DNA from: Phascolarctobacterium sp.
Lineage (GTDB): Bacteria > Bacillota > Negativicutes > Acidaminococcales > Acidaminococcaceae
Direction: 5' to 3'
Assembly (NCBI GenBank): GCA_030531205.1
Contig: JAUNOC010000001.1
Span: 186,001-250,000, forward strand
DNA length: 64,000 nucleotides
Part shown: piece after piece, positions 1 through 64,000 of the stretch
How the letters are laid out: each line of letters opens with the position of its first letter
Position numbering within the stretch: position 1 is the stretch's first letter
Position numbers and translations under genes: made by a program
The notes under the pieces: model-generated
The model's input: the letters and a program-made list of their open reading frames with translations, nothing else
Database searches by the model: none
What the model was told of the DNA's origin: nothing

Positions 1-534
1 ACAGAATACAAAAATTTAGATTTGCTCCCCAGCACCATCCAACTGGCAGGCGCGGAAATTGAATTGGTTTCCCTTATGAACCGGGAAAACCGCATGCGTC
101 AGGCCTTGGAAAAAATCCGTCATAATTATGATTATGTACTGATTGACTGCCAACCGTCTTTGGGACTATTGACCTTAAATGCTTTGACCGCCGCCACCAG
201 TGTAATTATTCCTATCCAATGCGAATTTTACGCTTTGGAAGGGGTTACCATGTTAATGAATACCATTCAGTTAGTGCAACGCAATTTGAATCCCGCTTTG
301 AAGTTGGAAGGTGTTGTCATGACCATGTATGATGGCCGTACCAATCTGTCCAACGAAGTGGTTGAGGAAGTGCAAAAATATTTTCAGACTAAAATGTATA
401 AAACCATTATTCCCCGCAATATTCGCCTGAGCGAGGCACCCAGTCATGGTCAGCCCATTATTGTTTATGACCCAAAATCCACGGGGGCAAAATATTACAT
501 GGATTTAGCAAAAGAGGTAATTGAGAATGAGTAA
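1..534 (+). CDS. parA: ParA/Soj chromosome-partitioning ATPase, 5'-truncated
   Basis: C-terminal 177 residues of a ParA/Soj P-loop ATPase; the reading frame is open from base 1, so the N-terminal deviant Walker A motif lies outside the window. The Walker B-like segment YVLIDCQPSLG and the later FYALEG and RLSEAPSHGQP segments are the usual ParA blocks. In the family, ATP-bound dimers coat the nucleoid and are released by ParB, driving origin segregation. The stop codon (532-534) overlaps the parB start by 8 bases, indicating translational coupling. Confidence 0.95.
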   Translation, partial: TEYKNLDLLPSTIQLAGAEIELVSLMNRENRMRQALEKIRHNYDYVLIDCQPSLGLLTLNALTAATSVIIPIQCEFYALEGVTMLMNTIQLVQRNLNPALKLEGVVMTMYDGRTNLSNEVVEEVQKYFQTKMYKTIIPRNIRLSEAPSHGQPIIVYDPKSTGAKYYMDLAKEVIENE

Positions 535-1486
535 GAAAACTGGCCTTGGTAAGGGCTTAGGCGCCCTCATTGACAGCAATAAGGTTTTAGATGATTTAAC
601 TAAAGAAACCCAGGCAGGGGACCGTGTTTCCGAAATTTTTGTTGATAAAATTAAACCCAATCCTTATCAACCACGCCAAGATTTCAATCAAGAAGAATTG
701 CAAAATTTGGCTGATTCCATTAAGGAACAAGGGCTCTTACAACCTATTATAGTGCGTGAGACAAAAGCTGACTTTGAATTAGTAGCAGGCGAACGCCGTT
801 TAAGAGCATATAAATTGGCGGGCAAAACTAAAATTTCCGCCATTGTGCGTAATTACACGGACAACCAAAGTATGAATTTTGCTCTTTTAGAAAACCTGCA
901 ACGTACGGATTTAAATCCTATGGAGGTTGCTTCTGCATATAAACGTTTAATGCAGGAAGGCGGCATGACTCAAGAAGAACTGAGTAAAAAATTAGGAGTC
1001 AGCCGTCCGAAAATTGCAAATACTTTGCGACTTTTGAACTTGCCGGAAACTGTGCAAAATTATGTCCGTAAAGGTCAGTTAGCAGAAAGCGCCGCCCGCA
1101 CCATTGCCGGCTTGCCCAATGCTGATGCCATGAAGGAAGTTGCCAAAGATGCAGCAGAAAACAAATTGTCCATTTTGCAGATTGAGACAAAAGTAAAAAA
1201 TTGGCAGACGGCTAATAACGAGAAGCCGCATGCCAAGAAAAAAACTGATAAAAAACAAACAGAAGTTGCAAATTGCGATGTAGAAAAATTAATCCGTGAG
1301 TTGGAATATTTAACTGGGGAAAAAGTGGAAATCGTACCGGCGAAGAACGGCAAAGGCAAAGTTATCGGTTTTAAATTCTCCAGCGATAACGATTTGAACA
1401 GAATTAGAGAAATCTTTTTGTCTTTGAATAATTCCCTAAAAGCCGAAGGGAAAACGAACCCGAAGACAAAAAAACTTTCTGTCTAA
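527..1486 (+). CDS. parB: ParB/Spo0J chromosome-partitioning protein
   Basis: 319-residue ParB. An N-terminal linker (GLGKGLGALI) is followed by the ParB/sulfiredoxin-like CTPase domain with NPYQPR and GERRLRAYK, the helix-turn-helix domain (MTQEELSKKLGVSRPKIAN) and a C-terminal dimerisation region. ATG at 527 is chosen over the in-frame TTG at 521 because it gives the conserved start MSKKTGLGKGLG. The family binds parS, spreads as a CTP clamp and stimulates ParA. No canonical full parS was noticed in this window. It is on the opposite strand from noc, unlike in Bacillus. Confidence 0.96.
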   Translation: MSKKTGLGKGLGALIDSNKVLDDLTKETQAGDRVSEIFVDKIKPNPYQPRQDFNQEELQNLADSIKEQGLLQPIIVRETKADFELVAGERRLRAYKLAGKTKISAIVRNYTDNQSMNFALLENLQRTDLNPMEVASAYKRLMQEGGMTQEELSKKLGVSRPKIANTLRLLNLPETVQNYVRKGQLAESAARTIAGLPNADAMKEVAKDAAENKLSILQIETKVKNWQTANNEKPHAKKKTDKKQTEVANCDVEKLIRELEYLTGEKVEIVPAKNGKGKVIGFKFSSDNDLNRIREIFLSLNNSLKAEGKTNPKTKKLSV

Positions 1487-1498
1487 AAAGGAGAACGA

Positions 1499-2200
1499 AT
1501 GTATTTTACAGGCATTGGCACCGCAGTTAATTCCGGTGCCATTATTTTAGGAACATTCATAGGTCTGATTTTAAAAAGCGGTCTGCCGGAAAAGGTTGAA
1601 AAAATCCTTATTCAGGCCGTTGGTTTAACTGTTGTTGTTATTGGTATACAAATGGCTTTACAGACCAAAAATATTTTAATTTGTGTGGTAAGTTTGTCCA
1701 TCGGTGCCATTATTGGCGAGATTATAGATATTGACAATCTCTTTAATCGCTTCGGTCAATGGGCCGGCATAAAAATTGCTCACGGCAATGCCGCTGTCGG
1801 CGCCAAGATTGCTACGGGTTTTGTCACTGCTTCCTTGTTGTTTTGTCCCGGTGCTATGGGCATTGTTGGGGCAATTCAGGACGGGCTTCCTCATGACGCA
1901 ACAACCTTGTATGCCAAAGCACTCTTAGATGGAATCTTTAGTATTATTATGGGAGCAAATTTGGGAATTGGTGTTGCCCTTTCCGCGGTCAGTGTAGGTG
2001 TTTATCAAGGGGCAATTACTCTATTCTCAGAACTTTTGGCGCCCATTGCCACTGCCTCTGTACTGGCAGAAATCACCAGTGTAGGAGGAATCATGGTTTT
2101 GGGAATTGGATTTAATTTATTGGAAATAACCAAAATCAAAATCGCCAACCTCATCCCCGCTCTCATTCATGCGGTTGTCATTGCCTACTATTTTGGATAA
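1499..2200 (+). CDS. DUF554 family membrane protein
   Basis: 233-residue hydrophobic protein with about six to seven predicted membrane segments and the glycine-rich pattern of DUF554 (YdfK-like) proteins (GTAVNSGAIILGTFIG near the start, FCPGAMGIVGAIQDG in the middle). The biochemical role of the family is not established. It starts 12 bases after parB behind AAAGGAG, so it is probably the last gene of the parAB transcript, and it ends before a repeat-rich convergent gap. Confidence 0.85.
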   Translation: MYFTGIGTAVNSGAIILGTFIGLILKSGLPEKVEKILIQAVGLTVVVIGIQMALQTKNILICVVSLSIGAIIGEIIDIDNLFNRFGQWAGIKIAHGNAAVGAKIATGFVTASLLFCPGAMGIVGAIQDGLPHDATTLYAKALLDGIFSIIMGANLGIGVALSAVSVGVYQGAITLFSELLAPIATASVLAEITSVGGIMVLGIGFNLLEITKIKIANLIPALIHAVVIAYYFG

Positions 2201-2232
2201 CAAGTAAATTAAAAACTTAAATCTTAAAACTT

Positions 2233-2488
2233 AAAGTTATAGTAATACGTTCCGTTGATTAAAATTTTGGTTACTTGCCCTCTCCCCGGGGATAGGGTGC
2301 CAACGGCGGGTGTGGGGAAACTTCGTGCATTTCACATCTTCAACAGATAGTGTCAACCTAATTGCTCACCCCACCACCGACCTTATAAACTATGTCGGTC
2401 CCCCGCCCCTTTAGGGGCGGACAAGGGTTCGCATAACTACGTACACCTAAAACCTAAAATATAATCACAGGAACTTTATACCACAATT
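2233..2488. repeat. Repeat-bounded intergenic insert (two inverted copies of the 27-bp repeat)
   Basis: The 328-bp gap 2201-2528 has no gene. A minus-orientation copy of the interspersed repeat (about 2235-2261, core ATACGTTCCGTTGATTAA) and a plus copy (2462-2488, TAATCACAGGAACTTTATAC) face each other. Between them lies a GC-rich stretch with CCCTCTCCCC and CCCGCCCCTTTAGGGGCGG, the latter a short hairpin, resembling stretches near 47840 and 51465. It looks like a degenerate REP/MITE-type insert at the junction where parAB and noc converge. Confidence 0.55.
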
Positions 2489-2517
2489 TTTAATTTTTAA
2501 CTTATAACTTTTAATTT

Positions 2518-2543
2518 AAAAGCTCGCATCAGCGGGCTTTTTT
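2518..2543. terminator. Bidirectional rho-independent terminator between DUF554 gene and noc
   Basis: Stem AAAGCTCGC / GCGGGCTTT with a four-base loop, flanked by A-rich sequence on one side and six T on the other, so it can end transcription from both sides. The noc stop codon (2529-2531) lies inside the hairpin. Confidence 0.7.
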
Positions 2544-3296
2544 GTTAGGGAATTTTACTGTAACAATCACATCATCACCAACAAGTTTGTAATTATAATC
2601 TGTTTTCACGCCACCCTTATTCATCATGTCCACAATCTGCTTAAAGGAGTTAAGGTAAATCCTAATATCGTTAGCAACAATACTGCGGTGGGTGGGTTCC
2701 TTTGGGGCCAACAAACGCTCAATATAATCATCTGTTTGCGCCACATTAAGTTGATAACGGCTCACATGTTCCAACACTTCCTGCCTTTGCTCTTGGGGAA
2801 CTTTCAGCAAAGCCCGGGCATGACGTTCCGTCAATTTTTCTTCTAAAATCTCTTTGCGTAATTCAGCATCCAACCGCAACAGACGAATTTTATTGGCAAT
2901 GGCGGCCTGAGTTTTGCTGACCCGCTCCGCCAATTGTTCTTGCGTCAAATGAAACTCTTGCAACAAACTTTGCATGGCCTCCGCCTCTTCAAAGAAATTT
3001 AAATTTTGCCGTTGCAGATTCTCAATCAAAGCAATCTCTGCCTTTTGCTTGTCGTCATATTCCCCCAACACACAGGGAACTTCCGTCAGTCCTGCCAACT
3101 TGGCGGCACGCAAACGCCGCTCTCCTGCAATAAGAATATAATTGCCATCATCCTGACTTACCAAAAGGGGCTGCAAAATGCCATATCTTTTAATACTGTC
3201 CGCCAGTTCCTGTAATTCCTGCTCCGCAAAATGCTGACGGGGTTGATAAGGGTTAGTTTGAATTTTGGTAATTTCCACATGTTGAATATTGTTCAT
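2529..3296 (-). CDS. noc: Noc-like ParB-family nucleoid occlusion protein
   Basis: 255-residue second ParB paralogue. It has NPYQPRQHF, GERRLRAAKLAG and the helix-turn-helix segment LTQEQLAERVSKTQAAIAN, but lacks the long basic N-terminus of the parB product. Position next to rsmG and mnmG is the classical Noc locus; Noc binds its own palindromic sites and inhibits division over the nucleoid. It overlaps rsmG by four bases (ATGA). Its 3' end forms part of a bidirectional terminator. Noc rather than a second partition ParB is inferred mainly from position. Confidence 0.85.
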   Translation of the reverse strand: MNNIQHVEITKIQTNPYQPRQHFAEQELQELADSIKRYGILQPLLVSQDDGNYILIAGERRLRAAKLAGLTEVPCVLGEYDDKQKAEIALIENLQRQNLNFFEEAEAMQSLLQEFHLTQEQLAERVSKTQAAIANKIRLLRLDAELRKEILEEKLTERHARALLKVPQEQRQEVLEHVSRYQLNVAQTDDYIERLLAPKEPTHRSIVANDIRIYLNSFKQIVDMMNKGGVKTDYNYKLVGDDVIVTVKFPNKKAR

Positions 3297-4000
3297 AAGG
3301 GCTCCTTTGCTGCCGTACCCGCCTTGCGGGGATATTTATTTGGCGTTGTTTTTATTTTTTCTATAATCACTAAAGTCCGTTTATCTTCAAGATTTGGCAA
3401 TTTTACGTTTTTAATTTCGGCGATTTTCCCGCCCAACAAATTAGTAGCGTTTTCCGCCTCTGTAATTTCTTCTTCCGAATCCGCCTTCATGGCAATGAAC
3501 TTGCCACCAACTTTAACCAAAGGTAAGCAAAACTCCGCCAACACATTCAATCTTGCCACTGCCCTGGCAGTGACAAAATCAAATTGTTCCCGTAAATTTT
3601 TATCCTTACCTGCATCCTCCGCCCTTGCGTGGATGGTGGTAACATTTTGCAGTCCTAATTCTGCCGTCAAAGTATCTAAAAATTTTAACCGTTTTGCCAA
3701 AGAATCAAGCAAAGTTAGTTTAATGCTGGAGTCAAAAATTTTTAAAGGTACACCGGGAAACCCTGCCCCCGTACCCACATCCGCCAAAGTTGCGTTATGC
3801 ATTGCAGTATCATAGGCGGACAAACTGTCAATAAAATGCTTCACTGCCACATCCTCCGGCTCAGTCAAAGCCGTAAGGTTCATAACCTTATTAGTTTCAG
3901 TCAGCAAGTCATAATATTTTACAAACTGGCTGATTTGCGTGTCAGTCAAAGTTATGCCTGCCTGTTTTAAGTTGGTTAAAAAAATATCTTGAAAAATCAT
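3293..4000 (-). CDS. rsmG: 16S rRNA (guanine527-N7)-methyltransferase RsmG
   Basis: 235-residue RsmG (GidB). The SAM-binding motif is LADVGTGAGFPGVPLKI, followed by LLDSLAKRLKFL and VTARAVARLNVL. ATG at 4000 is chosen: the in-frame extension to 4123 runs through a GC-rich palindrome and the neighbouring DUF559 gene and adds nothing RsmG-like, whereas MIFQDIFLTNLKQAG is a normal RsmG start. It modifies G527 of 16S rRNA. It usually directly follows mnmG; here a DUF559 element separates them. Confidence 0.95.
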   Translation of the reverse strand: MIFQDIFLTNLKQAGITLTDTQISQFVKYYDLLTETNKVMNLTALTEPEDVAVKHFIDSLSAYDTAMHNATLADVGTGAGFPGVPLKIFDSSIKLTLLDSLAKRLKFLDTLTAELGLQNVTTIHARAEDAGKDKNLREQFDFVTARAVARLNVLAEFCLPLVKVGGKFIAMKADSEEEITEAENATNLLGGKIAEIKNVKLPNLEDKRTLVIIEKIKTTPNKYPRKAGTAAKEPL

Positions 4001-4011
4001 AATAACAAGCT

Positions 4012-4582
4012 CAGGAACATTAGAAGCCCCCGCCCTTGCGGGGGCTGTCGCTTTTAGGAACGTGGTTGCGACTGGGGGTGCGAATTGATACGGTCTTTTA
4101 CAACCCTGTCTATCTCTGAACATACCGCATAAAAATTATTATCCACATCCAAATTAGAAAAACGGATAAGCTTAATATTTTGTGCTGCAAGGTTTTCTGC
4201 CCTTATTCTGTCTTGTTCTTCTTTTTTAGGACTGTAATGTCCTCCTCCATCCAGTTCTACTGCCACCAATGCTTTTGTACAGAAAAAATCAACAATATAA
4301 TTTTGAATTACCTTTTGTCGCTGAAAGCGTACTTCATACCCCCGCAAAAATTGATACCACAGCTTATTTTCCCAAGGTATCATATTCTTTCGGAGTTTTC
4401 TGGCAAATTTTACATTGTATGAATTGTAATCGTACATTGCCTCTTAATCGTCCCTTTCTTTTGTCTTTGTTTATTTGATCTTTATGTCAACATAAATAAC
4501 TGCGTAATCAGCACCCCCAGTCACCTTTCTGTGTTCCTATAGGTGCCAGCCCCCGCAAAGGCGGGGGCTATTCAAGTTCCTG
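4012..4582. mobile_element. DUF559-carrying element with long palindromic terminal inverted repeats
   Basis: Left end 4025-4081 and right end 4511-4569 are inverted copies. Each begins with a 22-base palindrome (AGCCCCCGC, four-base loop, GCGGGGGCT; 4025-4046 and 4548-4569, 21/22 alike when inverted), continues with a block ending TAGGAAC (11/15 alike) and ends with the identical 12-mer GACTGGGGGTGC (4070-4081, inverted at 4511-4522). An outer CAGGAAC also matches on both sides (4012-4018, 4576-4582). The only gene inside is the DUF559 ORF. No transposase is present, so mobility would have to come from the DUF559 protein or in trans. Boundaries and mobility are inferred. Confidence 0.65.
4054..4437 (-). 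CDS. DUF559 (Vsr-like fold) endonuclease domain protein
   Basis: 127 residues. The core matches the DUF559 / very-short-patch-repair-like nuclease family: RKLRKNMIPWENKLWYQFLR, FQRQKVIQNYIVDFFC (catalytic Asp in VDF), LVAVELDGGGHY (E and D of the nuclease core) and IKLIRFSNLDV. The natural role of the family is unclear; a nicking or repair nuclease is likely. The last nine or so codons lie inside the left terminal inverted repeat, so gene and repeat co-evolved or the gene was captured whole. A weak RBS (AGAGG) precedes ATG 4437. Confidence 0.85.
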   Translation of the reverse strand: MYDYNSYNVKFARKLRKNMIPWENKLWYQFLRGYEVRFQRQKVIQNYIVDFFCTKALVAVELDGGGHYSPKKEEQDRIRAENLAAQNIKLIRFSNLDVDNNFYAVCSEIDRVVKDRINSHPQSQPRS

Positions 4583-4593
4583 CAATCTTATTC

Positions 4594-4620
4594 TAATTAC
4601 CGGAACATCTTACATTCCCT
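4594..4620 (+). repeat. Copy of the 27-bp interspersed repeat
   Basis: TAATTACCGGAACATCTTAC and following bases, in the gap between the DUF559 element and the 3' end of mnmG. The rest of this gap (4583-4673) shows only AT-rich filler without a gene. Confidence 0.45.
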
Positions 4621-4673
4621 ATGCTTTACGCCTTAACCTCTACGCCCTATTCTTCCCTGTCCCCATACACCTG

Positions 4674-6545
4674 CTAAAACGAGTGACGTTTTATAAGTTC
4701 CAACGCCACCATAAGTACATTTATATCCGCCGGGCTGACACCGCTGATGCGTACCGCCTGGCCAATATTCAACGGCCTTATCTTATCCAATTTCTCTGCT
4801 GCCTCGCTGGACAGTTCTTTAACTGTATGATAATCAAAATCTTGGGGAATACTCTTATTTTCCAACCTCAACGCCCGTTCCACTTCCGCTTTTTGTTTTT
4901 CAATATAGCCGGCATATTTAACATGAATTTCCACCTGCTCTGCCGTGTGTCTATCCAATGTTGGCAAGCCAAAGGCCTCGCTTAAATCAGCATAACTGAC
5001 TTCCCGCCGCCGCAAAAGTTCTAAAGCCGATGTACCCTCACGCAAAGGCGTAGTACCCATAGCCGCCAACTTGGCATTTTCATCGTCATGTGGTGCAATA
5101 TGTTTATGTTGCAAAGCCGTCAAAGCCCTTGTCAAACCATCCCTTTTAGCAGTGAATTTGGCATAACGCCCATCCGTTACCAAACCAATATCCCGACCCA
5201 ACTGAGTCAACCGCAAATCTGCATTATCCTGACGCAAAAGCAAGCGATATTCTGCCCTGCTGGTCATCATACGATAGGGCTCATTAGTGCCTTTTGTTAC
5301 CAAATCATCAATCAAAACTCCAATATATGCCTGGTCACGGCGCAAAATTATTGGCGGCAAATTCCGTAATTTGCGTACTGCATTGATGCCGGCAATCAAC
5401 CCCTGACCTGCCGCCTCCTCGTAACCGCTAGTGCCATTGGATTGACCGGCGCTGTAAAAACCACTGATTTGCTTATGTTCCAAACTGGGCTGCAATTGCA
5501 GAGGATTAAGGCAATCATAATCAATGGCATAGCCCACCCGCATCATCTTGGCATTTTCCAAACCAGGAATCGTCCGCAAAAACTCCAACTGCACATCCGC
5601 CGGCAAAGAGGAACTCATTCCCTGAATATACATTTCCGTTGTGTTGCGGCCCTCCGGCTCAATAAATAGTTGATGCCGTTCCTTGTCCGCAAACCGCACA
5701 ATTTTCGCCTCAATGCTAGGGCAGTAGCGAGGGCCAACCCCTTCAATCATACCATTGAACATACCCGACAAATGTAAATTCTTCTTAATAATTTCGTGGG
5801 TCTTGGCGTTGGTATAACTCAAATAACAAGGAATCTGCTCCCTGCTTTTCACCTCGTCCATATAGGAAAAATTCTGCAAAACCTCATCCCCATATTGAGG
5901 TTCGGTCTTGGAAAAATCAATACTACGTTTGTCAATACGAGCAGGAGTACCGGTCTTAAACCGCATCAGTTCAATGCCGTTTTCCAGCAAACTGGCGCTT
6001 AATTTGTTGGCAGCACGTAACCCGTTGGGGCCACTTTCATAATTCACGGAACCATAGACAATGCGCCCTTTAAGATATGTGCCGGTACAGAGAATAACAC
6101 AGGGTGCTTCAAAAACTTCGCCCGTTTCCGCCTCCACCCCTTGCACTGCACCATTTTTCACCAACAATTTATCTATCATCAGTTGTTTTAATTCCAAATT
6201 TTCCTGCCGCTCAATAATGCCCTTCATTAAATGATGGTAAAAGGGCTTGTCCTCCTGTCCGCGCAGAGAATGAACAGCGTAACCCTTACCCGTATTCAAA
6301 AGCCGCATTTGCAGGCAAGCCACATCCGCACTTAAGGCCATCTGTCCGCCCAAAGCGTCAATCTCCCGCACCAGTTGTCCCTTAGCAGAACCTCCGATAC
6401 TGGGGTTACAGGGCATCAGCGCCAGATTGTCCAAACTTAAAGTTGCCAACATAGTTTTACAACCCAAACGGGCAGCCGCCAAAGCCGCCTCACACCCCGC
6501 ATGTCCCGCACCTATAACAATTATGTCAAACTTTTCAATTTGCAT
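4674..6545 (-). CDS. mnmG: tRNA uridine 5-carboxymethylaminomethyl modification enzyme MnmG
   Basis: 623-residue MnmG (GidA). The FAD-binding Rossmann motif is at the N-terminus (IIVIGAGHAGCEAA), followed by PCNPSIGGSAKG and the family signatures VGYAIDYDCLNP and SGYEEAAGQGLIAG, with the usual C-terminal helical domain (RPLNIGQAVRISGVSPADINVL). With MnmE it installs the cmnm5 group on U34 of certain tRNAs. An extended -10-like TGGTATAAT lies upstream of the ATG, suggesting its own promoter. It is separated from mnmE by 541 bp holding hairpin element A. Confidence 0.98.
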   Translation of the reverse strand: MQIEKFDIIVIGAGHAGCEAALAAARLGCKTMLATLSLDNLALMPCNPSIGGSAKGQLVREIDALGGQMALSADVACLQMRLLNTGKGYAVHSLRGQEDKPFYHHLMKGIIERQENLELKQLMIDKLLVKNGAVQGVEAETGEVFEAPCVILCTGTYLKGRIVYGSVNYESGPNGLRAANKLSASLLENGIELMRFKTGTPARIDKRSIDFSKTEPQYGDEVLQNFSYMDEVKSREQIPCYLSYTNAKTHEIIKKNLHLSGMFNGMIEGVGPRYCPSIEAKIVRFADKERHQLFIEPEGRNTTEMYIQGMSSSLPADVQLEFLRTIPGLENAKMMRVGYAIDYDCLNPLQLQPSLEHKQISGFYSAGQSNGTSGYEEAAGQGLIAGINAVRKLRNLPPIILRRDQAYIGVLIDDLVTKGTNEPYRMMTSRAEYRLLLRQDNADLRLTQLGRDIGLVTDGRYAKFTAKRDGLTRALTALQHKHIAPHDDENAKLAAMGTTPLREGTSALELLRRREVSYADLSEAFGLPTLDRHTAEQVEIHVKYAGYIEKQKAEVERALRLENKSIPQDFDYHTVKELSSEAAEKLDKIRPLNIGQAVRISGVSPADINVLMVALELIKRHSF

Positions 6546-6689
6546 TCTCTAAATACTTCTCTCTTAACAATGAATAAGTATTATACCATAATGAAGTATA
6601 TTCTACAATTAAGATTTAGAGATGAAAATAATGCGTAATTCACAATTCGTAATGCGTAACTAATTAAGAATTATGAATGCAGAATTAAG

Positions 6690-6716
6690 AATGATGGTAA
6701 TATGTTCCTGCAATTA
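6690..6716 (-). repeat. Copy of the 27-bp interspersed repeat
   Basis: ATGGTAATATGTTCCTGCAA, reverse orientation of the consensus, in the gap 6546-6788 between the mnmG promoter region and hairpin element A. Upstream are degenerate AATGCGTAATTC-type repeats, also seen at 47757 and 55390. Confidence 0.5.
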
Positions 6717-6788
6717 TATTTGGAAAAGATTCGTTTTTTTATCACAGAAACATTTCGCCAAGATTTTTCGTTAAAAACAGCAAAATTT

Positions 6789-7039
6789 CAATTTCAAAAT
6801 GACGTCATTTTGGGATAGAATGACGTCATTTTAAAATTCACTTTTTACGTTTTTAATCGCATTTTATTAAAGAGTGCTTTTAATTATGAAAATGCTTTTG
6901 ATGTGAAAAGGACTTTTATTGTCGTTCAAAAGCATAAAAATAAAAATTTTCGGTGTCGACACTTTCTCTGAAAGTAGCGACACCGAAAATTTATTGTTTC
7001 ACAATTTTTTCATTTTTGAATGAAAGAATTTTTTTGAAA
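6789..7039 (+). other. Hairpin element A: 251-bp non-coding element, two covarying hairpins
   Basis: No gene lies between mnmG and mnmE. This 251-base stretch matches, without gaps, the reverse complement of 50001-50251. Hairpin 1 is 6796-6832 (37 nt, arms built on ATGACGTCAT). Hairpin 2 is 6946-6992 (47 nt, 13-bp outer stem starting ATTTTCGGTGTCG, then an inner ACTTTC/GAAAGT stem). The scaffold between and around them is 146/167 identical to copy B by hand count, whereas the hairpin arms differ but stay complementary. The conserved tail contains ATTGTTTCAC and TTTGAATGA. Whether it acts as RNA or DNA is unknown. Confidence 0.75.
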
Positions 7040-7086
7040 CAAAACACAATATACAATACTATAAGCTAACACCTGACACCGGAAAC

Positions 7087-8442
7087 CTATTTTCCCACAC
7101 AAAACTTTGCAAAAATTTTATTTATAATCTCATCCGTCACCTGTTCCCCCGTGATTTCACCCAAATTACTGATGGCATTTTGCAAATCAATAATCACACA
7201 GTCATAGGGCATTTTGTTATCAATGGTTTCAAGAGCATTTTGCAATGCCGCCACGGCTTTTTGCAATAAATCCAAATGCCGGACATTTTGTACAAAAACA
7301 CCGCTATCACCATGAGTACCGCTATAAGCATATTTTTGCATAGCAGTTTTCAACTCATTCAAGCCGTCCCTTGTTTTGCTGCTGATATTAAATAACGGAA
7401 AACCCTTTAATTCATCCTTCTCAATTTGCAAAGGCAAATCATTTTTGTTCAAAATCAATAGAGTGTTTTGCGGCTGCAAAACTTTCAACAATTCACGGTC
7501 TTCCTCCGTCAATGCCATACTGCCATCCAACACGCACAACACCAACTGGGCGGTTTCCAAAGTGGAACGGCTCCGCTCCACACCGATTTTTTCCACATAG
7601 TTATCCGTGTCATGAATACCGGCAGTGTCTGACAAAATCACAGGTACGCCGTTCAGCAAAATCTGCTCCTCAATCACATCCCGTGTGGTGCCGGCATAGG
7701 CAGAAACTATGGCACGTTCCTCTTCCAGAAGAGCATTGAGCAAACTGGATTTGCCCACATTGGGACGGCCGACAATGGCTACCCGCAACCCTTCCCGAAG
7801 GATTTTTCCCGTATGCCCCGTAGCAAGCAACTGCTCCAATCCGTCTTTGGTTTCTGTAATATTTTTTTGAGTATCAGAATAGGTTACATCTTCAATATCG
7901 TCTTCGGGATAATCAATTTTGGCTTCCAAATTAACAATGATATCTACCAAGTTGCCACGCAATTTTTTTATTTTGGCACTCAATTCCCCCTGCTGGGTAC
8001 GCAATGCCATTTGCAGAGCGGTTTCACTTTTGGCACGGATAATATCCATCACCGCTTCCGCTTGTGTCAAATCAATTCTGCCATTGAGAAATGCCCTCTT
8101 GGTGAACTCTCCCGGCTCAGCCATCCTTGCTCCGTTTTGCAAACACAGAGTCAAGATTTTTTGTAAAGCCGCCACGCCGCCATGACACTGGATTTCCACA
8201 ACATCTTCCGCAGTATAAGAATGAGGTGAGCGCATAAATACCGCCAGCACCTCGTCCACTATATCCCCGCCGTCCGCCACATGATTATATTCCATGTGCC
8301 GGTGCTGACCGCTCAAAGGTTTCGCCATTATTCTGTTAGCAATGTTCAGAGCATTTTCACCACTGAGCCGTACAATCCCCACCGCCCCTTCTCCCAGAGC
8401 CGTGGTAATAGCCGCTATGGTATCCGCTCCTAAATCCTGCAT
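7087..8442 (-). CDS. mnmE: tRNA modification GTPase MnmE
   Basis: 451-residue MnmE (TrmE). N-terminal folate-binding domain (DTIAAITTALGEGAVGIVRLSG), helical domain, inserted G domain with GRPNVGKSSLLN (G1), DTAGI (G3) and NKNDL (G4), and the C-terminal FCVGK carrying the essential Cys of the family. Partner of MnmG in U34 tRNA modification; normal length. RBS AGGAG precedes ATG 8442. A hairpin downstream of jag separates it from the upstream operon. Confidence 0.98.
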   Translation of the reverse strand: MQDLGADTIAAITTALGEGAVGIVRLSGENALNIANRIMAKPLSGQHRHMEYNHVADGGDIVDEVLAVFMRSPHSYTAEDVVEIQCHGGVAALQKILTLCLQNGARMAEPGEFTKRAFLNGRIDLTQAEAVMDIIRAKSETALQMALRTQQGELSAKIKKLRGNLVDIIVNLEAKIDYPEDDIEDVTYSDTQKNITETKDGLEQLLATGHTGKILREGLRVAIVGRPNVGKSSLLNALLEEERAIVSAYAGTTRDVIEEQILLNGVPVILSDTAGIHDTDNYVEKIGVERSRSTLETAQLVLCVLDGSMALTEEDRELLKVLQPQNTLLILNKNDLPLQIEKDELKGFPLFNISSKTRDGLNELKTAMQKYAYSGTHGDSGVFVQNVRHLDLLQKAVAALQNALETIDNKMPYDCVIIDLQNAISNLGEITGEQVTDEIINKIFAKFCVGK

Positions 8443-8458
8443 ACTTATCTCCTATGTG

Positions 8459-8487
8459 AAAAAAGCCCTGTGCCAAGACCGGGCTTA
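8459..8487 (-). terminator. Probable rho-independent terminator after jag
   Basis: On the minus strand AAGCCC ... GGGCTT encloses about 16 bases and is followed by a T-run (TTTTTT). It lies between the jag stop codon and the mnmE start. Confidence 0.5.
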
Positions 8488-8492
8488 TGCAA

Positions 8493-9218
8493 TTATTTTT
8501 TTAACTCTATTACAATATAACGATTTGGTTCTTCCCCCTCGCTGTGGGTCACAATCCTACGGTCATTTTGCAAAGCAAGATGAACAATCTTTCTTTCGTG
8601 CGGATTCATTGGCTCCAACGCCACCGGCTCTCCTTCACGGCGAACTCTGTCTGCCAAACGCTTTGCCAAACGAGTCAGGGTTTCCACCCTGCGGTCTCGG
8701 TAATCTTCCACATCAATAATAATTCTTGTCCAATCTTTTTCCTCTTTATTGGCAACCAAATTGGTCAAGTATTGCAAACTGTCAAGGGTCTGACCATGCT
8801 TGCCAATCAAAATTCCCATATCATCACCATGTAAGCGGATAACAACGGAACCGTCCTGAGTATTAACAAACTTTTCCATTGCCACTTCAATCTTCATAGC
8901 ACTGAAAACTTCTTGCAAAAACTTTTTCGCTTTTTCCACTACTTCGTCATTAATCACACGGGGACGTGCTTCCTGAGCAGGTTCTGCGTTTTCCTGTTCT
9001 TCTGCAACCGCAGTAGCCGCAGCCATTGCCGCCACTTCTGCCGCTTCTCTTTTTGCCACCCGGACAACTGCCGGCTTAGCACCAAGACCCAGGAACACAC
9101 CTTCTTTGCCCTGGTCAATGACGGTGATTTCTGCTTCGTCCTCTGATATTTGCAATTCTGCCAAAGCCGCCGCAATGGCATCCTGGACTGTCTTGCCTGT
9201 TTTCTCAATATAATCCAT
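8493..9218 (-). CDS. jag: Jag/KhpB RNA-binding protein
   Basis: 241 residues with the Jag order: Jag-N domain (MDYIEKTGKTVQDAIAAAL, GVFLGLGAKPAVV), an Ala/Glu-rich linker, a KH domain (GILIGKHGQTLDSLQYLTN) and an R3H domain (MNPHERKIVHLALQ). The family binds RNA, often as a partner of KhpA, and affects cell-wall synthesis and division. It is encoded 12 bases after yidC, the conserved yidC-jag arrangement. Confidence 0.96.
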   Translation of the reverse strand: MDYIEKTGKTVQDAIAAALAELQISEDEAEITVIDQGKEGVFLGLGAKPAVVRVAKREAAEVAAMAAATAVAEEQENAEPAQEARPRVINDEVVEKAKKFLQEVFSAMKIEVAMEKFVNTQDGSVVIRLHGDDMGILIGKHGQTLDSLQYLTNLVANKEEKDWTRIIIDVEDYRDRRVETLTRLAKRLADRVRREGEPVALEPMNPHERKIVHLALQNDRRIVTHSEGEEPNRYIVIELKK

Positions 9219-9230
9219 TTATTTCACCTC

Positions 9231-9863
9231 TTATTTCTGCATCATTGTCTGTTGTAAAATTTGCATCAAGTTCATCACAACCCAGTACAGTACCAAGCCC
9301 GCAGGAAAAGTGATAGAAATATAGCCAATAAAAAGCGGCATAAAATAAGTCATCATTTTATTGTTCAACGGGCTCTTGCCAGCACCCGGGCCGGGCATAC
9401 TTTGTTTGCTGGTGATAAAGGTTGTTAACGCACTCAACACCGGCAAAATATACCAGGGGTCAGGATTACTGATACTTTCCATCCACAAAAAATTTGCAGG
9501 TCCAACATATTGGAAATCACGGATGCCGTAGAAAATACCAATCATAATCGGAAACTGAATCAAAAGAGGCAAACATCCGCTTAACGGATTGATATTCATC
9601 TTTTTGTAAAGATTTGCCAGTTCCAAATTCATCCGTTCTTTGTCATTCTTGTATTTAGCACGGATTTCGTCCATCATGGGTTGGAGTTTCATCATATCCT
9701 TCATGGACTGGATTTGCTTTTGAGTTAAAGGCCACAGAATCAGTTTTATTACAATAGTCATTAAAATGATTGCCAGACCATAGTTTGGCAGACCAACGGA
9801 ATTGGTCAAAGTGTAGAAAAAGGCCAATAACTGTTGTACAAATTCACTTAAAACATCAAACAT
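9231..9863 (-). CDS. yidC: Membrane protein insertase YidC
   Basis: 210-residue short-form YidC/Oxa1 insertase with five membrane segments; the first cytoplasmic loop (KQIQSMKDMMKLQPMMDEIR) and NPLSGCLPLLIQFPIMIGIFYGI are the hallmark stretches. It lacks the large periplasmic domain of proteobacterial YidC, and no lipobox is visible at the N-terminus. It inserts membrane proteins alone or with SecYEG. It is transcribed with yidD, rnpA and rpmH upstream and jag downstream. Confidence 0.96.
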   Translation of the reverse strand: MFDVLSEFVQQLLAFFYTLTNSVGLPNYGLAIILMTIVIKLILWPLTQKQIQSMKDMMKLQPMMDEIRAKYKNDKERMNLELANLYKKMNINPLSGCLPLLIQFPIMIGIFYGIRDFQYVGPANFLWMESISNPDPWYILPVLSALTTFITSKQSMPGPGAGKSPLNNKMMTYFMPLFIGYISITFPAGLVLYWVVMNLMQILQQTMMQK

Positions 9864-9880
9864 TCATTTACTCCTCATTC

Positions 9881-10093
9881 TTACGGAACGGGGTCATACC
9901 CACCTGGATTAAAAGGATGGCAACGACAAATTCTCTTCACGGTCAGCCAGCCACCTTTAAGGGCACCATACTTTGTAATCGCCTCGATGCCATAGGCGCT
10001 GCAAGTTGGATAAAACCTGCACTTAGGAGGTAAACAGGGTGATATAAAAATCTGGTATAACCGAATAATGGCAATTAAAAACTTTTTAGCCAT
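9881..10093 (-). CDS. yidD: Membrane protein insertion efficiency factor YidD
   Basis: 70-residue YidD with the signature [21 protein letters not shown] and [14 protein letters not shown]; the conserved cysteines are present. ATG 10093 ([14 protein letters not shown]) is preferred over the start four codons upstream because it fits the family N-terminus. The start overlaps the rnpA stop by eight bases. YidD sits at the inner face of the membrane and assists YidC-dependent insertion. Confidence 0.94.
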
Positions 10094-10445
10094 TTTCGCT
10101 CTCAATCAAAATGCCGGCCTCACGACATAATGTCAGCAAGGTCATCTCAAAATTAGCCAGGCCCGCATGTACCAGCTTGTATCGTGCCACCCAAATAAGG
10201 TGATAGCCGGGCTTGATTTGCTCATGGTGCAGACGAAAAGCCTCCCGCATCATGCGCTTAATATGATTTCTTACTACTGCGTGACCAAGTTTTTTACCCA
10301 CCGCCAAACCAATCTGCAAACCCTCGCCTTTCATAACATAAATGGCACCAAAGAGATTGGCATGGGCTTTGCCACGCTGATAAACAAACTGAAAATGTTT
10401 TTTCTTTTTCAGTTTGTTTTGTTTTGGAAAACTAAAATTATGCAC
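10086..10445 (-). CDS. rnpA: Ribonuclease P protein component
   Basis: 119-residue RnpA from a GTG start. [13 protein letters not shown] is the RNA-binding RNR motif of the family and [16 protein letters not shown] is the usual N-terminus. An in-frame ATG at 10493 would add 16 residues encoded by the rpmH terminator hairpin; GTG 10445 has GGAG eight bases upstream and begins after that hairpin, so it is chosen. The protein binds P RNA and supports tRNA 5'-end maturation. Confidence 0.93.
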
Positions 10446-10459
10446 AGCACATACTCCGC

Positions 10460-10485
10460 AAAAAAATAGGCCACCCAGGCGGCCT
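10460..10485 (-). terminator. Intrinsic terminator/attenuator between rpmH and rnpA
   Basis: On the minus strand the hairpin AGGCCGCC TG GGTGGCCT is followed by TATTTTTTT. It lies 11 bases after the rpmH stop and just upstream of the rnpA RBS, so it probably lowers rnpA expression relative to the ribosomal protein. Confidence 0.75.
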
Positions 10486-10495
10486 ACTTCCATTC

Positions 10496-10630
10496 TTAAG
10501 CAGAGAGTTTGTGTCTGCCTTTAGCGCGTCTTGCTTTCAATACTTGACGGCCGCCCAAAGTTTTCATTCTCTCACGGAAACCATGAGTATGTTTTCTGCG
10601 ATGATTATTGGGTTGAAATGTTCTTTTCAT
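10496..10630 (-). CDS. rpmH: 50S ribosomal protein L34
   Basis: 44-residue protein starting [20 protein letters not shown] and ending in GRHKLSA, an almost textbook L34. It is the first gene of the rpmH-rnpA-yidD-yidC-jag cluster, divergent from dnaA as in most Bacillota. RBS (GGAGGGA) lies upstream of ATG 10630. A small hairpin (CGTAG/CTACG) is in the leader. Confidence 0.97.
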
Positions 10631-10711
10631 AAGACAGTCCCTCCTTCTCAAGCTGATAATTTATCTCTCGTAGGTGAAGAGTCCTACGGGGATTGCGAAA
10701 GTTACCCGCAT

Positions 10712-10740
10712 ATTATATGTTATGATTTGGTTTCAGTCAA
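10712..10740 (-). promoter_or_regulatory. Sigma-70 promoter of the rpmH operon
   Basis: On the minus strand TTGACT (10735-10740), 17-base spacer, TATAAT (10712-10717): near-consensus, as expected for a ribosomal protein operon. Confidence 0.8.
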
Positions 10741-10779
10741 GTATTTTTTTCATATATTAAAATAAAATGTATATATTTA

Positions 10780-10809
10780 TTGCGCGCGTAAGCAAAGTTG
10801 TGGTATAAT
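10780..10809 (+). promoter_or_regulatory. Probable dnaA promoter
   Basis: TTGCGC (10780-10785), 18-base spacer, TATAAT (10804-10809) with an extended TGG before the -10. It lies 37 bases upstream of the dnaA ATG. No perfect DnaA box was seen between rpmH and dnaA. Confidence 0.6.
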
Positions 10810-10846
10810 ATAGCATATTTTTGTGAGCGTGAAAGGGAAAACTTTT

Positions 10847-12190
10847 ATGAAGGAACAAATTAATAAACTTTGGCAAAATTTACAAGAACTCTACAGCACC
10901 CAATACAGCCATGAATCATGCAATCAGTTACTGCGTAATTCCAAGGCAGTTAGCTTGAACGATAATCAGCTGACAGTAGTTGTTGCCAATCAGTTAATGC
11001 GTAAGGCATTGCAGAATAAAGCGTCTGTTATTGAAACTCTTCTTAGTCAGTTAACTAATGAAAAAATAACTTTAGATATTATCGCTTTGGAAACAGACCC
11101 TGATAAGGAAATTCCGCAAGAAGAATTTAATTCCGAACCTTCCGTACCGGATAATTTCCAAAATGAATTTGAAAGTCATTTAGACCCCAAATTCACCTTC
11201 AAAAATTTTGTGGTGGGCAATAATACCCGTTTTACTTTTGCCGCCGCTCAAAAAGTAGTGGAAAAACCTGGCAACACTTACAGCCCTTTATTTATTTACG
11301 GCAATCCCGGTCTGGGAAAAACCCATCTAATTCAGGCCATCGGTAATGCAATTCATGAAAAAAATCCCGCTGCTAAAATTCTCTACATTACAACAGAAGG
11401 TTTTACCAATGACCTAATTAATTCCATCAAATCAAAAACTACTAATGATTTTCATAATAAATACCGCAAATTGGATTGTTTGATTATCGATGATATTCAG
11501 CAATTAGAGGGTAAAGAAAGAACACAGGAAGAGTTTTTTAATACTTTCAATACTCTTGACCAGGATCACAAACAAATCATCGTTGCCAGCGACCGTCTGC
11601 CCCAAAATATTAAAACTTTGCAGGACAGAATTGCCAGCCGTTTATCCAGAGGTTTTTTAGGTGATATCCAAAGTCCAGATTTTGAAACAAGATTAGCAAT
11701 TTTAAGATTAAAAACTGAAGAACGGGGATTTTCTTTAGATGATGAATGTATGTCCTTAATTGCTAATTCTATTACCACAGATATCAGGATCATTGAAAGT
11801 TTGTGTAATAAGCTGGCTTTGCGAAAAGAGATTGGCGAAAAAATTACCCAGGCAGTAATTTTTAAAGAAATTAATAAACTTGGGGAAGCAGTAAAAGTTG
11901 GGGAAATAAATATTGAAAGAATAATAACAGTTATTTGTGATTATTATGGTATCACTCAGGAAGAAGTTTTTAGCAATAAAAGAAGTGCTAAAATCAGTGA
12001 GCCAAGACAAATTATAATGTATCTGGCAAGAACAATGACTAATTTATCTTTTAAAGAGATAGGACAGGAATTGGGAGGAAGAGACCACTCTACAGTAATG
12101 CATGGTTTTGAAAAAATCTATGCCCAAATTCAAAAAAATGATAAAAAATTAATTACTACCGTAGATTTACTCAAAAATAAACTGAAATAA
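10847..12190 (+). CDS. dnaA: Chromosomal replication initiator protein DnaA
   Basis: 447-residue DnaA. N-terminal domain I, a variable acidic linker, AAA+ domain with Walker A GNPGLGKTHL and Walker B LIIDDIQ, and domain IV with the DnaA signature GGRDHSTVMHG that contacts the DnaA box. ATG 10847 (MKEQINKLWQNL) is chosen over the ATG 24 bases upstream; it has AAAGGGA ahead of it and matches the family start. It melts oriC and loads the helicase. First gene of the rightward dnaA-dnaN-recF-dciA-gyrB series. Confidence 0.98.
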   Translation: MKEQINKLWQNLQELYSTQYSHESCNQLLRNSKAVSLNDNQLTVVVANQLMRKALQNKASVIETLLSQLTNEKITLDIIALETDPDKEIPQEEFNSEPSVPDNFQNEFESHLDPKFTFKNFVVGNNTRFTFAAAQKVVEKPGNTYSPLFIYGNPGLGKTHLIQAIGNAIHEKNPAAKILYITTEGFTNDLINSIKSKTTNDFHNKYRKLDCLIIDDIQQLEGKERTQEEFFNTFNTLDQDHKQIIVASDRLPQNIKTLQDRIASRLSRGFLGDIQSPDFETRLAILRLKTEERGFSLDDECMSLIANSITTDIRIIESLCNKLALRKEIGEKITQAVIFKEINKLGEAVKVGEINIERIITVICDYYGITQEEVFSNKRSAKISEPRQIIMYLARTMTNLSFKEIGQELGGRDHSTVMHGFEKIYAQIQKNDKKLITTVDLLKNKLK

Positions 12191-12414
12191 GTTATACACA
12201 ATATTTTGTGCATAATCGTGTTTATAACACAAATTATAGTGATTAAATTTTCCGCTTGTGGATTTGTGGATTTCTTTTAAAAGTTATCCACAAACTTATC
12301 AATAAAAAAAGTACATATCTTCCGTAAAAATTTAAGATATTCACAAATTCACCGAGAATATTATTACTAATACTAATTTTATAAAATTAATTTATTAACA
12401 AAAGGAGAGAAAAA
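12191..12414 (+). other. oriC: Origin of replication (oriC), dnaA-dnaN intergenic region
   Basis: Three perfect TTATNCACA DnaA boxes: TTATACACA 12192-12200 (+), TGTGCATAA 12207-12215 (-) and TTATCCACA 12284-12292 (+). Near-matches are TGTGGATTT at 12258 and 12265 and ATATTCACA at 12337-12345. They are followed by an A+T-rich stretch (12355-12400) whose lower strand reads TTAGTATTAGTAATAATA, resembling DnaA-trio repeats, a candidate unwinding element. The dnaN RBS (AAAGGAG) closes the region. Confidence 0.85.
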
Positions 12415-13512
12415 ATGAAATTTTCATGTGATGCAACAAGCTTAAAAAAAGCGATTGGAATTGCCCAAAAAGCAATAACAGGAAAAACTGCAACTCCAAT
12501 TATGAGTGGTATTTATTTATCCGAAAAGGATAATAAATTAACTTTGAGGGGCAGTGATTTAAACATCTCTATTGAAACTACTGTTCCTGTCAAAGAAGAA
12601 ATAACCGGTACTGTATTAGTAAATGCTAAAATCATTTCTGACTTAATGGGGAAATTGAATGGAGAAGTAATTGTTTATGATGAGGGAAAAGAGGTATTTG
12701 TAAAATCAGGTGATTTGAATATTTACAATATGCCGAAAATGAATGTGGATGATTATCCTAATTTTCCTGAAGTACAGGCAAAGGATAAGATTGAATTAAC
12801 TGATGAGGCATTCAGTGATTTGGTAAGTATGACAGAATTTGCCTGTGCTACAGATGATTCCCGTCCTTTATTTACCGGCATTCTTATTGAAATTAAAGAA
12901 GGTACTATAACTTTTGTAGGTACAAATACTCATCGTTTAGCAATTAAGAGCAAGAAAATTAAAAACGCAGAATTATCATGTGTTGTACCGGCTAAGGTTT
13001 TGAATGAAATAAAGAATATTGCCCAATCTTATAGTGAACCTCAAACTATTGATATTGGAATTTTATATAATCAGATTATGCTTACTATTGGTGAAACAAA
13101 AGTAGTAACAAGATTGTTGGATGGCAGATTTCCTGATTACAGAAGAGTTATTCCTGGAACATTTACCATTAATGCAAAAGTAAAAAAAGATGAATTGGCA
13201 AATATTCTTGACCGTGTTGTTTTGTTTTCTAAAACAAATGATCACAGCACAGTAAAAATGAATTTTGAAAAGAATAAATTACAAATTACTGCCAGCGGTA
13301 TTGACATTGGTTCTGCAAAAGAAGAAATTGATTGTGAAATGGATGGCAATGATTTAAAAATTGCTTTTAATGCCAGTTACATTATGGATGTTTTAAGACA
13401 TTCAAAAGCAGAAATAATTACTTTCAAATTAAATAATGCTTTGACTCCTGGAATCATTGATAATGGAGATAGTGAATTTATCTACATTGTTACTCCTGTT
13501 CGTGTATTGTGA
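12415..13512 (+). CDS. dnaN: DNA polymerase III beta subunit (sliding clamp)
   Basis: 365-residue beta clamp with the three-fold repeated clamp domains; MKFSCDATSLKKAI at the N-terminus, TDDSRPLFTGILIE in the middle and YIVTPVRVL at the C-terminus (the C-terminal M/V-P-x-R-like end lines the partner pocket). It tethers polymerase III to DNA. It lies immediately right of oriC and its stop overlaps the recF GTG start. Confidence 0.97.
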   Translation: MKFSCDATSLKKAIGIAQKAITGKTATPIMSGIYLSEKDNKLTLRGSDLNISIETTVPVKEEITGTVLVNAKIISDLMGKLNGEVIVYDEGKEVFVKSGDLNIYNMPKMNVDDYPNFPEVQAKDKIELTDEAFSDLVSMTEFACATDDSRPLFTGILIEIKEGTITFVGTNTHRLAIKSKKIKNAELSCVVPAKVLNEIKNIAQSYSEPQTIDIGILYNQIMLTIGETKVVTRLLDGRFPDYRRVIPGTFTINAKVKKDELANILDRVVLFSKTNDHSTVKMNFEKNKLQITASGIDIGSAKEEIDCEMDGNDLKIAFNASYIMDVLRHSKAEIITFKLNNALTPGIIDNGDSEFIYIVTPVRVL

Positions 13513-14604
13513 TAATAAAAAATATTCAAGGATTAAATTTCCGTAATTATAGTCAGTTAAATTTACCAATAGAAAATATGATAAATGTTTTCTATGGAGA
13601 GAATGCTCAAGGAAAGACAAATATTCTTGAGAGTATTTTTTATGCTGCTTTCAGTTTAAGTCACAGAACAAATCAGGAAGAAAATCTCATAAATTTTAAT
13701 GAGAAAAAAATGATGGTTTCAGTTAATTTTGCTGATAATAATGATATTCATTGTGTAAGAATAAAAAAGATTTGTAATGAAAATGAAAGAATGAAAAAAG
13801 AAATTCTTTTGGATGAAAAAAAAGTTTCTGCCAAAGAACATTATGGTGTTTTGAATGTGGTAATGTTTTCTCCGGAAGATTTACAGTTTGTGAAAGGTGA
13901 ACCAAGTTTAAGAAGACGATTTTTAGATATGCAAATTAGTCAGACAAATAAAAAATATTTAGAATTAATTTTGAAATATAACAGGGTTTTGCGTCAAAGA
14001 AATGGATTGTTAAAACAAATAAGAGATGGAATTTGTGGAAATGAAATACTTGTTTCCTGGAATGAAGAATTTATAAAATTAGCAACGGCTATTTATGAAG
14101 CAAGAAAACCGGCTATTGAGAAATTACAAGAAATTTCAGGAAAAATATATGAAAAAATTTCTAATGGTGAAGAACTAAAAATTCATTATATTTTGAAAGG
14201 ATTACATCGGGAAATTATTGATGGTGTAGAAAATTATCAAGAATTTTTTGCTAATGAAATAGAAAAAAGTCAGGAATTAGATATTATTAGAACGACTACA
14301 AATATTGGTCCTCACAGGGATGATTTATTATTAGAAATTAATGGTAAATCTGTAAAAAATTTTGCCAGTCAAGGTCAACAGCGTAGTGTAGCACTTGCTT
14401 TAAAATTATCACAATTAGAGTATGTAAAAAATGAAATAGAAGAATATCCAATTTTATTGCTTGATGATGTTATGAGCGAATTGGATGAAAACAGAAGGGC
14501 ACATTTGTTGCAGTTTATAGATGGTAAGGTACAAACTTTTATTACAGTAAATGACAGAGAATTGATACCTGATGTTATTCATGGAGATTATTTTGAGATA
14601 AAAA

Positions 14605-14627
<23 letters not shown>
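13509..14627 (+). CDS. recF: DNA replication and repair protein RecF
   Basis: 372-residue SMC-like ATPase. Walker A FYGENAQGKTNILE near residue 30, signature FASQGQQRSVALALKLSQ and Walker B PILLLDDVMSELD near the C-terminus. GTG 13509 overlaps the dnaN stop. RecF with RecO/RecR loads RecA at gaps. The small S4-domain gene (yaaA) that sits between dnaN and recF in many Bacillota is absent here. The gene is conspicuously AT-rich. Confidence 0.96.
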
Positions 14628-17261
<2,634 letters not shown>

Positions 17262-17270
17262 GGAGCAAAA

Positions 17271-17750
17271 ATGGGATTTTTTGGTAAGAGTGATAAAGAA
17301 AGACAGGAAGAAGCGGCAAAGAAAGAGCAGTGGTTGCAAGAGGTTTATTATCCTTTGAAGAAGATTGCTGTAACCACCTGTGATATTCATGACCGCAAAT
17401 ATGAAATTGTCAGGCCCTGCTTTTATCAAGTTTCCAACAAGGGTTGGTTCAATGACAAATTGAAGAACGAATTAAAAGACCCGGTGGTGAAACATTATTT
17501 GAGTGAAACAAATTACGAGCAGGAATCAGAAAGCGCTTTAGGATTTTTGCTATATGGTGAGGCATCGGTTCATCAGGAAGAATTTGAACAGGCCTTTGCG
17601 GTGGCCATTGTGAATTTCAAAAAACAGGCAATGATGGCGGGCGGTAATGCGGTCATCGGTTATCGTCAGAATATTGAAATAGATACGGACAACAAACACG
17701 CCTGGTTCTATTTGCAGTGCTATGGAACGATTGTGAAATTTGTGGATTGA
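17271..17750 (+). CDS. YbjQ-like (DUF74-type) domain protein
   Basis: 159 residues. A charged N-terminal helix (DKERQEEAAKKEQ) precedes a compact domain in which AVAIVNFKKQAMMAGGNAVIGYRQNIE and FYLQCYGTIVKFVD resemble the YbjQ/heavy-metal-binding fold (ANAVVG... followed by a G-T-A-V strand). Function of the family is not established. It follows gyrB by nine bases with RBS AAGGAG and probably shares its transcript. The assignment rests on the C-terminal half only. Confidence 0.5.
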   Translation: MGFFGKSDKERQEEAAKKEQWLQEVYYPLKKIAVTTCDIHDRKYEIVRPCFYQVSNKGWFNDKLKNELKDPVVKHYLSETNYEQESESALGFLLYGEASVHQEEFEQAFAVAIVNFKKQAMMAGGNAVIGYRQNIEIDTDNKHAWFYLQCYGTIVKFVD

Positions 17751-17771
17751 GAGATGTAAGAGGTGAGTAAA

Positions 17772-18047
17772 ATGCCGAAAATTCAAAAAGGATTATCAGA
17801 TGCGGAGATGTTAAAGGGTTATGTGGAAGAGAATACGGTTCACATGTATGATGGCAATTCCACATTGAAAAGAAAAGCTAAAGAAAAGGCGGCGGAAGAA
17901 GTTCAACTGCCCCAGGAACAAATAGAACGTTTGAACAGATTTTTGACAGAAATCGGTATGGAACGGATGATGAAAAAATTAGGTGCCGCCGCTTGGCAGG
18001 TTTCCCGTGAAGGGGATAAGGTTGTTATTCAGGCAAAAAGTGTTTAA
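17772..18047 (+). CDS. Small hypothetical protein, 91 residues
   Basis: I do not recognise a family. ATG 17772 (MPKIQKGLSDAEMLKGYVEE) is preferred over GTG 17763 because AGAGGTG is placed correctly for it. The protein is charged and mostly helical (KRKAKEKAAEEVQLPQEQIERL) with a final beta-like WQVSREGDKVVIQA, no signal peptide or membrane segment. It lies between the YbjQ-like gene and thiN in the same direction with short gaps, so it is likely co-transcribed. Confidence 0.7.
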   Translation: MPKIQKGLSDAEMLKGYVEENTVHMYDGNSTLKRKAKEKAAEEVQLPQEQIERLNRFLTEIGMERMMKKLGAAAWQVSREGDKVVIQAKSV

Positions 18048-18056
18048 TGCGTTTTT

Positions 18057-18767
18057 ATGATAATGTTGGACTTGCCGGAGGCAAATTATTTTTTGTCCAG
18101 TGCAAAAGAAAATGAAAAAGTTATTTTAGTGATTTTAGGAGGCAGACAACCTCAAGCAAGTTGGCTTGGGGCGTTGCCAAATTACGAAATATTTTGTGCA
18201 GACAGGGGGGCAGAATATGCTCTGTCTGCAAATAGAAAAGTTACTCTTTTGATTGGGGATGAGGACAGCACCAATTATGATGTGTATGCCAAAGTTTTGG
18301 CAGATGGTGGTGTGGTGCAGAAGCATCCTGCAGATAAGGATTTTACGGATTTGCAGTTGTTGATAAAAGAGATATCCAAAAATCCTTGTCATTTATTGGT
18401 TGCAGGGGCGTTAGGTGGACGGCTTGACCATTTGCAATCAAATTTGCGGACTTTTTTAACTTATAAGAAAACAACGGGTAAACAAGTTTTGCTGGCAGAC
18501 GGACAAGAGAGCGTGGCACTTTTGTTTCAGGGCGAAACTTGTTTGGTGGATATAAAGAATGAACCATTGCCAAAAGTGGGTATTTTACCTTTGGCAGAAA
18601 ATTCGGTAGCAACAATGGACCACGTAAAATGGCCTATGGAAAAAATGGCTTTAAGTTTGGATACCCCCAATACATTGAGCAATCGTCCCTTGGACAAGGA
18701 AGTGTGGGCACAATGTGATGAGGGGAAAATAGGATTTTATTTTTGTTTTGGTGAGGAAGGTCTATAA
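18057..18767 (+). CDS. thiN: Thiamine pyrophosphokinase
   Basis: 236 residues with the TPK signature blocks: ILGGRQP, CADRGAEYAL, LIGDEDS, HPADKDFTDLQLLI and AGALGGRLDHLQSN, plus the C-terminal barrel ending in thiamine-binding NTLSN-type residues (LDTPNTLSNRPL). It transfers pyrophosphate from ATP to thiamine to give TPP. Usual motif Asp residues are present. The TAA overlaps the start of the following permease by one base; no TPP riboswitch is visible nearby. Confidence 0.93.
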   Translation: MIMLDLPEANYFLSSAKENEKVILVILGGRQPQASWLGALPNYEIFCADRGAEYALSANRKVTLLIGDEDSTNYDVYAKVLADGGVVQKHPADKDFTDLQLLIKEISKNPCHLLVAGALGGRLDHLQSNLRTFLTYKKTTGKQVLLADGQESVALLFQGETCLVDIKNEPLPKVGILPLAENSVATMDHVKWPMEKMALSLDTPNTLSNRPLDKEVWAQCDEGKIGFYFCFGEEGL

Positions 18768-19543
18768 TGGAATATACTCCTGTTTTTGATCTTTTTCATA
18801 TTGCAATTTTAGTAGGCAGTGGTTTTTTAGGAGCGTTTATTGATTCAGCGGTAGGCGGTGGCGGTTTGATTACGGTGCCGGCATTGATGACTATGGGAAT
18901 GCCAATACCCATGCTTTTGGGTACTAATAAATTTGCTGCCAGTTGTGGTGCCATAACCAGTTTTTTGAGTTTTTGGCGTGCCGGCAGTATTGATAAAAGT
19001 GCTTTTCCTTTAATGATATTGTCTTTCTTGGGCAGTATGGCGGGCGTGGGGTGTGTGTATCTTTTGCCGGAAAAGATTTTGAAAAGTATTATTGTTTTCG
19101 CCTTGGTTTGTGTGGCGATTTATACATTCTTTCGTAAGGATTGGGGCGACAGAAAATTAGTAAAAACTTCCTTGTCCATGAAGGCGATAATTGGGGCGAT
19201 TTTTATGGCATTGGCTTTGGGGTTTTATGATGGTTTCTTTGGCCCGGGGACAGGTTCTTTTTTGATTTTTGGTTTTTTGTTTTTAGGGTTTGATTTTGTG
19301 ACGGCGGCAGGAAACGCCAAGGCCTTAAATTTTGCCAGTAACATTGCGGGATTTTTGACTTTTTGTTTGGGCGGCAGTGTTATTTGGGGTTATGGTTTGC
19401 TGATGGCACCGGCTATGATTTTGGGTGCTTTCTGCGGAAGTCGTTTGGCAATTAAAAAAGGAGCGGCCTATGTGCGTCCTTTATTCTTAATTGTTACTAC
19501 AATATTGATAGGCAAACAAGTGTGGGAAATTTTTGTGAAGTGA
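18767..19543 (+). CDS. TSUP (TauE/SafE) family permease
   Basis: 258-residue membrane protein with about eight segments. The two internal repeats typical of TSUP are visible: FLGAFIDSAVGGGGLITVPAL with LLGTNKFAA, and LGFYDGFFGPGTGSFLIFGFL with GNAKALNFASN. The family exports or imports sulfite, sulfoacetate or related organosulfur anions; the substrate here cannot be read from sequence. It overlaps thiN by one base and is the last ordinary gene before the accessory block. Confidence 0.9.
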   Translation: MEYTPVFDLFHIAILVGSGFLGAFIDSAVGGGGLITVPALMTMGMPIPMLLGTNKFAASCGAITSFLSFWRAGSIDKSAFPLMILSFLGSMAGVGCVYLLPEKILKSIIVFALVCVAIYTFFRKDWGDRKLVKTSLSMKAIIGAIFMALALGFYDGFFGPGTGSFLIFGFLFLGFDFVTAAGNAKALNFASNIAGFLTFCLGGSVIWGYGLLMAPAMILGAFCGSRLAIKKGAAYVRPLFLIVTTILIGKQVWEIFVK

Positions 19544-19565
19544 GAAGAAAGGTAAGCGTGAGAAA

Positions 19566-21350
19566 ATGGCACAATTTGAAAATGTCCCTAAATTTTCTAT
19601 TGAGGGGTTGTTTAGGTTATGTAAGGGTAAATTCGTGTTTCCGGATTATCAAAGACCATATTCGTGGGAAGAAGAACACGTCGAAAAGCTATTTAATGAT
19701 ATAGCAGATTTTACGATTGATTATTCAAAATCAAATAATGAAAACAAAAGATATTTTTTAGGTGCTGTAATTGCATGTTCCGCAGGTCAAAATATAGAGG
19801 TTACAGATGGTAGACAAAGGATTACATCGCTTATTTTGTTATTGAGAGCAATTTATAATAAGTTAGGTGGGGATAATCCGCAAAATAATTTGTTTGTCGA
19901 AGGGTCTAATAAACAGATTTTGAATAGAATAGAATCAATATTGTGGGAGAGTAGTGAAAGTAATAATATTTTTTCATCGGTTGCGACTTGTTACAAAGAT
20001 AAACCTAAAATTGATTCAAATGTTATTGACGAAAAAGATGTTGTAAAAAATTTTTTTCATATTTTGGAAACTGGAAATGTTGTGCCAGTAAGTAGAGACA
20101 AATATTCAAAAAATTATTTGTTTTTTCAACAAAAACTTGCTGAAATGGATGAGCAATATACAAACTTTACATTAGGGTTTTCTCGGTGTTTGTTAGATAA
20201 GGTTGAGGTTGTAGTTATTGCGGCAGATGATCAAGATATGGCTCTAACTATTTTTTCGACGCTCAATGATAGTGGATTACCATTATCTGATGCTGATATA
20301 TTTAAGGCAAAAATTTATGGTTTTACTAAAGGAGAAATACAGAAAAAACAATTTATTGATAAATGGCAAAAATTATCTAAAGATGCTGAAGAAATTGAAG
20401 AATCTTTACAACGATTATTTTATTATTACATGATGTTGTGTAGAGCAAAATTTGGGGATGTTAATACGGGGGCTCCGCGATTAAGGGATTATTTTGAATT
20501 ACACAGGAGAAAATATTATCAACCCAATGTAGATAAAGATAAAGCCGATGAAGAAATTGTACTATTAAAAGATGAAAAATTAATGGAGCATTTGGTAAAA
20601 ATTTTAAATTTTTGGAGAGCAGTACAAGAAGCAGATATAGAAGAAAAATGGGTAAAAAATAAACAGATTATCAATGCCATAGATATTTTAACAGAATATC
20701 CCAATGAATATTGGAAATATCCCGTTATTACCTATTATTTCTGTCATTCGAATGAAAGTGACTTTGAAGAGCAATTTTTAAAATTTCTAAGAATGTTGAC
20801 TGTTAAATTGATAGTTAACTATTTAAAGAATCCAACGGTCACGAAAATTAAAAGTGATGTTATGAATTTAAGTAAATCATGTGTAGAAAGCAAACATCCA
20901 GTTTTTAGGTTTGATAAGGTAACAAATATAGATGAGGTTAAAAATTCTATTTGCGCTTCTACAAAGATTACTAAGATGTTGTTAAAAGTTTTAGCATATT
21001 GTGAACAAGATGAAAAATTACCAAATTTTGAAATAGAACATATTTTTCCTAAAAAATGGCAAAAAAATTTTTTCCCAAATTTTTCGGATTCATACGTTAA
21101 TGATTTGGTTGAGCATTTGGGAAATAAGATTCCTCTTGAAAAAAAATTGAATATTGTTGCAAATAATAATTTCTATAGCCGTAAAGCGATAGAATATAGT
21201 AAGTCAAGAATTCAATTAGCAAAAGATTTTTCTACAAAAGGACAATGGAATTTGCCGGCTGATATTTTTAAGCGGGATGGACAAATTGAGGAACAATTAA
21301 AACAAAAATTTAATCAATGGGAAAATGATTATAAAAATTATCATGACTAA
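19566..21350 (+). CDS. GmrSD-like type IV restriction protein (DUF262 + DUF1524)
   Basis: 594 residues. The N-terminal DUF262 (ParB-like NTPase fold) has FVFPDYQRPYSWEEEHVEKL, FLGAVI and the DGRQRITSLILLL box; STLNDSGLPLSDADI follows. The C-terminal DUF1524 His-Me nuclease has FEIEHIFPKKW (about residues 488-498), then LGNKIPLEKKLN and a late FYSRKAIEYSKS. The GmrSD family cuts DNA with glucosylated hydroxymethylcytosine and relatives act in phage defence. Fused single-chain form of normal length. More AT-rich than the TSUP gene upstream. Confidence 0.88.
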   Translation: MAQFENVPKFSIEGLFRLCKGKFVFPDYQRPYSWEEEHVEKLFNDIADFTIDYSKSNNENKRYFLGAVIACSAGQNIEVTDGRQRITSLILLLRAIYNKLGGDNPQNNLFVEGSNKQILNRIESILWESSESNNIFSSVATCYKDKPKIDSNVIDEKDVVKNFFHILETGNVVPVSRDKYSKNYLFFQQKLAEMDEQYTNFTLGFSRCLLDKVEVVVIAADDQDMALTIFSTLNDSGLPLSDADIFKAKIYGFTKGEIQKKQFIDKWQKLSKDAEEIEESLQRLFYYYMMLCRAKFGDVNTGAPRLRDYFELHRRKYYQPNVDKDKADEEIVLLKDEKLMEHLVKILNFWRAVQEADIEEKWVKNKQIINAIDILTEYPNEYWKYPVITYYFCHSNESDFEEQFLKFLRMLTVKLIVNYLKNPTVTKIKSDVMNLSKSCVESKHPVFRFDKVTNIDEVKNSICASTKITKMLLKVLAYCEQDEKLPNFEIEHIFPKKWQKNFFPNFSDSYVNDLVEHLGNKIPLEKKLNIVANNNFYSRKAIEYSKSRIQLAKDFSTKGQWNLPADIFKRDGQIEEQLKQKFNQWENDYKNYHD

Positions 21351-21352
21351 CA

Positions 21353-21381
21353 TTCACAAGCAATAATTTGCTTTGTATAAT
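21353..21381 (+). promoter_or_regulatory. Putative promoter of the fic gene
   Basis: TTCACA (21353-21358), 17-base spacer, TATAAT (21376-21381), 18 bases upstream of the fic ATG. The spacer holds a small AAGCAA/TTGCTT hairpin. It suggests fic and the following genes are transcribed independently of the GmrSD gene. Confidence 0.5.
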
Positions 21382-21398
21382 AGGGGAGTATTTTAATT

Positions 21399-22145
21399 AT
21401 GCAAGATGTAGAGATGCTTTTGCGGTGGGCGGAGCAGATTAAGACGGAACTTAATAAAAAAGACAAAGTTTTTTTGGAAAAACAGGAAACGGCTTTTGTG
21501 GTGGAATATACTCATAATTCCACTGCCATTGAAGGCAATACTTTAACTTTGATGGAAACAAAACTTGTTCTTGAAGATAAATTGTCCGTGCAGGGTAAGG
21601 AACTGCGGGAGATTTATGAAACTGTAAATCACGAACAGGCATACAGGTATGTTAAAAATCTTATTGAGAAGAAAATACCTTTGTCGGCAAATGTTGTTAA
21701 AAATTTACACGAGATTTTGGTTAAGAACATTTTTCAAGGTGGGATATATCGCAATCATAATGTACGGATAACAGGGGCAACGTTCAGACCGCCGGAGCCG
21801 GAAATTATGTTTCAGGATATTGGCAGATTTTTCTTTAATTTGCCGGTAATGGAAAATGTTTGTGATGCTATAGAATTGGCGGCGTGGACACATGCGGAAT
21901 TTGTGCGGATCCATCCTTTTCCTGACGGCAATGGCAGGATTTGCCGTTTGTTAATGAATTATCAACTTATGCAACAGGGACTGTTTGTTGTTTCTATTGC
22001 TAAAGAAAACAAGTTGGAATATTATAAAGCGTTAGAAGAATATGCAATTCACGGTAATTTGCAGCACTTTACTGATTTTGTGTTCAAAACGGAGGAGGAG
22101 CGGTTGCAGGAATTAGCAAAGGATTTGTCAATTAAATTATTATGA
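21399..22145 (+). CDS. Fic family protein (AMP/NMP transferase)
   Basis: 248 residues. The catalytic Fic loop RIHPFPDGNGRICRLLM is intact (His, Asn and both Arg present). An N-terminal STAIEGNTLT matches the (S/T)xxxE(G/N) inhibitory helix, so this is a class II, self-inhibited Fic enzyme. The family transfers AMP or other nucleotide moieties to target proteins. It overlaps the AlkD-like gene by four bases (ATGA). Targets cannot be predicted. Confidence 0.92.
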   Translation: MQDVEMLLRWAEQIKTELNKKDKVFLEKQETAFVVEYTHNSTAIEGNTLTLMETKLVLEDKLSVQGKELREIYETVNHEQAYRYVKNLIEKKIPLSANVVKNLHEILVKNIFQGGIYRNHNVRITGATFRPPEPEIMFQDIGRFFFNLPVMENVCDAIELAAWTHAEFVRIHPFPDGNGRICRLLMNYQLMQQGLFVVSIAKENKLEYYKALEEYAIHGNLQHFTDFVFKTEEERLQELAKDLSIKLL

Positions 22146-22837
22146 CCAACATTCAAAAGCAATTATTTTCTTTGCAGGATAATGGGTATAGGGAGTTTCA
22201 TAGCGGGTTAATTCCTACGATTGATAAAGATACAATTATCGGGGTGAGGGTGCCGGCGTTGCGGAAGTTGGCAAAAGAGTTGGATGTAAAAAATGTAACA
22301 ACATTTTTACAGAAATTACCACACCAATATTACGAAGAAAACCAGTTACATACTATTTTGTTGTCAGGGATAAAGGACTATAAACAATGTTTGGCGGCAG
22401 TAAATAGATTCTTGCCCTATGTGGATAATTGGGCGACTTGTGATGTGTTAAGACCAAGGGTTTTTGCTCAACATCACAAAGAACTGATAAAAGAAATTCC
22501 TTTGTGGTTGCAGTCCGATAAAACATATACGGTGCGTTTTGGCATTGAGATGTTGCTGGTACATTTTTTGAACAAGAATTTTCAGAAAAAGTATTTGGAC
22601 TGGGTGGCGAAAATCAAAAGTGAAGAATACTATGTCCGTATGATGCAGGCATGGTTTTTCGCCGAAGCCGCCGCCAAGCAATATGAAGTGGTGTTACCAT
22701 ATTTTGAAAAACAAAAATTAGAAATGTGGACACACAATAAAGCAATCCAAAAAGCATGTGAAAGTTTCAGGGTGGCAAAGGATAGGAAAGAGTATTTGAA
22801 AGGGCTGAAGGGATACAAAGGTAATGGATATTGTTGA
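22142..22837 (+). CDS. DNA alkylation repair protein (AlkD-like HEAT-repeat glycosylase)
   Basis: 231 residues made of ALK/HEAT-type helical repeats. LLSGIKDYKQCLAAVNRFLP, the W-x3-D pair in VDNWATCDVLRP (the AlkD base-contact Trp and catalytic Asp pattern), and MMQAWFFAEAAAK with another conserved Trp place it in the DNA alkylation repair family. AlkD relatives excise 3mA/7mG and bulky adducts. The translation start overlaps fic, and its end overlaps the first HipA-like gene by 14 bases, so these genes probably form one operon. Confidence 0.9.
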   Translation: MTNIQKQLFSLQDNGYREFHSGLIPTIDKDTIIGVRVPALRKLAKELDVKNVTTFLQKLPHQYYEENQLHTILLSGIKDYKQCLAAVNRFLPYVDNWATCDVLRPRVFAQHHKELIKEIPLWLQSDKTYTVRFGIEMLLVHFLNKNFQKKYLDWVAKIKSEEYYVRMMQAWFFAEAAAKQYEVVLPYFEKQKLEMWTHNKAIQKACESFRVAKDRKEYLKGLKGYKGNGYC

Positions 22838-23678
22838 TTTTAGTAAGTTTAGAAAATTTAACAGATATGTAAAATATACTAACTATGAATTTAAATTTTT
22901 TGAAGATATCATATATGATAATTGTATTTGGAAGTTGAAATACAGCCCCTCTTTTCAGTATGAGTGTTATAGTGAATATATTGGAAGTCATATATTTGAT
23001 ATACTGGGGATGCAGTCCCAAGAAACTTTACTGGGAACCTGTCAATATGGAGGTAAGCGTATTCCTGTTGTGGCTTGTAAGGATTTTACTACGGATAGAT
23101 TTTTAAAATTTATTGATTTAGTCGAGATGATAGGCAGTCAATCGAAAAAAGAAAAGAATTTGAGTCACCCTTTGGAAGATACTATTTTTTTTATAAAAAG
23201 TCAGACTATGGTAGATTCTGAAGTGTTTCTAAAATATTTTTACAAGATAATTTTTATCGACCTTTATATTGATAATCCTGACAGAATATGGAGAAATTTT
23301 GGCTTTTTTATAAAAGATAATGAGCATACAGCCATTGCCCCTGTGTTTGATAATGGAGATTGTTTGTATTCCGTTGAACTTAGTCACGATATAAATTTCA
23401 TTTACAGTGTTCTTTCTAAAATACAATTAAATAATTATTCTCCGCGTAGTGATTTTTATGGAACCGAAAAAATTTTATATAGGTTGAATTTCTTGCAAGA
23501 CGATCTGTTAAAAGAAGCATTATGTTGGGTGGTAGATGCAGTTAATGAAAGAAAACATTTAATTGAAAACATGATAGAAGATATTTCGTTGATTTCTGAA
23601 AGAGAAAAAGAATTTTACAAAATATTATTAACGGCAAATCACAAATTTTTAAGTTCTTTAAGAAAAGAATATTGTTAA
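22824..23678 (+). CDS. HipA/CtkA-like kinase, tandem copy 1
   Basis: 284 residues. SEYIGSHIFDILGMQSQETLLG and VVACKDF are typical of a Bacillota HipA-like C-terminal (CtkA-type) family. Putative kinase residues: Lys39 (WKLKY), Asp153 and Asn158 in NPDRIWRNFGFF, Asp176 in IAPVFDNGD. The usual DRH His is Ile155. No HipB-like HTH antitoxin adjoins it. HipA relatives phosphorylate tRNA synthetases or other targets; the substrate here is unknown. Shares an overall architecture with the next two genes. ATG 22824 overlaps the AlkD-like gene. Confidence 0.75.
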   Translation: MDIVDFSKFRKFNRYVKYTNYEFKFFEDIIYDNCIWKLKYSPSFQYECYSEYIGSHIFDILGMQSQETLLGTCQYGGKRIPVVACKDFTTDRFLKFIDLVEMIGSQSKKEKNLSHPLEDTIFFIKSQTMVDSEVFLKYFYKIIFIDLYIDNPDRIWRNFGFFIKDNEHTAIAPVFDNGDCLYSVELSHDINFIYSVLSKIQLNNYSPRSDFYGTEKILYRLNFLQDDLLKEALCWVVDAVNERKHLIENMIEDISLISEREKEFYKILLTANHKFLSSLRKEYC

Positions 23679-23705
23679 AAAACTGAGTTTGTTGAATATT
23701 GAAGA

Positions 23706-24602
23706 ATGCAGGATATTATAAATTTTACAAATTGTAAACAGTTTGGCGGAGAGGCCAGGTTCGATGAAAACAATGAAATTCAGCGATTGACGTTGAAAAT
23801 TCAATATAATGGTCTATGCTACAAATTAAGGTTTGGCCCACACTATTTTTACCATTGTATTAGTGAATATTTGGGATGCAGTATTTATAGCGCCCTGGGG
23901 ATTCCGGCGCAAAAGGTATTGTTGGGGATATATGAATGTGCCGGAGAAAAATTGCCGGCAGTTGCTTGCCAATGTTTTAATGTTGATAATTTGTATTTGA
24001 TGACCATGGACGAAATTCTTTATGAACAACAGAATACAAATTTTGGGGAAAATATCTTAAATGAAGTTTGTGCGTTGGAGCAACAGCAAGATTTTGATGC
24101 TCATGAGCTAAAACAACGTTTTTGGCAAATGTTTGTGGTAGATGCATATATTGGTGTTGAAAAACGATTGGAAGACAATTGGGGATGCTTGTTTGACAGA
24201 AGTACTAACAGGATTATTGGACTTGCGCCTGTTTTTAATTGTTATTCTGGGTTTTGTTCTGATAGATTGGATGCGGATGCAGAATTAAAAAAAATTTTTT
24301 TGGGGCAGAAAATTGATAGTTGGTTTTCTCTATATGACGATACAGGATATACAATAGATAATAAGCCAGTTTCCTATTTTGAATTTTTGTCGAGAACTAA
24401 TAATATAGATTGTTTAACTGCATTAGCGGAAATAACAAAAAAAATAGATAAAATAGATGTGAATAAGATAATAGACGGCATTGAACTGCTTTCTAAATTG
24501 GAAAAAAATAATTTTAATAAGTATTTGACCCTAAGAAAAGAACTTATTTTGAAAAAAGCTCAACAAATAAACCCCACATATAGAATGTTAGTAAAAAATT
24601 AG
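23706..24602 (+). CDS. HipA/CtkA-like protein, tandem copy 2 (probable pseudokinase)
   Basis: 298 residues, same architecture as its neighbours (ISEYLGCSIYSALGIPAQKVLLG; RFWQMFVVDAYIG; LAPVF). Catalytic positions are replaced: the ATP-site Lys is Arg42 (YKLRF), the catalytic Asp is Lys153 (VEKRLEDNWG), the metal-binding Asp is Asn178 (APVFNCY); Asn158 remains. The open frame and conserved fold argue against simple decay, so a regulatory or antitoxin-like role toward the flanking kinases is possible. It starts 27 bases after copy 1 with a weak RBS. Confidence 0.72.
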   Translation: MQDIINFTNCKQFGGEARFDENNEIQRLTLKIQYNGLCYKLRFGPHYFYHCISEYLGCSIYSALGIPAQKVLLGIYECAGEKLPAVACQCFNVDNLYLMTMDEILYEQQNTNFGENILNEVCALEQQQDFDAHELKQRFWQMFVVDAYIGVEKRLEDNWGCLFDRSTNRIIGLAPVFNCYSGFCSDRLDADAELKKIFLGQKIDSWFSLYDDTGYTIDNKPVSYFEFLSRTNNIDCLTALAEITKKIDKIDVNKIIDGIELLSKLEKNNFNKYLTLRKELILKKAQQINPTYRMLVKN

Positions 24603-24621
24603 ATTTTGGTACTGCGAAAAA

Positions 24622-25512
24622 ATGTTTAATCTTATTGACTTTAGTAACTATATATTCTGGAATAGTTTAGTGGAATATAGATTTGATAAAAGTAATATCA
24701 GATTTTATTCGGATATAGAATATGAGGGCGAATTTTATAAAATAAAATCAGGTAAAGGTTATCGACATGCTTGTATAAGTGAATATATCGGATCTCACAT
24801 ATTTAATTTACTTGGATGTGAGGCACAAGACACATTGCTTGGGGTTTGCGATTTTCAAGGTAATCAAGTTGAGGTGGTGGCTTGTAAATATATAACAGGG
24901 AACGGAGAATTTCTTTATAAAATGGATGATATTTTGGATGCGGTTTGTAATACAGATTATTGCACTAATTTAAATGCTGTTAATTATGCTATTTATCAAC
25001 AAAATATCCTTAACAAAAAAGAATTAGCTACTAACTTTTGGAAGATGTTCATAATAGATTTGTATATATGTAATGCTGACCGATATGCAGATAATTGGGG
25101 AGTTGTTTATGATTGCCATAAAAAAACAGTAAGAATAGCACCGGTTTTTGATTGTGATGCGAGCTTGTTTTCAGGCATATTAAAAGATTCTACAAAATGG
25201 ATAGACAGTATCGAAAGATTACAGAATGTAGATATATTTCTTAAAGACACGGGTATAAAAAAATATGAAAACGATAAAAAAAGGTTAAACGTTACTGATT
25301 ATTTGCTACATACAGATAATGAAGACTGTCTAGAAGCATTGGCATCCATTGCTAAAAAGATTGACGAACAAAGGATAAATGCTATAATTGATGAAATTAC
25401 TTTGTTGAATGACAAAGAAAAGAATTTTTACAAAACGGTTTTGCATTTACGGAAAACATTTTTAATAGATCGCGTATTACATGAAAATGAATATTGTAAA
25501 TCGTTCTTATAA
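24622..25512 (+). CDS. HipA/CtkA-like kinase, tandem copy 3
   Basis: 296 residues. ISEYIGSHIFNLLGCEAQDTLLG, VVACKYI, NFWKMFIIDLYICNADRYADNWG and IAPVFDCDASLFSG. Kinase residues Lys42, Asp153, Asn158 and Asp177 are retained; the DRH His is Tyr155. It resembles copy 2 more closely than copy 1 in its central insertion (LYKMDDIL) and in the DNWG block, suggesting stepwise duplication. It begins 19 bases after copy 2 and has a weak RBS. No substrate can be assigned. Confidence 0.75.
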   Translation: MFNLIDFSNYIFWNSLVEYRFDKSNIRFYSDIEYEGEFYKIKSGKGYRHACISEYIGSHIFNLLGCEAQDTLLGVCDFQGNQVEVVACKYITGNGEFLYKMDDILDAVCNTDYCTNLNAVNYAIYQQNILNKKELATNFWKMFIIDLYICNADRYADNWGVVYDCHKKTVRIAPVFDCDASLFSGILKDSTKWIDSIERLQNVDIFLKDTGIKKYENDKKRLNVTDYLLHTDNEDCLEALASIAKKIDEQRINAIIDEITLLNDKEKNFYKTVLHLRKTFLIDRVLHENEYCKSFL

Positions 25513-25551
25513 AATATTTGGTAAATCAAGAGAAAATGGGAGGATAAATCT

Positions 25552-26382
25552 GTGAAAATTGTTTTACAAGATTGGAAGTATGGCAGAATTATGAGATATA
25601 CTAATGATATGTACATAGGTAATAGTGTTGGCTTATACGGTGAGTATGCTCATGATGAAATGGAACTTTATAAACAATTATTAAAATTAGGCGATACGGT
25701 TATTGAGGTTGGAGCGAATATAGGAACATTGACGGTACCTATAGCACAGTACGTTGGAAATGAGGGGAAAGTATATGCTTTTGAGCCGCAAAGAATTACA
25801 TTTCAGGTTTTATGCGGAAATATTGTTCTTAACAACCTTTATAATGTTTGGACATATAATTGTGGTGTTGGTAATGAGCATAAAAAAGTGAAAATTTTTG
25901 AAGGGCAACTTGGAATTAATAATGGAGCATTTAGAATTTCTGACTGGCCAGGAAATTATGAAATTGATATTGTTGCATTAGATGAATATAATTTTAAAAA
26001 TTGTGATTTGTTAAAAGTTGATGCAGAAGGAATGGACACGGAGGTTATACAAGGAGCAGAAAACTTAATTAAACAGTGTCAACCGTATATTATAATGGAA
26101 GCAAATTATACTAAAGCAGGCAAAGAGATAGTTAAAAAACTTCAAATGATAGGGTATAAATTGTATGAGGCAGATTGTTTTTTGTACAGTGCCAACAATG
26201 ACTTCCAAGTCAAAGAAAATATTTTTTTACAGAATCAGGGAACGATAAAATATACTGATGGTAAGGCATATGATGGTACGCAAATGCTTAACATTATGTC
26301 CCCCAATTGGCTTTGCGTGCCTAATAACAAGAACATTAAGATTGTTGGTGATGTTGTTGATATGAATAAATGGAAAGATTAG
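25552..26382 (+). CDS. FkbM family SAM-dependent methyltransferase
   Basis: 276 residues from a GTG start with GGGAGG eight bases upstream. SAM-binding motif VIEVGANIGTLTVPIA, then VYAFEPQRITFQVLCGN, and the FkbM core DLLKVDAEGMDTEVIQGAENLI with YIIMEAN. FkbM enzymes O-methylate sugars or natural products; genomic context gives no substrate. It is AT-rich like the HipA-like genes and ends the accessory block just ahead of the gyrA promoter. Confidence 0.88.
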   Translation: MKIVLQDWKYGRIMRYTNDMYIGNSVGLYGEYAHDEMELYKQLLKLGDTVIEVGANIGTLTVPIAQYVGNEGKVYAFEPQRITFQVLCGNIVLNNLYNVWTYNCGVGNEHKKVKIFEGQLGINNGAFRISDWPGNYEIDIVALDEYNFKNCDLLKVDAEGMDTEVIQGAENLIKQCQPYIIMEANYTKAGKEIVKKLQMIGYKLYEADCFLYSANNDFQVKENIFLQNQGTIKYTDGKAYDGTQMLNIMSPNWLCVPNNKNIKIVGDVVDMNKWKD

Positions 26383-26386
26383 TGTG

Positions 26387-26415
26387 TTAATTGGTTAAAC
26401 TAATTATGGTATAAA
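26387..26415 (+). promoter_or_regulatory. Putative gyrA promoter
   Basis: TTAATT (26387-26392), 17-base spacer, TATAAA (26410-26415) preceded by an extended TGG; the gyrA RBS AGGAGG follows directly. It would insulate gyrA from the accessory genes upstream. Confidence 0.5.
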
Positions 26416-26430
26416 ATTTTAGGAGGAAAT

Positions 26431-28947
26431 ATGGCAGAAATGGATTTAACTTCAGAGAAGGTTGTTCCCGTATATTTGGAAGAGGAGATGCAAAAGTCCT
26501 ACATTGATTATGCAATGAGCGTAATTGTGCAGCGGGCTTTGCCGGATGTGCGTGATGGCATGAAACCTGTACATCGGCGTATTCTCTATGCAATGCAAGA
26601 AGCTGGCATGACGAGCACCAAACCTTACAAAAAGTCTGCCCGTATTGTGGGCGAGGTACTTGGTAAATTTCATCCCCATGGTGATGCCAGTGTGTATGAT
26701 GCTATTGTGCGTTTGGCACAGGATTTCAACACCCGTTACATGTTGGCTGACGGTCATGGTAACTTTGGTAGTGTGGACGGGGACAGCCCGGCGGCAATGC
26801 GTTATACAGAAGTGCGTATGAGCAAAGTGGCGGAGTCCATGCTTGAAGATATTGATAAGGACACGGTGGATTTTGTTCCCAACTACGATGAAAGTTTAAA
26901 GGAACCCACAGTATTGCCCAGTAAGATCCCTGCTATTTTGGTCAATGGCAGTGCGGGTATTGCTGTAGGTATGGCTACTAATATTCCTCCTCATAATTTG
27001 ACTGAGGTTGCGAAGGGCTTGGAAATGTTGATTGATAACCCTGATGTGGACTTGGATCAGTTAATGACGGCTATTAAGGGACCTGATTTTCCTACTGGTG
27101 CTATGATTTTAGGCACGGAGGGCATTCGTCAGGCCTATGCTACAGGCAGGGGTGTTGTCAAAATTAAGAGCAAGACCAATTTCGAAGATATTCCAAAATC
27201 TAACGGTCGCAAGAGGATTGTGGTAACGGAAATTCCTTATCAGGTTAATAAGGCACGGCTGATTGAAAATATTGCGGAGTTAGTTAAAGACGGTACGCTG
27301 GAAGGGATTAGTGATATTCGTGACGAGTCCGACCGCAGAGGTATGCGGGTGGTTATTGATTTGAAGATGGGTATGGTGCCGGATGTCATATTGAATAATT
27401 TGATGAAACATACTGCCCTTCAGACCAGTTTTGGTATTATTAATTTGGCTTTGGTGAATAACCAACCCTGTGTGTTGAGTTTGAAACAGATTTTGGTTCA
27501 TTATCTTGACCATCAAAAAGAAGTTATTACTCGCCGCAGTCGTTTTGAATTGGCGAAGGCACAGGACAGGGCACATATTTTGGAGGGCTTTAAGATTGCC
27601 CTTGATCATATTGATGCAATTATTGCCACTATTCGTGCCAGTCAGACAGCAGAGATTGCCAAAAATTCTTTGTGTGAAAAGTTTGCTTTGAGCGAGCGTC
27701 AGGCACAGGCAATTTTGGATATGAAACTGCAACGCTTAACCGGTTTGGAACGTCAAAAGATTGATGATGAATATGTGGATGTTATGGAAACGATTGATTG
27801 GCTGGAAGGTGTTTTGGCGGATGAGAAGAAAGTTCTGGGCATTATTAAAGAGGAAATGGCAGAAGTGGTAAAACGGTTTGGGGATGAACGCCGTACAGAA
27901 ATTGTGGGTATGGCATTGGATATGAATCCTGAGGATTATATTGCTGATGGTGATATAGTTGTAACCGTTTCTCAAAAGGGGTATATTAAGCGTCAGTCCT
28001 TAGAAAATTTCCGCAATCAAAAACGGGGCGGTATGGGCAAAGTCGGTGGTCGTAGCAAGGAAGATGACGAGAGCCAGCATCTTGTGTTAGCCCGCAATAA
28101 ACAGGATATTTTGTTCTTCACTAATAAAGGTAAAGTATATCGTAAGCGTGGCTGGGAGATTCCGGAAGCCAGCAGGACTGCGAAGGGTACGCCCTTGGTA
28201 AATATTCTTGAATTATCTCCGGACGAAAGCATTACTACTTTAATTCCGGTTAAGGAATTTAGTGAGAATATGTTTATGTTTATGGCAACTAATCGTGGCA
28301 CGGTAAAGAAAACTAACTTAAGTGAATTTAAAGCCATTCGTCGGGTGGGCATGATTGCCATTACCTTGGACGAAGATGAGAAAGAAGAATTGATTGCAGT
28401 TAAATTAACTGATGGTGCTAATGAAATTCTTTTGGCTACACATGAGGGTATGTCTATTCATTTTGAAGAAACAGACGTTCGTCCTATGGGCAGACCCAGT
28501 CATGGTGTGCGGGGCATTACTCTCCGTGAAGGGGATTATGTTGTCAGCATGGACTGTGTGAAGGATGTGGAATGTGATGTGCTTACGGTTACGGAAAATG
28601 GTTTGGGTAAGCGTACCAGCATTACAGAGTATAAGAAACAAAAACGTGGCGGCGTAGGATTGAAAAACATCAACAAGAATGCTAAGACGGGAGCGGTAGT
28701 CGGTATGAGGATCATTAGTCCTGATCAGGAAATTTTAATGATTACTGCGGATGGTATTATTATCCGTTATGATGCTGATATGCGTAGCACGGGCAGGAAT
28801 ACACAGGGTGTGAAGGTAATGACTTTGGCAGAGGGAGATAAGGTAGTAACTTTGGCAGCAGTGCAATATGATGAGGCAAGCGAAACCGTGGAAGAACAGC
28901 CACAAGAGAAAAAGGATACGGAACAGAAAGATTTGTTTAAAGAATAA
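26431..28947 (+). CDS. gyrA: DNA gyrase subunit A
   Basis: 838-residue GyrA. The breakage-reunion domain carries RALPDVRDGMKPVHRRILYAM, ARIVGEVLGKFHPHGDASVYDA and the catalytic Tyr in MRYTEVRM; the C-terminal beta-pinwheel contains the GyrA-box QKRGGMGK-type motif (NQKRGGMGKVGG and KQKRGGVGLK). The acidic tail is usual. Works with GyrB. It is 9.2 kb from gyrB, with its own RBS and probable promoter. Confidence 0.98.
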   Translation: MAEMDLTSEKVVPVYLEEEMQKSYIDYAMSVIVQRALPDVRDGMKPVHRRILYAMQEAGMTSTKPYKKSARIVGEVLGKFHPHGDASVYDAIVRLAQDFNTRYMLADGHGNFGSVDGDSPAAMRYTEVRMSKVAESMLEDIDKDTVDFVPNYDESLKEPTVLPSKIPAILVNGSAGIAVGMATNIPPHNLTEVAKGLEMLIDNPDVDLDQLMTAIKGPDFPTGAMILGTEGIRQAYATGRGVVKIKSKTNFEDIPKSNGRKRIVVTEIPYQVNKARLIENIAELVKDGTLEGISDIRDESDRRGMRVVIDLKMGMVPDVILNNLMKHTALQTSFGIINLALVNNQPCVLSLKQILVHYLDHQKEVITRRSRFELAKAQDRAHILEGFKIALDHIDAIIATIRASQTAEIAKNSLCEKFALSERQAQAILDMKLQRLTGLERQKIDDEYVDVMETIDWLEGVLADEKKVLGIIKEEMAEVVKRFGDERRTEIVGMALDMNPEDYIADGDIVVTVSQKGYIKRQSLENFRNQKRGGMGKVGGRSKEDDESQHLVLARNKQDILFFTNKGKVYRKRGWEIPEASRTAKGTPLVNILELSPDESITTLIPVKEFSENMFMFMATNRGTVKKTNLSEFKAIRRVGMIAITLDEDEKEELIAVKLTDGANEILLATHEGMSIHFEETDVRPMGRPSHGVRGITLREGDYVVSMDCVKDVECDVLTVTENGLGKRTSITEYKKQKRGGVGLKNINKNAKTGAVVGMRIISPDQEILMITADGIIIRYDADMRSTGRNTQGVKVMTLAEGDKVVTLAAVQYDEASETVEEQPQEKKDTEQKDLFKE

Positions 28948-28982
28948 AAGTTTGTAATGGATAAAACTGTAAAATAGTGTTT

Positions 28983-29023
28983 AAAAAGTGACGTTACTTT
29001 TGAATAAAGTAACGTCACTTTTT
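28983..29023. terminator. Bidirectional terminator between gyrA and folD
   Basis: A perfect 18-bp stem (28983-29000 with 29006-29023; arm AAAAAGTGACGTTACTTT) around a five-base loop, with A-rich and T-rich flanks. It can end both gyrA (+) and folD (-). Confidence 0.85.
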
Positions 29024-29058
29024 AATTCATTTTTTTCTAAAATAAAAAAAAAGAGAGA

Positions 29059-29880
29059 TTAGCGAGCTAATCTCTCCAAGAGCATCATATTACTTACAAC
29101 GCCTATGCCTCCGGGGACGGGGGTGTAGGCCTTTGCTTTTTTATAGCAGTTAGGACAGATGTCCCCAACAATACCTTTATCTGTAACATTGATTCCCACA
29201 TCAATTAAAACTGCTCCTTCTTTTATCATACTTGGCTTGACAAATTTTGGCACGCCAACTGCCGCTATGAGAATATCCACAGTGGCAGTGATGGCTGCCA
29301 AATTTTTTGTGTGGGAATGACAAACAGTAACGGTACAGTTTTCGTTCAAAAGTAAATTGGCAACGGGTTTGCCGACCACATTGCTACGACCGATAACAAC
29401 AGCATGTTTGCCATCTAATTTAATACCATAATGTTTCAGGGTTGCAAGACAGGCACGGGCGGTGGCTGGAGCCCAAGGACTGCGACCGGCAAAGAACTCG
29501 CCGATATTTATACTATTAGTGCAATCCAAATCTTTGGCTGGTGCCACGGCATCGCCAATGGTGTTAGGATTAATTTGTTTCGGCATAGGGAAAAGGGGCA
29601 TAATACCATCGATTTTTTTGTCCTTATTAAGTTTTGCAATACAGGCAAGAACTTCTTTTTCGCTGGTTTTTGCAGGAAAAACAAATTGCTTAGCCACGCC
29701 GCCCAATTCTCCTGTCAGTTTGGTGATGCGTTGCAAATAGGACTTGCTGGCACCGTCATTTCCAACCAGGAGAATGGCAAGCGTAGTGGTTTTGCCTTTC
29801 TTTTTTCTGTCTGCAATTTTCTTAGCAATCTTTTCCCTATAAGCATTCGCTACTTCTTTGCCATATAAAACTTTTCGCAT
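29059..29880 (-). CDS. folD: FolD-like methylene-THF dehydrogenase, atypical active site
   Basis: 273 residues with the FolD fold: nucleotide-binding GRSNVVGKPVANLLL, KDLD, and C-terminal YTPVPGGIGVVSNMMLLE. Residues central to cyclohydrolase chemistry differ from classical FolD: the Y-x3-K box reads SYLQRI (Lys to Ile), the VQLPLP box reads MPLFPMP (Gln to Leu) and the CTP box reads WAPAT. It may be a dehydrogenase-only enzyme or use another substrate. It follows fhs, whose transcript begins with a ZTP riboswitch. Confidence 0.85.
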   Translation of the reverse strand: MRKVLYGKEVANAYREKIAKKIADRKKKGKTTTLAILLVGNDGASKSYLQRITKLTGELGGVAKQFVFPAKTSEKEVLACIAKLNKDKKIDGIMPLFPMPKQINPNTIGDAVAPAKDLDCTNSINIGEFFAGRSPWAPATARACLATLKHYGIKLDGKHAVVIGRSNVVGKPVANLLLNENCTVTVCHSHTKNLAAITATVDILIAAVGVPKFVKPSMIKEGAVLIDVGINVTDKGIVGDICPNCYKKAKAYTPVPGGIGVVSNMMLLERLAR

Positions 29881-29906
29881 AACACCTCACGTCTAATACC
29901 TAATTA

Positions 29907-29933
29907 TAATCACAGGAACATTTTACCATAATT
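29907..29933 (+). repeat. Copy of the 27-bp interspersed repeat
   Basis: TAATCACAGGAACATTTTAC plus CATAATT, close to the consensus, in the folD-fhs gap. It is followed by runs of AACTTATAACTTATAAC. A degenerate copy lies on the other side of fhs (about 31754-31781). Confidence 0.6.
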
Positions 29934-29983
29934 TATAATTTTTAACTTATAACTTATAACTTATAACTTTTCATTTCAGCGGA

Positions 29984-31663
29984 TTAGAATAACCCGCTAA
30001 TAATTCCATCGTCACTTACGTCAATCTTCTCCGCTGCGGGAATGGGGGGGAGGCCGGGCATGGTCATAATATCACCAGTAAGCACTACGATAAAGCCGGC
30101 GCCAGCACTAATTCTGCAATTCTTAATGGTAATTTTGAATCCTTCGGGACGGCCTAATTTATTTTGGTCGTCACTGAAAGAATATTGGGTTTTTGCCATA
30201 CATACGGGCAACTTGCCATATCCCAAACGTTCAAAATCTGCCAATGCTTTTTCTGCATCTGCACTATAGTTTACGCCATCCGCACCGTAGATTTCCCGGG
30301 CTACGGTTTCAATTTTTTCCTTCAAACTCATTTCATCAGGGTAGATGGGGGCAAAGTGAGCTGTGCCACTTTCTGCCAAGCGTACAACTTCGTTAGCGAG
30401 TTCCACACCACCTTCGCCGCCTTTGGCAAAAACATCGCTCAAGGCAACGTTAACGCCCATCATGGCACAATGTTCACGTACTACTTCCAATTCTTCTTTA
30501 GTATCTTGGGCAAAGATATTGATGGCAACTACCAAAGGTACACCATATTTTTGTACATTTTCAATATGTTTTTCCAAATTGGGCAAGCCCCGTTTAACTG
30601 CTTCCACGTTAGGTGTTGCTAATACTTTTTTATTCATGCCGCCATGCATTTTCAACGCTCTGACAGTGGCAACCAATACCACCGCATCCGGCTTCAAACC
30701 GGCATAACGGCATTTAATATCAAAGAATTTTTCCGCACCTAAATCGGCACCGAAACCTGCTTCCGTAATAGTGTAATCAGCAAGCCGCATAGCGGTTTTG
30801 GTAGCCACAACGCTGTTGCAACCATGAGCAATATTGGCAAAAGGTCCGCCGTGAATAATGGCAGGTACATTTTCAATGGTCTGTACCAAATTGGGTTTAA
30901 TTGCATCTTTCAAGAGTGCTGCCATAGCGCCTTGTGCTTTGATTTGACCAGCTGTAACAGGATTGCCTTCGTAATCATAGGCAACAATAATTTTGCTCAA
31001 ACGTTCTTTCAAATCGTGTAAATCCTTGGACAAGCAGAGAATTGCCATAACTTCAGAAGCAACAGTAATGTCAAAGCCGTCTTGACGTGGCACGCCGTGC
31101 GCCTTGCCACCTAAGCCGACAACAATTTGGCGTAGTTCTCTGTCGTTCATATCCACTACCCGTTTCCACACAATACGGCGAGGGTCAATATTAAGTTTGT
31201 TGCCCTGTTGTACATGGTTATCCACCATAGCGCTGAGCAACATATGAGCACTGGTAATGGCATGAAAATCGCCTGTAAAATGCAAATTAATATCTTCCAT
31301 AGGTACAACCTGACTGTAACCACCGCCTGCAGCACCACCCTTAACACCCATACAGGGCCCTAAAGAAGGTTCACGGAGGGCAACAATAACATCTTTATGA
31401 ATTTTTGCCAAGCCCTGTGCCAAACCAACTGTAGTAGTGGATTTGCCTTCACCGGCAGGAGTAGGAGTAATCGCAGTAACCAAAACCAATTTCCCTGGTT
31501 TGCCTTCCTTTTCTAAACGGCGAATCAAGGGCATGGAAAGTTTCGCTTTGTAACGACCGTATAGTTCAATGTCTTCTTCCTTGATTTTCAGTTTCTTTGC
31601 TACTTCCACGATGGGTAACATTTTTGCTTCCTGAGCAATTTCAATGTCTGACTTAAAAGCCAT
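29984..31663 (-). CDS. fhs: Formate-tetrahydrofolate ligase
   Basis: 559 residues, the usual Fhs length. ATP-binding P-loop-like [16 protein letters not shown], then [39 protein letters not shown] and [15 protein letters not shown] at the C-terminus are signature stretches. It makes 10-formyl-THF from formate, THF and ATP, feeding purine synthesis or reductive one-carbon flow. RBS AAAGGAG precedes ATG 31663. Control by the ZTP riboswitch upstream ties it to purine status. Confidence 0.98.
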
Positions 31664-31723
31664 GATGTTCTCCTTTCATTTTACGAGTTAAAGGTTAAAA
31701 GCTTGAAACTTAAAGTTATGGAC

Positions 31724-31746
31724 AATTTTCGGCTTTGCCGAAAATT
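31724..31746. other. Perfect hairpin in the fhs leader
   Basis: AATTTTCGGC TTT GCCGAAAATT, a 10-bp perfect inverted repeat with a three-base loop, 61 bases upstream of the fhs start. Without a clear T-run it is not an obvious terminator; it may stabilise the leader. Confidence 0.4.
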
Positions 31747-31813
31747 ACCTATTACAACCATAGGAATCTTTTACTACAATTTCTGACTCTTAACTTATAA
31801 CTTTTAATTTAAT

Positions 31814-31836
31814 AAAAATGCCGCCCAGGCATTTTT
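31814..31836 (-). terminator. Riboswitch expression-platform terminator
   Basis: On the minus strand AAAAATGCC, a five-base loop and GGCATTTTT are followed by A/T-rich sequence. It lies just downstream of the ZTP aptamer and upstream of fhs, so it is the likely ligand-controlled terminator; it would also end transcripts from the PBP gene. Confidence 0.75.
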
Positions 31837-31842
31837 GTTAAA

Positions 31843-31908
31843 ATACGCCCAGACGGTCGGCTTTCGCAAATTCATACTCCCTGTGGTTACTCCACAAATC
31901 CGTCAGTT
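31843..31908 (-). ncRNA. ZTP/ZMP (pfl) riboswitch
   Basis: On the minus strand the pfl-motif blocks appear in order: CTGACGGA, a stem GTGG/CCAC followed by AGGGAGTATGA, a variable linker, then GCCGACCGTCTGGGC, the strongly conserved 3' block. A rho-independent terminator follows. pfl RNAs sense ZTP/ZMP, the AICAR nucleotides that accumulate on 10-formyl-THF shortage, and commonly precede fhs, folD and purH, exactly the genes found downstream here. Confidence 0.85.
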
Positions 31909-31966
31909 ATATGAACATATTTATTATACTACATTTTGGGAGTTTTCTCAACTGCGAAATAAGTTT

Positions 31967-33964
31967 TTATTTAAACCAAACTTCAATGATTTCTTCTTGC
32001 GGCACTAAGGTTCCCGGAGCAGGATTTTGTTTGTAGGCATGACCCTGTCCGTTGGGTTCCAACTTGAGTTTTCCCTGCATAACTTCAGTACAACCACGCA
32101 TATCCAGGCCTTTAAAATTAGGTACACGAATGCGGCCGTCCTGCTCAATGGTTAAGGAAGGCAATTTTCTTTGATATTCTTTTTGCTCCAATTCTTTGAA
32201 ACTGGTGAGGCCTTCTCCGGTGTTGGGCTGGATACCCTTGGCCGCTAAAATTTGTTGTAAGGTGTTACGAAATACGGGGCTTGCTACTTGGCCGCCATAA
32301 TAAAAGTCCTTACCTTGTGGCTCGTCCAGCATAACAATCATGGCATAAATTGGCTTATCTGCGGGCACAAAGCCCACAAAGGATGCAATATGTTTCGCAC
32401 CCACATAGTCGCCTTTTTTTGTAAGCTTTTGCGCTGTGCCGGTTTTGCCGGCAATGCGATAGCCCTTAATGGCAGCAGCTTGCCCGCCACCAGAAGCAAC
32501 AACTTGTTCCATCATTTGTCTCATAGACAAGGCAACATCTCTGGATATGGGATGGCCGACTACTTGACGTTTGCCTTCCCGTGTAATTTCTCCATTAGGA
32601 GCAACAATTTTTTTAACAATGTAGGGTTTTAGCAAATCTCCACCATTGGCAATGGCACAGATGCCCCGTAACATTTGTAAAGGAGTTACGGCTATGCCTT
32701 GTCCTAAACTCATGACAGCAATGTCAGCTTTATACATATTGCGGGGGTCATGCAAAATTCCTATTTCCTCGCCATCCAGTTCTATGCCGGTGGTTTGACC
32801 AAAGCCAAAGGCCTCAGCAAAGCCAATCAAATTATTTTCGCCTAATTTTAAACCGATTTGCGCCATACAGGTGTTGATGGAGTATTTGATAACATCGCTG
32901 AAAGTAACTTCCCCTCGGCCTTTGTTATCCCAGTTGCCGATGTTGATTTCATTATCTTTGTCTTTAAAGGTGCCGTTGTCCATCATTTTAGTATCAGGTT
33001 TCACTATGCGGCGTTCTAAAGCGGCACAGCCCACAATGGGCTTGAAAACAGAGCCAGGTTCATAGTTAAAACCGATACATTTGTTTTGCCAGTCCGTGTC
33101 TTTATATTTGTAGAATTCATTAGGGTCAAAGGTGGGACGGGATACCATACCTAAAATTTCGCCGGTGTAAGGATCCATAATGATGCCTGCAGCACTGACT
33201 GCCTTAGTGGTAGTCATAGCTTCATCAATGGCACGTTCCAAAGTGGACTGAATCTTCATATCCAATGTTAAATAAATAGTTGGTACTGTATCACGAATAT
33301 TATTCAAATCACCAATCAGTTCGCCGCCCCGGGCATCATAATAAATTTTTCGTTCAGAAATAGCGCCACGCAGTTCCCTGTCAAGGGCATGTTCCAAGCC
33401 GCTGCCGCCCTTGTCGTCCGTACCTACAAAACCAAGCACTTGGGCCGCTACTTTTTGTTTTGTATAGTAACGGCGACTTTCGGGAATAAAATGTAAACCA
33501 TCCAATTTGTATTTCTTAATCAGTTGGTGCACTTCGCGAGATTCTTTGGGGGACATGGTGCGTTTGATCCAAACAAAGGAACCGCCATCAGAACATTTTT
33601 TTGCAATTTCATTTTCATCTATATTTAGCACTGGGGCTAAAAGTTCAGCAATGAAATGAATCAAATTGCCGTCCCCGGCTTCCTTTTTTTCTAATTTCAA
33701 AATCTGTGAAGGATCCATATAGAGGGATTCACACATAATGCTGACCGCCAGTTCTTCTCCATTGCGGTCCAAAATCTGGCCTCGTGGGTTGCCCTGCTTG
33801 TCGCTATAAACGACTTGACGTTTGGCATCTTTGGAAAATTGGCTACCACGATATAACTGGAGGTACATAAGCCGGCCAATAACACAGATTAAAACAAAAA
33901 AAATGGCAATGGCCAGCCAACGAAATCTTGTTTTTGCTTGGGTCAAAGTATAGCGCGGTCTCAT
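31967..33964 (-). CDS. Class B penicillin-binding protein with PASTA domain (FtsI/SpoVD-like)
   Basis: 665 residues. One N-terminal membrane anchor (about 15-35), PBP dimer domain starting RGQILDRNGEELA, transpeptidase motifs SVFK (EPGSVFKPIVG), SIN (YSINTCMAQ) and KTGTAQK, and one C-terminal PASTA domain (RVPNFKGLDMRGCTEVM). It crosslinks septal or sporulation peptidoglycan. Its start overlaps the FtsW-like gene by four bases, so it is the cognate transpeptidase of that SEDS protein. It is not in a mraY/mur cluster here. Confidence 0.93.
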   Translation of the reverse strand: MRPRYTLTQAKTRFRWLAIAIFFVLICVIGRLMYLQLYRGSQFSKDAKRQVVYSDKQGNPRGQILDRNGEELAVSIMCESLYMDPSQILKLEKKEAGDGNLIHFIAELLAPVLNIDENEIAKKCSDGGSFVWIKRTMSPKESREVHQLIKKYKLDGLHFIPESRRYYTKQKVAAQVLGFVGTDDKGGSGLEHALDRELRGAISERKIYYDARGGELIGDLNNIRDTVPTIYLTLDMKIQSTLERAIDEAMTTTKAVSAAGIIMDPYTGEILGMVSRPTFDPNEFYKYKDTDWQNKCIGFNYEPGSVFKPIVGCAALERRIVKPDTKMMDNGTFKDKDNEINIGNWDNKGRGEVTFSDVIKYSINTCMAQIGLKLGENNLIGFAEAFGFGQTTGIELDGEEIGILHDPRNMYKADIAVMSLGQGIAVTPLQMLRGICAIANGGDLLKPYIVKKIVAPNGEITREGKRQVVGHPISRDVALSMRQMMEQVVASGGGQAAAIKGYRIAGKTGTAQKLTKKGDYVGAKHIASFVGFVPADKPIYAMIVMLDEPQGKDFYYGGQVASPVFRNTLQQILAAKGIQPNTGEGLTSFKELEQKEYQRKLPSLTIEQDGRIRVPNFKGLDMRGCTEVMQGKLKLEPNGQGHAYKQNPAPGTLVPQEEIIEVWFK

Positions 33965-35169
33965 GCTTTGCCACCTCTAATAATTCGCAAACCATGAGGA
34001 TTGGCAGATGTGTCTTCTTCTACATTGTCAATGATTTCCAAGGTTTTTAATTTTTCATATTCACAATCATAAACGGAAAGAGCAAGTCCTAAAGCAATAG
34101 AAGATACAATCATAGAACTGCCTCCGTAGGAGATGAAGGAAAGCGGTACTCCGATAATGGGCAGAAGACCACAGACCATAGCCATATTGGCAACTGCCTG
34201 TCCCACGACTAAAATACACACACCGCCAGCTAAAAGGGCCCCTGTTGGGTCACTGGCACGGCGGGAGATTGTCCACAGGCCTAAACCTAATAACGAAAAA
34301 AGCAAAATTAATACCATAGCACCAATAAAGCCGTTTTCCTGGCAATAGATGGCAAAGGCAAAATCGGTGTGCAGTTCTGGCAAAAAGAAAAATTTTGATG
34401 TGCCGGCCCCCCAATCCATACCAGTTAAACCGCCGCTGCCAATGGCAATTTGGCTTTGCACCATTTGGTAGCCGCTGCCGGTGGGGTCTTTCCAAGGGTC
34501 AAGCCACATAAAAATACGAGCAAGACGATAGGGAGCATACCAAGTGGCAGCAACAGCAATGACAAGGGCGGCAATACCTGCTAAGGCAATTTGAATCCAA
34601 CGGATACCGCCAATAAAACACATAAAGGCCGCCAACCCGGCAATAATACTGGCTGTACCCAAATCAGGCTGTACATAAACAAGAAAAGAAAAAATAGCCG
34701 TAATAAACAAACAAAGGGAAGTGGGGGTATGAAAAACATTAGCGGCTTTACCGTCCTGAATATGATTACCTAATAAACTGCTGAACAACATGACGATAAA
34801 AAGTTTAGCAAATTCCGATGGTTGAAAATTAAAAAATCTAAAATCTATCCAACGGTGTGCAGCATTGATTTCCGGGCCAAAGGCAAGAACATAAATCAAA
34901 AGCATTAAAGTCAATGATCCAAAAAAGAGCAAGATGTTCTGGTTAAGCAACTGATAATAACCGACTTTGCGAACGGCAATTATGCAGGCCATACCCGCCA
35001 AGGCAAAGAGCAAATAGCGAATAGCAAAATGGTAGGTGCTGTTCATTTCTGTGGCAGCATAGACGAAACTGGCAGAAAAAACATTGACAAAGCCCAATGC
35101 CAAAAGAAGTATGAAACAGAGCAGAACAAGTATTTTGGGATTACTGAAAAATAAAATTCTTGAATTCAT
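33961..35169 (-). CDS. FtsW-like SEDS peptidoglycan glycosyltransferase
   Basis: 402 residues, about ten membrane segments. SEDS hallmarks: FQPSEFAKLFIVML, QPDLGTA, the long extracellular loop with GSGYQMVQSQIAIGSGGLTGMDWG, the LPELHTDFAFAIYCQENGFIG block and SFISYGGSSM near the end. The SEDS family polymerises glycan strands together with a partner class B PBP, here the overlapping downstream gene. FtsW is favoured over RodA because a separate RodA lies 2.5 kb upstream; it could serve a different stage. Confidence 0.93.
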   Translation of the reverse strand: MNSRILFFSNPKILVLLCFILLLALGFVNVFSASFVYAATEMNSTYHFAIRYLLFALAGMACIIAVRKVGYYQLLNQNILLFFGSLTLMLLIYVLAFGPEINAAHRWIDFRFFNFQPSEFAKLFIVMLFSSLLGNHIQDGKAANVFHTPTSLCLFITAIFSFLVYVQPDLGTASIIAGLAAFMCFIGGIRWIQIALAGIAALVIAVAATWYAPYRLARIFMWLDPWKDPTGSGYQMVQSQIAIGSGGLTGMDWGAGTSKFFFLPELHTDFAFAIYCQENGFIGAMVLILLFSLLGLGLWTISRRASDPTGALLAGGVCILVVGQAVANMAMVCGLLPIIGVPLSFISYGGSSMIVSSIALGLALSVYDCEYEKLKTLEIIDNVEEDTSANPHGLRIIRGGKA

Positions 35170-35837
35170 TTGATTCCACCAATTAGCATAGGTTCATGGT
35201 TTTTCCGCCAAATGGCAAGCCGTTCCACATCAGCATTTTCTGTATTGAGTTCCAAGACTTTTAATACATCCACTGCCTTAAAACTTCCCTCGTTAAAATT
35301 TTTAATACTAAAAGTGAGGATCACTTTGTTACCTGTGACCTCATAGTTAACCTTATCAACATACTTTTTTACATCTACTTCTTTAAAACCTTCCCGTCGT
35401 TTGGGTGCAGATTTTTTAAACAGCAAGGTCTGACTGCTGTTGAATTTAGTTATTTTTTCGTCCAAATGGTCAGCAATGCTTTGCAAGGTAACCCGATAAT
35501 CAAAAAGGGTGGCTTCTGCCATAAGGGCATTTTCGTTATTGGCAACGGCATCTGCTGCCAAAATGCGGATACCGCGAGGCAGGGAAGAACGCAAGGAAAG
35601 TACTGCCTGTTCGGGTTCCACCGGCTCTGCCATTTCAATTTCTACAAATTCTGCATAAGAAACAATCCCCACGCCTAAAGCAGAAGCCAAAGAAAATTTT
35701 ATATGTGGGTTAAATCCTTCGGAATAAGCCACAGGCAATTCAGAACGGCGTAAACTCCGCTCAATGGCACGCAAATAATCTAAATGGCTGACAAAACGGA
35801 TTTCTGGATCTTTGGTGATTTGCAAACGTAATTTCAT
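35166..35837 (-). CDS. TIGR03936 family (DUF2344) radical-SAM-associated protein
   Basis: 223 residues starting MKLRLQITKDPEIRFVSHLDYLRAIERSLRR, with LPVAYSEGFNPHIKFSLASALGVG: clear DUF2344/TIGR03936. In many Bacillota it follows, or is fused to, the TIGR03960 radical SAM protein. The exact reaction is not established. Its start abuts the TIGR03960 stop and its end overlaps the ftsW-like start by four bases. Confidence 0.92.
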   Translation of the reverse strand: MKLRLQITKDPEIRFVSHLDYLRAIERSLRRSELPVAYSEGFNPHIKFSLASALGVGIVSYAEFVEIEMAEPVEPEQAVLSLRSSLPRGIRILAADAVANNENALMAEATLFDYRVTLQSIADHLDEKITKFNSSQTLLFKKSAPKRREGFKEVDVKKYVDKVNYEVTGNKVILTFSIKNFNEGSFKAVDVLKVLELNTENADVERLAIWRKNHEPMLIGGIK

Positions 35838-37681
35838 TATGCCTCACCTCCGTAATCCACAATTTTCACGCCTAATTTTTGGCATACACCACAGCCTTGG
35901 CAGGTATCACGGCGGCAATCTTTGGTTAAAGCACCTTCCTGTGCTTTTTGCCATTCGTTAGTCAAGTATTGACGACTGACTCCTGGAGATACATGCTCCC
36001 AGGGGAATACCTCATCATCAGACCTTTTCCGTTGAGCATAAAATTCTATACTAAGATTTTCTGACTGCAATGCTTTTTGCCAACCTTCAAAACTAAAATG
36101 GTCGGACCAACCATCAAAACGGGCCCCGTTTTTCCAGGCGGTATAAATTGCCCGTCCTACCCGTCTGTCACCCCGCGCAATAACTGCTTCCATAATACTG
36201 GTTTCCGGATCATGATATTGAAAAGCAACATTTTTCATTTTCAAAGCGTCCTTCAGCAAATATTGTTTGCGGCGCATTTCCTGTAATTCGTTCTGCCCAA
36301 ACCATTGAAAGGCAGTATAAGGCTTAGGCACAAAGACGGATGCACTGACCGTAACCTTACAACCATTATGACCTGTAACCTTATAATAACGATACTGAAC
36401 ATGTTTAACCATTTCCGCAATGGCAAGAATATCCTCATCCGTTTCCAAAGGAAGACCAATCATAAAATAAAGTTTAATGCTGCTCCAACCATTTTCAAAA
36501 GCCACCGTTACCGCATTAAGCAAATCTTCCTCCGTAACACCTTTGTTAATAATATCCCTCATTTTTTGAGAACCGGCTTCGGGAGCAAAGGTCAAGCCGC
36601 TTTTACGCACTGCATTCACTTCCTGGGCAATAGCCACACAGAAGGAATCAATCCGCAAACTGGGCAGGGAAACGCTGACCCGTTTGTCGTGCAGTTCTGT
36701 TGTTAGGGTATGAACTAAATTTGGTAATTCACTATAGTCAGCACTTGACAAGGATACCAAAGAAATTTCATTATAACCCGTATTCTTTACTAACTTTTTA
36801 GATAAGTCCAAAAGATTTTTTTCGCTCCGCTCCCGCACAGGACGGTACACCATCCCTGCATGACAGAAACGGCAACCATGGGTACAGCCACGGAATATTT
36901 CCAACATAATCCTGTCGTGCACAATGCCCGTGAAAGGCACAATGGGACTGGTGGGGAAATCAATACTGTCTAAATCCGGCACCACTCTTTTATAAACTGT
37001 TTTAGGTACATCCTGATTAGGACGAACATCTGCTATTGTGCCATCATCGTAATAACGCACATCATAAAACTGCGGTACATAAATACCTTGGATTTTGCTG
37101 ACCCTTTGCAAAAATCCCTTACGTCCGCCGGGCCGATCCGCATCCTTCCAGCCTTCGTAAGCACGCAAAACTTCTACTAAAATTTCTTCTCCGTCACCAA
37201 TAATGGCAAAATCAAAAAAGTCAGCCAAGGGTTCAGGATTGAAAACACAGGGTCCGCCGACAATAACAAAGGGCTCGTTTTCTTGCCGTTCTTTGGTGTG
37301 AACAGTTATACCACCTAAATCAAGCATATTGAGAATGTTGGTATAACTCAATTCATATTGCAAAGTGAAACCAACAAAGTCACAATCTTTAAGTTGACAA
37401 CCTGTTTCCAAAGTTCTCAAGGGAAGATGCTTCTCCCGCATTTTGGTTTCCAAATCTGTCCAAGGGGCATAGACCCTTTCGGCGGCAAAACTATCTTCCT
37501 TGTTTACTAAATGATAAAGAATCTTAAATCCCAAATAACTCATGCCAACTTCATAAACATCTGGAAAAGCCAATGCAATGCGTACTTTAGCATTTGGCTT
37601 CACGATGCTGGCAAATTCTCCGCCAGTGTAGCGGGAAGGATGTTCTATGCTGTTTAAAATATCAATGGTTAAGTCCTGCAT
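35837..37681 (-). CDS. TIGR03960 family B12-binding-domain/radical SAM protein
   Basis: 614 residues. An N-terminal B12-binding-like region (KVRIALAFPDVYEVGMSYLGFKILY) is followed by the radical SAM cluster motif CTHGCRFCHAG (about residue 270) and SLSSADYS, LTFAPEAGSQ, SSIKLYFMIGLP. The C-terminus ends with a Cys cluster (CRRDTCQGCGVCQKLGV) that may hold a second Fe-S centre. The reaction of this family is uncharacterised. Encoded between rodA and the TIGR03936 gene, one base from each neighbour. Confidence 0.93.
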   Translation of the reverse strand: MQDLTIDILNSIEHPSRYTGGEFASIVKPNAKVRIALAFPDVYEVGMSYLGFKILYHLVNKEDSFAAERVYAPWTDLETKMREKHLPLRTLETGCQLKDCDFVGFTLQYELSYTNILNMLDLGGITVHTKERQENEPFVIVGGPCVFNPEPLADFFDFAIIGDGEEILVEVLRAYEGWKDADRPGGRKGFLQRVSKIQGIYVPQFYDVRYYDDGTIADVRPNQDVPKTVYKRVVPDLDSIDFPTSPIVPFTGIVHDRIMLEIFRGCTHGCRFCHAGMVYRPVRERSEKNLLDLSKKLVKNTGYNEISLVSLSSADYSELPNLVHTLTTELHDKRVSVSLPSLRIDSFCVAIAQEVNAVRKSGLTFAPEAGSQKMRDIINKGVTEEDLLNAVTVAFENGWSSIKLYFMIGLPLETDEDILAIAEMVKHVQYRYYKVTGHNGCKVTVSASVFVPKPYTAFQWFGQNELQEMRRKQYLLKDALKMKNVAFQYHDPETSIMEAVIARGDRRVGRAIYTAWKNGARFDGWSDHFSFEGWQKALQSENLSIEFYAQRKRSDDEVFPWEHVSPGVSRQYLTNEWQKAQEGALTKDCRRDTCQGCGVCQKLGVKIVDYGGEA

Positions 37682-37682
37682 T

Positions 37683-38783
37683 TTAGAAAAGTAACTCCGA
37701 ATTTCTGGCAGCGATATTTAAGAGTACTGCCACACTCATAATATTAGTTATCAAAGATGAAACACCGTACGACAGGAAAGGTAAAGGAACACCAGTAACT
37801 GGCATAATACCAATGGTCATACCGATATTAACAAAAATATGGAACATAAACATACTGGTGATGCCGGTTGCCAAGAGCATTCCAAAGTCATCCTCAGCAT
37901 TAATGGCAATAACAATACCTCGCCAAATAATTACAAGATATAAGAGCAAAATAATACAAACCCCAATAAACCCGAATTCCTCTCCGGCTACAGCAAAAAT
38001 AAAGTCCGTATGATTTTCCGGCAAGAAGTTCAGTTGGGACTGTGTACCTGATAGCCAACCTTTGCCAAACAAGCCGCCGCTGCCGATGGCTATTTTAGAT
38101 TGAATAACATGATACCCGCTGCCGAAAGGGTCAAGTTCCGGATTAAGAAAAACTTTGATTCTTAATTTTTGGTAATCCTGCAAAACAAAATGCCAAAGGG
38201 CAGGAGCCAAAGCGGCAAAGCCGATTGCCAAACGGACAATCCATTTATAACGGAACCCGCTGACAAAGGCCATACCGATAAGAATAGCAAGAAAACTCAA
38301 ACTTGTTCCTAAGTCCGGCTGTTTTAAAACCAAAATGAAAGGAATAAAGAGAAAGGCAAATACTTTAAGATAATCTACAAAGTCGACCAGCCATTCAATG
38401 CGGCGTTCCATAAAAGATGCTAAACAAATAACAATAATCAGTTTGGAAAATTCTGATGGCTGGAAACTCAAAGAACCAATTTGAATCCAGCGTTGCGCTC
38501 CCAATTGGCTGTGTCCGAAGAACATAACGAAGAGCAGCATCAAAATATTGAATGAGTACAAGTAAATAATGTACTGTTTAACACCACGATAATCAAAAGC
38601 TAAAGATATGGCGGCTAAAACAATGCCTACGAACATAAAAATAGTTTGGCGTTGCATGTGCCAACTGTTTGCCACTTGGGCATAGTTATAGGTGGCACTA
38701 TAGATGAGCATTAGTCCGTAACCCATAAGTGCCAAAGTTGAAACTATTAAAATCCAATCAATGCGTTTTAATAACTCTTTCAT
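37683..38783 (-). CDS. rodA: Rod-shape SEDS glycosyltransferase RodA
   Basis: 366 residues, about ten membrane segments. SEDS motifs FQPSEFSKLIIVICLASF, KQPDLGTSLSFLAI, GSGYHVIQSKIAIGSGGLFGKGW, FLPENHTDFIFAVAGEEFGFIG and LPFLSYGVSSL. It polymerises lateral-wall glycan strands with MrdA and MreBCD, whose genes are directly upstream, which supports RodA rather than FtsW. Confidence 0.95.
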   Translation of the reverse strand: MKELLKRIDWILIVSTLALMGYGLMLIYSATYNYAQVANSWHMQRQTIFMFVGIVLAAISLAFDYRGVKQYIIYLYSFNILMLLFVMFFGHSQLGAQRWIQIGSLSFQPSEFSKLIIVICLASFMERRIEWLVDFVDYLKVFAFLFIPFILVLKQPDLGTSLSFLAILIGMAFVSGFRYKWIVRLAIGFAALAPALWHFVLQDYQKLRIKVFLNPELDPFGSGYHVIQSKIAIGSGGLFGKGWLSGTQSQLNFLPENHTDFIFAVAGEEFGFIGVCIILLLYLVIIWRGIVIAINAEDDFGMLLATGITSMFMFHIFVNIGMTIGIMPVTGVPLPFLSYGVSSLITNIMSVAVLLNIAARNSELLF

Positions 38784-38813
38784 AATTTATTGCGCCGCTT
38801 TGCGCTTAGGCAA

Positions 38814-40601
38814 TCAGCCCCGCTCCCTAAAATATTCTTCAAAAACTTTATAAACAATGGGGCCTGCAGAAGTGGCACCATAGCCGCCTTGTTCCACAAT
38901 AGCCACTACACATAATTCTGGGTTTTCAACTGGCCCGTAGGCAACAAACAGACCATGATCACGACCATGCGGGTTTTCCGCCGTACCGGTTTTACCAGCT
39001 ATATTTTTCGGTAAGGAACGGAAATATGCCGCCGTACCACCCTGCTTGGTGGTAGCACTCATACCTTGTTGCATATAATTTAAAGTCCGCTGGGAAATAT
39101 CAATATGTTTGGCAGGCAGACGTTTAGGTGTTTGATAAAGGGAACCGTCAATATTGCTGATTTTTTCTACCAAATAAGGTTGATGATACATACCTCCGTT
39201 GGCAACAGAACTAAGCATTACTGCTAATTGCAAAGGGGTTGCCAAATTAAACCCTTGCCCGATGGCAGCGTTGAAAGTATCGCCTAAACGCCAATCTTCA
39301 TTCCAAATTTTTTTCTTAACCTCTTTAGAGGCCACCAATCCTTGAGATTCATCGGGCAAATCAATACCGGTGGTATTGCCAAAGCCATAGATACGGGCAT
39401 ATTTGGCAATGGCATCAATGCCGACCCTGCTGGCTAATTCATAAAAATAAACATTGTCTGACATAGCCAAACCCTGAATAAAACTAATCCAACCCAATAC
39501 TTCTCCGTTAGCATTGCCCATAGTAGGAACCAGTGGATGATAACCCCTGTCCAAGATTTTTTCATTAAGAGTAATTTTGTTTAATTCAAATGCTGTGGAA
39601 CCAGTAACAATTTTGAAAGTGGAACCGGGAGGGTATTCGCCTGCAACTACACGGTTTAATTGCGGAAAATAGGGACTGGTGTTAATAGTATGCCAATCTT
39701 TTTCGCTGATGCCTTGTACAAATAAATTAGGATTGTAATCCGGTACACTTATTAATGCTTTAATCGCTCCGGTACGTGGGTCTAAAGCAACAACTGCCGC
39801 AGCATGAGCATTGGGAGCATTGCCGCTTTTTCGTAAATAAGCAAGATGGTTTTTGGTAAAGTTTTCTAAATTTTTTTGCATATTATAATCAAGGGTAAGA
39901 TGCAAGTTTTTACCTGGCTGTGGTTGTACATTGTCATAATTTTGTACTACTGCACCGGTGGCATCTACTTCCTCTACGGTGAAACCATCTACGCCACGTA
40001 ACATCTTGTCATAATATTTTTCCAAACCGCTTTTGCCCACCATACTGCCCAAGCTGTTTTCCCGGAACAGGTGTTGCGAAATTTCATATTCACTGACTTC
40101 GCCGATATAACCAATAGCATGAACCGCAAAATTGTCATAGATGTAATTTCTTTCCGGCTGAATCAAAAGCAAAACATTTTTCAAATGTTTACGTGCCTCT
40201 TCAAAGCGTGCCAACATTCTGGGCGGTACATTGTTCCGCAGAATAACCGGTTCGTAATAATCGGCGTTGGCAGCAATACGTTTTTTAATGTCAGTTAAAG
40301 GCACTTCCAAAATTTCACTGAGTTCCTGCAACAGCTCTTCCGGATAAGAATTTTGCCGTTGTAATGCTACAGCAAAGCCCAAAGTATTATTTACTAATTC
40401 TTTACCTTGCGAATCATAGATTAAGCCACGGGCAGCGATGATTTTTGTTTGACGCAAACGATTACCGTCTGCTTGTCGCGAATAATAATCTCCCCGTAAA
40501 ATTTGCATATAAATCAAACGAAAAAAAAGTATTGCCAAGCAGCCATAACAAAGCCACATAAATATTTTTAATCTGTTGACATTGTGGTAATTGTTGAACA
40601 T
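38814..40601 (-). CDS. mrdA: Penicillin-binding protein 2 (MrdA)
   Basis: 595 residues. N-terminal anchor (about 12-30), dimerisation domain with ARGLIYDSQGKELVNN, transpeptidase motifs STFK (PPGSTFKIV), SDN (AMSDNVYFYELA) and KTGTAENPHG. Elongation-specific class B PBP; the neighbours mreD and rodA confirm the rod-complex role. Length is normal and all three active-site motifs are intact. It starts two bases after mreD. Confidence 0.95.
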   Translation of the reverse strand: MFNNYHNVNRLKIFMWLCYGCLAILFFRLIYMQILRGDYYSRQADGNRLRQTKIIAARGLIYDSQGKELVNNTLGFAVALQRQNSYPEELLQELSEILEVPLTDIKKRIAANADYYEPVILRNNVPPRMLARFEEARKHLKNVLLLIQPERNYIYDNFAVHAIGYIGEVSEYEISQHLFRENSLGSMVGKSGLEKYYDKMLRGVDGFTVEEVDATGAVVQNYDNVQPQPGKNLHLTLDYNMQKNLENFTKNHLAYLRKSGNAPNAHAAAVVALDPRTGAIKALISVPDYNPNLFVQGISEKDWHTINTSPYFPQLNRVVAGEYPPGSTFKIVTGSTAFELNKITLNEKILDRGYHPLVPTMGNANGEVLGWISFIQGLAMSDNVYFYELASRVGIDAIAKYARIYGFGNTTGIDLPDESQGLVASKEVKKKIWNEDWRLGDTFNAAIGQGFNLATPLQLAVMLSSVANGGMYHQPYLVEKISNIDGSLYQTPKRLPAKHIDISQRTLNYMQQGMSATTKQGGTAAYFRSLPKNIAGKTGTAENPHGRDHGLFVAYGPVENPELCVVAIVEQGGYGATSAGPIVYKVFEEYFRERG

Positions 40602-40603
40602 GA

Positions 40604-41194
40604 CTAATCTTTGATTGGTCCTTTCTTATAACGCAAACCTTTGTGTTGCTCAAGATATTTTTGACGCAAACGAGTTTCTTCGTCCTTATTAACAGCATTG
40701 AAAAGTTCCTCCTCTTTTCCTGTCCATGCTTTTAAAAATTTAATGATGGCAAAGAGGGGAGTAGCATAAAGAATATTTATAACAGTGTAGATAACAGTAT
40801 CAAGCAAAAAACTGGGCCAGAAACGCAGGGACATGCTGGAAAGCATAATCAGGATACCGGCAAACAGTTTAATGCCAATACTTAAGATGCCGATAATGGA
40901 AAGATGAGCAAACTGTTCATCTTCAAAAACCTTTTCCTGTACCATGCCAATTCCATAGCCAATGGCACAACGGGTTAACATATGAAAGCCGAAAAAACCT
41001 GGAGTCAGGCAATCTTGAAACAACCCCATGATTAAGCCAATGAGAAAGCCGGCAGTTTCTCCATATAGCAGAGCAAAGAAATAAATGGCAGGCAAAAGCA
41101 AATCAAAAGACAGCCAATTTGGCAAGATTAGCCAAAGCGTTCCTTGCAACAGAAGCAAAAATAGAAATAGGGCGACCCAGATAAAATTTCTCAT
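40604..41194 (-). CDS. mreD: Rod-shape-determining protein MreD
   Basis: 196 residues, about five to six membrane segments; LPAIYFFALLYGETAGFLIGLIMGLFQDCLTPGFFG contains the MreD-type GE..G...G...D pattern. A charged C-terminal tail (NKDEETRLRQKYLEQ) is cytoplasmic. Structural partner of MreC in the elongasome. It overlaps mreC by four bases. Confidence 0.92.
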   Translation of the reverse strand: MRNFIWVALFLFLLLLQGTLWLILPNWLSFDLLLPAIYFFALLYGETAGFLIGLIMGLFQDCLTPGFFGFHMLTRCAIGYGIGMVQEKVFEDEQFAHLSIIGILSIGIKLFAGILIMLSSMSLRFWPSFLLDTVIYTVINILYATPLFAIIKFLKAWTGKEEELFNAVNKDEETRLRQKYLEQHKGLRYKKGPIKD

Positions 41195-42045
41195 CTTGCC
41201 CGCCCTCCCTTATTAGTGATTTTCAGTTTAGGATTGAAGTCAACAATGACTAAAACATTTTCCAACCCTACCACATCTTCCATTACATGTAAATCTGCTT
41301 CCTGCAAAAGTCCGGCCGCATCCATCTGTACACTTACTATTTGACCTATGTAAATATTTTCCGGATGTTTGCTGCTATAACCATTGGTTACAACCAAATC
41401 CCCTTCTTTAACATTGGCTTTGCGGGGGATATGTTCCATAACTAAAAAATCTTCTGTTTCGTGGATGCCATGAATAATGCCGGAACTGTCATAACCGACA
41501 GTGGCGACTTTAGCACCGATACGGCAGTTAGGGCTGGTCACCAAAAGTACACGGGAATACTCCTCATAAGTTTCATCAATTATGCCGATGAGTCCATTTT
41601 CTGTAACTACCGCCATATCTGCATCTACATTTTGGGCAGTGCCCACATTTATATATACAGTATCCCGCAAGTCCCCAAAGTTTTTGGCAATGATTTTAGC
41701 AGCGATAACTTTCTGGTCTCTATGTTCTTGCTTATAATTCAACAGCTTGCGTAAACTATCGTTTTCCTTTTGAAGGGTAATCATATTGATGTATTCTTGT
41801 TTTAGTTTTTGGTTTTCTTTTGTCAGTTCCTTGTTCTTTGCCCGTAAAGCAGTTAGGGCGCGCCAAAACTCCCGAACATTATCGCCGCCGTGAAGCACGG
41901 CATTAATGCCGTCTTCAATGGGCAGGAGTACGGTTGCTACTACCTTATTTACTAAAGGAAAACGTCTGCCCCCCGCCACAGCCAAAATAAGCATAGCACC
42001 TAAAATAAGTACTACCAAGGCAGACAGCATATTGCGCTTGTTCAT
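41191..42045 (-). CDS. mreC: Rod-shape-determining protein MreC
   Basis: 284 residues. One N-terminal membrane anchor (LSALVVLILGAMLILAVAG), a coiled coil (about residues 65-100, LRAKNKELTKENQKLKQEY), then the beta-rich extracellular MreC core (VITENGLIG-type and VKEGDLVVTNGYS). It bridges MreD and the PBP2-RodA synthase outside the cell. Encoded five bases after mreB. Confidence 0.95.
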   Translation of the reverse strand: MNKRNMLSALVVLILGAMLILAVAGGRRFPLVNKVVATVLLPIEDGINAVLHGGDNVREFWRALTALRAKNKELTKENQKLKQEYINMITLQKENDSLRKLLNYKQEHRDQKVIAAKIIAKNFGDLRDTVYINVGTAQNVDADMAVVTENGLIGIIDETYEEYSRVLLVTSPNCRIGAKVATVGYDSSGIIHGIHETEDFLVMEHIPRKANVKEGDLVVTNGYSSKHPENIYIGQIVSVQMDAAGLLQEADLHVMEDVVGLENVLVIVDFNPKLKITNKGGRAR

Positions 42046-42050
42046 TGATT

Positions 42051-43091
42051 TTAGTTTTCAATCAGGAAGCCCTTGCGATAGATATCAATATTCTCTACGG
42101 CAATGCCGGTGCCAATAGCCACACAGTTAAGAGCTTCTTCGGAAACAAAAACAGGAATCTTGGTTTCTTCTGCCAAACGGCGGTCTAAATTCCGTAAGAG
42201 GGAAGTGCCACCGGTCATAACAATACCGTTCAACATAATATCGGAAGCCAATTCCGGCGGAGTTTTTTCTAAAGTGTTCCGCACTGCACTTAAAATGGCA
42301 CGGATGGGCTCATCCATTGCTTCATAAATATCATTGGAATTAATTGTGAGATTTTTTGGCAACCCGGTGCGCAAATCCCTGCCACGAATTTCCATTTCGT
42401 TCGGGTTATCGCTGGGAACAGCACTGCCAATTTCAATTTTAATGGTTTCTGCAGTTCTTTCCCCAATAACCAAATCAAATTTTTTGCGGATGTAGAGCAT
42501 AATAGCACGATCCAAAGCATCGCCGGCTGCATGAACACTGCTCTTTTCTACAATGCCACCTAAAGAAATAACAGCAACTTCACAAGTACCGCCGCCAATA
42601 TCAACAATCATACTGCCACAGGCCTCTTGCACGGGTAAGCACGCGCCGATGGCGGCTGCCATTGGTTCTTCAATCAAGTATGCCTCTCTGGCGCCTGCTT
42701 CTAAAGCCGCATCAATAACCGCTCTCTTTTCCACCTCGGTTACACCGCTGGGAACACCAACCAAAACTCTGGGGCGGATAAAAGTGTTCTTCCCCATAGC
42801 CCGCTTAATAAAATACTTCAACATGGTCTGGGCGGTTTCGTATTCACTGATAACCCCATCCCGCATAGGACGTACCGGCATAATGTTACCGGGAGTGCGC
42901 CCCAACATTTTTTTTGCTTCAGCACCAATGGCAAGTACTTCGTTGGTATTCACCTCAATAGCCACAACACTGGGCTCACGCAAAACAATACCTTTGTTTT
43001 TTACGTGTACCAAAGTGTTGGCGGTACCCAAGTCGATGCCCATGTCGTCAGACATCCTGTTAAAAAGACCGAAAAATGAAAATCTGCCCAT
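42051..43091 (-). CDS. mreB: Rod-shape-determining actin homologue MreB
   Basis: 346 residues. Actin-fold phosphate loops [19 protein letters not shown] and [17 protein letters not shown], the adenosine motif [21 protein letters not shown] and the connecting [21 protein letters not shown]-like region. It forms membrane-associated filaments that orient the elongation complex. First gene of mreBCD-mrdA-rodA; radC lies upstream on the same strand. Confidence 0.98.
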
Positions 43092-43145
43092 ATTTTTCCT
43101 CCAATGCGTTTAACGAACCCACGCTACGTAATTTCTTTCTATGGT

Positions 43146-43844
43146 CTATATGGTGCCATTATCGGAAAAGCTGTAATAATTGCCGTCCCCGATAATGACA
43201 TGATCAACAAGTTTAATCCCCATGATTTCTCCCGCATCCCGTAACATTTTTGTTACCGTATGGTCTTCCCTGCTGGGGGAGGGATCGCCGCTGGGGTGAT
43301 TGTGTACCACCACAATTTTGGCGGCATGATGAATTATGGCTTCCCGGAAAACCTCCCGCTGATGAACAAGTGAGCCGGTCAAAGTACCCTTGGTAATTTC
43401 CGTCTGGGCGATTACCTTATTGTTGGGACTCAAATGCAGAACATAAAAATGTTCTTCCTGGGCATACCGCAAGTCCGGGCTTAAAAGTTCATAAATATCG
43501 CTGGGATGCTTAACCGTCACACTGTCTGTGGAATGCCCCTTCTTTGCAATCCGCCGTCCCAGTTCAATGGCTGCCAAAAGCAGGCAGGCCTTAGCTGGGC
43601 CCAAACCATTTTCCTCAGTCAGTTCCACCACCCGGTTCACCCGGCACAATTCCCGGTACAACCGCCCGTGACGGGTCAAGTCCTCCGCAATTTCAAAAAC
43701 AGTTTTCTGCTTATTGCCGGAGCCGATTAAAATGGCAACCAGTTCCTTATCACTTAAAGCCGCTGCCCCCAACCGAGCCATTCTCTCCCGGGGCAACTCT
43801 GAATGTTCTATATCATTAACATTAAATTCACTCATATCACTCAA
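43146..43844 (-). CDS. radC: RadC family JAB-domain protein
   Basis: 232 residues. N-terminal UPF0758 helix-hairpin-helix (LPRERMARLGAAALSDKELVAILIGSG) and a C-terminal JAMM metalloprotease-like motif HNHPSGDPSPSREDH. Genetic role in repair is disputed for the family; the catalytic metal ligands are present. It overlaps maf by eight bases, and the maf-radC-mreBCD order is conserved in many Bacillota. Confidence 0.95.
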   Translation of the reverse strand: MSDMSEFNVNDIEHSELPRERMARLGAAALSDKELVAILIGSGNKQKTVFEIAEDLTRHGRLYRELCRVNRVVELTEENGLGPAKACLLLAAIELGRRIAKKGHSTDSVTVKHPSDIYELLSPDLRYAQEEHFYVLHLSPNNKVIAQTEITKGTLTGSLVHQREVFREAIIHHAAKIVVVHNHPSGDPSPSREDHTVTKMLRDAGEIMGIKLVDHVIIGDGNYYSFSDNGTI

Positions 43845-44400
43845 CCTGAAGTTTCTTTAATAATCGCTGTACTGTATCTATATCCAAGCCCATTACATTG
43901 TCAAAATTACCGTCAATATGGTCAACCATAAAACCGCCCTTACCTTGAATTCCGTAACTGCCGGCCTTATCCAAAGGTTCACCGGTGGCAACATAATCAG
44001 CAATTTCTTTCTGACTTAATTTTTTAAAATACACATCTGTTGTGGCAACTTCCGCAACCATCTTGCCCTGATAACTAATAGCGATTCCCGTCAGTACCTG
44101 ATGTTTTCTGTTGCTCAACACATTTAAAGTAGCAACCGCATCCTCCGCAGAGCGTGGCTTGCCAATAATCCTGCCGTCAATTACCACTACCGTATCTGCT
44201 CCCACAACAGGAATTGTATCACCGGCTTGTAGCACTATTTCCTGACATTTGCCTTTGGCATTAAGCAGCACAATTTCTGCCGCCTCTTTAGCACTGCCGG
44301 ACTTCTCGGAAAAATTAGCAGGACGGATATCCAGTTCATATCCCGCCTTCTGCAACAGTTCCTGCCGTCTGGGGGACTGACTTGCCAACACAAGTTTCAT
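43837..44400 (-). CDS. maf: Maf family nucleotide pyrophosphatase
   Basis: 187 residues. The N-terminal SQSPRRQELLQKAGYE and the catalytic region VVGADTVVVIDGRIIGKP are the Maf signatures, followed by KAGSYGIQGKGGFMVDHIDGNFDNVMGLD. Maf proteins hydrolyse dTTP/UTP and modified nucleotides and can inhibit septation. Starts in a four-base overlap with the RseC-like gene. Confidence 0.95.
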   Translation of the reverse strand: MKLVLASQSPRRQELLQKAGYELDIRPANFSEKSGSAKEAAEIVLLNAKGKCQEIVLQAGDTIPVVGADTVVVIDGRIIGKPRSAEDAVATLNVLSNRKHQVLTGIAISYQGKMVAEVATTDVYFKKLSQKEIADYVATGEPLDKAGSYGIQGKGGFMVDHIDGNFDNVMGLDIDTVQRLLKKLQVE

Positions 44401-44873
44401 TGAACCGCCTCAGTTTGTTCCTGTGTTCCCACATTTTCATTGGGCTTTACGGAATTATGTTCTGCAACCATCGGGGTCTTCATTTCAATTTCAACAATAG
44501 TGGGCTGGGGGCCTTCACGCACCGCATCCCTGTGAAAAATTCTGGCATAATTAACAGTTACAGCCAGCCACAGAACTACGGACACGCCGAGAAAATAAAT
44601 CTCCTCACCGCCGAAGAAATTGGCGGCACTGTGACCACAGGCCAACCCTGCTAAAACACCCAATGCAGGGAACCCGTAGGTGATTACATTGGCTTTGGTC
44701 TTACCCAATTCCTGAAACTCAATACCGACAATCTCGCCGGCCTTGGCGGAAATAGGATTCCAGCAATCCAAGTATTTTGGCAAATTCGCAACCGTAGTGC
44801 GTTGCTTGTCCAGTTTTACCTCAGCCCGTTCACCCTGGCGTTTCATAACCATGCCCCAAATATCACTACTCAT
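44397..44873 (-). CDS. RseC/MucC-like membrane protein
   Basis: 158 residues with two central membrane segments (VITYGFPALGVLAGLACG and IYFLGVSVVLWLAVTVN) preceded by a small beta domain (AEVKLDKQRTTVANLPKYLDCWNPISAKAGEIVGIEF), the layout of the RseC SoxR-reducing-system family. The multiple N-terminal cysteines of proteobacterial RseC are reduced to one (Cys37-like in YLDCW). A Gln/Glu-rich tail follows. Family assignment is tentative. Confidence 0.55.
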   Translation of the reverse strand: MSSDIWGMVMKRQGERAEVKLDKQRTTVANLPKYLDCWNPISAKAGEIVGIEFQELGKTKANVITYGFPALGVLAGLACGHSAANFFGGEEIYFLGVSVVLWLAVTVNYARIFHRDAVREGPQPTIVEIEMKTPMVAEHNSVKPNENVGTQEQTEAVQ

Positions 44874-44931
44874 GACTTCACCTCGATTCTATGCTCCCAC
44901 TCAAGTTATGACTCATAACTTTTAACTTCTC

Positions 44932-45222
44932 TTAGTACGGTACCTTGAAAAGATACCAGTAACCTACACCGAAAATTCCACCGTACATAATGAAAGTAAC
45001 GATGAAACCGGGAATGGTACAGGGATAACCATAGTTTAAGTATTCACCCAAAAAACCCTTCTTGTTGAAGAAAGTATAATTTTTGCGTTTATGAAACCAT
45101 TTGTTCCGCCGCTCCTGCCCAATGATAAAGGAGATGATATAGATATACACAAAAGCCGCCAAACAAATCATTACCAGGCGATGTAGGACCAAACTGGGAT
45201 CAACATTTTCCAAACCTGTCAT
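44932..45222 (-). CDS. Small membrane protein, 96 residues
   Basis: Not recognised. Two or three hydrophobic segments (LHRLVMICLAAFVYIYIISFII and IPGFIVTFIMYGGIFGVGYWYLF) separated by a basic, aromatic loop (ERRNKWFHKRKNYTFFNKKG). It overlaps the 178-residue membrane protein by four bases, so the two are coupled and may interact. Confidence 0.7.
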   Translation of the reverse strand: MTGLENVDPSLVLHRLVMICLAAFVYIYIISFIIGQERRNKWFHKRKNYTFFNKKGFLGEYLNYGYPCTIPGFIVTFIMYGGIFGVGYWYLFKVPY

Positions 45223-45755
45223 TTTGGCACTCCCTCCGTCAGCTGTAAAAATTTTCCGGGCAGCACCTTATGCAGTTCCTTCAAAAACTCATCACTGCAT
45301 TTGAAAATAAGTCCTGCCAATTTATTTTTCTTTCCCTCGGTAAAGCACAGAAGCCGCTGCGGATTAGGATCCACCGCACTGTTCTTGTGCAGATAGTGGC
45401 GAATTTTGGTTTTGCGGAAAAAACTCTTTACATATTTGTCTGTAAAACTTTCTGCCCGGGTCAAATCAATTTCGCAATGGGTACTTAAACCGATACCTCT
45501 GCCGATAACTACCAAACGGGAAGGGTAGAGGATTAACTCATATTTCCACAACACTTTCCAAACCCACAAACCCAGGATAACCGTATCCATACCGGTACCC
45601 AAAAGAGAAATTTGTCCATATTGCAAATAGTTTCTGTATTCCAAATAGTAAAGTCCGAAAATAATCAAGAGAGCACCGAAGGCCCACATTTTTCTGTCCC
45701 CGGCAGGGACGGTGATTTCTCTGGCTAATACCTTTTCTTCTCCTGTATTGTTCAT
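45219..45755 (-). CDS. Membrane protein with PH-like domain, 178 residues
   Basis: No firm family. Two hydrophobic segments near the N-terminus (AFGALLIIFGLYYLEY; GMDTVILGLWVWKVLW) are followed by a strand-rich region (YELILYPSRLVVIGRGIGLSTHCEIDL) that resembles bacterial PH-type domains, and a C-terminal helix. It abuts obg (one-base overlap) and overlaps the 96-residue membrane gene. Confidence 0.7.
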   Translation of the reverse strand: MNNTGEEKVLAREITVPAGDRKMWAFGALLIIFGLYYLEYRNYLQYGQISLLGTGMDTVILGLWVWKVLWKYELILYPSRLVVIGRGIGLSTHCEIDLTRAESFTDKYVKSFFRKTKIRHYLHKNSAVDPNPQRLLCFTEGKKNKLAGLIFKCSDEFLKELHKVLPGKFLQLTEGVPK

Positions 45756-47029
45756 CAGATATTCTCCTTATATTCAAATACCATATCCCTGATACGCACG
45801 GTCTGCCCTTCCTGACAACCACGCTCTTTTAATGCCTGGTCAATTTCCAAACGCTTCCAAATCAGTTGGAAACGGTAAAGCGCTTCCCGGTTATCAAAAT
45901 TAGTCATGGCAACCAAACGTTCAATGTTTTTACCACGAACCTCCCAGTCCGTATCATTACCAACAACAATATCAAAACTGTCCGGGTCAATATCATCAAA
46001 ACGCTCTAATTCTTCTTCGTCTTCCTCCGGCACATATTCCTTAATCAGCTCAAAGGCCTTATACATCAGTTCCCGCAACCCCTCGCCGGTAGCAGCACTG
46101 ACTTTGGCAATGGCGTAACCCTTGGACTCCACATGTTTTTTCAAACGCTCAAAATTTTCTTCCGCCTCGGGCAAATCCATTTTGTTGGCAACAACTAATT
46201 GTTTACGCCTTGCTAAACGCTGGCTGTATTCAGCCAATTCAAAATTAATCTTCTCAAAATCATCTACCGGGTCACGGCCGTCCACCGCCGCACAATCCAC
46301 AATGTGTAACAAAACCTTGGTACGCTCCACATGGCGCAAAAAGTCATGTCCCAAACCAACCCCGTCATGAGCCCCCTCAATAAGACCGGGAATATCTGCC
46401 AGAACAAAACTAGTTTCCTCATCCAAACGCACCACACCTAAAACAGGAGTTAAAGTGGTGAAGTGATAAGCCGCAATCTCCGGACGGGCAGCACTCACCT
46501 GGGCAATAATACTGCTCTTGCCCACAGAAGGATAACCCACCAGACCTACATCCGCAATCAATTTCAATTCTAATTTCAACCAACGGTTTTCTCCGGGTTC
46601 GCCCTTCTCGGCAAAAGTAGGCGCCCGGTTAATGGGTGTGGCATAGCAGGCATTCCCCTTGCCACCACGACCACCCTTGGCAGCCAAAAATTTTTGACCG
46701 TCTTCTACCAAATCGCAAAGCAATGCACCCGTGTTATCATCACGCACCATAGTTCCCTGTGGCACATAGACAAGCACATCATCCGGCGATTTGCCGGTAC
46801 AGTTTTTCGCACCGCCGCCATTGCCACGCTTGCCGATATATTTTCTCTTATAGCGGAAATCAATCAAAGTGTTCAAATTTTTGTCGGCGACCAAATATAC
46901 GCTTGCCCCACGGCCACCGTTGCCGCCGTCAGGCCCGCCCTTCTCCACAAATTTTTCCCTGCGGAAAGAACTCATGCCGTCTCCGCCGTCACCGGCCTCC
47001 ACGTAAATTCTCGCTCTGTCAATAAACAT
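45755..47029 (-). CDS. obg: GTPase ObgE/CgtA
   Basis: 424 residues. Glycine-rich Obg domain (GGDGGDGMSSFRREKFV..GGPDGGNGGRG), G domain with GYPSVGKSSIIAQVS, ADIPGLIEGAHDG and NKMDLPE, and a C-terminal OCT domain (about residues 345-424). Ribosome-assembly and stringent-response GTPase. Divergent from pth, with overlapping -35 elements in the shared promoter region. Confidence 0.97.
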   Translation of the reverse strand: MFIDRARIYVEAGDGGDGMSSFRREKFVEKGGPDGGNGGRGASVYLVADKNLNTLIDFRYKRKYIGKRGNGGGAKNCTGKSPDDVLVYVPQGTMVRDDNTGALLCDLVEDGQKFLAAKGGRGGKGNACYATPINRAPTFAEKGEPGENRWLKLELKLIADVGLVGYPSVGKSSIIAQVSAARPEIAAYHFTTLTPVLGVVRLDEETSFVLADIPGLIEGAHDGVGLGHDFLRHVERTKVLLHIVDCAAVDGRDPVDDFEKINFELAEYSQRLARRKQLVVANKMDLPEAEENFERLKKHVESKGYAIAKVSAATGEGLRELMYKAFELIKEYVPEEDEEELERFDDIDPDSFDIVVGNDTDWEVRGKNIERLVAMTNFDNREALYRFQLIWKRLEIDQALKERGCQEGQTVRIRDMVFEYKENI

Positions 47030-47112
47030 TTTCTTTCTCCATTTCTTAATCTGCTCCCGTTAAACTACGCCAAAAAGATAAAAAAGGCATATTTACAAGC
47101 ATAATTATTTAT

Positions 47113-47163
47113 ATTATACATTTAATGTGGAAATTTTACAAGGGGAAAAAATTGGTGTATAAT
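47113..47163. promoter_or_regulatory. Overlapping divergent promoters of obg and pth
   Basis: For pth (+): TTTACA 47135-47140, 17-base spacer, TATAAT 47158-47163. For obg (-): TTGTAA (47136-47141 complement), 17-base spacer, TATAAT (47113-47118 complement). The two -35 hexamers overlap by five bases, so polymerase binding should be mutually exclusive. The pth -10 ends only seven bases before its ATG. Confidence 0.7.
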
Positions 47164-47170
47164 AACAAAT

Positions 47171-47758
47171 ATGAAACTGATAGTTGGTTTAGGAAACATT
47201 GGAAAAGAATATGAAACCACCCGTCACAACATTGGTTTTATGGTGGCGGATGCTATTGCCAAAAAACACGAAGTGTCTTTCAATAAAGAAGAACGGGACG
47301 CTATGGTGGCAGAATTTCGTGTGGGTGGCGAAAAAATCCTTATTATAAAACCCACCACCTTTATGAATGACAGTGGGGTAGCAGTGGGGCAGTTTGCCCG
47401 TTTTTATAACATTGCTCCAAAGGACATTGTGATTATCCATGACGATATGGATTTGCCTGTGGGTTTTTTAAGAATCAGGCCTAACGGTTCCAGCGGGGGG
47501 CATAACGGTATTAAATCTGTACAAAGTCATTTGGGAACGGATGGCTTTGTGAGATTCCGTGTCGGTATCGGACATCCGGTTCACGAGCATAAAGTAGTCC
47601 TTGATTATGTTTTGACCAAGTTTAATCAAGAAGAACAAAAGATTATGACAAACACCATTGATAATGTTGCCAACGCCGCCGATGCTTGGATTACAGACGA
47701 GTTAGAAAAGGTGATGAATAAGTACAATAGCAAAAAAGTTAAAAAAGATAATGCGTAA
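47171..47758 (+). CDS. pth: Peptidyl-tRNA hydrolase
   Basis: 195 residues. MKLIVGLGNIGKEYETTRHNIGF contains the catalytic His; KPTTFMNDSGVAV and VIIHDDMDLPVGFLRIRPNGSSGGHNG (catalytic Asp region) are present. It recycles peptidyl-tRNA. No Shine-Dalgarno precedes the ATG; with the -10 box ending seven bases upstream the mRNA is probably leaderless. The downstream terminator at 47897 follows a repeat stretch. Confidence 0.96.
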   Translation: MKLIVGLGNIGKEYETTRHNIGFMVADAIAKKHEVSFNKEERDAMVAEFRVGGEKILIIKPTTFMNDSGVAVGQFARFYNIAPKDIVIIHDDMDLPVGFLRIRPNGSSGGHNGIKSVQSHLGTDGFVRFRVGIGHPVHEHKVVLDYVLTKFNQEEQKIMTNTIDNVANAADAWITDELEKVMNKYNSKKVKKDNA

Positions 47759-47790
47759 TGCGGAATTCGTAATGCGTAATTGTGGTAAAA

Positions 47791-47833
47791 TTAGGCATCA
47801 GGTTTGAGGTGTCAGGGGAAGTTGGCATAAAGC
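47791..47833 (+). repeat. Left inverted flank of the RM/IS island
   Basis: TTAGG..ATCAGGTTTGAGGTGTCAGG..GGAAGTTGGCATA. The reverse complement of 51516-51566 has the same blocks with a short insertion. It is followed by CCCCTCTCCTTGGGGAG, and by further CG-rich sequence like that at 2279. The pair brackets the methyltransferase, nuclease, hairpins and IS element. Confidence 0.55.
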
Positions 47834-47896
47834 GAAAGTACCCCTCTCCTTGGGGAGCGGGGTAGGGTTGTGGGGAAACTTCATAACAAAATAAAT

Positions 47897-47931
47897 AAAA
47901 ACGCTTACGACTTTTGGTCGTAAGCGTTTTT
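47897..47931. terminator. Bidirectional terminator between pth and the methyltransferase gene
   Basis: Perfect 15-bp stem AAAAACGCTTACGAC / GTCGTAAGCGTTTTT with a five-base loop, A- and T-rich at its ends; convergent genes on both sides. Confidence 0.85.
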
Positions 47932-47951
47932 ATACTTGTCTTTATTATTAG

Positions 47952-48677
47952 TCAAAATAATATGTTAAACCGTTCTTTAGTGTATTCAATATATGTTTTA
48001 TCTATTTCAATTCCTATGTATCGTCTTCCTTCTTCAAGTGCTGCAACCCCTGTACTCCCAACGCCACTAAAACAATCTAACACAATATCATTTGGATTTG
48101 AGGCAATTTTTATAATTTTCCGTAAAACAGAAACTGGTTTTTGTGTTGGGTGAAGATTCTTACCTGTTTTATCTTTTATTCTTTCTCTTCCCATACAAAT
48201 TGGGCTTTCAATAAAATTGTGCATTTCATTTTGAGTTGTAAAATTCCATGTATGCCCCTTATTCCAACAACATACAATGAGTTCACAACTATTAAGAAAA
48301 GATGATTTTCTTATGTTAGGAACTGGATTCTTTTTATGCCACACCAAAAATTGAAAAGTATCAAACAATGGATCAAATACCTTATGATATTCTCCCAATA
48401 AATTGTACGAACAAAAAATAAAAATATTCCCCTTCGGCGAAATAATACGCTTAAATTCATTAACAAAATCACTTGGTCGCAATGTCTTTTCATCCCATTT
48501 GGCGACATCATTATTAATTTCGCTTCGCCAATCAAATTTCATATTTCCCGTACTATAATTTGCTAAATTATATGGTGGGTCTGTCAAAATTAAATCAATA
48601 CTCTTATCAGGAATTTCTTTTAATTTATCAAAACAATCGCCTTGAATAATTTGACATTTACTACTTAAATCTATCAT
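47952..48677 (-). CDS. Type II DNA adenine methyltransferase (beta-class order)
   Basis: 241 residues. Catalytic motif DLILTDPPYNL near residue 33 precedes the SAM-binding region LDCFSGVGSTGVAALEEGRRYIGIEID at the C-terminus, the beta-class order; DPPY suggests N6-adenine. HPTQKPVSVLRKII is the motif-X-like block usual in these enzymes. It is encoded three bases after the nuclease gene, forming a restriction-modification pair. Recognition sequence unknown. Confidence 0.92.
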   Translation of the reverse strand: MIDLSSKCQIIQGDCFDKLKEIPDKSIDLILTDPPYNLANYSTGNMKFDWRSEINNDVAKWDEKTLRPSDFVNEFKRIISPKGNIFIFCSYNLLGEYHKVFDPLFDTFQFLVWHKKNPVPNIRKSSFLNSCELIVCCWNKGHTWNFTTQNEMHNFIESPICMGRERIKDKTGKNLHPTQKPVSVLRKIIKIASNPNDIVLDCFSGVGSTGVAALEEGRRYIGIEIDKTYIEYTKERFNILF

Positions 48678-48680
48678 ATA

Positions 48681-49499
48681 TTAGCCCTCAAAATACAACC
48701 GTTTAATATTCTTAAGAACCCGTTTAATTTCAGAACAAGAAATTTTATATTGTTCAAAAATAATGTTAAATCCATCAGAATCATCACATATAAAATTCCA
48801 ATAATCTTTTCCAATCAATAATTCTTCTTGTGCAAAAAATTGTTGTACCCTTTCTTGCTTCCATGGGTTTCCTTCACCAAATTTATTATACGCTGTTCCA
48901 AATAGGATTTTTATTTTTGGGTTTGTTTCATTTCTCAACTGATTCAATAACATATAATATTCATCCAACAATGCGTTCTTTTCTGCTTTTGACTTTTTAT
49001 TATCTAAATCACCCGATGCCTTTAATTCAATCAATATATGCTCATTAGTTCTTTCATTATAAAAATAATTATCTGTTGCATGAGTACGAATAAAAGAATT
49101 TATATTAGTCGGGTAAATCCAACTAATATTTGCATAGTGTTGAATTTTAGGTTTGGATGAATGGCTATTATAACTATCCAAAATAGATGCTATTCGTTGT
49201 GTTTGTTCTGGTAATAAGAAAGAATTTATGCTTCCACGAACTTCAAAACTTTGTTTTGCGATATCTTTTCCCATTTTTTCAAGAAGATTTCCGAATGAAG
49301 AATCAAAACTTCTCACAAAAGCAGAGTAAAACATAAATTCTTCTCCAAGCTCCGCAATAAAACAATTATTTTTCTTCATATTGACAACGCCTTCAGCATC
49401 ATCAACTTCAGATTCATAGCGAGTCAATAATCCACTTGCAAAACTTGTTATATAAGCATTAACAATAGATTGAATTGCACGTTGCTTTGCTACTTCCAT
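48681..49499 (-). CDS. Type II restriction endonuclease, PD-(D/E)XK-like
   Basis: 272 residues. A PD-(D/E)XK-like core is visible as THATDNYFYNERTNEHILIELKASGDLDNKKS (D...E-x-K followed by GDLDNKK) around residues 137-170, followed by INQLRNETNPKIKILFGTAYNKFGEG-like helices. I considered the TdeIII-type endonucleases as possible relatives but cannot confirm. Position upstream of a cognate methyltransferase on the same strand makes the restriction role likely. RBS AAGAGG precedes ATG 49499. Confidence 0.75.
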   Translation of the reverse strand: MEVAKQRAIQSIVNAYITSFASGLLTRYESEVDDAEGVVNMKKNNCFIAELGEEFMFYSAFVRSFDSSFGNLLEKMGKDIAKQSFEVRGSINSFLLPEQTQRIASILDSYNSHSSKPKIQHYANISWIYPTNINSFIRTHATDNYFYNERTNEHILIELKASGDLDNKKSKAEKNALLDEYYMLLNQLRNETNPKIKILFGTAYNKFGEGNPWKQERVQQFFAQEELLIGKDYWNFICDDSDGFNIIFEQYKISCSEIKRVLKNIKRLYFEG

Positions 49500-49741
49500 A
49501 TTTACCTCTTACATTCTCAATTTTATATTATTATACCACAATAGCCATTATAAATACACGCAAATTATTTCTACATTACAAAATCCCAATTTTACAACTA
49601 TTTCAATGTTCCAATACAAAAATTTCATATTCTCCTATCGTTTCAAAATAAATTTCTTCCCCTTTTTGGTTGTAAAATCAAATCTCATGTCTATTATATA
49701 TGGTGAAAGAATTATCAACGCAAAAATTTTTTCGGCATACG

Positions 49742-49785
49742 GTGTAAATTATATAATTTGCACCCCACAATTATATAATTTTCAC
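49742..49785. other. Hairpin H1 in the non-coding tract upstream of the nuclease gene
   Basis: Arms 49742-49758 (GTGTAAATTATATAATT) and 49769-49785 pair over 17 positions with one mismatch; each arm contains the internal palindrome AATTATATAATT. Confidence 0.7.
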
Positions 49786-49840
49786 GCCTTCGCCATTCGC
49801 CACAAAATAATTTTTGTGATTTCAATTTTTTTATACGCTC

Positions 49841-49879
49841 AATCTGATACTGAGATTGACCTAATCTCACTATCAGATT
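49841..49879. other. Hairpin H2 in the non-coding tract
   Basis: Arms 49841-49857 (AATCTGATACTGAGATT) and 49863-49879 pair with one mismatch around a five-base loop. No T-run, so not an evident terminator. Confidence 0.7.
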
Positions 49880-49927
49880 AACACCTCATGAAATAAATTT
49901 TCGTTTTGCTTTTTACTTCAGGGTTAA

Positions 49928-49961
49928 AATGATATCATACTAACTATGGTCTGATATCATT
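49928..49961. other. Hairpin H3 in the non-coding tract
   Basis: AATGATATCA ... TGATATCATT arms, each containing the palindrome TGATATCA, around a short bulged loop. Confidence 0.65.
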
Positions 49962-50000
49962 CTGACACCTTTATATTTTTTATTTCACTCTTCACTTTAC

Positions 50001-50251
50001 TTTCAAAAAAATTCTCTCATTCAAAACTGAAAAAATCGTGAAACAATATTTTTTTAATCACGTGATTTTTTAAAAAAATCACGTGATTAAAACTTTTTAC
50101 TTTTATGATTTTGAATGAAAATAAAAGTCCTCTTCACACTAAAAGCATTTTCATCAATGAAATCACTCTTCAATAAAACGCAATTAAAAGCGTGGAAAGT
50201 GAATTTCAAAATCGCGAGATTTTATATCAAAGTCGCGCGATTTTGAAATTG
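50001..50251 (-). other. Hairpin element B: 251-bp copy, inverted relative to element A
   Basis: The reverse complement aligns with 6789-7039 without a single gap. Hairpin 1 is 50208-50244 (37 nt; AAAATCGCG arms) and hairpin 2 spans 50052-50092 within 50048-50094 (20-bp perfect stem with AATCACGTGATT in both arms). Their sequence is unrelated to those of element A but position, length and pairing are the same. The 49500-50264 gap holds no gene; besides this element it has hairpins H1-H3 and AT-rich sequence. Confidence 0.75.
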
Positions 50252-50355
50252 AGATTATGCTGGCGAATGTACAATATAAGTGCAACAAAATAAAAATGAC
50301 ACATAGAATTCTGATAAAATAAAGTTGTAAAAAATCAAAATATCAGGAGGTATCT

Positions 50356-50841
50356 ATGCGTCATTACAGACATCTTACACCAGTTGAACGGGAATGTATA
50401 GCACTTTTTCATTTTTTTGGATATTCAATTACAACAATATCATGTGTATTGTGCCGTAACAAATCCACAGTTTCCCGGGAACTTAAGCGTAACAACATTT
50501 TGGACGGTATATATATGGAATTTTTTGCGACCAGACTGTATAAAGAACGAAGGACAAAATGTCACCGCAAGAAAATTCTGGACAATCCGGAAATCTGCAA
50601 ATATGTTAAAGAAAAATTTCTTGACCACCAGTGGTCACCGGAACAAATAGCAGGACGTCTTGCATTGGAAAAACACAAGAAAATTATTAGCTATAACACA
50701 ATTTACAGGGCAATTTACAACGGGATACTGGATGACGGACATTCCCGCCGTACAAACAGAATAATTATTCGCAAACTACGGCATAAGGGCAAAAAACGGC
50801 TCAAACATAGCCACATGAAAAAAGAGGCATATTCCCTGTGA
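50356..50841 (+). CDS. IS30-family transposase, N-terminal part (frameshifted)
   Basis: 161 codons. MRHYRHLTPVERECIALFHFFG with SITTISCVLCRNKSTVSRELKRN is the IS30 N-terminal HTH; HQWSPEQIAGRL and SYNTIYRAIYNG follow. The frame ends in EAYSL after an A6 run at 50818-50823; a -1 shift there joins KRGIFPVSNPISSRPLS of the second part, which is what an intact IS30 protein would read. RBS AGGAGG is strong. Confidence 0.85.
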   Translation: MRHYRHLTPVERECIALFHFFGYSITTISCVLCRNKSTVSRELKRNNILDGIYMEFFATRLYKERRTKCHRKKILDNPEICKYVKEKFLDHQWSPEQIAGRLALEKHKKIISYNTIYRAIYNGILDDGHSRRTNRIIIRKLRHKGKKRLKHSHMKKEAYSL

Positions 50842-51347
50842 GCAATCCAATATCATCACGTCCGTTAAGTGCCACAAACAGGTCAAGAAAAGGACATTGG
50901 GAAGCGGACACTGTAAGGGGAACCTATAATGGGGCATGTATAGTGACTTTGGTTGATAGAAAAAGTAAGTTGTTATGTGGCGGTAAAGCAGAACACAAAA
51001 CAGCTTACGATGTTAATAATGTCATTGTTTCGGCTCTGCACGATCAACCTTTACGTTCGGTAACACCGGACAGGGGGAAAGAATTTGCCAAACACAAAGA
51101 AGTCAGCGAAAAATTGAAACAGGTAAAATTTTATTTCCCTTTGCCGCAACATCCGTGGCAACGTGGTACAAATGAAAACACAAATGGTCTGCTAAGGGAA
51201 TATTTCCCTAAAGGAGTGGACATTTCAAATTTATCAGAAGAATATATTCAGTCAAAGTTTAATGAGCTAAACCTTCGTCCACGTAAATGTTTAAATTACA
51301 GGACTCCGTTTGAGGTTCATTATTCTAAAGTGTTGCACTTGTTTTGA
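50838..51347 (+). pseudogene. IS30-family transposase, C-terminal catalytic part
   Basis: 169 codons in the -1 frame relative to the first part, overlapping it by four bases. It holds the DDE catalytic core: first Asp in GHWEADTV, second Asp in TPDRGKEF, Glu in WQRGTNENTNGLLREYFPKG. Either a loss-of-function frameshift or expressed by slippage on the A6 tract; a GTG restart at 50838 would lack the DNA-binding domain. Confidence 0.8.
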
Positions 51348-51388
51348 CAATTCAAACTGTTTTGAATGAAAAAAATCCTGTGACTATT

Positions 51389-51566
51389 TCAATCACAGGA
51401 ACATCTTACCTTAACTTACAACTTCTAACTTAAACTATCAACTTAACTTGCTGCCGCAAACTACCCCTTCGCCACTTCGTGGCTCTCTTCCCCTCGCAAG
51501 GGGACGCAAGGGTTAGCACTATGCCGACTTTCCCTCAAACCTGACACCTGAAACCTGAATCCCTAA
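51389..51566. repeat. Repeat-rich gap ahead of the TRAP operon
   Basis: The gap 51354-51688 has no gene. It holds a hairpin CCTGTGA/TCACAGG (51377-51399) fused to a copy of the 27-bp repeat (51389-51415), a GC-rich stretch with CCCCTCGCAAGGGG, and the right inverted flank of the island (51516-51566). From 51567 on come a small CCGCA/TGCGG hairpin and the TAXI gene leader with a TATATT-like -10. Confidence 0.5.
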
Positions 51567-51688
51567 AATTTGTAAAAACTTTACACTTTCTTATCGCTGA
51601 TTGAATACAATAAACTTTTCCCGCAGGTGTGCGGAATTTTTGCTATATTTTATGTAATAAAAGATACACATCCAGAAAGGAGATACTT

Positions 51689-52633
51689 ATGAAAAAATTA
51701 TTATTAGCTCTCATGGGTCTTGTGGTAGGTGCTATGTGCCTCACCGGTTGCGGCGGTGGCGGCAAGACCTTTATCAACATTGCTACTGGCGGTACTGCCG
51801 GTACTTATTATCCTTTGGGCGGTGCTATGGCGGATATTTTCAACAAAAATATTCCTAACTGCAATGCTTCTGCCCAATCCACCGGTGCTTCCGTTGCCAA
51901 TGTTAATCTTTTGCAACAGGGCAAGGTAGATATCGCTTTCATCCAAAACGATATCGCTTACTATGCTGCTACCGGTACGGAAATGTTCAAGGACAAAAAG
52001 GTTGACGGCCTGTTAGGCATGGCTACTCTTTATCCTGAAACCGTACAGATTGTTACTTTGAGAAAGAGCGGTATTAAATCCGTTGCTGATTTCAAAGGCA
52101 AGAGGGTTGCGGTTGGTGCGGCAGGCAGCGGTACAGAGGCCAATGCCCGTCAGATTATGGCTGCTTATGGCATTACCTATGATATGTGCAAGGTTCAATA
52201 TTTGAGTTTTGCTGAGGCATCCAGCGCTTTGAAAGATGGTAATGTGGATGTGGCTTTCGTTACTGCAGGTCATCCCACTGCGGCTATTCAAGATATTTCC
52301 ACCACCAACGATGTGGTGCTGATTCCTATGCCGGCAGACAGGGCAAATGCTTTGATTGCTAAATATCCTTTCTACACCAAGGTTGTTATTCCTGCTAAGA
52401 CCTACAACAAACAGACCAGCGATGTGCCTGCTGTGGCAGTCCGCTGTATGTTGGCTGTAACCAACAAGATGAGTGATGACACTGCTTATAAAGCAACCAA
52501 AGCACTCTATACCAATCTTGATAGAATGAAAGCGGCTCACAGTGCGGCTAATTTCATTACCAAAGCCAGCGCTCTTGATGGTATGTCCATTAAGGTTGTT
52601 GGCGGTGCTCAAAAATTCTATGACGAGAAATAA
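51689..52633 (+). CDS. TAXI-type TRAP transporter substrate-binding lipoprotein
   Basis: 314 residues from ATG 51689 (AAAGGAG ahead; the in-frame ORF extends 20 codons upstream without an RBS). Signal peptide with lipobox LTGC, then FINIATGGTAGTYYPLGGAMADIF, VDIAFIQNDIAYYA, GKRVAVGAAGSGTEANARQI and VDVAFVTAGHP: clear TAXI family, lipid-anchored and extracytoplasmic. Delivers an organic anion (often a dicarboxylate or amino acid) to the fused permease encoded downstream. Confidence 0.95.
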   Translation: MKKLLLALMGLVVGAMCLTGCGGGGKTFINIATGGTAGTYYPLGGAMADIFNKNIPNCNASAQSTGASVANVNLLQQGKVDIAFIQNDIAYYAATGTEMFKDKKVDGLLGMATLYPETVQIVTLRKSGIKSVADFKGKRVAVGAAGSGTEANARQIMAAYGITYDMCKVQYLSFAEASSALKDGNVDVAFVTAGHPTAAIQDISTTNDVVLIPMPADRANALIAKYPFYTKVVIPAKTYNKQTSDVPAVAVRCMLAVTNKMSDDTAYKATKALYTNLDRMKAAHSAANFITKASALDGMSIKVVGGAQKFYDEK

Positions 52634-52636
52634 TTA

Positions 52637-53164
52637 ATGTTCTTCAAAAATTGTGAGGGAGGGCAAGGTTTTTGCTCCTCCCTCATTTTTATCAAAATAT
52701 TTTTTTTAGTTTTATTAGTTGCCATTGGGGCAATTTTTTGGTATATTCATAGTAGATTGGTTCTTGCCGTTACTGGCAAACAATATTCTCAAGCCCTTCC
52801 TGTGGAAGTGGGGGAGGAATGGCAAATAGTTTTTACTCATTCTGTGGAGCGGACACCTTGGAAAGAGTATTACAGGGTGGAGGATGATGGCAATCTGCTC
52901 TATAAAACACGCTTTCAATCACTTGGCTGGGGATATCCTTATTCCCCAAGTGATGGGGAGTTTCATGCCACAAAGGATGGTTTTGAACTTTTGATGAGCA
53001 GGAAATATCCTGTAATCAATCTGAGGGTTGCCCCGGAGGCCTCGCCGGTTCTCATTCATCGGGGTACTAAATATAATCTCTGTGAAATCTATGGCGACAG
53101 GGAGGCGGTGGAAGTCCGGCTTACCAATCGCTTGGAATATATAATCACTCATTTGACGAAATAG
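52637..53164 (+). CDS. DUF1850 protein of the TAXI-TRAP system
   Basis: 175 residues. One N-terminal membrane segment (FIKIFFLVLLVAIGAIFWYIH) and a DUF1850 beta domain (EWQIVFTHSVERTPWKEYYRV, FQSLGWGYPYSPSDG). DUF1850 genes typically lie between TAXI solute receptor and fused permease; role in the complex not established. Starts three bases after the receptor gene. Confidence 0.9.
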   Translation: MFFKNCEGGQGFCSSLIFIKIFFLVLLVAIGAIFWYIHSRLVLAVTGKQYSQALPVEVGEEWQIVFTHSVERTPWKEYYRVEDDGNLLYKTRFQSLGWGYPYSPSDGEFHATKDGFELLMSRKYPVINLRVAPEASPVLIHRGTKYNLCEIYGDREAVEVRLTNRLEYIITHLTK

Positions 53165-53175
53165 GAGGAACATTT

Positions 53176-55113
53176 ATGTCTGAAGAAAAAATGCGCGAAC
53201 TTTCCGCCGAAGAGGTGATGGCAAAATTTGACAAAGAATCCGGCAAGCGTGAACTTGGTGGGATTTGGGGTAAGGTCATTGCCGGATTTTGTATTTTATT
53301 CGCTGTTTTCCAACTTTATACAGCAGTTTTCGGAGTGCTGGACGCTCATTTGCAACGGGCCATTCATTTGGCTTTCGGTATGCTTTTGATTTTCCTGCTC
53401 TACCCGACACGGGGTTCCTGGTCAAGGAAGAGCATGAATTATTTTGATGTGGCCTGTGCGGTCATCGGTGCGGCCTGTGCCCTTTATATCGTGGTTTTCT
53501 ATGATGATTTGGTGCTTCGGGCAGGCATGAACAACAGTGTTGATTTTGCTGTGGGTATGTTAGGAACTTTGATGGTGTTTGAAGCGGCCCGCCGGGTTGT
53601 GGGCTGGCCCATGATTACTGTGGCACTTGTGTTTTTAATCTATGCTTTTGCAGGGCCCTATTTCCCTGGGATTTTGGCTCACAGGGGGGTGGAACTGCAG
53701 GAAATGTTTGACCACCTGTTTTTCACAACGGAAGGTATTTTCGGTGTGCCTATGGGGGTTTCTTCCACATTTATTTATTTGTTCATTCTCTTTGGAGCGT
53801 ATTTGGAAGCAACGGGTTTGGGCAAATTCTTCATTGATATTGCCAACGCCATTGCGGGTTGGGCGGCCGGAGGGCCTGCCAAAGTGGCAGTGCTTTCCAG
53901 CGGTCTGATGGGTACTGTGTCCGGCAGCAGCGTGGGTAATGTGGCAGGTACCGGCGCCTTCACTATTCCCATGATGAAGAAATTGGGTTATTCTGCCCCC
54001 TTCGCCGGAGCGGTTGAGGCGGCGGCTTCCACAGGCGGACAACTCATGCCGCCGGTTATGGGAGCGGCGGCATTCCTTATGGCAGAGTTTGTAGGCGTTC
54101 CTTACTTTGACGTAGTTAAAGCGGCGGTTATTCCTGCGGCTTTGTATTATATCGGCGTTTGGCTTTGTGTTCATTATGAAGCGAAAAAATTCGGTTTGAA
54201 GGGTGTGCCCCGTGATGAATTGCCCAGTCCTAAAAAACTTTTTGTGGAAAAGGGCCATTTGGCAATTCCTTTGGTGGCCATTGTGTATCTTTTGGTAACG
54301 GGCTACACCCCCATGAGGGCGGCTTTGGCGGCCATTGTGCTTTCCATTGCCTGTGCTTGTTTGAGGAAGTCCACCCGTATTTCCCCCAAGCAAATTGTGG
54401 ACGGATTGATTGAGGGTTCAAAAGGGGTGTTGGGCGTACTCATTGCCTGTGCCACTGCCGGTATTATTATCGGTGTTGTAACTAAAACTGGTGTGGGTTT
54501 GAAAATTGCTACCGCCCTCTTGGATTTGGCAGGTGGTCATCTTCTGCCCGCCATGTTCTTCACTATGCTTACCTCGTTACTCTTAGGTATGGGCGTGCCT
54601 ACAACTGCCAACTATGTTATTACCTCCACCATTGCGGCTCCCGCTTTGGTACAAATGAATGTGCCGGTTTTGGCGGCACATATGTTTGCTTTCTACTTTG
54701 GTATTGTGGCTGATGTAACGCCCCCAGTAGCGTTGGCGGCTTATGCCGGGGCAGGCATTGCAGGTGCTAATCCTATGAAAACAGGTGTTACGGCCGCGAA
54801 GCTGGCGATTGCCGCTTTCATAGTTCCGTACATTTTTGTGTTGTCGCCTGAACTCTTGATGATTGATGCCACTTTGTTCACCATTATTTTTAGTTCTGTA
54901 ACTGCCATTTTAGGTATGTGGGGTGTGGCGGTTGCCATGATTGGCTATTGCCAGACCAATCTTAACATAGCGCAAAAACTGCTTTTCTTGGTTGGCGGTA
55001 TCTCCATGATTATCCCTGGTATGGTTACAGATACTGTCGGGTTAGGGCTCATGGTTGTGGCCTTCATGTGGCAAAGATATGTTGCCCAACTTGAAAAGAA
55101 ATACAACAAATAA
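53176..55113 (+). CDS. TRAP transporter permease, fused DctQM type
   Basis: 645 residues with about fifteen to seventeen membrane segments. The N-terminal small-permease-like part is fused to the large DctM part: SSGLMGTVSGSSVGNVAGTGAFTIPMMKKLGY, VEAAASTGGQLMPPVMGAAAFLMAE, LLGMGVPTTANYVITSTIAAPALV and DVTPPVALAAYAGAGIAGANP are signature stretches of TAXI-TRAP permeases. Sodium-coupled uptake is usual for the family. Confidence 0.95.
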   Translation: MSEEKMRELSAEEVMAKFDKESGKRELGGIWGKVIAGFCILFAVFQLYTAVFGVLDAHLQRAIHLAFGMLLIFLLYPTRGSWSRKSMNYFDVACAVIGAACALYIVVFYDDLVLRAGMNNSVDFAVGMLGTLMVFEAARRVVGWPMITVALVFLIYAFAGPYFPGILAHRGVELQEMFDHLFFTTEGIFGVPMGVSSTFIYLFILFGAYLEATGLGKFFIDIANAIAGWAAGGPAKVAVLSSGLMGTVSGSSVGNVAGTGAFTIPMMKKLGYSAPFAGAVEAAASTGGQLMPPVMGAAAFLMAEFVGVPYFDVVKAAVIPAALYYIGVWLCVHYEAKKFGLKGVPRDELPSPKKLFVEKGHLAIPLVAIVYLLVTGYTPMRAALAAIVLSIACACLRKSTRISPKQIVDGLIEGSKGVLGVLIACATAGIIIGVVTKTGVGLKIATALLDLAGGHLLPAMFFTMLTSLLLGMGVPTTANYVITSTIAAPALVQMNVPVLAAHMFAFYFGIVADVTPPVALAAYAGAGIAGANPMKTGVTAAKLAIAAFIVPYIFVLSPELLMIDATLFTIIFSSVTAILGMWGVAVAMIGYCQTNLNIAQKLLFLVGGISMIIPGMVTDTVGLGLMVVAFMWQRYVAQLEKKYNK

Positions 55114-55121
55114 GGATTATT

Positions 55122-55262
55122 ATGATAGATTATCTTATTGGATTTTTACTTTTAGTGGCAGTGTGGTTTGTTTGCCATCTGCTTTATAAAAACCGCAACA
55201 ACACTCATTGTAGCGGTTGCCGTTACAGAGAGAACTGTAATAAAAAAGATGCTCAAAAATGA
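55122..55262 (+). CDS. Small Cys-rich membrane protein, 46 residues
   Basis: ATG 55122 with AAGGA eight bases upstream. Residues 3-22 form a membrane segment (DYLIGFLLLVAVWFVCHLLY), followed by a basic CSGCRYRENC tail, the layout of FeoB-associated Cys-rich membrane proteins; a metal link is only suggested. No feoB lies nearby. The stop codon is inside the operon terminator loop. Confidence 0.75.
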   Translation: MIDYLIGFLLLVAVWFVCHLLYKNRNNTHCSGCRYRENCNKKDAQK

Positions 55263-55273
55263 GCATCTTTTTT
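55242..55273 (+). terminator. Terminator of the TRAP operon
   Basis: Perfect 13-bp stem AAAAAAGATGCTC / GAGCATCTTTTTT with six-base loop and T-run. It overlaps the last codons and stop of the 46-residue gene. Confidence 0.9.
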
Positions 55274-55301
55274 AGTTAAAAATTAAAAACTTAAAATTAA
55301 A

Positions 55302-55394
55302 AATTGTGGTGATATGTTCCAGTGATTAAATATAAAAAAGTTCGCTTTCATCTAACTTTCCCAATTCTAATCACAGGAACATTCTACCATAATT
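55302..55394. repeat. Inverted pair of the 27-bp interspersed repeat
   Basis: 55302-55328 (minus, TGGTGATATGTTCCAGTGAT core) and 55368-55394 (plus, TAATCACAGGAACATTCTAC) face each other over about 39 bases, able to form a long imperfect hairpin. AATTACGCATTGCGAATTGC-type filler follows toward the EamA gene. Confidence 0.6.
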
Positions 55395-55425
55395 ACGCAT
55401 TGCGAATTGCATATTACACATTGTG

Positions 55426-56355
55426 CTAAAACAACTCCTGACATCCCATCAAAATTATGCCTAAAATAATAATGGTAAAACATAGATATTGTCCTTTTGT
55501 GAACCGCTCCTTCAGCCAGAAATAGGCGGTCAATTCTGTGAATACACAATAGGGGGTTATAATCACCGCCACATATACCGGCTCTATTTCCATAGCAATG
55601 GTATATGCCAAAAGTCCTGCGGACTCTAAAAAACCACCCATCATATAATTGAAATTAACATTGCTGAGAAAGTTGTAGGGCTTATGCTCTTTATAGGAAA
55701 CATAAATCCAACTGATAAGACCTTCAACTGCAAAACAGAGGGAATACAAACGGAAATAATCCACTGGGCCAATGCCAATCTCCACATCATCGCTGAGCAT
55801 TATGCCACAGATTACCGTATCCAAAGTATCCGCAAAACAAAAGATGAGAGGAAAAACAAAAGCCAAAAATCCCAAAGTGTTTTGACGGCTTCTCTTATAG
55901 TATTCTTCCACATATCCCAAAGCCAAAATCCCCACCACAATAAGAACAGTGCTGATAATATCAATGACCGAAATCTGCTCCCACACTGCTTCAATCTTAC
56001 CGATATAGGCATACCAAAGCAAGAACATAATGGTGGAAAAGCAACCACTGGCATTTTTCAAAGGAGCCATAATGCCGGCCTCCAAATAACGGAAACCGGT
56101 GTAACTTAAAATTAAGGTGGTAACATATAACACCGGCACCATAAGCAAAATGGGGTTAGCAACTACGAGATTAAAAAGTTCACCCCAACCGCTGGCCCAG
56201 GGGGCGGCTAAAACGCCAATGGCAAGAAAGAAAAAGCCACTGATAACTCCCATCCGATATTGATTTAACTGGTCCTGATTATTAGTGCCGGCACGGACGA
56301 ACACATCCTCCACACCCCAGCCAATAACCGCTATTAAAGCAAGTATAAACCACAT
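55426..56355 (-). CDS. EamA/DMT family transporter
   Basis: 309 residues, ten predicted membrane segments in two EamA-like halves: ALIAVIGWGVEDVFVRAG at the start and ESAGLLAYTIAMEIEPVYVAVIITPYCVFTELTAYFWLKERFTKGQ with the typical conserved E-R-x-T toward the end. A drug/metabolite exporter; the substrate cannot be predicted. Stands alone, with repeat copies on either side. Confidence 0.88.
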   Translation of the reverse strand: MWFILALIAVIGWGVEDVFVRAGTNNQDQLNQYRMGVISGFFFLAIGVLAAPWASGWGELFNLVVANPILLMVPVLYVTTLILSYTGFRYLEAGIMAPLKNASGCFSTIMFLLWYAYIGKIEAVWEQISVIDIISTVLIVVGILALGYVEEYYKRSRQNTLGFLAFVFPLIFCFADTLDTVICGIMLSDDVEIGIGPVDYFRLYSLCFAVEGLISWIYVSYKEHKPYNFLSNVNFNYMMGGFLESAGLLAYTIAMEIEPVYVAVIITPYCVFTELTAYFWLKERFTKGQYLCFTIIILGIILMGCQELF

Positions 56356-56403
56356 ATTGATGCTCCACCTTTCAGAATGAAAATTTAAAAACTTAAAATT
56401 AAA

Positions 56404-56430
56404 AATTATGGTGATATGTTCCGGTGATTA
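56404..56430 (-). repeat. Copy of the 27-bp interspersed repeat
   Basis: ATGGTGATATGTTCCGGTGA core, between the EamA and hydE genes; it reaches the last codons of hydE (stop at 56428). Confidence 0.6.
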
Positions 56431-57465
56431 TAATTGGTAATTACTAATTATTTCCACACCTGACACCGGATTGCCTCTATCCACAACGATTTTCCATCCC
56501 TGTTCTGTCATTTCGTTTTTTAATTTCTCTAAATATTCCGCACTTTCCAAGCCCGTGCTTGCCTTGTTATCGTATAGAGAATAACTTTTTCGCAACATTA
56601 CAGGTGTAAGATTGGGCATTAAAACATTAGCACCATAAGCCAAGCCGAGATTTCTGCCCTCCGGCGAAAGAGTTGCCAGTGCCGTAGTGGCAGGTATCAA
56701 TGCGGTGGGGAACATAATCCGTAAAATGGCAATTAACCGCAAAGTTAGTTGCAAATCCCCATTGGGCATATCTGCAAAAGGTGTATCAGCATGATGTATG
56801 AAGGGGCCAATGCCAATCATGTCTGGATTTAGTTTTTGTAGAAATCGTAAATCCTCTATCAATGTAGCCGCTGTCTGTCCCGGACTGCCCACCATAAAGC
56901 CGGAGCCAACTACATAACCAATTTCTTTCAAGTCCTGCAAACAATGTTGTCTGATGGCGAAACTCTGTCTGACAGGATGAAGTTGGGCATAGTGTTCTGC
57001 ATTTGCAGTTTCATGCCGCAACAGATAACGTTCCGCTCCTGCTTTGAAAAGTGCTTTGTAACTTTCTTTTGACCGTTCGCCGATGCTTAATGTAATGGCC
57101 GCATCAGGGTGTTGCTGATGTAATTGGCGAATCAAGGGAACTAATACTTCATCGCTGAAATAATCATCTTCACCGCCCTGCAACACAAAGGTACGAAATC
57201 CCAATGCATAACCTTTGTCGGCACATGCCAAAATTTCTTTCGTGTTTAATCGGTAACGCACAAGATTTTTATTCTCACAGCGTAAGCCACAATAATAGCA
57301 ATTATTATGACAGTAGTTGGTGAACTCAATCAGCCCCCTAATAAAAATCTTATTACCATAAAAATTACGCCGCAAAGCAAGCGCTTGGCGGCGTAATTCA
57401 TTGTCAAATTCATTTGTTGCGAGCAAATCTTGTAATTCACTGTCTGTCAGGGAATTTATTTTCAT
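56428..57465 (-). CDS. hydE: [FeFe]-hydrogenase H-cluster radical SAM maturase HydE
   Basis: 345 residues. IFIRGLIEFTNYCHNNCYYCGLRCENKNL contains the radical SAM CxxxCxxC cluster motif in the HydE context; LQGGEDDYFSDE, LRHETAN, GSGFMVGSPGQT and GIGPFIHHADTPFA are HydE-typical. It helps build the H-cluster diiron site. No hydF, hydG or hydrogenase genes are in the window. It follows the kor operon after a 28-base gap and may be co-transcribed. Confidence 0.92.
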   Translation of the reverse strand: MKINSLTDSELQDLLATNEFDNELRRQALALRRNFYGNKIFIRGLIEFTNYCHNNCYYCGLRCENKNLVRYRLNTKEILACADKGYALGFRTFVLQGGEDDYFSDEVLVPLIRQLHQQHPDAAITLSIGERSKESYKALFKAGAERYLLRHETANAEHYAQLHPVRQSFAIRQHCLQDLKEIGYVVGSGFMVGSPGQTAATLIEDLRFLQKLNPDMIGIGPFIHHADTPFADMPNGDLQLTLRLIAILRIMFPTALIPATTALATLSPEGRNLGLAYGANVLMPNLTPVMLRKSYSLYDNKASTGLESAEYLEKLKNEMTEQGWKIVVDRGNPVSGVEIISNYQL

Positions 57466-57493
57466 AAATACAACAAATATGACGAAGGAAAAA

Positions 57494-58030
57494 TTATTTT
57501 AGACAAGTCACCAAACTCTTACCTACAGCAAGTGCCTTCTTATTCTTCTCTTCGGTGCCTGCAGGAACACGGTTTAACACTGCTTTTTCCAAAGATTCTT
57601 CTGTGACAACCTTGGTAATGGCAACTACAGCACCCAAAGCAACGATGTTACTGAACAATGCTTTGCCCAATTCATTTTTAGCCGCACGGGTAATATCCAG
57701 TTCATAAATCTTATTTTTAACATCCGGCAATTTACTTACGAATAATTTATCCGTAATAACAATGCAGTCATCAGTCAAATCCTTGCTGTATTTGTCCGCC
57801 GCTTCCTGGCTCATAGCCAGCAAAACATTAGGAGCAGTTACCTTACTGAAATAAATTGCATCATCGCTGATAATACATTCTGCCTTACTGGAACCGCCAC
57901 GGGCTTCAGGTCCATAAGCCTGAGATTGCACAGCATCTTTCCTGTCCAACAAAGCCGCTTCTGCCAAAATGATTGCGGCAGTAATTACACCCTGTCCGCC
58001 AGTGCCGGAAAATCTCAATTCTGTTTTCAT
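57494..58030 (-). CDS. korC: 2-oxoacid:ferredoxin oxidoreductase gamma subunit
   Basis: 178 residues. ELRFSGTGGQGVITAAIILAEAAL and QSQAYGPEARGGSSKAECIIS are the gamma-domain signatures (POR gamma). Fourth gene of a korDABC operon, overlapping the beta subunit by four bases. 2-Oxoglutarate is favoured by the four-subunit organisation, but a branched-chain 2-ketoacid substrate is not excluded. Confidence 0.9.
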   Translation of the reverse strand: MKTELRFSGTGGQGVITAAIILAEAALLDRKDAVQSQAYGPEARGGSSKAECIISDDAIYFSKVTAPNVLLAMSQEAADKYSKDLTDDCIVITDKLFVSKLPDVKNKIYELDITRAAKNELGKALFSNIVALGAVVAITKVVTEESLEKAVLNRVPAGTEEKNKKALAVGKSLVTCLK

Positions 58031-58857
58031 TTTTTGCCCTCCCGTGCCTTCTTAATCAAAGCATCATAAGCCGCAGTATATTCTATCCTGTCGTTGTCTT
58101 CATACAATACACCAATGGGGAACTTGCCCTGGCGTTGTTCATCCGTCATCTTATCCCAAGCGGCCTTCATAACACCGTGGTCACGCTGCCAGAGAATCAT
58201 TTCCACAGGACCACCCATTTTGTTTTGACGGCCGAAAGAAGTGGGGCAGGCAGAAACTGCTTCAATTAAACTAAAGCCCTTGTGTTGAATGCCCTTAACA
58301 ATTAAGTCAGTCAACATTTGTGCATGGAAGGTTGTGCCTCTTGCTACGAAGGTTGCACCTGCTGCCTTTGCCAATTCCACAACATCAAAATCATGTTCAA
58401 TGGTTGCATAGGGAGCAGTGGTGGCCTTACTGCCAAAAGGAGTAAGAGGACTGTATTGGCCGCCGGTCATACCATAAATGCTGTTGTTGAATAACACCAC
58501 AGTCAAATCAAGATTACGGCGTGCCGCATGAATCAGGTGATTGCCGCCAATGGCAGTGCAGTCACCATCGCCTGTAACTACAATAACATTCAACTTGGGA
58601 TTACCCATCTTCACGCCGGTGGCAATAGGCAATGCCCTGCCGTGAGCGCTGTGAACTGTGTTAAAATCAAGATAACCGCTGGCACGGCTGCTGCAACCGA
58701 TACCGCTGACTACGGCTACCTCATCCCTGGTCAAAGCAAGTTGGTCAACTGCTTTAACAATACAACCGGTAACAATGCCGTTACCACATCCGGGACACCA
58801 AATATGGGGCAGGCGTCCGGGACGGAAATATTTTTCAATCAATGCTTCAGTACTCAT
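58027..58857 (-). CDS. korB: 2-oxoacid:ferredoxin oxidoreductase beta subunit (TPP-binding)
   Basis: 276 residues. HIWCPGCGNGIVTGCIVKAV and the TPP motif VVTGDGDCTAIGGNHLIHAARRNLD with NNSIYGMTGGQYSPLTPFGSKATT are typical of the beta subunit. It carries TPP and a 4Fe-4S cluster in catalysis of oxidative decarboxylation to an acyl-CoA with ferredoxin reduction. Overlaps korC by four bases and korA by one. Confidence 0.93.
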   Translation of the reverse strand: MSTEALIEKYFRPGRLPHIWCPGCGNGIVTGCIVKAVDQLALTRDEVAVVSGIGCSSRASGYLDFNTVHSAHGRALPIATGVKMGNPKLNVIVVTGDGDCTAIGGNHLIHAARRNLDLTVVLFNNSIYGMTGGQYSPLTPFGSKATTAPYATIEHDFDVVELAKAAGATFVARGTTFHAQMLTDLIVKGIQHKGFSLIEAVSACPTSFGRQNKMGGPVEMILWQRDHGVMKAAWDKMTDEQRQGKFPIGVLYEDNDRIEYTAAYDALIKKAREGKK

Positions 58858-60002
58858 TATTTTACGCCTCCCATCGCCTTTTTAATCTCTGCCAACAACT
58901 CTGCCGGTGTAGCGGGCTCATTGTCATACTTGCCGTAACTGAATACGGGAACCTTGCCCTTGACTGCTCTTTCAACTTCGCCAACATATTGTCCGCAGTT
59001 CAGTTCGTGTACCAAAATGCCTTTAACCTTGCCGGCTAATGCTTCCATGTGCTTTTGTGCAAAAGGCCAAATGGTTAGAGGTCTTACCAAGCCAACTTTC
59101 AAACCTTCTGCTCTTGCCATAGTTACTGCATCCCAAGCAGTACGGGCTGCACCGCCAAATGCTACTACAGCAAATTCTGCACCCTCCATTTTGAAATCTT
59201 CTACCTTCACTATATCATCATAATGGTCAGCCAACTTGTGATATTGTCTGTCCATTGCTTTTTTAGTAGCCGCAGGAGAGCCATTGGGGAAACCGGTTTC
59301 ATCGTGAATCAAACCGGTTACATGCCAACGGTAACCAAGACCGAATGGCGGCATTGCGGGCACTCCGTCCGCACCACCATCATAGGGCAAAAATTCCTCA
59401 ATTTTGCAGGTCGGTTGTTTACGCATGGGTTGGGGAAGATTTTCATAATCGTCCGCCAAAATTATTTTTTCACGCATATGACCTACAACTTCGTCCATTA
59501 ACAAAATTACAGGCACACGATATCTTTCGCTCAATTCATAAGCCCTGCGGGTCAGATCAAAGCATTCGGGCACACTGCTGGGGCTTAAAGCAATCATCCA
59601 ATGGTCGCCGTGAGTTCCCCAACGGGCTTGCATAACATCGCCCTGGCTGGGGCTGGTAGGTTGACCTGTGGAAGGACCCACACGCTGTACATTTACCAAC
59701 ACCAGAGGAATTTCTGCTGCGCAGGCATAACCAAATAACTCCTGTTTCAAGCTGAAGCCCGGACCGCTGGTAGCCGTCATAACTTTTTTGCCGGTTAAGG
59801 ATGCTCCGATAACCGCACCGATGGAAGCGATTTCGTCTTCCATTTGCACAAATTTACCGCCAACCAAGGGCAGTTGTTTTGCTAATTCTTCGGCAATCTC
59901 TGTGGACGGGGTAATGGGATAGCCCGCAAAGAAACGGCAACCTGCCGCAATTGCGCCTTCCACCACCGCCTGATTACCTTGCATCAATAATACTCTTGAC
60001 AT
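58857..60002 (-). CDS. korA: 2-oxoacid:ferredoxin oxidoreductase alpha subunit
   Basis: 381 residues. GNQAVVEGAIAAGCRFFAGYPITPSTEIAEELAK, QMEDEIASIGAVIGASLTGKKVMTATSGPGFSLK and VNVQRVGPSTGQPTSPSQGDVMQARWGTHG are standard alpha-subunit stretches. Its C-terminal part (VRPLTIWPF, LNCGQYVGEVERAV) is complete. It follows the ferredoxin subunit by 11 bases. Confidence 0.93.
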   Translation of the reverse strand: MSRVLLMQGNQAVVEGAIAAGCRFFAGYPITPSTEIAEELAKQLPLVGGKFVQMEDEIASIGAVIGASLTGKKVMTATSGPGFSLKQELFGYACAAEIPLVLVNVQRVGPSTGQPTSPSQGDVMQARWGTHGDHWMIALSPSSVPECFDLTRRAYELSERYRVPVILLMDEVVGHMREKIILADDYENLPQPMRKQPTCKIEEFLPYDGGADGVPAMPPFGLGYRWHVTGLIHDETGFPNGSPAATKKAMDRQYHKLADHYDDIVKVEDFKMEGAEFAVVAFGGAARTAWDAVTMARAEGLKVGLVRPLTIWPFAQKHMEALAGKVKGILVHELNCGQYVGEVERAVKGKVPVFSYGKYDNEPATPAELLAEIKKAMGGVK

Positions 60003-60013
60003 TCTGCACTCTC

Positions 60014-60202
60014 CTATTTCTCTACAAAAATAGCATAATCAGGGCAATGTTGCTCACATTGACCGCATTTGATACAATCCTTTTCATTCACCGCCTCAAT
60101 TTTTTCAATCTCATTGACGGCAAGCACCTTCTTTGGGCAAAGTGCGGCACAAATTCCGCAACCCTTACACCGTTTGGTAATAATCTTTAATGCCAATTTC
60201 AA
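60014..60202 (-). CDS. korD: 2-oxoacid:ferredoxin oxidoreductase delta subunit (2x[4Fe-4S])
   Basis: 62 residues with two ferredoxin motifs, CKGCGICAALCP and CIKCGQCEQHCP, each giving a 4Fe-4S cluster. It passes electrons from the catalytic subunits. First gene of the operon; AAAGGAG lies upstream and a TATAAT -10 is at 60251-60256 (complement). Confidence 0.93.
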   Translation of the reverse strand: MKLALKIITKRCKGCGICAALCPKKVLAVNEIEKIEAVNEKDCIKCGQCEQHCPDYAIFVEK

Positions 60203-60250
60203 AACCTCCTTTGCATTTTCTGTTTCTTGTTGACATAACGCAACTTGTAT

Positions 60251-60256
60251 ATTATA
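60251..60256 (-). promoter_or_regulatory. Putative -10 box of the kor operon
   Basis: TATAAT on the minus strand, about 50 bases upstream of korD, with only a weak TTAATT-like -35. The gap 60203-60346 holds otherwise the rubrerythrin terminator. Confidence 0.4.
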
Positions 60257-60298
60257 GCACTTTAACTAAGAAAATTAAAGTGCGAAGTAGAAAACACC

Positions 60299-60330
60299 AC
60301 AAAAATACCGCCCCTGAAAGGGACGGTATT
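60299..60330 (-). terminator. Terminator of the rubrerythrin gene
   Basis: Minus-strand hairpin AATACCGTCCCT / AGGGGCGGTATT with a three-base loop, one mismatch, followed by TTT. Confidence 0.75.
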
Positions 60331-60346
60331 TGCGGAATTAATATAA

Positions 60347-60889
60347 TTATTTGAAGTATCTGTCCAAAAGACCTTTCAAAGCACGGCCGTGACGGGCTTC
60401 GTCCTTAGCCATTTCATGAACAGTGTCATGAATAGCATCCAAATCCAATTTTTTTGCCCTGGTGGCCAAATCCAATTTGCCTGCGGTGGCGCCATTTTCT
60501 GCCTCTACCCGCATTTCCAGGTTCTTCTTGGTGGAAGCGGTAACTTTTTCGCCCAACAGTTCAGCAAATTTTGCTGCATGTTCTGCTTCCTCCAAAGCGG
60601 CCTTTTCCCAGTACAAACCGATTTCGGGATAACCTTCACGGTGAGCCACACGGCTCATAGCCAGGTACATACCAACTTCGCAGCATTCGCCTTCAAAATT
60701 AGCACGCAAATCCTTCTTAATATCTTCCGGAGCATCTGCTGCAATACCAACCACATGCTCGCAAGCCCAAGTCATTTCACCACTCATTTTGGTGAACTTA
60801 GAAGCCGGTGCCTTGCATTGGGGGCACGCTGCTGGCGGTTGCTCTCCTTCATAAACATAACCACATACTTGACAAACCCATTTAGACAT
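60347..60889 (-). CDS. Rubrerythrin (rubredoxin domain first)
   Basis: 180 residues. The N-terminal rubredoxin domain ([12 protein letters not shown] ... CPQCKAP) precedes the diiron four-helix domain with [27 protein letters not shown] and [16 protein letters not shown] (E-x-x-H ligands). Domain order is that of reverse rubrerythrins, peroxide reductases of anaerobes. Monocistronic; its promoter contains a perfect palindrome. Confidence 0.95.
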
Positions 60890-60951
60890 TTTTCTTTCCT
60901 CCTTTGGTCTATAACAAAATTAAGCGTTGTACAATCTTTAACGCCTTATTT

Positions 60952-60980
60952 ATTATAACTCCTAATTAGGAGTTCGTCAA
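60952..60980 (-). promoter_or_regulatory. Rubrerythrin promoter with palindromic operator
   Basis: Minus strand: TTGACG (60975-60980), 17-base spacer, TATAAT (60952-60957). The spacer and last -10 base hold the perfect 18-bp palindrome AACTCCTAATTAGGAGTT (60957-60974), positioned to block polymerase. The regulator is unknown; a MarR- or PerR-type redox repressor would fit. Confidence 0.75.
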
Positions 60981-61004
60981 GTTGCTGCGATTTTGAAATT
61001 TTTT

Positions 61005-61034
61005 TTGCCAATCCTGCCAAATATAATGTATAAT
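61005..61034 (+). promoter_or_regulatory. Promoter of the flippase gene (probably leaderless)
   Basis: TTGCCA (61005-61010), 18-base spacer, TATAAT (61029-61034). The -10 ends eight bases before ATG 61043, placing the start point at or next to the start codon. Confidence 0.6.
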
Positions 61035-61042
61035 ATTATGCT

Positions 61043-62602
61043 ATGAATAAGGCAAATCATTTCTTAAAGGGGACTTTTATTTTAACCGTCAGTATGGCGG
61101 TGGTAAAAATAATTGGTTCCTTAAACTGGATAATTTTGGCACGGATGCTGGGTGGCGAAGGTATTGGTATTTACCAGATGGGCTTTCCCATTTATTTGAT
61201 GGCAAGCACCATTTCCAATGCAGGTATTCCGGTTGCCATTTCCATTATTACAGCGGACAAATTGGCACATAATGATTTTCGTGGGGCGAAAAGGGTGTTT
61301 AATGTATCCTTACGCCTTTTAGCTACTACCGGTTTATTCTTTAGCATACTTGTTTTTTGCAGTGCATCGTGGCTGGTAGATTCGCATTTCGTACGGGATG
61401 CCCGTGCGTATTATTCCATTGTCGCTTTGAGTCCGGCAATATTTTTTGTAACATTTCTTGCTTCATTTAGAGGGTATTTGCAAGGTTGGCAGATTATGAC
61501 TCCCACAGCAGTGAGTGAAATTGTGGAACAGTTGGTACGGGTTTTCACTATGCTGTTTTTTGTGGATTTGCTTTTACCACAGGGATTGGCTTTAGCGGCA
61601 GGCGGTGCCAGTATGGGGGCTGGTGCAGGTTCCATTGCGGCACTTATAACTTTAATGTTTTTCTACAACCGTTTAAAGAAGAAATTTCAGGTGGAAATTG
61701 AAGCACAACCGGCTACTACCGAATTGGAAAGTGCAGGAAAAATTATCAGGCATTTGCTTGAACTGGCGTTGCCGGTTTCTTTGACCAGCATCATTCTGCC
61801 GTTGAGTGCTAACTTGGATCTGCTGATTGTTCCCCAGCGTTTGGAAGTTTCTGGTTTGTCGCTTGCCAGTGCTACAGAAATGTTTGGTTATTTGACTGGT
61901 ATGGCGGTGCCATTGGTAAATTTGGCGGCAATTTTTACGGCTGCTATGACTATGAGTTTGGTGCCTTCGGTTTCAGAATCAAAGACATTAGGTGATTGGG
62001 ACGGTTTGAGGCACAAAATACATCTTGCTATGCGTAGTACTTTTCTTATTGTCTGCCCCTGCTGCATTGGCTTGTTTGCCTTGGCAGAGGAAGTGGCAGA
62101 GTTTATCTATGGAGCTCCAATGGCAACGGATGCCATTAGGGTTATGAGTATGGGTATTATTTTTCTTGGCATCCATCAAATTTCCACAGGTATTTTGCAG
62201 GGATTGGGGCATACGGGGATTCCCGTTATCAATATGTTAATTGCCTGTGCAGTAAAAGTTGTTTTCAGTTGGACACTTACCGCTAATCCGGTTTATGGTA
62301 TTAAGGGTGCTGCTTTTGCCACAGTATGTGATTTTGCTTTGGCAGCGGTGCTGAATATGATTTGTGTTTATAAATTAACAGGTTTTATTCCCAGTGTAAT
62401 GAGTTTTGTCAAACCCTTTATTGCCGCTGTGATTATGGGGACAGGTATTTTCTTGATACTCAGTAAGATGGCTGGTGTTTGTGGGTTGGCAGTGGCATTT
62501 TGCAGTGCCGTTGTAGTTTATGGTATAGCTATTTTTGTTTTGCGTGGCATTACTAAAGAAGATTTGCAGAACATACCTTTTATTAGGAGTAGGGTGAAAT
62601 GA
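61043..62602 (+). CDS. MOP-superfamily flippase (SpoVB/YtgP-like)
   Basis: 519 residues, about fourteen membrane segments. FLKGTFILTVSMAVVKIIGSLNWIILARMLGGEGIGIYQM matches the SpoVB/YtgP polysaccharide flippase N-terminus, with PVSLTSIILPLSANLDLLIVPQRL in the second half. Probably moves lipid-linked cell-wall precursors across the membrane. No RBS precedes the ATG; conserved FLKG shows the start cannot be further in. It overlaps the M48 gene by four bases. Confidence 0.88.
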   Translation: MNKANHFLKGTFILTVSMAVVKIIGSLNWIILARMLGGEGIGIYQMGFPIYLMASTISNAGIPVAISIITADKLAHNDFRGAKRVFNVSLRLLATTGLFFSILVFCSASWLVDSHFVRDARAYYSIVALSPAIFFVTFLASFRGYLQGWQIMTPTAVSEIVEQLVRVFTMLFFVDLLLPQGLALAAGGASMGAGAGSIAALITLMFFYNRLKKKFQVEIEAQPATTELESAGKIIRHLLELALPVSLTSIILPLSANLDLLIVPQRLEVSGLSLASATEMFGYLTGMAVPLVNLAAIFTAAMTMSLVPSVSESKTLGDWDGLRHKIHLAMRSTFLIVCPCCIGLFALAEEVAEFIYGAPMATDAIRVMSMGIIFLGIHQISTGILQGLGHTGIPVINMLIACAVKVVFSWTLTANPVYGIKGAAFATVCDFALAAVLNMICVYKLTGFIPSVMSFVKPFIAAVIMGTGIFLILSKMAGVCGLAVAFCSAVVVYGIAIFVLRGITKEDLQNIPFIRSRVK

Positions 62603-63690
62603 AAAAAATTTTGTTATCCATTTTGTTGTCTTTAAGTGTGGCGAGCACTACACAGGCAGGAATGATTTCTTTGGAGAAAGAAATTGAATTAGGCAGGGAC
62701 ACGGGCAAACAGTTGGAAGCCCAATACGGCATTTTGCAGGACAGTGCCCAGCAGCAACGCATCAACCGCATTGGCCAGCGGTTGGCAAAGGTCTGTGGCA
62801 GGGATGAGATTAAGGAATGGAAATTTACCATTCTGAACAACAAAGAAATCAACGCACTGGCCTGCCCCGGCGGCTTTATCTATGTGTTCAAAGGACTCAT
62901 TGACTATATGCCCAGCGATACAGAAATTGCCGGCGTGTTGGGCCACGAAGTTGGGCACGTGGCAAAAAAGCACACAGTGCACAGCATTGAAAAAAGTATG
63001 TGGGGCTCTTTGGGTGCAATTTTGGTGGGAGTTGCCACAGGCAGTTCTGCAGGAATGCAGGCATCAATGATTGGTATGCAGGCATTGCAAAGCGGGTTCA
63101 GCAGAACGGACGAGCGGGGTGCGGATAAAGAGGGCGTGAATAACACCCTGAAAGCGGGATTCAATCCCTATGCTATGCTTATCACTGCCAACAAATTAGA
63201 GGATTTAGCTGCGGAACAGCACACACCCAGTTACGGATTGTTTAGCAGTCACCCGGAACCGGAAGAACGAATTAAACGGGTCACCCAACAGATTGGCAAA
63301 TTAAAAATAACTCCCACTGTTGAAACAGCGCAGAGGGGAGTTACGATTAAAGAAGGTAATCTTTGGTCCCATGATATAAATGTTGGCATCGGGAATACAA
63401 AAGCACTTTATCGTGGTTATATGCTTGCTGGCTCCATGTGGGTTGTTAAACAAAAGGGCTACATTGTGCCAGAGCAATTTTTCGTAATAAATGACGGTCC
63501 CAAAGCAATTGTTTATTACAATGATACGGAAGTTTATACATGCTACAATGCTGACAGTACCAACGGCGCCAATGCCTATGCCAACAATTTAGTAGCAAAG
63601 TTGAGAGATTGGGCAAGATTGGTTAATAGCGGAGCAATTCCCGTTAATAAAGTGGAAACGTCTGATAAAAAGAAAGGAAAAAAGAAATGA
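62599..63690 (+). CDS. M48 family metalloprotease
   Basis: 363 residues. Cleavable signal peptide (MKKILLSILLSLSVASTTQA), zinc motif GHEVGHVAKKH (HExxH) near residue 116, and third ligand region RTDERGADKEGV. LACPGGFIYVFKGLIDYM precedes the zinc motif. C-terminal ~120 residues form a strand-rich extension with no family assigned. Extracytoplasmic zinc protease, similar to BepA/YcaL-type. Translationally coupled to both neighbours. Confidence 0.92.
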   Translation: MKKILLSILLSLSVASTTQAGMISLEKEIELGRDTGKQLEAQYGILQDSAQQQRINRIGQRLAKVCGRDEIKEWKFTILNNKEINALACPGGFIYVFKGLIDYMPSDTEIAGVLGHEVGHVAKKHTVHSIEKSMWGSLGAILVGVATGSSAGMQASMIGMQALQSGFSRTDERGADKEGVNNTLKAGFNPYAMLITANKLEDLAAEQHTPSYGLFSSHPEPEERIKRVTQQIGKLKITPTVETAQRGVTIKEGNLWSHDINVGIGNTKALYRGYMLAGSMWVVKQKGYIVPEQFFVINDGPKAIVYYNDTEVYTCYNADSTNGANAYANNLVAKLRDWARLVNSGAIPVNKVETSDKKKGKKK

Positions 63691-64000
63691 GTAGTTTTAA
63701 TTTTCGGGAAATGGCAGACCATGTGTTGAATGCCTTTCCTAATTTTTGTAGCATGGTAATTCAAAGTGTTGTTATCATTGTAATTTTTACATTACTTTAC
63801 AAAGGATGCAATAAGGATGGCATCTTGTTACGGCATTTAGAAAATAAATCCAATTCAGCGGCAGCATCTAATCTTTGTCAGTTGATAAGCAAAATATTGC
63901 ATATTGTAGTTTTGCTGGTGGGGGCTTTGACTTTGGCAGGTGCATGGGGATTCAATTTGAACGCAGTTCTTGCTTCTCTTGGCATTTGTTCTATGGCGTT
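63687..64000 (+). CDS. Mechanosensitive ion channel (MscS) family, 3'-truncated by window end
   Basis: First 104 codons only. N-terminal membrane segment (MVIQSVVIIVIFTLLY), charged loop, then LISKILHIVVLLVGALTLAGAWGFNLNAVLASLGI, resembling MscS TM2-TM3. ATG overlaps the M48 stop (ATGA); AAAGGA precedes it. Confidence 0.8.
   Translation, partial: MSSFNFREMADHVLNAFPNFCSMVIQSVVIIVIFTLLYKGCNKDGILLRHLENKSNSAAASNLCQLISKILHIVVLLVGALTLAGAWGFNLNAVLASLGICSMA

Follow-up and report, generated by a model that had tools for sequence, protein, structure and literature searches.

A DUF559 nuclease gene between inverted hairpin ends in Phascolarctobacterium: a probable self-mobilising element with predicted triplex-like ends

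RAYT transposases are thought to move REPs in trans, and a purine-motif intrastrand triplex needs a mirrored third strand. G/C-rich triplex motifs (PIT/TM repeats) are present in over 260 bacterial genomes, with 23 in E. coli MG1655; the E. coli motif forms a triplex in vitro, the origin of the motifs was called unclear, and no mobility-providing activities were found near them (Holder et al. 2015, PMC4666352). For the DUF559 family (PF04480), neither mobility nor repeats are described in the titles and abstracts of the open-access literature that names it, and an earlier description in the subscription literature is possible. Here we describe a DUF559 gene that lies between inverted hairpin ends in a stretch of 64,000 nucleotides from a Phascolarctobacterium genome (the window), and conclude that it probably represents a copy of a mobile element that is autonomous, its ends being mobilised, as we propose, by the DUF559 nuclease.

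The locus combines properties of several known systems. As in the REP/RAYT system, an autonomous gene is placed between inverted hairpin repeats, enzyme and repeats form cognate pairs, and hairpin repeats are dispersed through the genome without the gene, often as inverted pairs. However, the gene between the repeats belongs to PF04480 and would encode a PD-(D/E)XK-type nuclease, whereas RAYT is a Y1 HUH transposase, and the ends follow a mirror-purine (triplex) rule, whereas REPs carry a GTAG tag. With the PIT/TM repeats the ends share the order C1-loop-G1-spacer-G2, the mirrored third strand, and a dispersed, intergenic, sometimes inverted-pair occurrence, but here they bound gene-bearing units, while no associated mobility gene is reported for PIT/TM repeats (PMC4666352). 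The protein resembles the Vsr/EDxHD enzymes (I-Bth0305I) and Neisseria 3hrl both in predicted fold and in the acidic residues and histidine that it conserves. It differs in that it is short and single-domain and that its gene resides not in an intron or next to a cytosine methyltransferase gene but in a multicopy element whose ends are structured. Finally, short gene-less copies that have the ends of the autonomous element and a shared internal deletion are typical of MITEs, although the parent element here has no recognised transposase.

The three-block structure originally proposed for the terminal repeats was borne out (Table 1). The outer palindromes match at 21 of 22 positions when inverted; gene-ward of hairpin 1, a short second hairpin with TAGGAAC in its loop forms the middle block, and this is followed by the 12-mer GACTGGGGGTGC, which is identical at both ends. 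As single-stranded DNA, each end folds into a pair of neighbouring hairpins, more stably than shuffled sequences do (z about -2.9 and -3.6). The open reading frame does extend into the rsmG-side repeat, its last codons (..HPQSQPRS) lying inside it. The hairpin 2 block of that side is also present in dispersed copies of families A and B (see below), and the G2 tract next to it, assigned by eye for family A, matches the other end families in position and composition. The inverted repeat is not a chance match, since the genome holds a further copy of the whole 571-bp unit and the end sequences are found again at dozens of sites. A search of positions 3900-4700 for a known RNA family gave only sub-threshold Rfam matches.

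Table 1. Features of the element and its surroundings (positions in the window)
Feature	Position	Strand	Remarks
Whole element, family A	4012..4582	.	Outer CAGGAAC..GTTCCTG flanks; supported by second copy and inverted arms
Inverted arms	4012-4061 / 4533-4582		82% complementary over 50 nt
Further inner inverted pair	4070-4086 / 4506-4522		
Hairpin 1, rsmG-side end	4025..4046	+	AGCCCCCGC-CCTT-GCGGGGGCT
Hairpin 2, rsmG-side end	4047..4072	+	GTCGC..TTTTAGGAACGTGGTT..GCGAC
Purine tract G2, rsmG side	4073..4081	+	TGGGGGTGC; candidate third strand for hairpin 1
DUF559 (PF04480) nuclease gene	4054..4437	-	127 aa
Purine tract G2, mnmG-side end	4511..4522	-	12-mer equals 4070-4081 after inversion
Hairpin 2 region, mnmG-side end	4523..4547	-	GGCACCTATAGGAACACAGAAAGGTGAC type
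Hairpin 1, mnmG-side end	4548..4569	-	AGCCCCCGC-CTTT-GCGGGGGCT
Outer dispersed repeat copy adjoining element	4594..4608	-	ATGTTCCTGTGATTA type
mnmG	4674-6545	-	One side of element
rsmG	about 3293-4000	-	Other side of element
ATGTTCCTGTGATTATA repeats	2462, 4594, 6702, 6739, 26322, 29907, 51390, 55314, 55368, 56416		

A second dispersed repeat, ATGTTCCTGTGATTATA, has 10 matches in the window compared with 0.21 expected. It often occurs in inverted pairs that enclose other hairpin elements and flanks many hairpin copies; it may be a preferred target of these copies, or another element.

In 28 relatives that have mnmG and rsmG on one stretch, the gap between the two genes is 4-153 bp, and in 24 of these relatives it is no more than 29 bp, compared with 676 bp in the window, and these near-empty junctions agree with the proposal that an insertion has split the pair. 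An element-wide DNA search of 99 relatives recovered only short trivial matches and no copy of the unit, so the gene and its repeats are not a fixed feature of this junction. Copies at other loci, which a mobile unit was expected to have, were found within the genome itself: a second full copy (C13:23870-24440) is 89% identical across all 571 bp, and more than 20 gene-less pieces of the window element ends, about 35-83 bp long, are dispersed elsewhere. By these sequence comparisons, the window unit is a mobile element. Of the same-genus relatives, a single one had rsmG on the stretch examined, and there another open reading frame and a different hairpin end lie upstream of the gene. Near rsmG, the window also contains two ParB-like genes close together (521-1486 and 2529-3296), one on each strand.

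The encoded protein matches PF04480 with E=1.1e-24, and E23, D50, E61, D63, H67 and D76 (window numbering), all invariant in a 22-member alignment, are putative catalytic-type residues. An AlphaFold (AF2) model of the protein (pLDDT 86) matched 3hrl (Z 14.8), the I-Bth0305I domain (3r3p, Z 12.4) and Vsr (1cw0, Z 10.1); resolvases and TnsA came next at Z 6-7, a likeness that may reflect a common arrangement only. The protein thus has both the predicted fold and the invariant acidic and histidine residues that characterise the Vsr/EDxHD superfamily, and we infer that it is a nuclease with a predicted single-domain Vsr/I-Bth0305I-type fold. Matches in NCBIfam, PADLOC and PHROGs were exclusively to DUF559-like, homing or methyl-directed nucleases, and the element protein contains no recognisable strand-transfer domain. 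Toxin chains also appeared in the profile search, but with E>0.09 they were discarded as chance matches.

The genome was surveyed as 1.33 Mb on 15 contigs, copies being examined in the stretches around matches. It contains eight DUF559 genes, all eight between inverted double-hairpin ends. These genes form four subfamilies, and there are four hairpin sequences, one for each subfamily: family A (the window and C13 copies), family B (C10), family C (two identical copies on C4) and family D, whose gene-bearing copies number two on C6 and one on C12. Nuclease and ends are paired in a cognate manner. Copies within family C and within family D are alike through the hairpin end and diverge just outside it. 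The Y1/RAYT transposase domain PF01797 had no match in this genome, while the control, E. coli, does match.

Family D documents the multiplication of gene-less copies. Besides three full units of 567-568 bp, it includes six gene-less units of 201-233 bp, each at a further locus of its own. All six have both ends intact and lack the same approximately 335 bp of the gene, with a single junction (CCAA|TGACAGAGAAGT); five of the six retain the first codons of the nuclease gene. With the same ends and one internal deletion at several loci, these copies derive from the gene-bearing form by internal deletion, and a single deletion followed by multiplication marks them as MITEs moved in trans. Identical 5-bp repeats flank three family-D copies (GAAAG, GAAAG and GAGAG), a near-repeat flanks one, and none were found at the others; as only some copies have such repeats, a 5-bp target duplication, of the constant length that marks MITEs and DDE-type IS, is possible. 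Gene-less units often have ends of two different families, in the manner of mixed-end MITEs: A and a further type, A and B, or B and a C-like end (L020, L022, L025, L039 and others).

For a survey of DUF559 loci, each gene was given the score of the best inverted repeat that its two flanks form with each other, and scores of 16 or more were considered strong. Among sampled Negativicutes and Clostridia loci, 26 of 37 DUF559 genes reached this score, compared with 3 of 156 control genes (1 of 55 window genes and 2 of 101 genes of other loci); the 37 genes are not all independent, as several are from the expansion in a single genome and three are family D; eight of the 37 are from the Phascolarctobacterium genome itself. 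Hairpin ends were absent at all three high-scoring control genes. The 11 DUF559 genes without strong inverted repeats may represent decayed, domesticated or unrelated uses. In other bacteria, sampled from named plasmid-collection records, 11 of 22 DUF559 genes reached a score of 16, in Deinococcus (four), Sphingomonas (three), Pseudanabaena, Novosphingobium, Qipengyuania and Azospirillum; the other half, in which strong inverted repeats were not found, may likewise be domesticated or serve another purpose. DUF559 units often split tight gene groups, such as sufB/sufC, the transhydrogenase subunits and paaD/paaZ, and in three Deinococcus species a DUF559 gene occupies three different positions within the same hpa cluster. 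In one closed genome (G047) there are 11 DUF559 matches, and the end sequence of these units matches 45 times, whereas a search of four other genomes gave no match to that end; in a set of alike copies from G047, the flanks diverge at the unit ends.

Single-domain copies of PF04480 are seldom seen in the phylum, with 6 of 249 genomes having one at E<=1e-15, and no inverted repeats were found at the five such loci outside the Phascolarctobacterium genome, two of which are cut by contig ends. Genome G044 contains two 97%-identical DUF559 units of 546 bp at different loci (L129 1913-2458 and L130 1935-2480), neither of which has hairpin ends; there may therefore be a further type of end. On three cyanobacterial plasmids (L153, L159, L172), DUF559 genes without strong inverted repeats lie beside a DUF1156, DUF499 or BREX-type methyltransferase gene, which suggests a defence-related use. 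A fused form of the nuclease was also seen, as DUF559 matches within open frames of 1600-1740 aa (G061, G062, G073, G009, G093).

Across the end families, a purine tract (G2) lies 2-35 nt beyond the hairpin (C1-loop-G1), with a second short hairpin or a spacer in between. We determined whether G2 mirrors G1, counting G opposite G and A or T opposite A, with hairpins chosen by a fixed rule, G1 permuted among 17 distinct families, and the better of two orientations taken for observed and permuted pairs alike. The observed agreement was 0.847, compared with 0.619 +/- 0.040 for permuted pairs, and none of 5000 permutations reached it, while a direct-repeat ('guide') rule was rejected as not significant (0.592 vs 0.585). 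Examples are G1 GAAGAGGG with G2 GGGTGATG and G1 AGAGGGG with G2 GGGGTGT. Four families (G028a, G028b, D. aetherius and B) fit poorly, in part because the automatic choice of hairpin was wrong. The pyrimidine filter removed window family A, which stands outside these 17; read by eye, its five G are flanked by T at positions that hold C in the mirror. A purine arm followed by its mirror image, with A or T allowed opposite A, is the pattern that defines PIT/TM repeats, and the ends of the DUF559 units would accordingly be triplex-like, forming a predicted intrastrand triplex.

The DUF559 gene of E. coli is ycjD. In E. coli MG1655, ycjD (1351407-1351760) lies beside triplex motif 9 (1351204-1351239; PMC4666352); the gene ends inside a decayed motif, CCCTCTCCCTGAAAGAGCGAGGG, and the intact motif lies about 165 bp farther on. 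From 23 motifs in 4.64 Mb, we roughly estimate a chance of about 0.4% that any one gene the size of ycjD has a motif no more than 250 bp away. Triplex-type motifs are likewise found on both sides of a Neisseria DUF559 gene related to the solved protein 3hrl. That the hairpin ends are built like these unexplained dispersed repeats suggests the nuclease element as their spreader, and the PIT/TM repeats found in E. coli, Neisseria and cyanobacteria would then be non-autonomous relatives of DUF559 elements. We consider the chances about even that DUF559 proteins are, more broadly, dedicated mobilisers of an unrecognised, phylum-crossing class of elements with triplex-acting ends, from which the PIT/TM repeats of these organisms arose.

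The strongest competing explanation is that the DUF559 gene behaves as a parasite akin to a homing endonuclease, entering inverted repeat pairs that already existed and were spread by another enzyme. The nearest solved relatives do include the homing endonuclease I-Bth0305I, solitary homing-type genes rely on host repair, and the ends occur without the gene too. However, within a single genome the nuclease subfamilies each have their own ends, the family-D copies that lack the gene arose from the gene-bearing form by deletion and are not its empty precursor, the genome has no RAYT/Y1 domain, and the units are found at many unrelated loci across several phyla rather than at one cognate allelic site. 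On balance, we regard such parasitism as unlikely. We attach a still lower probability to the nuclease being mere cargo of a MITE family moved by another transposase encoded elsewhere in the genome: although our transposase search of this genome covered the Y1 family only, DUF559 is the cargo in every case, both in the four subfamilies of this genome and, with different ends, in other phyla, and such ends were not seen around control genes.

It is very improbable that the gene encodes a host Vsr-like mismatch-repair enzyme that happens to lie amid independent repeats. Strong inverted repeats distinguish DUF559 from control genes, the unit is present or absent at mnmG-rsmG, and multicopy units have exact ends, the family-D data in particular strongly disfavouring this explanation for element-borne copies. 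Nevertheless, the fold is Vsr-like, some DUF559 genes lack inverted repeats, and Caulobacter VsrA, also a DUF559 protein, is interpreted as a mismatch-repair enzyme (PMC12907096); a repair function may therefore hold for some solitary DUF559 genes. The original prediction had left open whether the unit is a self-mobilising nuclease element or a MITE that captured a nuclease. The former fits better, since DUF559 is the sole common gene, four subfamilies have matching ends, the family-D copies are deletions, and the arrangement recurs in other phyla.

Under self-mobilisation, the nuclease would recognise the folded ends, as a hairpin or an intrastrand triplex, probably on single-stranded or supercoiled DNA, and would cut at these ends or at the target. 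Gene-bearing copies would in this way move themselves as well as gene-less copies in trans. Copying and joining would probably be left to host replication or repair, because the protein has a nuclease domain only. Cutting and transposition by the DUF559 nuclease are proposed from comparative evidence.

If a DUF559 nuclease moves triplex repeats, the origin of such repeats would be testable with one gene and a donor of roughly 230 bp. It would also provide a role for a large family that is still named 'protein of unknown function', add one more nuclease class to the DNA-mobilising enzymes, and represent a natural case in which DNA triplex geometry is apparently under selection.

What the first reader, a model, noticed from the sequence alone, without database searches (positions are those of the whole stretch)
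6789..7039. 251-bp non-coding element whose two hairpins covary wholesale with a second copy
6789-7039 and the reverse complement of 50001-50251 align end to end without a gap. The scaffold outside the hairpins is 146/167 identical by hand count (tail segment 44/47). Both hairpin sites occupy the same positions with the same lengths (37 and 47 nt) and the same pairing register, yet arm sequences differ almost completely: TGACGTCA-based versus TCGCG-based arms at site 1, GGTGTCG versus AATCACGTGATT arms at site 2. Replacement of whole arms with pairing kept implies selection on the fold or hairpin renewal by self-templated copying. I know of no described family with this pattern. It could be a structured RNA, a miniature mobile element or a chromosomal DNA-binding platform.
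Basis: seen in the sequence. Interest (0 to 1): 0.88.

Follow-up and report, generated by a model that had tools for sequence, protein, structure and literature searches.

The report
Dispersed paired operators with swapped half-sites
The two hairpins are best read as paired protein-binding sites, in a gene-less copy of the control region of a previously unrecognised family of small bacterial proteins whose DNA-reading end and binding site appear to be exchanged together.

Summary
It is not a two-copy curiosity. The 1.33-Mb genome (Acidaminococcaceae, near 'Candidatus Phascolarctobacterium caballi') holds 15 near full-length copies and about 20 partial ones. In nearly all, each hairpin is two 8-mers T-NN-CG-NN-A, 21 bp apart centre to centre: T, C, G, A are 93-100% conserved, NN is free but matched between half-sites. 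Identical palindromes are paired almost only at 20-22 bp (two helical turns). Such pairs lie about 25-65 bp upstream of the start codons of a genus-restricted orphan protein family with an N-terminal basic helix (6/9 family genes versus 10/1123 others). Two paralogues share 520 nt of identical coding DNA but differ in one cassette: operator plus first ~10 codons. In another pair the operator changes from TGACGTCA to TTATATAA while the basic helix changes R to Q. The element is most likely a gene-less relative of these leaders carrying two paired operators. Binding, autoregulation and any role of the dispersed copies are inferred; a leader-RNA reading is not excluded.

The parts
6789..7039 (-). 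Copy 1 of the non-coding element. The strand given is the sense of the homologous gene leaders: leader type A2 with site 2, then leader type A1 with site 1; it lies between two co-directional genes (4674-6545 and 7087-8442, mnmG- and mnmE-like by eye)
6800..6828 (.). Site 1 of copy 1: paired palindrome TGACGTCA-N13-TGACGTCA, 21 bp centre to centre
6954..6982 (.). Site 2 of copy 1: TGTCGACA-N13-TAGCGACA, three of four half-sites alike
50001..50251 (+). Copy 2 of the element (sense of the leaders on +)
50058..50086 (.). Site 2 of copy 2: TCACGTGA-N13-TCACGTGA
50212..50240 (.). Site 1 of copy 2: TCGCGAGA-N13-TCGCGCGA
28989..29017 (.). Isolated paired site outside the element, TGACGTTA-N13-TAACGTCA, between convergent genes
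50263..51356 (+). IS30-like insertion sequence (two ORFs, 161 and 169 aa) that interrupts copy 2; 3-bp duplication CTG (50260-50262 and 51357-51359); its end lies about 36 bp from the dyad of site 1

Best explanation
The element is a non-coding relative of the 5' control regions (leaders) of a lineage-specific family of small DNA-binding proteins. Each 'hairpin' is a paired operator: two 8-bp dyads T-NN-CG-NN-A about two helical turns apart, as expected for two protein dimers on one face of the DNA. The proteins read the site with a basic N-terminal alpha-helix (xxExxKRYRxKKKL), much as bZIP basic regions do; the central CG and outer T..A are common and NN is the variable part of the half-site. 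Paralogues differ in the residues before KRYR, and those residues and the operator just upstream are exchanged as one cassette, which yields new protein-site pairs. In the family's own genes the operator lies between the promoter and the ribosome-binding site, so autorepression is the likely use. The dispersed element carries two leaders in tandem (type A2, then type A1) without the genes, hence two paired operators whose half-sites were swapped independently from copy to copy. Shown: sequence pattern, spacing, position in front of the genes, co-distribution, cassette exchange, homology of element and leaders. Inferred: binding, dimers, autorepression, bZIP-like reading, and whether dispersed copies act as decoys or regulatory sites or are relics.
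For: (1) In the arms T, C, G, A columns are 93-100% conserved, the NN columns 33-60%, the scaffold 91%. (2) Of 49 pairs of identical palindromic 8-mers within 80 bp genome-wide, 41 are 20, 21 or 22 bp apart, from several unrelated sequence classes. (3) Paired sites lie upstream of 6 of 9 genes of one paralogous family versus 10 of 1123 other genes, Fisher p 2e-10. (4) C7:13454 and C10:47994: 13 successive 40-nt windows of coding sequence are identical and the promoter region is about 90% identical, but operator plus first ~10 codons match at only 24/40, 13/40, 23/40. (5) C10:168678 and C10:123975 (420 bits): TGACGTCA becomes TTATATAA and EHHKRFRKRR becomes EHQRRFQKRR. (6) TGACGTCA-N12 recurs with EHSKRSRKRN in congener G002, TTGCGTAA/TTACGCAA with ECDKRYRKRK in G001, TTACGTAA with a gene remnant ECAKRYRLKKK in G002. 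(7) Co-distribution: TNACGTNA-N13-TNACGTNA 19x in G000, 22x in G002, 0-3 (control level) in 198 other Negativicutes; TNTCGANA pairs in G000 and G001; the protein only in this genus among 59 family, 250 class and 398 phylum genomes, apart from two marginal hits to unrelated large proteins. (8) The element model matches the leaders at E 1e-19, 2e-18, 3e-13, 4e-10. (9) AlphaFold: continuous helix 5-31 carries the basic region, pLDDT 80-91. (10) Asymmetric half-sites occur both inverted and direct.
Against: No binding or expression data. The outermost half-sites match best (17 of 19 distinct alleles) and the inner ones less (10 of 19), as a fold would also give. The operators lie in the probably transcribed leader, so they could act as RNA. 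Three of nine family genes fail the strict upstream test (C10:47994 narrowly, C2:37496 and C14:74393 clearly). The four most common arm types of the element (TTAC, TCAC, TGTC, TGAC at N13) have no reader identified in this genome. Copies are related by descent, so allele counts are not independent. Gene calls came from a simple ORF script.
Confidence: 0.7

Rival explanations
1. Leader RNA: the hairpins act in the transcript, and the basic N-terminal helix is an arginine-rich RNA-binding motif (lambda N- or Rev-like) that binds its own mRNA leader.
For: Sites lie downstream of -10 boxes and upstream of the start codons; strong predicted hairpins; outer half-sites match in 17 of 19 alleles.
Against: Most arms are palindromes by themselves, which a stem does not need; direct arrangements of asymmetric arms leave the stem with mismatches; 20-22 bp spacing in unrelated classes; mismatches show no G-U preference (inspection); many copies stand in every gene orientation.
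Confidence: 0.14
2. Mobile-element fold: the hairpins are cruciform or single-strand structures needed for the spread of a MITE- or REP-like element, or targets of an insertion sequence, and only the fold is selected.
For: Multi-copy mosaic repeats in about 6% of the genome; an IS30-like IS sits at one fixed distance from four paired palindromes with different arms.
Against: Does not explain T..CG..A, arm palindromicity, or the linked N-terminal change in adjacent genes; the element shows no convincing TIRs or target duplication of its own.
Confidence: 0.09
3. Neutral mutational renewal: template switching keeps arms complementary, and wholesale change is drift plus correction or gene conversion between copies.
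For: Arm cassettes are shared between sites: site 2 of L010/L011 equals site 1 of L012 including loop and flanks. Transitional sites have three of four half-sites changed.
Against: Fixed T, CG, A beside free NN; spacing; co-change with protein residues.
Confidence: 0.05
4. Operators of toxin-antitoxin complexes (FitAB/VapBC-like inverted sites two turns apart).
For: The genome has nine RelB-family antitoxins; two lie next to element copies.
Against: The relB promoters carry other inverted repeats and no T-NN-CG-NN-A pair of their own; the two adjacent cases are a segmental duplication. C7 and C10:47994 are followed at once by a terminator, with no partner gene.
Confidence: 0.02

Closest known systems
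REP sequences with RAYT (TnpA-REP) genes in Gammaproteobacteria
   Same: Dispersed non-coding palindromic elements plus a few genes of a cognate family flanked by the same palindromes; reader and palindrome diversify together; IS insertions target the palindromes (REPs as IS targets: PMC1525189)
   Different: The protein here is all-helical, without a Pfam match (no Y1/HUH transposase); sites are paired dsDNA dyads at 20-22 bp, with only NN variable; operator and recognition region are exchanged as a cassette in front of the gene
Eukaryotic bZIP basic regions and ACGT-core boxes
   Same: TGACGTCA, CACGTG, TTACGTAA and AACGTT are classic bZIP sites; a basic stretch at the start of a continuous helix (KERCKRYRLKKKL resembles RESARRSRLRKQ; comparison from memory)
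   Different: No bZIP match in Pfam even at E up to 1; no extended leucine zipper; bacterial, genus-restricted; paired sites; non-ACGT variants (TGTCGACA, TCGCGA, TTATATAA)
Diverged autorepressor-operator pairs (phage immunity, ParB/Noc sites)
   Same: Paralogous readers with matched palindromic sites, often CG-centred; specificity set by a few residues (from memory)
   Different: No HTH in the model; change is confined to an operator plus N-terminus cassette with identical coding DNA after it; many gene-less copies
BIME, ERIC and Correia-type interspersed repeats
   Same: Mosaic intergenic palindromic modules in many copies
   Different: Arms are replaced wholesale within a conserved scaffold, and match sites in front of a protein family

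Membership tests
Known structured RNA family (Rfam) | Match at gathering threshold over 6789-7039 or 50001-50251 | tested here: not met
   Only a ZMP/ZTP riboswitch at 31840-31920 is found in the window
REP-RAYT | Y1 (HUH) transposase-type reader gene | tested here: not met
   No Pfam family above cut-off for seven family members; all-helical model without PDB match
REP-RAYT | Reader gene adjacent to the palindromes, dispersed gene-less copies | tested here: met
bZIP | Pfam bZIP match | tested here: not met
   None at E up to 1
bZIP | Basic region in a continuous N-terminal helix | tested here: met
   Helix 5-31 in the aligned model; helix 5-49 in a low-confidence second model; predicted, not solved
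bZIP | Extended leucine zipper after the basic region | tested here: inconclusive
   Helix ends at residue 31, two heptad positions at most (sequence); dimer not modelled
Toxin-antitoxin operator | Operator upstream of an antitoxin-toxin pair | tested here: not met
   relB promoters lack the pairs; C7 and C10:47994 have no partner gene before the terminator
Transposon/MITE | Terminal inverted repeats and target duplication of the element itself | tested here: inconclusive
   Ends share only a degenerate CATTCAAAAC-type repeat and flanks are mosaic; a paralogous segment without the element gives no clean empty site
IS30-family target hot spot | Insertions at or near palindromes | tested here: met
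   4 of 6 IS copies lie at the same distance from a paired palindrome (three by script, L275 by hand count); IS30 hot spots are nearly palindromic (PMC9333248)
Anti-phage defence genes (PADLOC) | Match to a defence model | tested here: not met
   No significant match for two members

The most novel reading that the evidence does not exclude
A new kind of self-diversifying regulator-site system in bacteria: an orphan family that reads DNA with a single basic helix (bZIP-like) and renews its specificity by exchanging a cassette holding both the operator and the recognition residues, while gene-less copies spread paired operators over the chromosome as a binding platform that an IS30-like element also uses as a landmark.
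Probability: 0.4. Interest if true: 0.92.

Novelty: new variant of a known kind. Interest (0 to 1): 0.8.

Why it matters
If true, a genus of gut bacteria evolves protein-DNA recognition in a nearly isolated form: a short helix and an 8-bp half-site system changed together while the rest of the gene stays identical. That gives a natural table of matched reader residues and half-sites (about ten pairs here) and makes the question of how an autoregulator moves to a new operator directly testable. It would also add a bacterial protein family with a bZIP-like mode of reading, and explain a large class of intergenic hairpins that would otherwise be filed as RNA structures or REP-like repeats.

Tried and rejected
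Coding potential of the scaffold: the reverse-strand frame MILNENKSPLHTKSIFIxxITL is open in most copies, but differences fall on codon positions 476/336/450 and start or stop codons are lost in several copies: not convincing. Terminators: copies are spread over co-directional, divergent and convergent gaps as the background is (18/7/4 versus 327/80/63). Toxin-antitoxin operators: see rivals. Rfam. Exact 28-mer of the right end in named genomes other than this one: none. Family proteins in phages, plasmids, viral contigs: none. Sequence or fold match in the PDB: none of weight; best VIA-align Z 8.7, a designed helical bundle over 77 residues, which is within the usual noise for helical models. 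Clean empty site from a paralogous segment: not obtained. Literature on prokaryotic bZIP or on repeats of this genus: nothing relevant in the open-access library. A general count of unlike palindromes by spacing was spoiled by a run of N and is not used. No covariance model was built: arm alleles were compared directly instead.

Full report
OBSERVATION. The two stretches align as stated: 251 bp, no gap, 146/167 identical outside the hairpins, 25/37 and 24/47 inside, tail 44/47. Each hairpin folds far better than shuffles. Rfam knows only a ZTP riboswitch in this window.

MORE COPIES. The window lies in a 1.33-Mb, 15-contig genome of the Acidaminococcaceae; the nearest named relative by the MnmE-like protein is Candidatus Phascolarctobacterium caballi at 84%. 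A BLAST search finds 15 near full-length copies and more fragments; a profile of the copies finds about 20 partial ones. I read the whole genome piece by piece. The element is one section of longer mosaic intergenic repeats with further hairpin modules, themselves with exchanged arms: GGGAAAT-TGGGT/TTAGT/ACCTG- modules and AATCTNATATNAGATT modules. Copies sit between genes in all orientations, as the background does.

ANATOMY OF THE ARMS. In 15 aligned copies the arms obey one rule, T-NN-CG-NN-A, twice per hairpin with 13 bases between. Majority fractions are 0.93-1.0 at T, C, G and A, 0.33-0.60 at NN, and 0.906 in the scaffold. Arm types include TGACGTCA, TGTCGACA, TCACGTGA, TTACGTAA, TAACGTTA, TCTCGCGA/TCGCGAGA and TGGCGACA/TGTCGCCA. 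Most are palindromes on their own, which a stem does not need. Among 19 distinct arm pairs from the three genomes of the genus all four half-sites agree beyond shuffles: outer-outer 17/19, the other five comparisons 8-13 of 19, against 2.5-3 expected. Where a site has two kinds of half-site, both inverted (TGGCGACA..TGTCGCCA) and direct (TCTCGCGA..TCTCGCGA; TGTCGCCA..TGTCGCCA) arrangements exist. Two copies (L005, L013) have lost one arm and keep a single palindrome, as expected from slippage between direct repeats.

SPACING. Over the genome, 49 pairs of identical palindromic 8-mers (excluding two-letter words) lie within 80 bp, and 41 of them are 20, 21 or 22 bp apart: TAACGTTA mostly at 20, T-NN-CG-NN-A at 21, T-N-ATAT-N-A mostly at 22. 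Congeners show the same in other scaffolds: in G002 TCACGTGA, TTACGTAA, TAACGTTA and TGACGTCA appear at one position of a different conserved scaffold, and an array repeats ATATTACGTAATAT every 20 bp; in G001 TGTCGACA pairs appear. Two helical turns is the natural reading: two dimers on one face of duplex DNA.

THE READERS. Paired sites outside the element led to genes. A paralogous family of nine proteins of about 175-240 aa shares an N-terminal basic stretch, with R, K and L invariant within xxExxKRYRxKKKL. Paired palindromes lie upstream of six of nine by a strict test, against ten of 1123 other genes (p 2e-10), some of which simply have an element copy upstream; a seventh gene (C10:47994) has a pair with two mismatches. 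-10 boxes lie upstream and the start codon downstream of the site. Matched pairs read by eye: EKQKRYRLKKK-TAAC; ECCRRYRMKKK-TCGC/TCTC; ERCKRYRLKKK-TGGC/TGTC; DYCKRYRLKKK-TGTC and variants; EHHKRFRKRRK-TGAC; EHQRRFQKRRK-TTAT; EAMKRCRQKKK-TAAC (N12); G001 ECDKRYRKRKK-TTGC/TTAC; G002 EHSKRSRKRNK-TGAC; G002 gene remnant ECAKRYRLKKK-TTAC.

CASSETTE EXCHANGE. C7:13454 and C10:47994 are identical over 13 consecutive 40-nt windows of the coding sequence; the promoter region matches at 35-38 of 40, but the windows holding the operator and the first codons match at 24, 13 and 23 of 40. So operator and recognition residues differ as one block inside otherwise near-identical units. C10:168678 and C10:123975 repeat the pattern, with CG lost from the operator centre where an arginine of the basic helix becomes glutamine.

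ELEMENT AND LEADERS. The element profile matches the leaders of C13:88383 (A2 half; E 1e-19) and of C7:13454, C10:47994 and C5:33334 (A1 half; E 2e-18, 3e-13, 4e-10). In the sense of the genes the element is an A2 leader followed by an A1 leader, without the genes. Three arm types of the non-coding copies (TGGC/TGTC, TCGC/TCTC, TAAC) match operators of readers still present in this genome; others (TTAC, TCAC, TGTC, TGAC at N13) do not, which fits relics or lost readers.

DISTRIBUTION. TNACGTNA-N13-TNACGTNA occurs 19 and 22 times in G000 and G002 and at control level in 198 other genomes of the class. The protein family is found only in this genus among 59 family, 250 class and 398 phylum genomes, apart from two marginal partial hits to 830-848-aa sensor-kinase-like frames. 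It has no match above cut-off in Pfam, PHROGs or NCBIfam and no significant match in PADLOC, phages, plasmids or the PDB.

STRUCTURE. AlphaFold with 11 sequences gives an all-helical protein, mean pLDDT 83, with a continuous helix 5-31 carrying the basic region. No PDB fold stands out. A second member folded alone also has one long N-terminal helix, at low confidence.

AN INDEPENDENT HINT. The IS30-like IS that interrupts copy 2 occurs six times in G000 and G002. Four insertions lie at one distance from the dyad of a paired palindrome, with four different arm sequences and three different flanks; three by script, and L275 by hand count because its arms are mismatched. Something about the paired palindrome as a unit, its shape or its bound protein, guides the insertion. 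IS30 is known to favour nearly palindromic hot spots (PMC9333248).

WHAT IS SHOWN AND WHAT IS INFERRED. Shown: the sequence rule, spacing, gene association, co-distribution, cassette exchange, homology of element and leaders. Inferred: duplex binding by dimers, bZIP-like reading, autorepression, function of dispersed copies. The main rival is a leader RNA bound by an arginine-rich helix; duplex operators explain palindromic arms, direct arrangements and helical spacing better. No binding data exist, genes were called by a simple script, and assemblies of the congeners are fragmented at these very repeats.

VERDICT. Observation confirmed; interpretation partly supported. The most probable reading is a set of dispersed paired operators co-diversifying with an orphan family of basic-helix proteins, organised like REP-RAYT but with an unrelated reader.

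Noticed in passing
window 50263-51356; L271, L272, L275, L276: IS30-like IS: four of six copies in two species sit at the same distance (36-37 bp) from the dyad of a paired palindrome, whatever its arm sequence; copies have identical ends in both species, which suggests recent transfer.
   Followed up: partly
genome-wide; in the window e.g. 2454-2488, 29899-29933, 55360-55394: A short repeat TA-ATCACAGGAACATNTTACC is present about 286 times in 1.33 Mb, 240 times preceded by TA: possibly ends of a very abundant MITE.
   Followed up: partly
C1:29260-29388, C8:19955-20085, C10:97621-97749 (loci L051, L056, L057, L063): Other hairpin modules (GGGAAAT...ATTTCCC) also exchange their arm cores (TGGGT, TTAGT, ACCTG) in a conserved scaffold; their readers are unknown.
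   Followed up: no
window 49841-49879 and about 49928-49961: Paired AT-centred palindromes (AATCTGATACTGAGATT type and TGATATCA type, about 22 bp apart) next to copy 2: a second class of paired sites.
   Followed up: no
C13:25732, 52912, 70690, 80084; C4:42033, 49274, 83227; C6:108824: Eight TAACGTTA-N12-TAACGTTA sites with unrelated flanks; one lies upstream of the family gene C13:52191, so they may be its regulon.
   Followed up: partly
C13:152555-152887 and C6:25627-25920: Two RelB-family antitoxin genes without an obvious toxin lie directly beside element copies, as part of a segmental duplication.
   Followed up: partly
window 31840-31920 (-): ZMP/ZTP riboswitch (Rfam RF01750, 61.8 bits).
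   Followed up: no
G001:C219:3, G001:C21:3, G002:C298, G002:C94: Contigs of the congeners break inside family genes or at paired palindromes, as expected from several near-identical copies; G002:C94 holds a truncated gene remnant without an ATG beside an intact TTACGTAA pair.
   Followed up: partly
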